Shown here: positions 1 to 32,534 of the stretch, one piece after another | How the letters are laid out: each line of letters begins with the position of its first letter | Position numbering within the stretch: position 1 is the first letter of the stretch | Assembly: GCA_021646405.1 (NCBI GenBank) | Contig: SOER01000039.1 | Span: 1-32,534, forward strand | Reading direction: 5' to 3' | Length of the DNA: 32,534 bases | DNA from: Candidatus Loosdrechtia aerotolerans | Lineage (GTDB): Bacteria; Planctomycetota; Brocadiia; Brocadiales; Brocadiaceae | Translations under genes and position numbers: made by a program | Notes under the pieces: model-generated | Told to the model about the DNA's origin: nothing | Database searches by the model: none | What the model saw: the letters and a program-made list of their open reading frames with translations, nothing else

Positions 1-56
1 TCCGTTTCCACCAACGCTGATATGGTAGTTCCCATACTTTTATTACTCTTTCTCAT
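1..56 (-). CDS. N-terminal fragment of an unidentified protein, cut by the window edge
   Basis: A reading frame starts with ATG (complement of 54-56) and runs off the left edge after 18 full codons (MRKSNKSMGTTISALVET). A GAGGAGG ribosome-binding site lies about 10 bases upstream, which is the main support. Nothing can be said about function from so few residues. It is on the same strand as the next gene, 258 bases away. Confidence 0.45.
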   Translation of the reverse strand, partial: MRKSNKSMGTTISALVET

Positions 57-166
57 AGTTGTTTTTCCTCCTCGCCCTACACTAAACTATTACAAGGAAA
101 ATGTCCAACTATTATAGACACAGAGGGTACTTCAGAATTAAATTCTAAAGTAATTCCTTATCTTAT

Positions 167-235
167 ATAAACACCCCTCGGCCGTCCTTTAGAAAGGGAG
201 TATTGGGGTCAACAAAGGGAGCCAAGGGGGTTTAT
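167..235. repeat. Imperfect inverted repeat with C/G-rich arms
   Basis: ATAAACACCCCTCGGC (167-182) pairs with GCCAAGGGGGTTTAT (221-235) with one bulge and one mismatch. Inside is a second dyad of the CCTTT/AAAGG type (186-197). It belongs to the CCCTTT..AAAGGG palindromes also seen at 3132-3196 and inside selA at 19080. It lies downstream of the inositol-phosphate synthase stop, so it may also act in transcription termination, although no clear T-run follows. Confidence 0.6.
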
Positions 236-314
236 AGAGAGCAGACTGTTTCTCTTATAGATAACTCTCTGTTTATCCTCTTATTTTCTGTTGTAAAAGT
301 ATATATACTCTAAG

Positions 315-1556
315 CTAAACATCCAATGTCATAGACTCTTTTATCAACCGGTTTTTATGAGGCACGGGAACCGGTTCCTCAATTTCTGAATAATAGTTTT
401 TTAGTAAGGTGTATTGATCAAAGAAGCCCCTTGCTGAGGTATTCAACGGGTGTTTAAAATAAATTGCAAGTTGTGGCTGTATTCCGTAATCACCGCGTCG
501 AAGGGCAAACTCAAGTAATCTTACCAGGTCAATAATTAACGGAGATGCCAGGATGGAATCCCTTCCCAGCCAGTTTATCTTGGCGCTCATAGGCATACCC
601 AACCAGCCCGAGAAATCTATACTCTCCCATGCCTCTTTATTATCTCCCCGCGGGGGATAATAATGAATGTCTACAATGTGGGAAAAATGGTTATACCCCA
701 GGACAGGTTCCAGTACCCCTAATTTATCCTCCATCTTTATCTTCCTGTGCTCCGGCATCGAAAGCACCAGCCCGTCGTTATTCCCGAGGATATTGGTACT
801 GTACCACCCCTGCAGTTTTAAATTCCGGATCCTGAACATCTGCCCCAGGACTGTCTTGATAAGGGTTTGGCCTGTGTTGCCATCCCTTCCCGCTAGGGGT
901 ACCTTTTTTTCTGCCGCAAGCTGTATAATGGCAGGGACCTTGAGTGTTACATTCGGGGTAAAATCCACAAAGGCACATCCTGTTTCTATTGCAGCCAGGG
1001 CATACAACATAGCAGAGCTTACCGATTCATCATTATTCGTGATTGCCTTTCTGAACATTGAAAGGTCATTATGAATATCACTCAACTCAATATGTTTTAA
1101 GGGTGAAGCAAGGTAAACGACGATAACGTTATCAACAGCATATCGGGCTTTAAAGGAGAGAATACACTGCTTCAGGGTATTTAATCCCTCCTGCAATGAA
1201 TGGGCCTCAATGATATTTCCGGCCTCTCTTGAGGAATCTACATCGTGCGCTGTCACAACGGCCTTCCAGGGTCTTACCGTTTCCAGATCCTGGCGCAGTT
1301 CTTCAATAAGCCAGGGATCCAGTACCTTATTAAAACACGCAGCCTGGTATGCATCGCGCGGGTTAACGTCCCAACCCCCGAATACAAATTGATCGAACAA
1401 GGCAAGTCTCATGTGTGAGAATATCTCGGTCTCCGTTATCATACCCTCACAATTATCATTTAATCCTCTTTTCAGAGCCAATGATCCTGCAACTGTTGTA
1501 TTAGCTGTTGCCCCGTTTAATCCAACCAGTAAGATACCTACTTTTTCTTTACTCAT
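315..1556 (-). CDS. ino1: Inositol-3-phosphate synthase (myo-inositol-1-phosphate synthase)
   Basis: Cytoplasmic NAD-dependent enzyme that converts glucose 6-phosphate to 1D-myo-inositol 3-phosphate, the first step towards inositol lipids and solutes. The 413-residue protein begins with the dinucleotide-binding segment GLNGATANTTVAG (residues 12-24). It also contains the family blocks GRDGNTGQTLIKTVLG, GWYSTNILGNNDG and SAKINWLGRDSILASPL. The length fits the shorter prokaryotic forms rather than the ~510-residue eukaryotic enzymes. The start is supported by AAGGAG about 6 bases upstream. It is read towards the left edge and is separated from nirK by a 438-base stretch holding a repeat, so it is probably transcribed alone. 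The assignment is firm; whether the product goes into membrane phosphatidylinositol or a solute cannot be told from the window. Confidence 0.93.
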   Translation of the reverse strand: MSKEKVGILLVGLNGATANTTVAGSLALKRGLNDNCEGMITETEIFSHMRLALFDQFVFGGWDVNPRDAYQAACFNKVLDPWLIEELRQDLETVRPWKAVVTAHDVDSSREAGNIIEAHSLQEGLNTLKQCILSFKARYAVDNVIVVYLASPLKHIELSDIHNDLSMFRKAITNNDESVSSAMLYALAAIETGCAFVDFTPNVTLKVPAIIQLAAEKKVPLAGRDGNTGQTLIKTVLGQMFRIRNLKLQGWYSTNILGNNDGLVLSMPEHRKIKMEDKLGVLEPVLGYNHFSHIVDIHYYPPRGDNKEAWESIDFSGWLGMPMSAKINWLGRDSILASPLIIDLVRLLEFALRRGDYGIQPQLAIYFKHPLNTSARGFFDQYTLLKNYYSEIEEPVPVPHKNRLIKESMTLDV

Positions 1557-1737
1557 ATCATCTCCTTACACCTATATAATATTTTCACGAGTATTTAATA
1601 ATCCCGTTATATCTTTATCGATCCCTTTCATTTTCTTCTATCATCTGTTCTCCCCTCCCCTTGCCCCATAAGCGTTAACTTAATAAAAATCAGAATGAGG
1701 GAATATGCGACAGATCCTTTCCTTCACTCCCACCTGA

Positions 1738-1977
1738 CCCTCCCCCATCAACTTATCCTTACCTACATCTTCTTGTCCTCCCCATGAGGGTGAAATATCA
1801 AGAGCAAAAAGGAATCAGAAAGCTCCGGAGGAGCGGCATATTAATAGAATGAGAATTTACCCTCATGTAAGCTCCAGAGGAGCGACATGTTAATTTCGTG
1901 CCATCTATGCCGCTCCTCCGGAGCTCAAGAGTGGTACTCATTGTTCTTCTATTAACATATCGCTCCTAACGAAGCTT
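1738..1977. repeat. MITE-like element, copy A (GCTCCGGAGGAGC family)
   Basis: This fills most of the 438-base gap between ino1 and nirK. It holds four GCTCC/GGAGC palindromic cores (about 1820, 1872, 1910, 1960), including AAGCTCCGGAGGAGCGGCAT and its reverse complement ATGCCGCTCCTCCGGAGCT. The order of blocks matches the element at 6753-7044 for over 200 bases, including the C/T-rich lead-in and the 'ATATC-AAGAGCAAAAA' segment. The outer left terminal repeat visible in the other copy is not recognisable here, so this copy looks decayed on that side. No gene was seen in the gap. Confidence 0.7.
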
Positions 1978-1994
1978 TTCACGCCATAAAGAAT

Positions 1995-3005
1995 TTAGTT
2001 CACATGGAACAACCCAAGGGCACCTTTGGGAGCCCTCCATAATGCATGATCTACGATGTAAAAATCGCCTGCAGTTAATGCCCTGAGTTCAACTACAGCA
2101 GCAGACCCGGGAGGAATAAAGGGAGTTTCTTCGTTTCTTATAAAATCCATGTATCGACCCGGGTAGAATCTAGAAAAGATCTGGCCGATGACATGGAAGC
2201 TCGAGCCAAGGTTAGGTCCCCCGTTGACGAAAAAGATACGCACCTTATCTCCTTCATTCACGGTTATCGCATTACCATAGAGTGCCGGATCTTTCAGGGC
2301 ATCTGTATGACCATTAAAGGTAAAATAATCGGGGTGTTCGGCAAGTGCCTTATCCTCATCAAGGGAATAACCTTCAATGTCCGGGTGGTCTTCAATACCT
2401 TCTTTTATATACCATTCACCCTGCCCGATGTAGAACTCCTTGTCAACTTTTTTGAGCCCTCCTCTGGGTTCCACCATAATCAAGCCGTACATCCCGTACG
2501 ACACATGTTCCCACGGCATACCCTCGGCGCCGCAGTGGTAAATATATGCACCCTCTCTTTTCGGCTTAAACGTTACCGTCCCGGTCACTCCAGGTGCGAG
2601 ATCTGATATCATAGCCCCGAAACCGGTATGAAAATCCAGATTATGCGGCTCTTCACTATCAGCGGCATTGGTAAGATTGATTACAACCGTATCACCCACC
2701 ATAACCCGGATCATGGGTCCGGGAACGGTAACCGGCCCTACGGTATCACCGTCTTTCTCTGCAAAACCCCAGAACCAGAAATTCTTTCCCGGTGTGAGTT
2801 CACCAACAACCTCTTTGGCAACCAGATTTATTGTTACTGTCTGTGACCTCCCCCGGGCTAATGGAGGCGGAATATCAGTAGGATCCTTGGCAACGTTGCT
2901 AACGATATCAACCGCATCAGCCGTGTGGGACTGTATATTCAACATCAACCCGTTAAGAGAAGCAAAAACCACCATACCCTGGATAAATTTTTTATAACAA
3001 ATCAT
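1995..3005 (-). CDS. nirK: Copper-containing nitrite reductase, NO-forming
   Basis: Periplasmic multicopper enzyme reducing nitrite to nitric oxide; in anammox metabolism NO is the substrate for hydrazine synthase. The 336-residue protein has an N-terminal export segment (about residues 1-32) and two cupredoxin domains. All copper ligands can be placed by family motifs. Type 1: H121, C158, H167, M172 (PHNLDFH, YHCGAEG, EHVSYGM). Type 2: H126, H157 and H320 (VDHALWRA). The catalytic Asp and second His correspond to D124 and H271. No haem or extra domain is fused. The start has AGAAGGGA about 9 bases upstream. Upstream lies a sigma70-like promoter overlapped by a Fur-box-like dyad. The next gene upstream is a porin with the same operator. 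Since NirK has been reported in Jettenia-type anammox bacteria instead of NirS, the gene is a taxonomic hint. Confidence 0.94.
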   Translation of the reverse strand: MICYKKFIQGMVVFASLNGLMLNIQSHTADAVDIVSNVAKDPTDIPPPLARGRSQTVTINLVAKEVVGELTPGKNFWFWGFAEKDGDTVGPVTVPGPMIRVMVGDTVVINLTNAADSEEPHNLDFHTGFGAMISDLAPGVTGTVTFKPKREGAYIYHCGAEGMPWEHVSYGMYGLIMVEPRGGLKKVDKEFYIGQGEWYIKEGIEDHPDIEGYSLDEDKALAEHPDYFTFNGHTDALKDPALYGNAITVNEGDKVRIFFVNGGPNLGSSFHVIGQIFSRFYPGRYMDFIRNEETPFIPPGSAAVVELRALTAGDFYIVDHALWRAPKGALGLFHVN

Positions 3006-3037
3006 AGCAATTTTCCCTTCTTTTCAGATGTTCACCC

Positions 3038-3066
3038 TTATAATTTAACATGAGACTCAGTATCAA
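3038..3066 (-). promoter_or_regulatory. Sigma70-like promoter of nirK
   Basis: On the minus strand TTGATA (3066-3061) and TTATAA (3043-3038) are 17 bases apart, 33 bases or more upstream of the nirK start. The -35 box and spacer are covered by the dyad at 3051-3065, a layout typical of repression. Confidence 0.5.
3051..3065. promoter_or_regulatory. Fur-box-like operator at nirK
   Basis: TGAGACTCAGTATCA is a 7-1-7 dyad with one imperfect pair. It differs by a single base from the perfect dyad TGAGACTCAGTCTCA upstream of the porin gene. The geometry and the TGA...TCA ends match the Fur consensus TGATAATNATTATCA, with C and G replacing the inner A and T. That the regulator is Fur is an inference. 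Confidence 0.55.
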
Positions 3067-3131
3067 CAAATATGCAAAAAATTTTTTATACTCTTAGCCT
3101 GATGTGTATGTCTGTCATCCCCTCTCCCTTG

Positions 3132-3196
3132 CCCCTCCCATGAAGGGAGGGGAAGTTTCAAGGACCTTTCCCGTTGCAGAAAAGGTGAGGGAAAGG
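3132..3196. repeat. Two adjacent G/C-rich hairpins between porin and nirK
   Basis: CCCCTCCC-ATGAA-GGGAGGGG (3132-3152) is a perfect 8-bp stem. CCTTTCCC (3165-3172) and GGGAAAGG (3189-3196) form a second 8-bp stem. They lie downstream of the porin stop and upstream of the nirK promoter, both genes being on the minus strand. They could end porin transcripts, but there is no T-run, so a dispersed palindromic repeat is equally likely. Confidence 0.55.
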
Positions 3197-3248
3197 TATC
3201 TGTTTTCAATATCCCTGTCACACGATACATCGTTTCGGTAACAGCGAT

Positions 3249-4676
3249 TTAGAAATATGTCGCAACAGAGAATACAAAGTTATTATTCGCTATATCATCC
3301 AGATCCTTCTGTTCGATATTGATCTGATAATCAAATTTGAATACCGTATCCTCTGTATAGCGATAGTTTATACCGGGCGTGATTCTTGTCCTTAAATGAT
3401 TAATCCTTTCACCAGCGTCCAATGCAGAGGTCTGCACCTGATCCCATCTTACGACACCGGTAAACGTTGAATTCTCTGTGAAGAATTTTGGTGCCATTGT
3501 TCTTAAAGCTGGAGGCATGAAATGATAACGGCCTTCTACATAGTACCCCCACATGGAATCAGCAATCCCGGCGGCCTCAGCATCACTATTAGTTTCGATA
3601 AAGGCGTATGCACCTTCACCTACCAGTTCAAAAGCACCTCTCTGATAAGCAAAATCAAAGGCAGGGATGGTTAACTGGTTCTCATTGCCCTCATCGTATC
3701 TCTGCGTAAGAACAGAACCGCCAAATTCCAGCCCGATAAAGGGGCTATATGCAACACGTCCTACAAATGCGGGGCTTTGGTTCGCTCCATCAAACTCAAA
3801 AATATCCCGGCCTCCTCTCAAACCACTGCCCAACCCAAAATTCGCCGTACCATCTTCCTCTAAACCGCGAAATACACCATTAGTAGCATACATCTCATAA
3901 TCTATTTTGCTGAGTTCTGTTGGGTAAAAGCTGCCAAAGAAACCCATTCCCGCATCGGTCAGGGTTGTCGGAATAATGAACTGGTTCACCAGCGGACGGT
4001 CAGTAAGGTCTTGTAGTGGTGAATCGTGAACGAGGTTGAATTTTCCGAGAGGGGAAAGTATAAACCCACCTCTGTAGTTGATCCATTCTGTAATCAAAAA
4101 ATCTATCGTGGCAAATTCCAATATTACTTCTCCCTCCCTGCCACCTTCGACACCACCGTGCTCAAATTCTATTTCCGCTGCAAGTTTTACACGGTCTGAT
4201 ATATCAGAATATATAAACGGGATAAAGCGGTGCTGATCGAAGCCATGTTTTCCGTCGTCATCCTCAGACTGCCAGAACTCAAAGTCCATGTATCCGCCGA
4301 GGTACGTATTCCTGCCAAATCTCCGCAAAAACGGTTTTGTATAAGGTCCGCCAAAGGCCGGTCCCAGCTTCTTTTTCTCGAGTTCAGCAGCCTTTGCAGC
4401 GAAGTATGGCTCTTCCGGAGCTGTTTCTGCATACGGAATTTCCGGATATCCCGGCACACCTCTTTGAACCTCTTCCCTTAATTCAGCAATTTCCCTTTCC
4501 TCCTGTGCATCTTTTTCAACCTGCTGGCGGAGTAAATCCTTGAGCTCTGCCAATTCCCTTTCGAGCTTATCAACCTTGTCATGCAAGGCCTCTGTTTCGG
4601 GAGATTCTGCACGAACTGTCGCAATACATAGTGTCACAATCAACGGTACTACCATCAAGTAACGAATATAACGCAC
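3249..4676 (-). CDS. Outer-membrane beta-barrel porin with N-terminal coiled coil
   Basis: The 475-residue protein starts with a signal peptide (about residues 1-23, ending near VRA-ES). A strong heptad coiled coil follows (about residues 28-70, LHDKVDKLERELAELKDLL and on). The rest alternates polar and aromatic/hydrophobic residues as barrel strands do (for example YLGGYMDFEFWQ, GEGAYAFIETN), and the chain ends VFSVATYF with the terminal Phe typical of outer-membrane proteins. The layout resembles phosphate- or carbohydrate-selective porins (OprP/DcaP-like), but the substrate cannot be read. The start is GTG, chosen because AGGAGG lies 6 bases upstream and the signal peptide begins there. 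It is preceded by a consensus promoter and a Fur-box-like dyad shared with nirK, so a role in iron-linked uptake or in the nitrite-reducing state is possible. Confidence 0.82.
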   Translation of the reverse strand: MRYIRYLMVVPLIVTLCIATVRAESPETEALHDKVDKLERELAELKDLLRQQVEKDAQEEREIAELREEVQRGVPGYPEIPYAETAPEEPYFAAKAAELEKKKLGPAFGGPYTKPFLRRFGRNTYLGGYMDFEFWQSEDDDGKHGFDQHRFIPFIYSDISDRVKLAAEIEFEHGGVEGGREGEVILEFATIDFLITEWINYRGGFILSPLGKFNLVHDSPLQDLTDRPLVNQFIIPTTLTDAGMGFFGSFYPTELSKIDYEMYATNGVFRGLEEDGTANFGLGSGLRGGRDIFEFDGANQSPAFVGRVAYSPFIGLEFGGSVLTQRYDEGNENQLTIPAFDFAYQRGAFELVGEGAYAFIETNSDAEAAGIADSMWGYYVEGRYHFMPPALRTMAPKFFTENSTFTGVVRWDQVQTSALDAGERINHLRTRITPGINYRYTEDTVFKFDYQINIEQKDLDDIANNNFVFSVATYF

Positions 4677-4700
4677 AATTGCCCTCCTAAAAAATGTTTT

Positions 4701-4715
4701 TGAGACTCAGTCTCA
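4701..4715. promoter_or_regulatory. Fur-box-like operator at the porin gene
   Basis: TGAGACTCAGTCTCA is a perfect 7-1-7 palindrome about 25 bases upstream of the GTG start, just downstream of the predicted transcription start. The same sequence with one change lies at the nirK promoter, 1.65 kb away. No third copy was found in the window. Confidence 0.6.
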
Positions 4716-4737
4716 TAATAAATAAAAACGAAGGGGT

Positions 4738-4765
4738 ATTATAGTAAAATGAAAGATAATGTCAA
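4738..4765 (-). promoter_or_regulatory. Consensus sigma70 promoter of the porin gene
   Basis: On the minus strand, TTGACA (4765-4760) and TATAAT (4743-4738) are separated by 16 bases; both hexamers match consensus exactly. It predicts a start near 4731, so the dyad at 4701-4715 would sit at about +16 to +30, where a bound repressor would block elongation or initiation. Confidence 0.7.
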
Positions 4766-4783
4766 ACAATTTTTAAAAAATAT

Positions 4784-4935
4784 ATGAAACAAATTCCAAA
4801 TAACAATATCCAAATACCAAATAAATCCCAAAAAACAAATCCCAAATTCCAAACAGTTATGATTTGGAGATTGGTATTTGGTATTTATTTGGGATTTGAA
4901 ATCTGGGATTTGGAATCTGGGATTTGGGATTTTAC
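4784..4935. repeat. AT-rich imperfect hairpin of AAATCCCAAA / TTTGGGATTT units
   Basis: The left half is built from C/A-rich units (CAAATACCAAATAAATCCC, CAAATCCCAAATTCC). The right half is built from their T/G-rich complements (TTGGTATTTGGTATTTAT, GGGATTTGGAATCTGGG). Together they can fold into a long imperfect stem around 4858. Small open frames through this type of repeat encode strings such as FGIWDLESGIWD and are not genes. With the porin promoter it accounts for the whole 337-base gap. Confidence 0.55.
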
Positions 4936-5013
4936 CCTTATGTTTATCTGCGTCTTATTTTTGTATTTTGAAGTTTGTTCCGGACTGTGGTTTATGAATA
5001 TTTGACGTGGCGA

Positions 5014-6687
5014 TTATTTCTCCAAACCGTATGGCCATGCAAGAATGCTGCCGTCCATATACCTGACATTTTTTAATCCGGCGTTTCTCAGGATGCGATA
5101 AGCATGTGCAGCCCGCAAACCAGCGCGGCAGTAAGTAATAATTTCTTTCGAACCGTCAAGTTCATGAACCCGTGATGCCAGTTTATCCAGTGGTATATGC
5201 CGACATCCCCTGATATGACCACCCTTGTATTCCGCCTCTGTCCTTACATCCAATAACACAAAATCCTCACCCCGCTCATACTTTTCCATAACCTCTTGAG
5301 GAAGTATTCCAGCCGTTTTTCCCTGCAATTTATTATCGAGAACGTTGGCGGCAACAATAATGGCATCCATGGCCATAGCATAGGGTGGTGCATATGCCAA
5401 ATCAAGCTGGGAAACCTGTTTAACGGTTGCACCAAAGGTTAGTGCTGTGGCAATAGTATCGATACGTTTATCAACGACGCCTGTACCAATAATCTCCGCA
5501 CCAAGGAGTTTCCGGGTAGCTGCATCTGCAATAAGTTTCGTTATAATCTCTTTTCCTCCCGGATAATAATGTGCCCTGTCCGCAGCGGGAACGATAACGG
5601 ACTCAACCGTAAAACCTTCTTTCACTGCCTCCCGTTCGGAAAGCCCGACCTTTCCGACATTCATTTCAAATACCTTCACAATAAGTGTCCCTAAAATACC
5701 TTTCAGGGTATCATGTCCTCCTGCAGCATTCACCGCCGCAACACGTCCCATTTTTGCTGCTGTAGAACCCAGCGGGACCCACGCTGGTTTTCCCGTTATC
5801 AGATGCGTACTCTCGGCACAATCGCCGGCGGCATATACATCGGGTATATTTGTCTCCATTCGTTCATTGACCTCGATGGCGGACGTTACACCGATCTTTA
5901 TACCGGCATCCTGTGCTAATTTCGTGTTCGGTTTAATACCAACAGAAAGGATAACTATATCAGCCGGTAACCATTGCTTACCGGTAATTACTCTGGTTAC
6001 GTTACCCCCCTCCCCTTCAAAAGATTCCACCTTATCCGATGTGATAACCTCAACCCCGTTCTCCTTTACATAGTTCTGGACAAGCAGTGCCATATCCTTA
6101 TCCAGGGGAGGCAGTATGTGATCGAAGAGTTCAACAACCGTAACCCCGACCCCTCTCACAACCAGGTTTTCTGCCATCTCAAGCCCTATTAACCCCCCGC
6201 CAACGACCACAGCATTTCTCACCTTTTCACCTGCATTCATAAACGATTTTATCTTGAATGCATCGGTTACGGTTCTGAGGGTAAATATGTTACCCAAAGA
6301 GACACCCGGCAATGGGGGAATGACAGGTTGTGCCCCGGTAGCAATAATGAGTTTATCATAATGAAAGGTAAGGTCTTGTCCGTTCACGAGATGCTTAACG
6401 CGGACAGATCTGGACCGGATATCGATTCTCACAACCTGATGATGCGTGAGGACATCGATATCATGCATACCTTTAAAATATTCAGGTCTCCGGATGATGA
6501 GTTTTTGAGGGTCCTTGATAATATCCCCGACAAAATAAGGCATTCCGCAGCCGGCATATGAAACATGTTCTTCGTCTGTTAATACGGTAATTCTCATAGC
6601 AGCAGATTCACGCCTCGCTTTGGCGGCTGCTTTCATCCCGGCAGCCACACCACCAATAATTATGAGATGTTTATCTTTCTTTATCAT
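5014..6687 (-). CDS. CoA-disulfide-reductase-like FAD/NAD(P)H oxidoreductase with C-terminal rhodanese domain
   Basis: Two-dinucleotide-binding-domain flavoprotein of the pyridine nucleotide-disulfide oxidoreductase class. An FAD-binding motif lies at residues 9-18 (IIIGGVAAGM), followed by the redox Cys at C47 in SYAGCGMPYFVGD, the signature of the CoA-disulfide reductase/NADH oxidase subgroup. A second Rossmann motif (VVVGGGLIGLEMAE), the FAD-site motif VYAAGDCAE and a dimerisation domain follow. The last ~100 residues are a rhodanese domain with catalytic C520 (TYCRAGLRA) after FVLLDVRTEAEY. This fusion is known in enzymes acting on CoA disulfide, persulfide or polysulfide. The reaction here is probably NAD(P)H-linked reduction of CoA disulfides or per/polysulfides in the cytoplasm. 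The ATG is preceded by GAGG. It stands alone, with repeats on both sides. Confidence 0.88.
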   Translation of the reverse strand: MIKKDKHLIIIGGVAAGMKAAAKARRESAAMRITVLTDEEHVSYAGCGMPYFVGDIIKDPQKLIIRRPEYFKGMHDIDVLTHHQVVRIDIRSRSVRVKHLVNGQDLTFHYDKLIIATGAQPVIPPLPGVSLGNIFTLRTVTDAFKIKSFMNAGEKVRNAVVVGGGLIGLEMAENLVVRGVGVTVVELFDHILPPLDKDMALLVQNYVKENGVEVITSDKVESFEGEGGNVTRVITGKQWLPADIVILSVGIKPNTKLAQDAGIKIGVTSAIEVNERMETNIPDVYAAGDCAESTHLITGKPAWVPLGSTAAKMGRVAAVNAAGGHDTLKGILGTLIVKVFEMNVGKVGLSEREAVKEGFTVESVIVPAADRAHYYPGGKEIITKLIADAATRKLLGAEIIGTGVVDKRIDTIATALTFGATVKQVSQLDLAYAPPYAMAMDAIIVAANVLDNKLQGKTAGILPQEVMEKYERGEDFVLLDVRTEAEYKGGHIRGCRHIPLDKLASRVHELDGSKEIITYCRAGLRAAHAYRILRNAGLKNVRYMDGSILAWPYGLEK

Positions 6688-6752
6688 AATAACCTCGATT
6701 TATAATATTCTAAAAATGGATTCATTGAGTTTTGAAAAATACTATCTTTGAT

Positions 6753-7044
6753 AGCTCCGCTAGGAGCGGTAGTTAAGAGAACGAGAATCTACACCAAATC
6801 CCCCTCCCTCTTGATGGGCTTATCCTTGCCCATATCTTTTTGTTCTTCCCATAAGAGTAAAATATCCAGAGCAAAAATGAAGCATAAAGCTCCGGAGGAG
6901 CGGCATGTTAATAGAATGAGAATTTACCTCCGTGATAAGCTCCTGAGGAGCGACATATGAATCCCGTGCCTTCTATGCCGCTCCTCTGGAGCTTAACATC
7001 AATGGAGATTTTTGTTCTCTTAGTATACCGCTCCTAACGGAGCT
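6753..7044. repeat. MITE-like element, copy B, with ~30-bp terminal inverted repeats
   Basis: The left end (6753-6782) begins AGCTCCGCTAGGAGCGGTAG and the right end (7014-7044) is its inverted counterpart (reverse complement begins AGCTCCGTTAGGAGCGGTAT); both run on to TAAGAGAAC. Inside are further GCTCC/GGAGC palindromes, including AAGCTCCGGAGGAGCGGCAT, also at 1820. It has no open frame of note, so it looks non-autonomous. It lies between the flavoprotein and the TPR lipoprotein. Confidence 0.75.
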
Positions 7045-7120
7045 TTTCAGGTTTTTCAAAAAACGAAATTATTACAATATGCTTTCATTTTCCTCAATAC
7101 GCTATCACCCATATGCACCC

Positions 7121-7200
7121 TAAAGGGATGCGGCTACAGTTGCCAAAGGCAACTACAGGCAGCCTCAGGTCTTTAGCCTGTGCACACTCACGCTCAAATC
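7121..7200. repeat. Nested small hairpins in an intergenic region
   Basis: AGTTGCC-AAA-GGCAACT (7138-7154) is a perfect stem-loop flanked by GGCTAC and ACAGGC. CAGGC and GCCTG form a second stem to the right (7156-7180). The remaining bases of the 763-base gap (7045-7120 and 7200-7377) show no gene or clear structure. Confidence 0.4.
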
Positions 7201-7377
7201 CCGGGAAAAAGTACAGCAAAATTCCTTAACTTGATACATACGGGGTATTCCCAATTTTTAAGATAAAAGAATCCATTTGATCCAACAACAAGCCAGCATG
7301 TACCCTGATGAGTAAGGTATGTTAGCATACTATAAAAACCCAACCAAATAAAGCCAGAAAATCCTTAGTGATTTTTC

Positions 7378-7405
7378 TTGACAATTTAACAAGTAATACT
7401 AAAAT
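7378..7405 (+). promoter_or_regulatory. Likely sigma70 promoter of the TPR lipoprotein gene
   Basis: TTGACA (7378-7383) and TAAAAT (7400-7405) with a 16-base spacer lie 45 bases upstream of the ATG. AAAGAGG at 7431-7437 is the probable ribosome-binding site, although the 13-base spacing is long. Confidence 0.5.
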
Positions 7406-7450
7406 GCTGTAAAATTCAGTTCCTTTCACAAAAGAGGTTAGATTAAAATC

Positions 7451-8533
7451 ATGAAAAACTCATCTCTCTCCCTATGTAAGTCTATACGTTCTTTAAGATC
7501 CATTCATTGTGGTTTGGTCCTCTGTACGTTTTGTACGGGTATGTTACTGTTTACCGGTTGTGGTCATAAAAAGGAGGAAAAAACCGTTGAAGAAGCTCTA
7601 GAATTCAAAGAGATTATCCCCATCCCGGAGGATGACAGATCAACCTATAGTGAAACGAAAACAGCTCACGCAGCCAAAGGTACCCAATCAGCTACGACCG
7701 GGCAAACGATACCCGAAGAGCCGGAAGAGTTTGATTCACCGGAAGAATTTGATTCAGAGGAGGTTGTTAGTGCAGCAACAGAACCTCTACCAACCAGGAT
7801 TCCTGATCCTGTTACGGCGCAAGATCTTTTTCATGAAGGGTTGGAGTATTTCAACCAAAATCAACTTGAAAAGGCCATTGAGTCCTTTCATAAGGCAACG
7901 AGAATGGAGCCCACCCTGGTTGAGGCTCATAAAATGAAGGGATTAGCATATAAAAAGTGCGGGGAAATACCTGATGCTATTGCTTCCCTGAGAGAGGCTA
8001 CGCGATTGGACCCGAATAATTCTGAAATATATTTCACACTAGGAACTCTCTATGCTCAGAGAGGGACGCCCGATGATGCTATACAGGTATTGGAGAAATG
8101 TGTATCTTTAAATCCCAAGAATGAAAAGGCTTATTACAATTTAGGGTGCCTGTATGGTAAAAAAGATTTCACGAACAGGGCAATTGCATCGTACCAAAAG
8201 GCAGTGAAAATTAATCCTGCTTACATCGCTGCATATTACAATCTCGGTGTAGTTTACAATAATGAAAAAATGTTTGACGAGGCAATTGAAACATTCAGAA
8301 AAGTTCTCAGCCTGGCTCCGGAAAACCATGACGCACATTATAATCTTGCCTTTGCCTATAACCAGAAGGGGATGTACGACGATGCCATAGATACGGGTGA
8401 AAAGCTCCTTGAACTTAATCCGGGAAATGCGAATGCACACTTTCTGTTAGGTGATACTTACAGTAAGTTAGGCAAGTTTAAAGAGGCAAAAGAAGAATAT
8501 GATATTTATAAGCAACTGGTATTTATAAGATAA
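7451..8533 (+). CDS. TPR-repeat lipoprotein
   Basis: The 360-residue protein has a lipoprotein signal peptide ending at the lipobox-like LLFTGC (Cys 37), so it should be anchored in a membrane after export. An acidic, low-complexity linker rich in Glu, Ser and Thr spans about residues 40-115. The rest is seven consecutive 34-residue tetratricopeptide repeats (about residues 125-355), each with the W/L-G-Y-A-F-A-P pattern, such as AYYNLGVVYNNEKMFDEAIE. Such repeats bind other proteins; no catalytic domain is present. Homologous architectures are common in planctomycetes as assembly factors, for example for cytochromes or secretion, but nothing here fixes the partner. It is flanked by long repeat-filled gaps and is probably a single-gene unit. 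Confidence 0.85.
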   Translation: MKNSSLSLCKSIRSLRSIHCGLVLCTFCTGMLLFTGCGHKKEEKTVEEALEFKEIIPIPEDDRSTYSETKTAHAAKGTQSATTGQTIPEEPEEFDSPEEFDSEEVVSAATEPLPTRIPDPVTAQDLFHEGLEYFNQNQLEKAIESFHKATRMEPTLVEAHKMKGLAYKKCGEIPDAIASLREATRLDPNNSEIYFTLGTLYAQRGTPDDAIQVLEKCVSLNPKNEKAYYNLGCLYGKKDFTNRAIASYQKAVKINPAYIAAYYNLGVVYNNEKMFDEAIETFRKVLSLAPENHDAHYNLAFAYNQKGMYDDAIDTGEKLLELNPGNANAHFLLGDTYSKLGKFKEAKEEYDIYKQLVFIR

Positions 8534-8580
8534 ATGTAACGTGTCCCAATGTAAAGAAGGATAATGAGGACGCAGATTGG

Positions 8581-9265
8581 CGCAGACTTTGTCGTGAGCA
8601 CAGTCGAACGACCTACGCAGATTTTATAGAAAACATGTGAACCACGAAGGACATGAAGAAAGGCATAATTTATAGAATTTAATAATTTGTCTAATCTGGT
8701 AACTTGTTTAACGATTGAAATTCATAATTAAGAAAGTGTTAAAAAACAGAATCAAAAGATTTGTTGTATAATTTTTTCTTCGTGCCCTTCGTGGTTAAAA
8801 TCTTTTTGGTGTGGCTTCGCCACGCTATAGTATCCAAGGGATGAAACCGAACAGAATATACTAAAAACCAAATTCAATATGATAAACGGTATATATGGGA
8901 TTCATGTAATTTTATGTCACCCTTTCAGGGTTAACTCTCTTGTTTTTTCATTATCCCAAGGTAAAAATTTACCCTGGGCTATCAGAGAAAAGCCCTTTGG
9001 GCTTTAAAAAGATTTGGTTTTCTATGGGAATGTTATAATACTCCACGGATGAAACCGAACATATTTGCAAACATCAGATTGTAATTTAAAAACTTACTCT
9101 CTTTTATAACTTATTTACAAACTTTCATAACTCCCTTACAGAAGTGTCCTTCTATGCAATTTTATTTTCTGTTCGGTTTCATATGATTAGTACTATATGT
9201 GTATCCATGGTTAATATGTAAGAATCTGCGTAGATCGTTCGACTGTGCTCACGACAAAGTCTGCG
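8581..9265. repeat. Long inverted-repeat element (43-bp arms) downstream of the TPR gene
   Basis: The left arm (8581-8623) and right arm (9223-9265) are reverse complements at 42 of 43 positions; the left arm begins CGCAGACTTTGTCGTGAGCA. The core words GTCGTGAGCACAGTCGAACG and ACGCAGATT also occur in dispersed form near 27735 and at 22441-22708. The 685-base span fills most of the gap between the TPR gene and ilvC and contains the smaller element at 8841-9182. It has no credible gene. Confidence 0.75.
8841..9182. repeat. Nested 342-bp element with 16-bp perfect terminal inverted repeats
   Basis: ATGAAACCGAACAGAA (8841-8856) and its exact complement (9167-9182) bound the element; a further ATGAAACCGAACA lies inside at 9049-9061. 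It includes an AACCCTGAAAGGGTGACAT-type palindrome (8914-8933) and AAAGCCC-TTT-GGGCTTT (8989-9005). A second, rearranged copy lies at 27891-28272. Confidence 0.65.
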
Positions 9266-9299
9266 TCCTACTCCTGGTTTTTGAGCAAAGAAATAACTT

Positions 9300-10812
<1,513 letters not shown>

Positions 10813-10815
10813 TAC

Positions 10816-11454
10816 TTATTGTACCATCCCTGAAAATCCAAAAAATGCCAGGGCCATAAGCCCGGTACAGATAAAGGCAATAGGAATACCACGTAACGGC
10901 TGGGGTATACTGACCAAAGCTAACCGTTCCCGTATCCCTGACATAAGAAGCATAGCCACAGTAAAACCGATGCCGGCCCCGAATCCCTGTACTATTGCCT
11001 GTAAAAACCCCAGTTCCCTGGGAGAATCGGTTGTATTCAAAAGTGCTACACCCAAAACGGCACAGTTCGTCGTAATTAACGGCAGATAAATACCCAGGCT
11101 TTCATACAGGGCAGGTACCATCTTCCGGAGCATCATTTCAACCAGCTGCACTAATGTCGCGATAACAAGAATATAGCTAATGGTCTTCAATACTTCTATA
11201 AGTCCCGATTCACCTACCGACGGAAAGATGTATGCAACAATATTCGTATCTCCGGGAAGAAGGATATAATTATACACGAGCCATGTCATTGCAGAAGCGA
11301 GGGTCATGACAAATGTTACCGCCATGCCCATTCCCATTGCAGATGATGTCCTTTGAGAGACCCCTATAAACGGGCAGAGCCCTAAAAATTTTGACAGAAC
11401 AAAATTATTGACAAAAACCACACTTACAATAATTAAAGCTATTTCTTTAATCAT
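10816..11454 (-). CDS. rnfA: Rnf electron-transport complex subunit A
   Basis: Integral membrane subunit of the ferredoxin:NAD+ oxidoreductase (Rnf), which couples electron flow to ion translocation. The 212-residue protein has about six membrane helices and the conserved half-helix Cys motifs NNFVLSKFLGLCPFIGVS and LPLITTNCAVLGVALLN, which place it with RnfA rather than NqrE. It overlaps rnfE by 8 bases and is followed at once by ilvN. In most bacteria rnfA is next to rnfB and the C-D-G genes; here those are absent from the whole window. Confidence 0.93.
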   Translation of the reverse strand: MIKEIALIIVSVVFVNNFVLSKFLGLCPFIGVSQRTSSAMGMGMAVTFVMTLASAMTWLVYNYILLPGDTNIVAYIFPSVGESGLIEVLKTISYILVIATLVQLVEMMLRKMVPALYESLGIYLPLITTNCAVLGVALLNTTDSPRELGFLQAIVQGFGAGIGFTVAMLLMSGIRERLALVSIPQPLRGIPIAFICTGLMALAFFGFSGMVQ

Positions 11455-12082
11455 ATTTCCTGTATTCCTTCAAGGCCTTTTCACTTTTTCTCTGTTTTTG
11501 CCAGTTAAAGAACCCTAATAACAACCCTAATGCAATAAATGCCCCGGGGGCCATGATCATGACAGATGCCGGGTTATACGACTCAGACACTTTTAACCCC
11601 AAAAACGTTCCGGCCCCCAGAACCTCACGTATGGCCGAAACAATACAGAGCGAAAGTGCCCACCCTAAACCCATTCCCACACCGTCCAGAACAGAAACAA
11701 GCAGCCTGTTCTTGTAAGCAAAAGATTCCGCCCGATACAGGATAATGCAATTGACAACGATAAGCGGTATAAATATCCCTAACGATGCGTTTAATTCAGG
11801 TGGTAAATATGCCTTCATAAGCAACTCCACCATAGTCACAAATGAAGCAATGATAACGATAAAACACGGAATACGAATTTCCCGGGGGATATACGGACGT
11901 ATAAGAGAAACGATAAAGTTGGAACTTACGAGTACAAACGTCGCTGCCCCGCCCATTGCCATTCCGTTTTTTACCGAAGTCGTAACGGCAAGGCTGGGAC
12001 ATAATCCCAGGATCAGCACAAATAAGGGATTGTAGAGGAAAAATCCCTTCGTAAATTCTTTTAAATTACTCTGTTCTGCCAT
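11447..12082 (-). CDS. rnfE: Rnf electron-transport complex subunit E
   Basis: Second paralogous membrane subunit of Rnf, forming the membrane iron-sulfur site together with RnfA. The 211-residue protein shows the Cys-containing half-helices NPLFVLILGLCPSLAVT and GIFIPLIVVNCIILYRAES plus about six membrane helices. The pattern EIRIPCFIVIIASFVTMVEL is typical of RnfE/NqrD. A basic C-terminal tail (about residues 195-211) overlaps the start of rnfA. The E-A order is the usual one, but rnfC, D, G and B are not upstream. The preceding gene is a glutaredoxin-like protein 63 bases away, so the five genes look like one transcript. Confidence 0.92.
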   Translation of the reverse strand: MAEQSNLKEFTKGFFLYNPLFVLILGLCPSLAVTTSVKNGMAMGGAATFVLVSSNFIVSLIRPYIPREIRIPCFIVIIASFVTMVELLMKAYLPPELNASLGIFIPLIVVNCIILYRAESFAYKNRLLVSVLDGVGMGLGWALSLCIVSAIREVLGAGTFLGLKVSESYNPASVMIMAPGAFIALGLLLGFFNWQKQRKSEKALKEYRKYD

Positions 12083-12145
12083 GAAAAGTATACTCCGGAA
12101 TCCTCAAGAGGCTATACATTTTGGAAACAAATGTCAAGGATAATT

Positions 12146-12400
12146 TTAAGTTACATACTTGTCAATTTCTTTATTGTCGCAACCATAGATTACTTTATCA
12201 CCGATAACCACAATGGGTAACTTGTCGGGCGATTCAATATCGTCCGTTCCCACAATCCTTATCACTTCTTTTCTTGCATCATCATCCTTATCGATGTCAT
12301 ATGAGACGTAGTTTACTTTTCTCTTGTTTAGATAAGCCAGCAGGTCATTACACTTCGGACAAAAAGGGGTACAGAATACCTTTAATTTATCTGTAGTCAT
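12146..12400 (-). CDS. Glutaredoxin-like small thiol-disulfide protein
   Basis: The 84-residue cytoplasmic protein has a thioredoxin fold with a CPKC active site (residues 14-17, in VFCTPFCPKCNDLL) and an extra Cys at position 10. A cis-Pro segment (DKLPIVVIGDKVIYG) follows. It resembles glutaredoxin/NrdH-type proteins and probably exchanges electrons with protein thiols. GGGAGGG lies 5 bases before the ATG. On the minus strand TTGACT (12473-12468) and TTGAAT (12450-12445), 17 bases apart, could be the promoter for this gene and the rnfE-rnfA-ilvN-ilvC genes behind it. The link to Rnf may be functional (redox supply) or only positional. Confidence 0.8.
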   Translation of the reverse strand: MTTDKLKVFCTPFCPKCNDLLAYLNKRKVNYVSYDIDKDDDARKEVIRIVGTDDIESPDKLPIVVIGDKVIYGCDNKEIDKYVT

Positions 12401-12520
12401 ATTTACCCTCCCTTATGAGTTAAATGGTAGATTATGAAAGGGAAATTCAAACAAAAAAGAAGGTTGCAGTCAATGAAAAAACACCATGAGGCCCCGGAAA
12501 AGCAACTCAGGGTTATTCTT

Positions 12521-12559
12521 TTGACTTGATTTTTCCGTTTTGCTAAAATCACGGAAAAA
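12521..12559 (+). promoter_or_regulatory. Promoter-like site with a 9-bp dyad across its -10 region
   Basis: TTGACT (12521-12526) and TAAAAT (12544-12549) are 17 bases apart. TTTTTCCGT (12530-12538) and ACGGAAAAA (12551-12559) form a perfect 9-bp inverted repeat flanking the -10 box. It reads towards purH and towards the decayed frame at 12547-12672. An operator for a local regulator is plausible; as an RNA hairpin it could also terminate. Confidence 0.4.
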
Positions 12560-12672
12560 GACAAAAGAAATTACAGGAAGTACAGGATTCAGGGTTAAAA
12601 GCATTAGCAAAAGAACTGTTTGGAAATAATAAATTGGAGATTGAAGTTTACCTGGAATACGGGATGATTTAG
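12547..12672 (+). pseudogene. Possible remnant of a small coding sequence upstream of purH
   Basis: After an in-frame stop at 12544 an open frame of 41 codons without a usable start codon ends at TAG (12672). Its translation looks protein-like, with KALAKELFGNNKLEIEVYLE. It sits right behind the promoter-like dyad. I do not recognise it; chance is not excluded. Confidence 0.25.
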
Positions 12673-12766
12673 AATTTATAATGTATCCCGGCCTGCCCCG
12701 GGATTATTATTTACATTATTAAATTATTCATTCTAAATACTTTTATGAAGACAGCGAGGAGAAAAG

Positions 12767-14344
12767 ATGGCAAGAGTAGAAAGGGCTCTCATCAGCGTTT
12801 CGGACAAAACAGGTATTGTAGAGTTTGCAAGGGAATTACAACATCTCGGTATTGAAATCATCTCGACAGGTGGTACATCCAAACTCCTGAAAGAAAACGG
12901 TATCAGCGTGATTGAAATATCTGAACATACCGGCTTCCCGGAGATTATGGATGGCCGGGTAAAGACCCTTCACCCAAAGGTACACGGAGGACTGCTCGCC
13001 TTAAGGGATAATGAGACCCACAAGAGGCAAATGAAGGAATTAGATATTAAACCGATCGACATAGTCGTAGTTAACCTTTATCCTTTTGAAAAAACCATTG
13101 CGAAAAAGGATGTACACATGGAGGAGGCTATCGAGAATATCGATATTGGCGGCCCCTCAATGATCCGGTCTGCTTCCAAAAACTACAAACAGGTAATTGT
13201 TGTTGTAAATCCCAAACGCTATCAGCTTATTATTGAAGAACTGAAGGCCGGTCACCTTGATATATCCGAAAAGATGCGTCTGGAACTTGCCATTGAGGCA
13301 TTCAGAACAACAGGCCGTTATGACAGGATAATTGCCAATTATCTTGACAGTCTGGGTAAGGAAAAAGAAGGGTATCCAACATCCCTTTCACTTGATTACC
13401 TGAAACGCCAGCCTCTGCGTTATGGTGAGAACCCGCATCAGACGGCAGCGTTTTATACTGAAGAGAACATCCAGGAACCTTGTGTTTCCAGTGCCCAGCA
13501 GTTATATGGAAAGGAACTTTCTTTTAACAATATTATCGACCTGAATGCGGCACTGGAATTGGTGAAAGAATTTGAACGGCCAACGGCTATCGTGATTAAA
13601 CATACAAATCCTTGCGGTGCTGCATCAGCAGATACCCTGACTGAGGCATTTAAAAGGGCATATCGCAGTGATCCTGTATCGGCATTTGGTTGTATCCTCG
13701 GTTTAAACAGGATGGTAGATATTGAAACGGCTGAGGCCATTACAGAACCCGGCCACTTTGTCGAAGCAATTATTGCACCGGAGTATGATGAAGAAGCGAT
13801 AAAAATACTTACAACAAAACGGAAATGGGGAAGTAACATAAGGCTTTTAAGGACGGGGACCCTCTCAACAAGCATGATAAACACTATTTCATACGATATG
13901 AAACGGGTAGTTGGCGGCATGCTCTTACAAACGCGGGATTTAACCATATACGATCCTGCAGCGCTCGTGTACGTCAGTAAGAAAAAACCTTCTGAAAAAG
14001 AAATAATCGATCTCCGTTTCGCCTTTATTGTCTGTAAACATGTAAAATCCAACAGTATTGTATTTGCCAGTGATGAGGCCGTCGTAGGTATTGGTGCCGG
14101 TCAGATGAGCCGGATTGATTCCACGGAAATAGCCTTAAAGAAGGCAGGTGACAGGATCAAGGGGGCGGTGATGGCATCCGATGCCTTTTTCCCTTTCAGA
14201 GACAATGTTGATGCGGCTGCAAAAGCCGGGGTTGTCGCCATTATTCAGCCCGGTGGATCTAACAGGGATGAAGAGTCAATTGCGGCAGCCGACGAACATG
14301 GAATCGCTATGGTATTTACAGGTCAGCGGCATTTCAGACATTAA
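12767..14344 (+). CDS. purH: Bifunctional AICAR transformylase / IMP cyclohydrolase
   Basis: Catalyses the last two steps of de novo purine synthesis: formylation of AICAR by 10-formyl-tetrahydrofolate, then ring closure to IMP. The 525 residues are full length. The cyclohydrolase (MGS-like) domain covers about residues 1-195 (ISVSDKTGIVEFAREL, STGGTSKLL, GRVKTLHPKVHGGLL, NIDIGGPSMIRSASKN). The transformylase domain follows (RYGENPHQTAAFY, catalytic KHTNPCGAA, DPVSAFGCILGLNR, ASDAFFPFRDNVD). The start is fixed by GAGGAG 5 bases upstream of the ATG. The gene stands alone among unrelated genes; trpF follows after 133 bases on the same strand and could share the transcript. Confidence 0.96.
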   Translation: MARVERALISVSDKTGIVEFARELQHLGIEIISTGGTSKLLKENGISVIEISEHTGFPEIMDGRVKTLHPKVHGGLLALRDNETHKRQMKELDIKPIDIVVVNLYPFEKTIAKKDVHMEEAIENIDIGGPSMIRSASKNYKQVIVVVNPKRYQLIIEELKAGHLDISEKMRLELAIEAFRTTGRYDRIIANYLDSLGKEKEGYPTSLSLDYLKRQPLRYGENPHQTAAFYTEENIQEPCVSSAQQLYGKELSFNNIIDLNAALELVKEFERPTAIVIKHTNPCGAASADTLTEAFKRAYRSDPVSAFGCILGLNRMVDIETAEAITEPGHFVEAIIAPEYDEEAIKILTTKRKWGSNIRLLRTGTLSTSMINTISYDMKRVVGGMLLQTRDLTIYDPAALVYVSKKKPSEKEIIDLRFAFIVCKHVKSNSIVFASDEAVVGIGAGQMSRIDSTEIALKKAGDRIKGAVMASDAFFPFRDNVDAAAKAGVVAIIQPGGSNRDEESIAAADEHGIAMVFTGQRHFRH

Positions 14345-14477
14345 TGCTGGTTGAGAAACCACAGATCTCACAGATTACACAGATTTAATACCGGCAGGGG
14401 CACGTTGCACGTACCCTTATTCGAAAAGAATTATAGGTATCCGCTCAATTACAACCCTATTTAGCTATAGTAAATAT

Positions 14478-15107
14478 ATGAGAGTCAAAATTTGTGGAAT
14501 CACCACCCGTGAAGATGCGTGGAGTGCTGTAGAGCTCGGTGCAGACGCCCTGGGATTTGTCTTTGCAAAGAGTCCCCGCCAGGTAACAAAGGAGCAGGCC
14601 AAAGATATTATAAAAGACTTACCTCCCTTTGTCTCTCCGGTTGGGGTTTTTGTAGATGAGCAGATACACACCATCAAAGAGATCTGCGAATTTTGTACTA
14701 TCCACACGATACAGCTTCACGGCTATGAGCCTCCTTCATATATAAGAGATTTGAACAAATATACCGTTATAAAGGCCTTTCGGATAAGAGATGACGGGGA
14801 CTTAGGGCCTATGGCAACTTACAAACCTCATGCCTTTCTTTTAGACAGCTATGTAAAGGGAACAATGGGTGGAACGGGTGTTCCTTTTCGGTGGGATATC
14901 GCCAGGGAGGCGCATACATACGGGACTATTATCCTCTCGGGTGGTCTAACTCCCGAAAATGTTAAAGAAGCCATTCATAAAGTAAAACCGTATGCAGTAG
15001 ATGTATCTTCAGGCGTTGAATCGTCTCCCGGCAGGAAGGATAAAACCTTGATAAAACAGTTCATCAGGAATGCAAAAGAAGAATCAACAGCCCTTAAATT
15101 GCCTTAG
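14478..15107 (+). CDS. trpF: Phosphoribosylanthranilate isomerase
   Basis: Third step of tryptophan synthesis: Amadori rearrangement of phosphoribosylanthranilate to CdRP. The 209-residue single-domain TIM barrel carries the general-base Cys in VKICGITTREDA (C6), the barrel blocks ADALGFVFAKSPRQV and IQLHGYE, the acid Asp in FLLDSYVKGTMGGTG, and the phosphate-binding ILSGGLTPENV and VDVSSGVESSPGRKD. No other trp gene is close, so the pathway is dispersed, as often in planctomycetes. The ribosome-binding site is weak. A CACAGATTACACAGATT repeat fragment lies in the gap before it. Transcription should end at the strong hairpin 12 bases downstream. Confidence 0.95.
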   Translation: MRVKICGITTREDAWSAVELGADALGFVFAKSPRQVTKEQAKDIIKDLPPFVSPVGVFVDEQIHTIKEICEFCTIHTIQLHGYEPPSYIRDLNKYTVIKAFRIRDDGDLGPMATYKPHAFLLDSYVKGTMGGTGVPFRWDIAREAHTYGTIILSGGLTPENVKEAIHKVKPYAVDVSSGVESSPGRKDKTLIKQFIRNAKEESTALKLP

Positions 15108-15119
15108 TATCTGATAATA

Positions 15120-15165
15120 AAACGTAGCATACCGTATCAAACCACACAATACGTATGCTACGTTT
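15120..15165. terminator. Bidirectional terminator-like stem-loop between convergent genes
   Basis: AAACGTAGCATAC (15120-15132) and GTATGCTACGTTT (15153-15165) are exact complements. Inner GTAT/ATAC pairs extend the stem after one bulged base, leaving a loop around CAAACCACACA. A-rich on the left and T-rich on the right, it suits termination of both trpF (plus) and the repeat protein (minus). Confidence 0.7.
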
Positions 15166-15199
15166 CCCGCTAATCCGGCAGATCAGTTATCTGTGTACT

Positions 15200-18100
15200 T
15201 CAGTTTACATCAACGGCCATCTTGAGGTCCCTGTTGGTAGCATCATAGTAACTGATATATCCATCACCGGATGTGCTAACGGCTAAAGAGTTATACTGGC
15301 CTACGAATCCTGCACTATCAACCGTTTTTATCGTCCATGCTCCGGACGTATAGATTGCACATTTGAGGTCCTCATTGGTAACATCAAGGTAGCTGATATA
15401 TATCTTACCAGATGAACCAAGAGCTATGGAGGTATACGAACCCACATTTTCTGTACTATCAATTGTCTCTGCCACCCATGATCCGGATGCATTGGTTGCA
15501 TACTTGAGGTCTGTATTGGAAACATCATAGTAGCTGATATAGGCATTACCTGATGAATCAAGGGCTATGGAGGTATACCACCCTACATTTCCTGTACTAT
15601 CAATTGTTTCTGTCACCCACGATCCGGATGCATTGGTTGCATACCTGAGATCCCTACTCGTACTATCATAGTAGCTGATATAGGCATTGTTTGATGAATC
15701 AAGGGCTATGGAGGTATATTCACCCACATCCCCTGTACTGTCAATTGTTTCTGTCACCCATGATCCGGATGCGTTGGTTGCATACCTGAGGTCCCTATTC
15801 GTACTATCATAGTAGCTGATATAGGCATTGTTTGATGAATCAAGGGCCAGAGAGGTATACAACCCTATATTTCCTGTACTCTCTACCGTTTCTATCACCC
15901 ATGATCCGGATGCGTTGGTTGCATACCTGAGGTCGTCATTGGAAACATCATAGTAACTGATATAGGCATTGTTCGATGAATCAAGGGCCAGAGAGGTGTA
16001 CAATCCTACAGCCCCCGCACTATCGATTGTTTCTATCACCCATGATCCGGATGCATTGGTTGCATACCTGAGGTCTCCCTTCGTACTATTATAGTAGCTG
16101 ATATACGTATTGTTTGATGAATCAAGGGCCAGAGAGGTATACAACCCTACATTTCCTGACTTATCTACCAGTTCCGTCAGCCATGATCCATATGCATTGG
16201 TTGCATACCTGAGGCCTGCGTTAGCAGCATCATAATAGCTGATATGGGCATTATTTGATGAATCAAGGGCTATGGAGGTATATTCACCCACATTCCCTGT
16301 ACTATCAATTGTTTCTGTCACCCATGATCCGGATGCGTTGGCTGCATACTTGAGATCCTTATTGGTAGTATCATAGTAGCTGATATAGACATTGTTCGAT
16401 GAATCGAGGGCTATAGAGGTATATTTACCTACACTTCCTGTACTATCAATTGTTTCTGTCACCCATGATCCGGATGCGTTGGCTGCATACTTGAGATCCC
16501 TATTGGAAACATCATAGTAGCTGATATAGGCATTATTTGATGAATCAATGGCTATAGAGGTATATTTACCTACACTTTCTGTACTATCCACCGTTTCTGT
16601 CACCCATGATCCGGATGCGTTGGTTGCATACTTGAGGTCTGTATTGGAAATATCATAGTAGCTGATATAGACATTGTTCGATGAATCGAGGGTTATAGAG
16701 GTATAGTTACCTACACTTCCTGTACTATCAATTGTCTCTGTCACCCATGATCCGGATGCATTGGTTGCATACTTGAGATCCCTGTTGGAAACATCATAGT
16801 AGCTGATATAGGCATTACCTGATGAATCAAGGGCTATAGAGGTATGTTTACCAACATCTCCCGTGCTCTCAACGGTCTCTATTGCCCACGATCCGGATAC
16901 GTTGGTTGCATACTTGAGGTCCCCGTTGGTACTGTCATAGTAGCTAATAAAGAAATTATCTGATGCATCAGCAACAAGAGATGCATAATCGACATTATAC
17001 GACGCCGAATCTACTATTTCATATCCCCAACTGCTGCCATCAAAATATGCATGGTAAAGATAATCTCCGCCATAAACAATATGGGGGTTATTACTGGAAT
17101 CAAGAGCGATTGCCTTTGAATAAAGAAGGTTGTCAAAGAATTTTGGACCATCTACTACTTCGGTTGACATCGTAATGGCTTCGGTAGTAAAATCCCAGGT
17201 ATAGGCCTTTGTCATTGTATTTCCACTCAGGTCTTCCACACCTACTATTGTAGCGGTATAGGTAGTTGAAGGTTTTAAATATCCTGATGGTATAAAGTGT
17301 ACGGTAAAGGTTTCGCTGTTGTACTCTACGGTCCCCGTTACCCCACCGGTCTCATCTCTCAGAGTAAACGTGGATGTGTTTACCGTCGGCTCATGTACAT
17401 CTTCACTAAACGTTGCAGTAATAACAGCATCCATAGCTACTCCCGTCTCGCCGTCGGATAAATCAGTAGAAACAACGGAAGGTGGATTGATATCAATTGT
17501 TGTAAATGTTCTCTCAGCGCCCTTGTCAGTACCTCCGCTATTCTCTGCTACAACACGATAATAATATGTTGTTTCCGGTGTCAGCTTATTAATCTTCTTC
17601 CTTACAAATACAAAATCCCCGCCACTGCCGATTTCCACAGAGGAAGATGTATCCGTATATTCACCGCTGGCCGTCCCATATTCAAACCATACCGTAGTGG
17701 GTGATCTCCTCGGATGTACTTTAGCCGTCAGTATTGCTGTTTTCGCCAACACATCTTTTGCCGCTAGTGTTTTTGCAGTTGGTGGTGGCGCGTTCGTCGT
17801 AAATGTTCTCTCAACGCCCTCGCCGGTACCTGCGCTATTCTGTGCTACAATACGATAAAAATACGTTGTGGCCGGTTTCAGCTTGTTAACCTTTTTCCTT
17901 ACCAGTTCAAAATCCCCGCTACTGCCGATATCCACAGGGGGGGTCTGATTCGCATATTCACCACTGGCCGTTCCGTATTCAAACCATGCCGTAGTGGGTA
18001 ATTCCCCCGGGTTTACCTTGCCCCTCAGCATTGCTGCTTTGTTCAACACGTCTTTTGCCAACAGTGTTCTGGCGATAGGAGCACTCTCGGCTGATGCCTC

Positions 18101-18211
18101 TCTTATAGTAAAGGCAAATACCACAGATAGCAAAAACAGCTGTGGTATTAAGAAACGAATTACCCACCACCTCCTATTAAACAGGGCATTAAAAAAAGAC
18201 CTACTTCCCAT
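15200..18211 (-). CDS. Large exported repeat protein: two FN3-like domains, Big_5-like domain and 14 propeller-type repeats
   Basis: From the ATG at 18211 (AAGGAGGG 6 bases upstream; the frame stays open to 18388 but that extension lacks both a site and sense) the protein has 1003 residues. Its signal segment has two Arg-rich stretches before WWVIRFLIPQLFLLSVVFAF and ends near ASAES. Two fibronectin-III-like domains follow (each with FEYGTASGEY, TTYFYRIVAQNSAGT or close). Then comes a bacterial Ig-like Big_5 domain (STDLSDGETGVAMDAVITAT...DLSGNTMT). The C-terminal ~640 residues are 47-residue units of the pattern YTSIALDSSNNAYISYYD..N.DLKYATNASGSWVTETIDSTGNVG: one diverged unit, twelve full ones and a partial last one. 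Unit length and count suit beta-propeller blades. It is likely a secreted or surface adhesion/matrix protein; the ligand is unknown. It is convergent with trpF and divergent from the selA leader region. Confidence 0.8.
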   Translation of the reverse strand: MGSRSFFNALFNRRWWVIRFLIPQLFLLSVVFAFTIREASAESAPIARTLLAKDVLNKAAMLRGKVNPGELPTTAWFEYGTASGEYANQTPPVDIGSSGDFELVRKKVNKLKPATTYFYRIVAQNSAGTGEGVERTFTTNAPPPTAKTLAAKDVLAKTAILTAKVHPRRSPTTVWFEYGTASGEYTDTSSSVEIGSGGDFVFVRKKINKLTPETTYYYRVVAENSGGTDKGAERTFTTIDINPPSVVSTDLSDGETGVAMDAVITATFSEDVHEPTVNTSTFTLRDETGGVTGTVEYNSETFTVHFIPSGYLKPSTTYTATIVGVEDLSGNTMTKAYTWDFTTEAITMSTEVVDGPKFFDNLLYSKAIALDSSNNPHIVYGGDYLYHAYFDGSSWGYEIVDSASYNVDYASLVADASDNFFISYYDSTNGDLKYATNVSGSWAIETVESTGDVGKHTSIALDSSGNAYISYYDVSNRDLKYATNASGSWVTETIDSTGSVGNYTSITLDSSNNVYISYYDISNTDLKYATNASGSWVTETVDSTESVGKYTSIAIDSSNNAYISYYDVSNRDLKYAANASGSWVTETIDSTGSVGKYTSIALDSSNNVYISYYDTTNKDLKYAANASGSWVTETIDSTGNVGEYTSIALDSSNNAHISYYDAANAGLRYATNAYGSWLTELVDKSGNVGLYTSLALDSSNNTYISYYNSTKGDLRYATNASGSWVIETIDSAGAVGLYTSLALDSSNNAYISYYDVSNDDLRYATNASGSWVIETVESTGNIGLYTSLALDSSNNAYISYYDSTNRDLRYATNASGSWVTETIDSTGDVGEYTSIALDSSNNAYISYYDSTSRDLRYATNASGSWVTETIDSTGNVGWYTSIALDSSGNAYISYYDVSNTDLKYATNASGSWVAETIDSTENVGSYTSIALGSSGKIYISYLDVTNEDLKCAIYTSGAWTIKTVDSAGFVGQYNSLAVSTSGDGYISYYDATNRDLKMAVDVN
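15203..16987 (-). repeat. Tandem array of 141-bp coding repeats
   Basis: Twelve full 141-base units (15296-16987) and a final partial unit of 93 bases (15203-15295) follow each other without spacer in the exported protein gene. Inner units are nearly identical over stretches such as ACCCATGATCCGGATGCGTT, while the outer units have drifted. That gradient points to duplication and gene-conversion-like homogenisation in the middle of the array. Confidence 0.9.
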
Positions 18212-18494
18212 ACATTTCCCTCCTTTCTTAGGATAACAAAAATACCCCGTACAAATTGTACAAGTTACAGAAATAAAACAAGTTGTATCCAATTCTGACC
18301 TATTCTCCATCCTTTCTTTTATTAACATTCTTAACCCTGAACCCCGAACACATGTAGTTATAAAATTTTTCTTGCTTACCGAATGCATTAACCAAAAAAA
18401 ATGCCGTTGGAGGAAGAAAACTAATTTTGCGTTAAATGAATTGTAAAATTAATTATTGGGACCAGTTAAAAAATCCCGGATCATTTTCAGGATG

Positions 18495-18563
18495 TGTAAC
18501 AGATACAAACAAAAAGTGTAACGGTTACAGGTGTGTGCCAGGACACGCTGTGTGCCACGACAC
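18495..18563. promoter_or_regulatory. Cluster of four dyads between divergent genes
   Basis: Two sites of one type, TGTAACAGATACA (18495-18507) and TGTAACGGTTACA (18517-18529, perfect 6-1-6), start 22 bases apart. Two of another type, GTGTGCCAGGACAC (18533-18546) and GTGTGCCACGACAC (18550-18563), start 17 bases apart. Spacings near two helical turns and sequence repetition suggest an operator array for one or two regulators. It lies 284 bases upstream of the exported protein start and 205 bases upstream of the selA leader ORF. Confidence 0.5.
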
Positions 18564-18767
18564 ACGCCAGGCAATATCCAGATACAAACCCCACAAACAT
18601 CTTAAATATATATTATTACAGACCTTACAATATACAGAAGACACTGAAACAGAACAATATTTTGAGAGGTTGTCTTGAAATCAATCAGGCAGTGTCAAAG
18701 ATCCATGAAAAAGACGGGCGGAGAAATGTAACCCAAAATGATTAGAGGAAAACAGAGGGGGGTAACG

Positions 18768-18881
18768 ATGCACTTGAATATCTTAAAATTACTGTTAAAA
18801 TCAAGGGTAGTCAAAAATATTAAAGCGGATAAAAATATGTATTCTACAAAATCTGTAATTGCAGAATCCCTGGTATCATGA
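18768..18881 (+). CDS. Small leader ORF (37 aa) translationally coupled to selA
   Basis: A frame from ATG 18768 ends at TGA 18879-18881, overlapping the selA start codon as ATGA. A strong G-rich ribosome-binding site (GAGGGGGG) lies about 5 bases upstream, whereas selA itself has no obvious site, so ribosomes finishing this frame may start selA. The peptide begins MHLNILKLLLKSRVVKNIKA, a possible basic amphipathic helix, and continues KNMYSTKSVIAESLVS. I recognise no family. It may be a short gene or a purely regulatory leader. Confidence 0.5.
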   Translation: MHLNILKLLLKSRVVKNIKADKNMYSTKSVIAESLVS

Positions 18882-20407
18882 ACCAACAAGCGTTCAGGAC
18901 AATTCCATCTGTTCATAAGCTCCTCGAGTCACCGGAAATATCCCAATTAATGACTATGTATCCAAGGCAAGTGGTTGTTAATATACTACGGGAGGTCCTG
19001 GAGAATATCCGGCAATCATTGGTCTGTAAAACTGATACACTGCACCGGCATGATAACAGCCGGGGAACATCTCTTAATCCCCCCTTTACGAAAGGGGGAA
19101 TGAACGAAGAAGAACGGGGAAATTCGGGCAAGGAAAAAGAAGAAAAGGGAGAAGGCAGTGATCAATTAAAGGCCATTGATCTAACACCCGGGAGGATATC
19201 CTGCTTGGTTCAACAAGTCCTCCGGCAAAAATTCAATGGTATCGGATACGCTGTCAATGCAACGGGTATCATACTCCATACCGGACTCGGAAGGTCGCCT
19301 CTTGCAGATACGGCGGCAGAACAGATAGCGGATATCGTAAAAGGCTACTGTACCCTTGAGATTGAGAGACTTACCGGCAGGAGAGGGTCGAGATACCAGG
19401 GTATCGAGAAATTAGTCTGTATGATCACCGGGGCAGAATCGGCATTGGTTGTGAATAATAATGCTGCTGCTGTCCTCCTGGCTTTAGATACTATCGCAAG
19501 AGGGAAGGAAGTCATCATCTCCCGATCAGAACTTGTTGAGATCGGTGGATCGTTTCGCATGCCCGATGTTATGTCCAGAAGCGGGGCCTGTTTGGTTGAG
19601 GTTGGTACAACCAATAAGACATACCTCAGTGATTACAGCAATGCCATTACAGAACATACGGGGCTTATTCTCAAGGTACACCAGAGTAATTTTAAAATTA
19701 TTGGTTTTACAAAATCCGTAGATTTAAAAGATCTCGCTTCTCTGGGCAAAACCCATACTATTCCGGTAGTATATGACCTCGGCAGTGGTGCGTTTGTTGA
19801 TCTTCATAAATTCGGACTGCCATATGAACCGACCGTGCAGGAGGCGATAAAGGCAGGGACAGATATCGTAACATTTAGTACTGATAAATTATTAGGCGGC
19901 CCACAGGGCGGTATTATTGCCGGTAAAAAGAAATGGATTGATCTTCTGAAAAAGAACCCCCTCACCCGTGCACTTCGTGTAGGAAAACTAACGGTCGCAG
20001 CATTGGAGGCGACATTGAGGTTATATCTTGAGGAAGATCGTGCGTTAAAAGAAATTCCCACTCTCAAGATGATGGTAACACCACCTGAAATTGTTGAAGC
20101 AAGATGTAAAAGATTAACAGATAGTATACGTCAGGAAACAAAGGCATTTCTGAATATTTCTCTTTTGGACGGAGCTTCAGAAATGGGTGGAGGATCACTA
20201 CCGGGAGAGGTAATCCCAACCAAACGTATCTCTCTTCATTCAGAAACACTCCATGCTGAAGAATTGGCTGCACGGTTAAGAAGCAATACCCCCCCTATTT
20301 TCACGAGGATAGAACGGAATTGCGTTATCATGGATATGCGTACGGTATCTGATACAGAGATAGACATAATTGCCACGGCGTTAGAAAAGGTCTCTTCTCA
20401 GGAATGA
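18878..20407 (+). CDS. selA: L-seryl-tRNA(Sec) selenium transferase (selenocysteine synthase)
   Basis: PLP enzyme that converts seryl-tRNA(Sec) to selenocysteyl-tRNA(Sec) with selenophosphate. The family N-terminal domain (IPSVHKLLESPE) and the aminotransferase-fold core are complete: NATGIILHTGLGRSPL, ESALVVNNNAAAVLLAL, and PLP-binding K337 in FSTDKLLGGPQGG. At 509 residues it is about 45 longer than the usual ~460. The excess lies at about residues 52-97, a polar insert including SLNPPFTKGG and KEKEEKGEGSD. Residues 67-74 come from a C/G palindrome (19080-19098), so the insert looks derived from a genomic repeat. The start overlaps the 37-aa leader ORF by four bases. selB follows after 42 bases. 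No selC or selD was seen in the window. Confidence 0.94.
   Translation: MNQQAFRTIPSVHKLLESPEISQLMTMYPRQVVVNILREVLENIRQSLVCKTDTLHRHDNSRGTSLNPPFTKGGMNEEERGNSGKEKEEKGEGSDQLKAIDLTPGRISCLVQQVLRQKFNGIGYAVNATGIILHTGLGRSPLADTAAEQIADIVKGYCTLEIERLTGRRGSRYQGIEKLVCMITGAESALVVNNNAAAVLLALDTIARGKEVIISRSELVEIGGSFRMPDVMSRSGACLVEVGTTNKTYLSDYSNAITEHTGLILKVHQSNFKIIGFTKSVDLKDLASLGKTHTIPVVYDLGSGAFVDLHKFGLPYEPTVQEAIKAGTDIVTFSTDKLLGGPQGGIIAGKKKWIDLLKKNPLTRALRVGKLTVAALEATLRLYLEEDRALKEIPTLKMMVTPPEIVEARCKRLTDSIRQETKAFLNISLLDGASEMGGGSLPGEVIPTKRISLHSETLHAEELAARLRSNTPPIFTRIERNCVIMDMRTVSDTEIDIIATALEKVSSQE
19080..19098. repeat. C/G palindrome inside the selA coding sequence
   Basis: CCCCCTTT-ACG-AAAGGGGG is a perfect 8-bp stem-loop that encodes, in frame, part of SLNPPFTKGG in SelA. 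It belongs to the CCCTTT..AAAGGG repeats found between genes at 167-235 and 3132-3196. The insert keeps the reading frame. Confidence 0.75.
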
Positions 20408-20449
20408 TGAAGAGGGTTTTGTTGCTCGTTTCGTTATGAGAGGATATAA

Positions 20450-22384
20450 TTGTATTGTATGGAACAGACCAGTAGTACCGCTCAGAAAGAACATATAATC
20501 ATCGGAACGGCAGGACATATCGATCACGGGAAAACATCCCTCGTCAGGGCCTTAACCGGTATTGATACCGACAGGTTGCCAGAAGAAAAACAGCGTGGAC
20601 TCACCATAGATATTGGGTTTGCTTATCTGGATCTTAATTCAAACCGCAGAATCAGTATTGTAGATGTACCCGGACATGAACGTTTTGTGAAAAACATGCT
20701 GGCAGGTGCAACAAGCATTCATCTCGTACTGTTTGTTGTCGCTGCCGATGATGGTGTCATGCCGCAAACAACAGAACACCTCGAGATTATCAACCTTCTG
20801 GGGATTGAACATGGAATTGTTGTGGTGACCAAAAAGGATCTCGTTACCGATGAATGGCTGGCAATGGTGCAGGAAGATGTCAAAAGGATCTTAACCGGTA
20901 CCACACTGGAGCATGCCCCTGTTATACCCGTCTCCACCGTGACAGGTAAAGGAATCGAGATGTGCAGGACTGCATTAAAAAAACTCATTACCCGGGTAAA
21001 AGGCCAGAGAAGCAACCGTATATTCCGGTTATCAATCGACCGGTCATTTACTGTTTCAGGTCATGGATGTGTTATTACCGGGCCTGTCCTTGGCGGTCAG
21101 GTTTCAGTAGACACGGAAGTTGAAGTATTGCCCATGAAAAAAATTGTACGGGTAAGGGGTATTGAGGTAACGGGAAAACGTGTTCATACTGCCTTTGCAG
21201 GCCAACGGGCAGCACTGAATCTCAGTGGTATTAAGACGAAAGAGATACAACGCGGGTATGAACTTTCCGTTCCTGGATATTTAGAACCTACAAACCTCAT
21301 TGATACAACAATAAAACTGATCAAAAACGTAAAAAATCCTCTGAAAAACAGAACACGGATACGGTTTCATATTAATACATCGGAAGTCATGGGACGTGTT
21401 ATTTTCCTGGATAGAGATACTCTAAAGCCCGGTGAAGAATCGTTTGCACAAATAATCCTGGAAGATTTTATTACAGGAGAAAGGAATGACCGGTTTATTA
21501 TCCGGTCATATTCACCACCATACACTATCGGGGGAGGCAAGGTCTTGCGGCCTAACACAACCCGGTTGAAACGTTTCCGGAATGAAACGGTAAAAACCCT
21601 CAAAATTTTAGCAAGCGGCAATCTTCTTGATATTGTAGAGCACGTGTATTCGAATAACGGTTGCCATGTTTTCACAATTCACGATATTTCTCAACGGGTA
21701 AATATCCCTCCATCGGCAGCTGAGAATGTTATAACAAAATTGATACAAAAGGGATTTTTGTTAAAATTTGAAATAGAGGGAAAAAGCATTATTTTTCACC
21801 GTACCGTTATCTCCTCTCTCAAGGAACACATCCTGAATATCCTCGCGATATATCACAAAGAAAATCCTTTAAAAGCGGGAATAGAGGAGACATATCTCAA
21901 ATCACTCTTACGCAAAGATATACATCCACTGTCTGTTGCTGCATCTCTTTCTTCTTTAAAAAACGAGAAGGCCATCAAGGTGCACGATAACAGGGTATCG
22001 CTCACAAACTTTAAGATCGAAGTATCGGCGCAGGACAAGAGCAGGGCAAATAAGATCGAAGAGGCTTTTATCAATGCGGGATTTACCCCCCCTTCATCAG
22101 AAGAAATATATCAGAGATTTGGTCCGCCCAGTAAATCCATTATTCCTCTGCTCCTGGAACAGAAGAAACTTATCCGGATAGAAAATGACCTCTATTTTCA
22201 CGTGGCAACATTGAACAGATTAAAAGAAATTGTTAAAGAGTATATTCAAACACATGGTTCAGTTACCGTAGCACAATTCAGGGATTTAACGAAAACATCA
22301 CGTAAATTCGCTGTTCCTTTAATGGAATATTTTGATGCCGTACATTTTACCAAACGAACCGGTGACGTGCGGATATTATTATAA
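20450..22384 (+). CDS. selB: Selenocysteine-specific translation elongation factor
   Basis: GTPase that delivers Sec-tRNA(Sec) to UGA codons followed by a SECIS hairpin. The 644-residue protein has the G motifs GHIDHGKT (residues 22-29), RGLTIDIGFA (49-58), DVPGHERF (72-79) and TKKD (127-130). EF-Tu-like beta domains follow, then the C-terminal winged-helix domains that bind the mRNA hairpin (from about residue 380). Two starts are possible: TTG at 20450, with GAGAGG 6 bases upstream, and ATG at 20459, 15 bases after that site. Spacing favours TTG, but the three extra residues make no functional difference. It lies 42 bases after selA, so the two form an operon. Confidence 0.94.
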   Translation: MYCMEQTSSTAQKEHIIIGTAGHIDHGKTSLVRALTGIDTDRLPEEKQRGLTIDIGFAYLDLNSNRRISIVDVPGHERFVKNMLAGATSIHLVLFVVAADDGVMPQTTEHLEIINLLGIEHGIVVVTKKDLVTDEWLAMVQEDVKRILTGTTLEHAPVIPVSTVTGKGIEMCRTALKKLITRVKGQRSNRIFRLSIDRSFTVSGHGCVITGPVLGGQVSVDTEVEVLPMKKIVRVRGIEVTGKRVHTAFAGQRAALNLSGIKTKEIQRGYELSVPGYLEPTNLIDTTIKLIKNVKNPLKNRTRIRFHINTSEVMGRVIFLDRDTLKPGEESFAQIILEDFITGERNDRFIIRSYSPPYTIGGGKVLRPNTTRLKRFRNETVKTLKILASGNLLDIVEHVYSNNGCHVFTIHDISQRVNIPPSAAENVITKLIQKGFLLKFEIEGKSIIFHRTVISSLKEHILNILAIYHKENPLKAGIEETYLKSLLRKDIHPLSVAASLSSLKNEKAIKVHDNRVSLTNFKIEVSAQDKSRANKIEEAFINAGFTPPSSEEIYQRFGPPSKSIIPLLLEQKKLIRIENDLYFHVATLNRLKEIVKEYIQTHGSVTVAQFRDLTKTSRKFAVPLMEYFDAVHFTKRTGDVRILL

Positions 22385-22385
22385 A

Positions 22386-22404
22386 CCTGACATTCAGGAG
22401 GTTT
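22386..22404 (+). terminator. Weak terminator-like hairpin after selB
   Basis: CCTGA-CAT-TCAGG (22386-22398) lies two bases after the selB stop and is followed by AGGTTT. The stem is short and the T-run brief, so this is only a candidate. Confidence 0.35.
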
Positions 22405-22440
22405 CCTATCAACACAAAATACGAAACAAATTCCAAAATA

Positions 22441-22708
22441 CAAGAATGGGACGCTGATAAACGCAGATGGACGCAGATTTAAAGGCAAAGTAATCACAGA
22501 TGAACAGGGTTCAAAGCGTTCATCAAAGATTATGAAGAGAACAGGGCGATCAGTCTTGCCCATCCCCCTGAGTCTTTAACCGGGAACCCAGAACCCTGAA
22601 CCTGGGGAGTTACAAATTTTTTATCCGTGTCCATCCGTGGTTAACATGGTTTTTGGAGAAGATTTATGAAATCTGCGTAAATCTGCGTTTATCTGCGTCC
22701 TATTCTTG
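22441..22708. repeat. Inverted-repeat element with 40-bp arms (ACGCAGAT family)
   Basis: The left arm (22441-22480, beginning CAAGAATGGGACGCTGATAA) and the reverse complement of the right arm (22669-22708) agree at 36 of 40 positions. Each arm holds two or three ACGCAGAT words. The 188-base centre includes CCGTGGTTAACATGG, also a hallmark of this family. It accounts for most of the 334-base gap between selB and the convergent amidohydrolase gene; no gene is visible there. Confidence 0.7.
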
Positions 22709-22718
22709 GTTTTCGGAA

Positions 22719-23951
22719 TTAGGATATGGTATAACAAATCCTACCGGCGACCATGGTAAATATATTTTTCGAATCTCTGTCAAAAAGCTGACAGTATATA
22801 TCTCCGGTATGATTTTCCGGTAATCTGATACTGCAAAGGTCCGCCTCAAAGCCTTCCCTGATCTGCCCCACCCGTGACTCCAGTCCAAGGGCTTTTGCTC
22901 CCTGTACCGTAGCCATAGAGAGCAGCGTTTTTGGCAAAATGGCATAGTGCTGAAACAAAAATTTCATTTCATCCAGGATACTTAAGGTATCGTTGCTGGC
23001 CAGGCTGTCAGTGCCTAATCCAACAGTAACTCCGGCGTTCAAAAGCTTCCGGACAGGATGATGTATATGACGAAAGAAATGATGACTCTTTGGACAGAAG
23101 GCAACCCGTGCACCAGAAGATTGAATAAGAGAAATCTCCTCATCAGTTATGTAATTACAATGGATGAGGATAGGCTTAGTAGCCAGAATACCTGTCTCGT
23201 TCATATACTGAACAGGGGTGAGTCCCGGAGGATGCCAGGTATCACTTAATGCACGTAACTGGCGTAACATGGGCGGGAAACTTCCCGTACCCTTAACAAG
23301 GAACTCGGCTTCATCCTGTGTCTCTGCAACATGAGTACAGACGGGCATAGTGTTCTCATAAGCAAACTGAGCTACCGATTGATACAATTCCTTTGAAACG
23401 GAATATGGTGCGTGGGGAGACAGCCCTACCGTTAATAAGTCATCCCTTAAAATCCCGGATAACTCCAGACAAGCTTTTTTCATAACGTCTTTTGCATGAT
23501 CCGGATTTAAACCAATAACTTCTTTGTAAATAACCTTACGGAGCGGGCTTTTTTTTAATATAGAAAAAGAATGTTTTGTATTTGCGATATCTGCAACCGT
23601 TGTTATGCCTGACTGAATACAAAGCCTGATGCCTTTTTCCAGGGAAGAGACATAATCGTCATCCTTCCATCGTACCCTTGCCCCCACAATTTGAAAGACC
23701 CAGTGAGTAAAGTTCCCGGTAGGCTTAATACGATTGTGTAAATTTGTTAAATCAAGATGGGTATGGATATTTATAAGACCGGGTAAGATCGCAGCGTTGC
23801 CTAAATCAATAACATTATCACAGTAAATACGCTTTTTTATTTCATGAAATGTACCAACATGCCGTATTTTTGTGCCATCTACAGCCACGGCCCCGTTTTC
23901 AATACAACCTTCTGCATCCGGAATAAGATATTTGGCTTTGATAATTATCAT
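22719..23951 (-). CDS. Amidohydrolase-superfamily deaminase, aminofutalosine-deaminase-like
   Basis: The 410-residue metal-dependent hydrolase belongs to the TRZ/ATZ/S-adenosylhomocysteine-deaminase branch. Metal ligands and catalytic residues are evident in order: HTHLD (residues 63-67), SPHAPYSVS, CTHVAETQDEAE, HCNYITDEE and LGTDSLASND. The segments LPGLINIHTHLDLTNLHNR, GNFTHWVFQIV and DSLASNDTLSILDEMKFL resemble the aminofutalosine deaminases of the futalosine route to menaquinone (remembered Helicobacter-type enzymes), which would suit an anammox bacterium. A related adenosine or guanine-type deaminase is not excluded. The ribosome-binding site before the ATG is weak. It converges on selB across a repeat element and diverges from ahbD. 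No other mqn gene is in view. Confidence 0.75.
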   Translation of the reverse strand: MIIIKAKYLIPDAEGCIENGAVAVDGTKIRHVGTFHEIKKRIYCDNVIDLGNAAILPGLINIHTHLDLTNLHNRIKPTGNFTHWVFQIVGARVRWKDDDYVSSLEKGIRLCIQSGITTVADIANTKHSFSILKKSPLRKVIYKEVIGLNPDHAKDVMKKACLELSGILRDDLLTVGLSPHAPYSVSKELYQSVAQFAYENTMPVCTHVAETQDEAEFLVKGTGSFPPMLRQLRALSDTWHPPGLTPVQYMNETGILATKPILIHCNYITDEEISLIQSSGARVAFCPKSHHFFRHIHHPVRKLLNAGVTVGLGTDSLASNDTLSILDEMKFLFQHYAILPKTLLSMATVQGAKALGLESRVGQIREGFEADLCSIRLPENHTGDIYCQLFDRDSKNIFTMVAGRICYTIS

Positions 23952-24019
23952 ATTTTTTCAAAAAACAAAAGTGTTACCAATATATACATTTTTCTGTAAG
24001 CTGTTTTTGGCTTGTACTT

Positions 24020-24038
24020 AACCCTGAAAGGGTGAAAT
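24020..24038. repeat. AACCCTGAAAGGGTGAAAT palindromic repeat
   Basis: It matches 27703-27721 (AACCCCGAAGGGGTGACAT), including the preceding GTACTT. Related copies are at 8914, 27810 and 27860. It lies between the divergent amidohydrolase and ahbD genes. Confidence 0.55.
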
Positions 24039-24066
24039 AATTATAGATAAAAAGATGTTTTCTTAA

Positions 24067-24096
24067 TTGACCAGATAGTGTTTATTCTTTTATAAT
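24067..24096 (+). promoter_or_regulatory. Likely sigma70 promoter of ahbD
   Basis: TTGACC (24067-24072) and TATAAT (24091-24096) with an 18-base spacer lie about 170 bases before the start codon. The 11-base word ATAGTGTTTAT in the spacer recurs 60 bases downstream (24135-24145). Confidence 0.5.
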
Positions 24097-24152
24097 AACG
24101 AACTATAGTGTAAAATTCAGCAATCGTTTGTCAATAGTGTTTATAGAATAGA

Positions 24153-24218
24153 ATGCTATACATTATCGTATTCGCATAATGAAACCGGCTCTGTTTCATT
24201 TTTGGATTACTATAGCAT
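24153..24218 (+). promoter_or_regulatory. Structured 5' leader of ahbD
   Basis: ATGCTATA (24153-24160) and TATAGCAT (24211-24218) are exact complements and enclose ATGAAAC (24179-24185) with GTTTCAT (24193-24199), a second stem. The leader ends 50 bases before the ATG. It matches no riboswitch class I recognise; a decayed ATGAAACCGAACA-type repeat is an alternative. Confidence 0.4.
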
Positions 24219-24267
24219 ACAGTATGTATTTACTCAATTTTTTATTTACTACAAGCGGAGGGAGAAC

Positions 24268-25488
24268 ATGTCACATCCACACCATCCACATGGTCAACAT
24301 CCAGGTGGTCATCCCGGTTCTCACGGACACGGCGATAATCCTGAAACAATAAAAGAAACCTATGCGCGTATTAAAGACGATACTTCCGGTAAAACTGCCG
24401 CAGAGTACATGAAAAATATGAAGAACCAACTACGCCTCGTCTTTTGGGAAACAACCGTCGGGTGCAATCTGGAGTGTATTCATTGCCGCAGGCTCGATGT
24501 AAGCACTACCCTCGCCAGGGACGACATGTCCACGAAAGAAGCGTTCGACTTTGTGGATGCGGTTGCAGAAACCGGCAAACCTATTCTTGTACTCAGCGGG
24601 GGCGAACCGCTGTTCCGGCCTGATATTTTTGATATTGCACGATATGCGGTAAGCAAGGGACTGAATGTCGCATTAGCAACTAACGGGACATTAGTTGATG
24701 ATATCACGGCAACGAAAATCGTCGATGCCGGGATTGCCCGTGTATCGATCAGTTTTGACGGTGCCGACGCTAAAACCCACGATGATTTCAGAAAAATACC
24801 CGGATCGTTTGAGCGGTCCATCGCAGGATTCAAACGGTTGAAAAACCTTGGCATGAGTATGCAGATCAACTGTACTATTGCGAAACATAATGTTGATCAA
24901 ATCGATGATCTTTATCAGTTGGCCTTACAACTAGGTGCAGATGCCCTGCATATCTTTATGCTTGTACCGGTGGGATGCGGCGTACAAATTGCTGATGATC
25001 AAATGCTGCATCCCAGGAAATACGAGGAGGTACTGAACCATTTCTACGATCTTTCTAAAGAGGCCAGGATCCAGACAAAGGCTACCTGTGCACCTCACTA
25101 TTTCCGCATTATGAGGGAACGCGCAAAAGAGGAGGGAATTACCATCTCACCAAAAACTCACGGTATGGCTGCAATGACAAAAGGATGTCTCGCCGGTACA
25201 GGGGTATGCTTTGTCTCTCATAAGGGAGAGGTTTTCCCTTGTGGTTACTTACCTGTCGAAGCAGGTCACGTAAGAAAGCAGAAGTTTGTTGATATCTGGA
25301 ATGATTCCCCGGTCTTTAAAAAATTACGGGATCCGGAATTATTGGAGGGAAAATGCGGGGAATGCGAATATAAAAAGGTCTGTGAGGGATGCAGGGCCCG
25401 GGCATTCTATGACACCGGTAACTATCTTGCCGAGGAACCTTATTGTATTTATGAACCGAAATTAATGCGAACGGGTAACAAACAGTAA
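24268..25488 (+). CDS. ahbD: Radical SAM heme b synthase of the siroheme pathway (AhbD-like)
   Basis: Radical SAM enzyme of the AhbD family, which decarboxylates two propionates of iron-coproporphyrin III to make protoheme. The start is set by GCGGAGGGAGAAC before ATG 24268; the frame is open 22 codons upstream without a site. The 406-residue protein begins with a His/Gly-rich tail (MSHPHHPHGQHPGGHPG). The SAM-cluster motif is C66-x3-C70-x2-C73 (GCNLECIHC), followed by LSGGEPLFRPDI. The C-terminal SPASM-type region has many Cys residues (KGCLAGTGVC, VFPCGY, GKCGECEYKKVCEGCRARA) as in AhbD. NirJ or another SPASM enzyme is the main alternative. Anammox cells need heme for many c-type cytochromes. 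A hairpin lies between it and the convergent lysC. Confidence 0.78.
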   Translation: MSHPHHPHGQHPGGHPGSHGHGDNPETIKETYARIKDDTSGKTAAEYMKNMKNQLRLVFWETTVGCNLECIHCRRLDVSTTLARDDMSTKEAFDFVDAVAETGKPILVLSGGEPLFRPDIFDIARYAVSKGLNVALATNGTLVDDITATKIVDAGIARVSISFDGADAKTHDDFRKIPGSFERSIAGFKRLKNLGMSMQINCTIAKHNVDQIDDLYQLALQLGADALHIFMLVPVGCGVQIADDQMLHPRKYEEVLNHFYDLSKEARIQTKATCAPHYFRIMRERAKEEGITISPKTHGMAAMTKGCLAGTGVCFVSHKGEVFPCGYLPVEAGHVRKQKFVDIWNDSPVFKKLRDPELLEGKCGECEYKKVCEGCRARAFYDTGNYLAEEPYCIYEPKLMRTGNKQ

Positions 25489-25541
25489 GATAGAGTATCA
25501 GACTCACGATACACTATAGGAAACCACACGGACAGAGGTTA

Positions 25542-25594
25542 AGAGGTTGAAAAACCGGGCGGCTGAAAATCAGCCCTCCGACTTTTCAACCTCT
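25542..25594. terminator. Large two-step stem-loop between convergent ahbD and lysC
   Basis: AGAGGTTGAAAA (25542-25553) pairs exactly with TTTTCAACCTCT (25583-25594). Inside, GGCTGA-AAA-TCAGCC (25561-25575) forms a perfect inner stem. The position between convergent genes suggests a bidirectional terminator; no long T-run follows. Confidence 0.55.
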
Positions 25595-25672
25595 CATCTT
25601 CGTAATCTTCCTGTGTACCATCTGCCGCTATCCCATCGTGTCCTGTTGACAGAAAACAAACCGTCACCGGGA

Positions 25673-26926
25673 CTAAACGTGAACAACCTTCTCCTCTTCC
25701 TTTTCTTTCACTACCTTATCAAGCCCAAAGGCTGTATGAACGACCCGTAAGGCGCGGTCGGCATGGGCATCATCAATTACACAGGAAATCTTGATTTCTG
25801 ATGTGCTAATCATCTGAATATTAATCTTCTCATCAGCTAATACGCGGAACATTTTTTCGGCTACACCGCAATGACTTCGCATACCAATTCCAACAACAGA
25901 GAGCTTTGCAATCTTACTATCGTACAAAACTTCCCCGGCACCGAGTTCTTCCTTGAGCCTTTCTACAGTATCTAATGCCAGTTGTAAATCATTTCTGGGC
26001 ACGGTAAATGTCACATCGGCCCGGCCCTCGATACTGGCATTCTGGATAATCATGTCTACGTTAATATTCCTTTTCGCAATCTCATGAAAGATCTTGGCTG
26101 CCTGACCAGGGACATCGGGTACGGCCCGGATGGTAATCTTTGCATCGTCTTTGCTCACCGCAGCACCACTAACAACAATATCCTCCATCTCTTTTACCTC
26201 CTTACAAATTAATGTCCCCTCGTTATCATTAAAACTCGACCGGACAAACAGAGGAACATTATATTTCTTTGCAAATTCAATTGAACGGGAGTGCATTACC
26301 TGCGCACCTAGACTTGCTAATTCAAGGATCTCATCGTATGATATCTTATCGAGTTTTCGTGCAAGAGGAACCTTCCTGGGATCGGCGGTGTAAATTCCAT
26401 CCACATCAGTAAAAATATCACATCTCTCTGCCTTCATAATAGCGGCTAAAGCAACAGCCGTTGTATCTGAACCACCGCGGCCAAGGGTCGTAATGTTCTC
26501 ATTTGCATCAATACCCTGAAACCCTGCAACAATAACGATGGTACCGGTATCTAACTCTTTTTGGATACGGTCTGCATTGATATTTTTGATACGTGCCTTG
26601 GTATGATAACTATCGGTAATAATACCAACCTGACCGCCGGTAAAAGAAACTGCAGGATATCCAAGGGCATGGATTGCCATAGCTACCAGGGCAATGGAGA
26701 TCTGTTCACCCGTTGACATAAGCACATCCAGTTCACGTTTTGATGGACTATCTGTTAGCTCATAAGCAAGATTGATTAATTCATCAGTCGTTTCCCCCCG
26801 TGCAGAAACCACTACAATCACCTTATTCCCGGCCTTATAGGTATCGGTAATCCGTTTCGCAGCCGCTTTAATACGCTCTGCACTAGCAACAGAAGTGCCC
26901 CCAAATTTCTGTACGATAAGTCCCAT
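25673..26926 (-). CDS. lysC: Aspartate kinase
   Basis: First step of lysine, threonine and methionine synthesis: phosphorylation of aspartate. The 417-residue monofunctional kinase has the nucleotide-binding KFGGTSVASAERI (residues 7-19), FTGGQVGIITD, the substrate block TTLGRGGSDTTAVALAA and FTDVDGIYTADPR. Two C-terminal ACT domains (about residues 265-400) should give feedback control by lysine and/or threonine. Length fits the alpha-type subunit. An internal start for a separate beta subunit, as in Bacillus, was not evident. AAGGTGG lies just upstream of the ATG. No asd or dap genes are adjacent, and no lysine riboswitch structure was recognised in the 224-base upstream gap. Confidence 0.96.
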   Translation of the reverse strand: MGLIVQKFGGTSVASAERIKAAAKRITDTYKAGNKVIVVVSARGETTDELINLAYELTDSPSKRELDVLMSTGEQISIALVAMAIHALGYPAVSFTGGQVGIITDSYHTKARIKNINADRIQKELDTGTIVIVAGFQGIDANENITTLGRGGSDTTAVALAAIMKAERCDIFTDVDGIYTADPRKVPLARKLDKISYDEILELASLGAQVMHSRSIEFAKKYNVPLFVRSSFNDNEGTLICKEVKEMEDIVVSGAAVSKDDAKITIRAVPDVPGQAAKIFHEIAKRNINVDMIIQNASIEGRADVTFTVPRNDLQLALDTVERLKEELGAGEVLYDSKIAKLSVVGIGMRSHCGVAEKMFRVLADEKINIQMISTSEIKISCVIDDAHADRALRVVHTAFGLDKVVKEKEEEKVVHV

Positions 26927-27043
26927 ATTCCACCTTATTCTCTGTATCCTTTTCTAAAGAATAAAATTCAAGAAATAGTTATTTAGATTATTACATGTAT
27001 TTGGTAAAGTCAATCTTTTTTCAACACAAAATCTATTTTGCAT

Positions 27044-27071
27044 TTGACAAGATGCCAAATTACACTATACT
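27044..27071 (+). promoter_or_regulatory. Sigma70-like promoter of the bacterioferritin gene
   Basis: TTGACA (27044-27049) and TATACT (27066-27071) with a 16-base spacer lie 80 bases before the start codon. No copy of the TGAGACTCAGTCTCA operator is present here. Confidence 0.6.
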
Positions 27072-27150
27072 GGCGATTGAATGGGTAATTTTGCACATAT
27101 TGTTTCTGTTTATTTATCTACGATTGCTGTTGTTATAAAGGAGGATAGTT

Positions 27151-27630
27151 ATGCAGGGAAATGCACAGGTTATCGAAGCACTGAATGAAATACTGGTATC
27201 AGAGTTAACGTCTATCAACCAGTACTTTTTGCACGCGAAGATGTGTGACAACTGGGGATATCAACGTCTGTACGATGAGACAGAAAAAAGGGCAATAGTG
27301 GAAATGAAACACGCAGAAAAGCTTATGGAGCGTATCTTGTTTTTAGAGGGAAGTCCTATCGTCAGCAGGCTCGATAAGATCAATATAGGGAAAGTAGTGA
27401 AAGAGCAGATTGATAACGATTATGCGCTGGAAAAATCCGCAATACAAAGACTTCAGAAGGCTATTAAGCTCTGTATAGACACAAACGATGGCGGCTCACG
27501 GGAGTTGCTCGAAGATATCCTTGAAGATGAAGAGGGACATGCTAATGACCTGGAATCATATATACAACAGATCAAGGATGTAGGTATTGAGAACTTTTTG
27601 ACTGAATACATTCATAAAGAATCATCGTAA
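27151..27630 (+). CDS. bfr: Bacterioferritin
   Basis: Cytoplasmic 24-meric iron store that oxidises Fe2+ at a di-iron centre and holds the mineral in its cavity. The 159-residue four-helix protein has the ferroxidase ligands in ELTSINQYFLHAKMC (E18), the EMKHAEK block (E51 and H54) and EDEEGHANDLE, plus the family's heme-ligand Met in VEMKHAEKL. Length and motifs are those of the heme-binding subunit type. AAAGGAGG lies 6 bases before the ATG, and a near-consensus promoter precedes it. It is a single-gene unit. Together with NirK, AhbD and the Fur-box-like sites it reflects the high iron demand of the host. Confidence 0.95.
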   Translation: MQGNAQVIEALNEILVSELTSINQYFLHAKMCDNWGYQRLYDETEKRAIVEMKHAEKLMERILFLEGSPIVSRLDKINIGKVVKEQIDNDYALEKSAIQRLQKAIKLCIDTNDGGSRELLEDILEDEEGHANDLESYIQQIKDVGIENFLTEYIHKESS

Positions 27631-27702
27631 AGACAACAGAACATTGAATGCAAAGAGTCTTTTAAGCTCCAGAGGGGGATAATTTCCCATATGCATGTAC
27701 TT

Positions 27703-27828
27703 AACCCCGAAGGGGTGACATTATGAAGCTGTTAGTTCGACAAGCTCACTACAAGGTTTTGGCACCACCGTTCCGGGTTAGCTGTTATTTTCATTTTTTA
27801 TTTACAAGTATGTCACCCCTTCGGGGTT
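27703..27828. repeat. Pair of 19-bp inverted AACCCCGAAGGGGTGACAT repeats
   Basis: AACCCCGAAGGGGTGACAT (27703-27721) and its exact complement (27810-27828) face each other; each also contains the small dyad CCCC-GAA-GGGG. A third, slightly different copy is at 27860-27879. The segment between them includes AGTTCGACAAGCTCACTACA, related to the arms of the 8581-9265 element. Confidence 0.7.
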
Positions 27829-27890
27829 TACAATTCTTCTTAGGTCTTTTGCTATAATCATTTCACCCCTTCGGGGTTATAGTACTCCTC

Positions 27891-28272
27891 GGATGAAACC
27901 GAACACATTTGCCCACACCAGAATATAATTTTAAAACGTACTCTTTCCTGTTCTGTTCGGTCTTATCTGTTGAATACTCTATACAGAACATCTGAGGAAG
28001 GCAGGAACGGCAGGAAGAGGAAATTGGTATGATGTGTAGAGCACTCTACCTTTCAATATCAAGATCTTCTTGTTGTTTAAATACTTGTATAAAAGAGAAT
28101 CTTTTTTCCTGAATTTCCTGCTTTCCTTAGATGCTATAAGTAATTAAGAATTGAAACCGAATTTGTGAGGAACACAACGGGAATGTATTTCAGCTGTTTC
28201 TCCTCATTTTATAACTTATTTACAAATTTTCATAACTTCCTTACAGAAATATCCTTTTAAACAATTTTATTT
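27891..28272. repeat. Second, interrupted copy of the ATGAAACCGAACA element
   Basis: The left part (27876-27945) matches 9036-9100, including GGATGAAACCGAACA. The right part (28207-28272) matches 9102-9167 at 59 of 66 positions. About 250 unrelated bases lie between the two halves here. With the 27703-27828 repeats this explains most of the 869-base gap between bfr and the glycosyltransferase gene; nothing is evident in 28273-28499. Confidence 0.6.
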
Positions 28273-28499
28273 AAGGAATCAATCCCTTTAACATCAAGAA
28301 CTATAAGGGAATATATACCCAAAAACAACAATTCTTAGAGGCGAATTGCGAAAGTTGGGTTAGCAAAATTAAAAATCAAAGGAAGGAAAAATCTGAAAGC
28401 GTTCCCGTTCTTGCCGTGGAATATTTGAGAACGGTAGATAGCCGTACCTGTTTCATTAAAGAAAGGTTCGGGACTTTCCATTGTTTTTTGAAAGAGTTT

Positions 28500-29699
28500 T
28501 CATTGAAAGAGTTCCGTGACAAGACTGTACGCTTTTTCTTGATACTTTGCAAATGAAAAGCGTTCTTTTACATCTTTAAGAGCGTTTGCGCTTAAGTGTG
28601 CGTAGCTACCGTTACCAATCAAATCAATAATCGTTGTTGATATGGCTTTTGGACTTAGGAATTTTGGCCTAGTCAGGCGGTCCTCGTGAGGATCATAAAC
28701 CATATCTGGTATACCATAGTCGCCACTGCCGAATCTGGTTAACAGAGCGATCGGTTCGGTGGGAGGCAATGCAAAACCTGTTTTACCGTGTAAAAGTGTC
28801 TCCGGAAGGCCATCTACAGCACTCACAATCACAGGACATCCGTGTGCGGCTGCCTCGATGCTGACCAACCCAAAAGGTTCCCTGATGGAAGGAACGATGA
28901 CGATATCAACTCTCTGATAGAAGGTCCCCATATCTTTTATTATCCCCGGCATGGTAACGCGCTCCTCAATTCCCAGTCGTGCAGCGGTATTGAGAATTGC
29001 CTCCCTTTCCGGTCCTGTCCCAGCCAGCACCAGCTCGCAATCGATTCCCTGTTTCAGCAGTTCCGCTATCACATGGGGTAACAGTATAAAACCTTTCAAA
29101 GGGATGAGTCGTCCGGCGGCACCGAGGCGAAGCGGCTGGGTGTAAGGGAGTGTACGTGGACGTACGTTTTCTGCCCGGATGCTCGGGCGGAGCGGATTAT
29201 GGCAGACAACCGAGGATCCGGTATACCCCAACCGTTCCTGGATGACGCGCCTGGATGCGTGTGAATTACAGATGACACGCCGTACGCCTTTAAGGAATAC
29301 GGCTGCCCGATTACGATTAGCATCCCAGGCAGCCCCATGTTCCATGTAGATGAGAGGACCATCCACATGTGTGGCTGTAGCCAGAGATTCCCTTCGGTCA
29401 AGGGCATTCCAGACCAATACTGCATGAGGTTTGAGCCGGCGGCTTATGGATTTGCAGCGCAGTAGTCGCAAACCTCGCAGCCAGCGTGGTATATATACAC
29501 CAGAGGATAAATGCTTGATGTACTCAATCGATTCAGTACCTTGATGGATGGCAGGAAGCAGATCAGGGTGGATGTTGGTGCCGGCAATCACGTGATGCCG
29601 GACCGTTTCCGCCATCCAACGTTCCTGCATGAGTTCTGCAAATAGCGTTTCGACACCGCCGATGACATTAAGATTAAGATAGTGAAGTAAGTGATGCAT
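28500..29699 (-). CDS. Family 4 glycosyltransferase (GT-B fold)
   Basis: The 399-residue cytoplasmic, retaining glycosyltransferase probably transfers a sugar from a nucleotide donor during surface polysaccharide or glycolipid synthesis. The N-terminal half has the acceptor-side start LNLNVIGGVETLFAELM and MEHGAAWDANRN. The C-terminal donor domain shows LGAAGRLIPLKGF, LVLAGTGPEREAI and the E-x7-E motif in PSIREPFGLVSIEAAAHGCPV, as in GT4 enzymes. The gene is complete, preceded by AAGGGTG about 10 bases from the ATG. There are no other polysaccharide genes nearby, so donor and acceptor cannot be inferred; repeat-rich DNA on both sides suggests a solitary or moved gene. Confidence 0.88.
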   Translation of the reverse strand: MHHLLHYLNLNVIGGVETLFAELMQERWMAETVRHHVIAGTNIHPDLLPAIHQGTESIEYIKHLSSGVYIPRWLRGLRLLRCKSISRRLKPHAVLVWNALDRRESLATATHVDGPLIYMEHGAAWDANRNRAAVFLKGVRRVICNSHASRRVIQERLGYTGSSVVCHNPLRPSIRAENVRPRTLPYTQPLRLGAAGRLIPLKGFILLPHVIAELLKQGIDCELVLAGTGPEREAILNTAARLGIEERVTMPGIIKDMGTFYQRVDIVIVPSIREPFGLVSIEAAAHGCPVIVSAVDGLPETLLHGKTGFALPPTEPIALLTRFGSGDYGIPDMVYDPHEDRLTRPKFLSPKAISTTIIDLIGNGSYAHLSANALKDVKERFSFAKYQEKAYSLVTELFQ

Positions 29700-30330
29700 G
29701 AGTCTATATCACCCTTATTGAAGGCCTCCGGTTTCAAAATTCATATACTTATGTAGCACGGAACTGGAGATGTATTCATGTTTTTATCGAGCATCTGCTA
29801 CATCTGTAAGATCAAAGCATATGCCAATATAAAGCAAATAATTTATTGTGCCTATCTCAAGTATTGTCAAACCACTAAGGTTGATGTAAGAAAATAAATC
29901 ATACAAAGGGAGATTGTGACATGTTATAGAATCGTGCCAACACAAAGGTGTGCCGGGGTCATTTGTACAATATATTAGGCTCTTCGAAATCCTGGAGGTA
30001 ACACATATAGGACTTACACGATTGGCCTATGGCCAATTTTTAAAAAGCATAATTTTATGCGATAATATAAAGAAAGAGAAAGTATTTTGTAATCAATTTC
30101 AGGATCATAAAATTATGCGAAAACAAAAATGTTCTTTACAATTATATACCAATTTCTTGATTGCTAATCAGAACCGATGTTCTCAATAACCTTCTTTTTT
30201 GATCAATGGGTATAACATAGATTATACTGCCTAATTGCAGTAGTATAATGCAGTATTCTTGATATTTTATGTCGTAAATCTTACCATATTCAATTATTAT
30301 GTCAACGCTATTATTACACTGAACTGGTCA
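29700..30330. other. AT-rich gap without a recognised gene
   Basis: No credible gene was found in this stretch. A 79-codon frame at 29950-30189 lacks a ribosome-binding site and looks accidental. CATAATTTTATGCGA (about 30048) and CATAAAATTATGCGA (about 30107) form a related pair of small dyads some 59 bases apart. Base composition becomes more AT-rich towards the RHS module. Confidence 0.4.
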
Positions 30331-30352
30331 TGGGGTCATACCTTGACAGGTT
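30331..30352. repeat. REP-like GGGGTCA..ACCTTGAC segment left of the RHS module
   Basis: TGGGGTCATACCTTGACAGG resembles the palindromic TGGGTCAGACCCTCA at 32025-32039 on the other side of the RHS/immunity pair. The match is imperfect. Confidence 0.3.
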
Positions 30353-30418
30353 GTCCGGGAATGCAAAATCGAAAAGAATTACTATTGATGTCATGAAAGC
30401 GGCAATAGCGTACAATTA

Positions 30419-31480
30419 ATGTACTATTATCCGTATGGAGAGATACACACAAACAACGGCGCTGATGTTACACGATACAAATTTACCGGGCAGGAGTATG
30501 ATGCAGAGACCGGGCTGTATTACTACAACGCACGATATTACGATCCGAAGCTTGCACGGTTTATCACGGCGGATACGATAGTACCAGACTTCACAGACCC
30601 GCAGACACTGAATCGGTATAGTTATTGTACAAATAATCCAATAAATTTAATTGACCCTACGGGACATTTTAGTTTTGGAAAATTTCTGAAATCTTTTATA
30701 AGTGGTATTGCTGGTGGAGCAGCCTTTGTTCTTTCAGGAGGTAATCCAGTAATTGCCGGCATAGTTGCTGGTGTAGTTTCAGGAGCGATGACTGGGAAAA
30801 TAGAGAATGTCTTTATTGGAGCAGTAACTGGCGGTATTCTTGGAGGCGTGGGCGGTGCTGTATATAGTACCTTTGGCAATGTAGGAGCTTACTCTATGCT
30901 TGGAGCAGGCGCAGCATATTCCGTTACTACAGAAGGTTTAGACGGACTGGCATATTTTGCAGGTGGGGTGATGGGAGGATATATTGGAGCTACGGCGACC
31001 CCGTACGTACAAAACGGGGTAGGAGGATATGGCTTTAAAACTAATAACGATGTTATAGAAACATTAGCAAAAGAAAATAGATATCAAGAGGCCATTGATT
31101 TTGCCTCAAAGCGGTATTATCTTTCTAATGGCGAGTGGGCTCCCAATGATCCAGCTTTTGCAAACGATCCTGGACTCATAGCTTATACCGATATGACAAC
31201 AGGGCAGGTTAAATATGGTCCTTTGGCGTTCTCTGAAAAGAGTTTACTTCAAGCAACAGGTTATCATGAAGGTGTTCACGTTTCACAGTTTGAGTCGAAA
31301 CAAGTTATCTGGGATTATAGTCTCCCCGATCCTATAGTAAATAGATACTCATTAGAGGTGAACGCGTGTAGACAGACAATTAATAATGCTTGGAAATTGA
31401 ATTTAACTAAAAGCGTAATTCAACAACAGATAGATTACTATAACTACAATGCAAAGATGGGGGGCTTACCGTTATGGTGA
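30419..31480 (+). CDS. Orphan RHS-core tip with HExxH metallopeptidase-like toxin domain
   Basis: The 353-residue product holds only the end of an RHS protein: YYYPYGE, FTGQEYDAETGLYYYNARYY, and the DPTGH boundary (residues 80-83) after which RHS toxins vary. Residues 88-195 are Gly/Ala-rich and hydrophobic, a likely membrane-passage segment. Residues 205-353 form the variable domain with HEGVH (283-287), a zinc-protease HExxH motif; E313 in YSLEVNACRQT could be the third ligand. A full RHS shell of a thousand or more residues is missing. The ATG has no ribosome-binding site. The frame is open 10 codons upstream (ESGNSVQL, RHS-like) to a TGA at 30386, so this is probably a displaced or truncated C-terminal cassette. 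It overlaps the next gene by 7 bases. A metalloprotease function is inferred from the motif only. Confidence 0.75.
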   Translation: MYYYPYGEIHTNNGADVTRYKFTGQEYDAETGLYYYNARYYDPKLARFITADTIVPDFTDPQTLNRYSYCTNNPINLIDPTGHFSFGKFLKSFISGIAGGAAFVLSGGNPVIAGIVAGVVSGAMTGKIENVFIGAVTGGILGGVGGAVYSTFGNVGAYSMLGAGAAYSVTTEGLDGLAYFAGGVMGGYIGATATPYVQNGVGGYGFKTNNDVIETLAKENRYQEAIDFASKRYYLSNGEWAPNDPAFANDPGLIAYTDMTTGQVKYGPLAFSEKSLLQATGYHEGVHVSQFESKQVIWDYSLPDPIVNRYSLEVNACRQTINNAWKLNLTKSVIQQQIDYYNYNAKMGGLPLW

Positions 31481-32013
31481 AAGCAAACACTAACTACCAA
31501 AAGGTATTTTTTATAGTAAGCGAGTTTTTATTATGCTTTTCGATGTTCATTAATATCTCTTACGGATATGGAAAGCATAATGGGGGGGGTAAAAAACATA
31601 TGAGTGTACAATTGGAGTTAGGAATTGAATTAGATAAAGAAGCATATAGAGTTGAAGAACCGATAAAAATAAAATGTAGTATTAAGAATGTGTCAAAGGA
31701 TATGGTCTATTTACCGCCCCCATTGTTTATGAATTTGATAGTTTACTTGAAATATCAAGAGGGACAAGCGGTACCTTTTGGTCCCAAAGTTCTTTTTTCT
31801 GAGATTATAAAAAAGGAGGCTATCATAAAACTACAACCTAACGAATCTTATTACTTTGAAAGGATAATCAGTAAAGAGTTGTATTTTATGCCTAATAAAG
31901 TCGGACAAGTCGAATTATTTGTGCTTTATAGAAACAAAACCGAGGATATGGAAGAGATTAAGTTTTGGAATGGTGAGTTAAAATCTAATGTAGTAACATT
32001 TGAAATTAAATAA
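31474..32013 (+). CDS. Small exported beta-rich protein, candidate immunity/inhibitor of the RHS toxin domain
   Basis: The 179-residue protein overlaps the toxin gene by 7 bases (its ATG lies within TTATGGTGA), the coupling expected of an immunity gene. A signal peptide or anchor is evident at residues 5-32 (VFFIVSEFLLCFSMFINIS). The mature part reads as a beta-sandwich: LELGIELDKEAYRVEEPIKI, CSIKNVSKDMVYLPPP, KLQPNESYYFERIISKEL, and final strands to VVTFEIK. This layout recalls BsuPI-type proteinase inhibitors, which would fit a protease toxin, but the resemblance is judged by eye. Export suggests protection outside the cytoplasm. A run of eight G (31582-31589) near the signal cleavage region could allow frameshifting. 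I do not recognise the exact family. Confidence 0.6.
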   Translation: MVKANTNYQKVFFIVSEFLLCFSMFINISYGYGKHNGGGKKHMSVQLELGIELDKEAYRVEEPIKIKCSIKNVSKDMVYLPPPLFMNLIVYLKYQEGQAVPFGPKVLFSEIIKKEAIIKLQPNESYYFERIISKELYFMPNKVGQVELFVLYRNKTEDMEEIKFWNGELKSNVVTFEIK

Positions 32014-32026
32014 AAAGGGATCGATT

Positions 32027-32037
32027 GGGTCAGACCC
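32027..32037. repeat. REP-like palindrome right of the RHS module
   Basis: GGGTC-A-GACCC is a perfect 5-1-5 palindrome 14 bases after the immunity-candidate stop. TTGGGTCAGACCC is a motif known from REP-like sequences. The end of the neighbouring IS probably lies within the next ~70 bases (TGTGTCAATGAAAATTAGAC from 32053). Confidence 0.4.
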
Positions 32038-32098
32038 TCATTATGGGCGGAATGTGTCAATGAAAATTAGACATTTTTTTAAAGAATTTAGACTCTCA

Positions 32099-32534
32099 TC
32101 ATAGTGTGTTTTCCCGTTTTGGTTGATTAATCCATGCTGCCAAGGGCATCTGTGGTGGTTCAGGTATTTTTCCCTTGAATCGTTCCGGATGATTTTCAAA
32201 AGCAGTCTTTAACACACGGCTTCGTTCTTTCACAATATGATCCATACGGCCATAATGGACCGTTTCCGGTGTGAGTAAGCCGATTCCTGAATGATAGTGC
32301 TCAGTATTGTACCAGGTAAAGAAATCCTTGCAGAATACCCTGGAAGATTCGATAGAGACGAAATATCCAGGAAAATCTGGGTGATACTTAAGGGTTTTAA
32401 ACTGTGATTCAGAATAGGGATTGTCATTATTGACGTAAGGCCGGGAATGGCTCTTTGTTATTCCCAGGTCTGAAAGCAGAAATGCTACCGGTTTTGAAGT
32501 CATACTTGATCCACGGTCAGCATGAATAATCAGT
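32099..32534 (-). CDS. IS3-family transposase OrfB, C-terminal part (runs off the window)
   Basis: The frame is open to the right edge: beyond the internal ATG at 32503 it continues upstream as IIHADRGSS, the second catalytic Asp block of the rve (DDE) integrase core. The catalytic Glu lies in NDNPYSESQFKTLKY, and the C-terminal IS3 block WYNTEHYHSGIGLLTPETVHYG is intact. The stop and tail (to KRENTL) appear normal. The left end of the element is probably near 32053. It lies beside the RHS module with opposite orientation and may have contributed to its displacement. Confidence 0.88.
   Translation of the reverse strand, partial: LIIHADRGSSMTSKPVAFLLSDLGITKSHSRPYVNNDNPYSESQFKTLKYHPDFPGYFVSIESSRVFCKDFFTWYNTEHYHSGIGLLTPETVHYGRMDHIVKERSRVLKTAFENHPERFKGKIPEPPQMPLAAWINQPKRENTL

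Follow-up and report, generated by a model that had tools for sequence, protein, structure and literature searches.

We asked why the selA gene in a 32,534-nt stretch of the Candidatus Loosdrechtia aerotolerans genome (the window) encodes an unusually long protein, and what the extra sequence in its N-terminal part represents. The gene, the two domains of its product and the neighboring open reading frame (ORF) are located as follows:

18878..20404, + strand: selA, L-seryl-tRNA(Sec) selenium transferase, 509 aa, open frame without a stop
18893..19012, + strand: Se-cys_synth_N domain, residues 6-45 (Pfam)
19253..20347, + strand: PLP-dependent catalytic core, in which K337 matches K285 of Aquifex SelA
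20450..22384, + strand: neighboring ORF, putatively selB-like

The product scored far above the cut-off of the NCBI equivalog model TIGR00474, and both its complete catalytic core (PF03841; residues 126-490, E 6.5e-149) and its N-terminal domain, which presumably has a role in tRNA binding, exceeded the curated cut-offs. The downstream ORF is putatively selB-like, as judged from its sequence. The window SelA exceeds the Aquifex SelA chain (452 aa) by 57 aa and the SelA of a genome of the same genus (G001, 472 aa) by 37 aa, so the excess of about 45 residues given in the preliminary description is roughly right.

The excess lies in the linker that joins the N-terminal domain to the catalytic core, where the following elements were delimited:

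19033..19164, + strand: insert, approximate extent, an imperfect palindrome of ~130 nt in the SelA linker, delimited from its fold and its absence from G001
19033..19043, + strand: left terminal arm TGATACACTGC, pairing with 19155-19164 in the fold
19155..19164, + strand: right terminal arm GCAGTGATCA, which pairs with the left arm except for a single bulged A
19080..19098, no strand assigned: perfect palindrome core CCCCCTTT-ACG-AAAGGGGG, with 8-bp arms
19076..19099, + strand: codons for NPPFTKGG, residues 67-74

The preliminary description had proposed that a genomic palindrome sits in frame in selA and is read as NPPFTKGG, and this was borne out: CCCCCTTTACGAAAGGGGG occurs exactly at 19080-19098 on the forward strand, in frame, as its sole copy in the window, where shuffled sequences gave 0.17 expected matches at up to three mismatches. 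The 141 nt from 19030 to 19170 folded better than all of 200 shuffles (z -4.60), while the 45-nt core by itself was less unusual (z -1.76). Since TGATACACTGC pairs with GCAGTGATCA, the insert as a whole forms one long, imperfect palindrome centered near the perfect core. The terminal arm is not repeated in the window, with one match to TGATNCACTGC within one mismatch compared to 1.89 expected. In a DNA alignment, the SelA linker of G001 was short and lacked the insert, and the extra sequence of the window was flanked by DNA that the two genomes share. An in-frame insertion of about 110-130 nt with a perfect GC-rich palindrome as its core would thus account for the SelA excess. We consider it likely that this insertion is a coding palindrome of the kind known as Rickettsia palindromic elements (RPEs), tolerated in a disordered linker.

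The predicted structure is consistent with such a landing place. Residues 53-98 had the lowest confidence in an AlphaFold2 model (pLDDT 27-40) and formed mostly coil between helices at 30-56 and 104-119, in a model that is moderate overall (mean pLDDT 67) and has further low regions elsewhere; its best PDB match was Aquifex SelA (3w1h). Since the landing place appears to be a disordered segment separating the N-terminal domain from the catalytic core, SelA should still assemble and work. The suggestion that the N-terminal linker tolerates changes in length agrees with these low-confidence residues, with the insert-free linker of G001 and with linker lengths that vary widely among the SelAs of the family. 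Most likely, the insert forms a disordered loop that does the enzyme no harm.

The same palindrome recurs elsewhere in the window's own genome (G000; 3.26 Mb, 61 contigs). At up to two mismatches, 11 sites were found compared to one for the reversed control; four are intergenic, four are insert-like and in frame in genes, and three lie in ordinary coding sequence, where they are probably there by chance. The insert-like sites are in selA, lnt, mfd and an ABC permease gene (hosts assigned by Pfam). The palindrome is therefore not a repeat otherwise confined to the spaces between genes, as had been described, and more copies lie within genes in relatives. The corresponding sites are empty in relatives: selA in G001, both the Lnt and Mfd homologues in G005, and Lnt also in G023. 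The Lnt and Mfd inserts of G000 share their insertion sites with those of G022, whose lnt insert also holds a second palindrome-like stretch, CTTCGTCGTGAGCGCTCAGTCGAACGATGAAG, beside the C/G palindrome; the window has a similar motif at 8581-8623. In G001, a palindrome lies ~100 nt upstream of selA (L169:1606-1622), and the linker itself has none.

Across the 33 genomes of the Brocadia family, CCCCCYTNNNARGGGGG had 145 forward matches, some of which overlap at one place, in 23 genomes, compared to one match for the reversed control. Of 61 sites hand-picked from the family matches with SelA sites excluded (62 rows, L205 repeating an L204 site), 33 fell in ORFs of at least 250 aa, whereas random positions in the same stretches did so in 61% of cases, so genes are not clearly avoided. 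This choice took 5 of 13 sites from G021 (none with a CGC/GCG loop), 1 of 5 from G028, 2 of 3 from G005 and none from G004, G006, G009, G014, G018, G025 and G027. All three phases occur among the sites within ORFs, and the in-gene palindromes are read as Pro/Gly-rich peptides such as PP..KGG and PP.EGGD. By Pfam, the hosts in relatives include a KBL-type aminotransferase ("KBL" being our reading of a class I/II aminotransferase match), RACo, TruD, UvrD and the V-ATPase C subunit, as well as radical SAM, Wzy, YfhO, PMT, Cas6 and other proteins. The selA insert would then be one of a wide range of small palindromic repeats, intergenic and intragenic, in the Brocadia family. These repeats probably behave like RPEs: they are short and non-autonomous, contain no stops in the frames used and persist at flexible protein linkers.

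In Brocadia and another genus, the repeat extends over ~115 nt (TAGCGCAGCA...AATACTATA), with TA at each end (TAGCGCAG...AATACTATA). A profile built solely from nine intergenic copies detected the linker of SelA in G011 (43.4 bits, E 1.6e-11) and in G023 (31.9 bits, E 6e-8), and a covariance model of the element found copies in 32 of the 33 family genomes, with up to 107 in G029. The one family genome in which this model (R1) had no match at E 0.01 was G000 itself. We therefore rejected the selA insert as a full 115-nt element: G000 holds no full copy, and its insert matches the element in the palindrome core only (11.7-14.8 bits). Since the match is confined to the core and the genome has no covariance-model copy, the G000 selA copy appears to be either an old relic or a member of another subfamily.

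We compared the SelA linkers of the family, in which SelA is present in 25 of 33 genomes. The eight genomes with no SelA match (G006, G008, G010, G015, G019, G026, G028 and G031) include all three of genus g10, which could mean that the family has lost the Sec pathway in places or that some of these genomes are incomplete. Twenty-four linkers were read and 22 tested, the SelA frames of G012 and G002 being dropped because they lack the N-terminal IPSV motif; in G012 this missing conserved N-terminus points to a possible frameshift or truncation. Perfect C/G palindromes with arms of at least 8 were present in 5 of the 22 linkers (G000, G013, G022, G011 and G023), about five more (G020, G032, G016, G009 and G018) had C/G blocks at the same place that were judged by eye to be eroded, and the remaining 12 had no such palindrome. 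Named counterparts of these SelAs, identical to them over the last 300 residues compared, include those of Candidatus Brocadia sapporoensis, B. sp. AMX1 and B. sp. MAG_8, which carry the insert, intact or eroded, and those of B. pituitae, B. carolinensis and B. sp. WS118, which do not. Rather than being conserved across distant SelAs like an old family feature, the insert varies in presence, length and sequence, even within genera g1, g9 and g11. Palindromes in the SelA linker may thus have been gained, lost or decayed recurrently.

This distribution could also go back to a single insertion in the SelA linker of a Brocadia-family ancestor that many lineages have since lost or let erode; such a history is compatible with an RPE-like element, and we regard it as plausible, if somewhat short of probable. 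Five Brocadia SelAs share a common position and flanks, with many pairs of left flanks alike, and the palindromes of G000, G016, G032 and G011 all lie 20-21 codons after an IRQ/VRQ motif. The identical sites of the Lnt and Mfd inserts in G000 and G022 point in the same direction. However, the left flank of G000 was not significantly like any other, forming none of the pairs with P up to 25/500. Its palindrome is perfect even though fourfold sites of its SelA match those of the other four perfect-palindrome species at only 0.33-0.39; for all five species, the fourfold identity of SelA is 0.33-0.53 across genera and 0.69 inside Brocadia. When mapped on a SelA core tree, presence and absence required at least six changes among 26 SelAs, although losses could supply these.

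In the sister family f2, an unrelated palindrome, GGGGCAATTCATGAATTGCCCC, lies in frame in the SelA linkers of G033, G037 and G045, three of the eight f2 linkers read. The SelA linkers of G037, G045 and G039 were retrieved on their own, and the linkers of G042 and G051 were included as well. In G037 it is contained in GTAGGGGCAATTCATGAATTGCCCCTAC, which is read as GAIHELPLP and begins with GTAG, as noted by eye. The SelA linker of G040 lacks GGGGCAATTCATGAATTGCCCC although this genome belongs to the same genus as G037 and G045. At up to two mismatches, GGGGCAATTCATGAATTGCCCC is repeated in G033 (seven sites compared to none for the control) and likewise in G040. Given the C/G type in the Brocadia family and the GGGGCAATTCATGAATTGCCCC repeat in f2, the SelA linker has acquired at least two unrelated palindromes.

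The age of the in-gene palindromes could be gauged from homologous genes of two genera in which the palindrome occupies the same column of the alignment (displaced by one column at most in UvrD). In KBL, the 23-nt core was identical between genera while fourfold sites matched at 0.44, and the corresponding window of 24/24 beat all 367 flank windows. The RACo core matched at 20-21 of 23 positions with a fourfold identity of 0.38-0.41; its window of 22/24 was equaled by 7-10 of 395-427 flank windows, placing it in the top few per cent. The UvrD core matched at 17-20 of 23 positions with a fourfold identity of 0.46-0.52, and its window of 20/24 was unremarkable, with 252 of 577 flank windows as good. 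Judging from these alignments, perfect palindromes appear to persist or to be renewed. Active upkeep of palindromes in genes is possible, with cross-genus evidence that is mixed (strong for KBL, weaker for RACo and unexceptional for UvrD). More tentatively, and with doubt on our part, coding palindromes might be kept palindromic at fixed places in genes, whether one arm corrects the other, other copies convert them or they insert repeatedly at one and the same codon. Old ones would then stay near-perfect while surrounding synonymous sites saturate, and the SelA linker would serve as a natural site at which palindromes of at least two unrelated families have docked repeatedly.

Upkeep could in principle have another cause, namely that the hairpin functions in the selA mRNA, through translation pausing, RNA stability or a SECIS-like signal, and is kept for that reason. 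The strong fold of the insert (z -4.6) and of the five linkers with perfect arms (z -2.3 to -4.4) would fit such a role, but the palindrome-free linker of G021 folds as well (z -3.9), 12 of the 22 family linkers do without such a palindrome, and similar repeats lie in many unrelated genes. Pair counts on five Brocadia SelA inserts gave no clear covariation, so we rejected RNA-level selection on these inserts for want of a clear signal from five sequences. A SECIS element or other known RNA in selA was likewise discarded, with no Rfam family reaching the cut-off in 18400-20600. A functional hairpin is therefore unlikely.

It was also conceivable that the insert inactivates SelA or marks a decaying gene, in that a repeat interrupts an enzyme that is conserved, and SelA has no match in 8 of the 33 family genomes. 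The frame is open, however, and K337, the match of Aquifex SelA K285, which we take to be the PLP lysine, is invariant in an alignment of 25 SelAs. The genome encodes a tRNA-Sec with anticodon TCA, and its SelD frame (contig C37 of G000, 22448-23374) holds one TGA near the start (ATCAG-TGA-AGKIP), where we would expect the catalytic Cys/Sec. SelD is thus probably a selenoprotein, which makes most sense if Sec is made. Moreover, the SelA cores of G000 and G001 are identical at 0.78 of positions while fourfold sites match at 0.39, indicating strong purifying selection. The suggestion of an inactive SelA is contradicted by the lysine, the tRNA-Sec and the in-frame TGA of selD, from which SelA should be active; inactivation is very improbable. 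Least probable of all is a chance palindrome in a low-complexity linker, since the purine-rich 3' part of the linker and a codon-resampling null that kept the peptide and equaled the palindrome arm in 26 of 400 draws are outweighed by the exact 19-mer, the 11 sites in the genome compared to one for the control, and the similar palindromes of other species in the same linker.

We thus favor an RPE-like coding palindrome in a disordered linker, and we infer that the palindrome is mobile, that its peptide is translated and that enzyme activity is unaffected. Rickettsia is the best-known case of in-frame palindromes within protein genes, and Wolbachia reportedly has coding palindromes as well. RPEs are described as short palindromic repeats of ~100-150 bp, both intergenic and in frame in conserved genes, where they are tolerated (PMC2229807, PMC10969869). 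On that description, RPEs are the closest kind to the Brocadia-family repeats, being alike in forming short palindromes between genes and in frame within conserved genes. They differ in phylum and sequence, the Brocadia-family core being a C5/G5 palindrome, and the likeness is one of kind, not of membership in the described RPE families. With time, RPEs reportedly lose their repeat identity (PMC6649704), whereas the KBL and RACo copies of the Brocadia family are nearly identical between genera. The same source describes perfect inverted repeats in protein genes of Nematomorpha mitochondria, with dynamic gain and loss, and a proposal that template switching keeps their arms alike (PMC6649704); these too are inverted repeats in protein genes, but they belong to mitochondria of unrelated worms and have far longer arms (up to 142 bp).

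Intragenic REPs, palindromes of 20-40 bp tagged by GTAG or CGTC at one end, come close as well: they are described as lying in ORFs, often of repair genes such as that for the UvrD/REP helicase, with different REPs at about the same recB site in two Xanthomonas species (PMC3733652). Only the f2 palindrome of G033, G037 and G045 shares the tag, GTAGGGGCAATTCATGAATTGCCCCTAC beginning with GTAG like REPs, whereas the window palindrome has neither GTAG nor CGTC at either end and is part of a longer insert. Compared to bacterial MITEs (ERIC, Correia, RUP), the 115-nt repeat of relatives is TA-ended and numerous (up to 107 model matches per genome), but no long terminal inverted repeats were seen and no target-site duplication was established. 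The terminal arms of the selA insert are short (10-11 nt) and imperfect, and for this insert, too, no target-site duplication was established.

Literature searches among open-licence papers found no report of coding palindromes in Brocadiaceae, and the parts of the Kuenenia genome paper that match repeat terms name no such element (PMC5854607). A planctomycete family that includes Candidatus Brocadia carries in-frame palindromes in ordinary enzymes. Because several species and presence/absence pairs are at hand, it becomes testable whether such repeats are tolerated or kept and by what route separate lineages come to have them in the same linker. Where proteins from these genomes show odd Pro/Gly-rich insertions, caution is needed, as such insertions can derive from repeats.

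The window holds other repeats as well. A 1062-aa ORF at 15200-18388 contains 12 repeat copies with a spacing of 141 nt (47 aa) that are 60-77% alike to the reference, and two dispersed copies of a ~170-nt repeat, 87% alike, lie outside the listed genes at 1752-1928 and 6819-6996.
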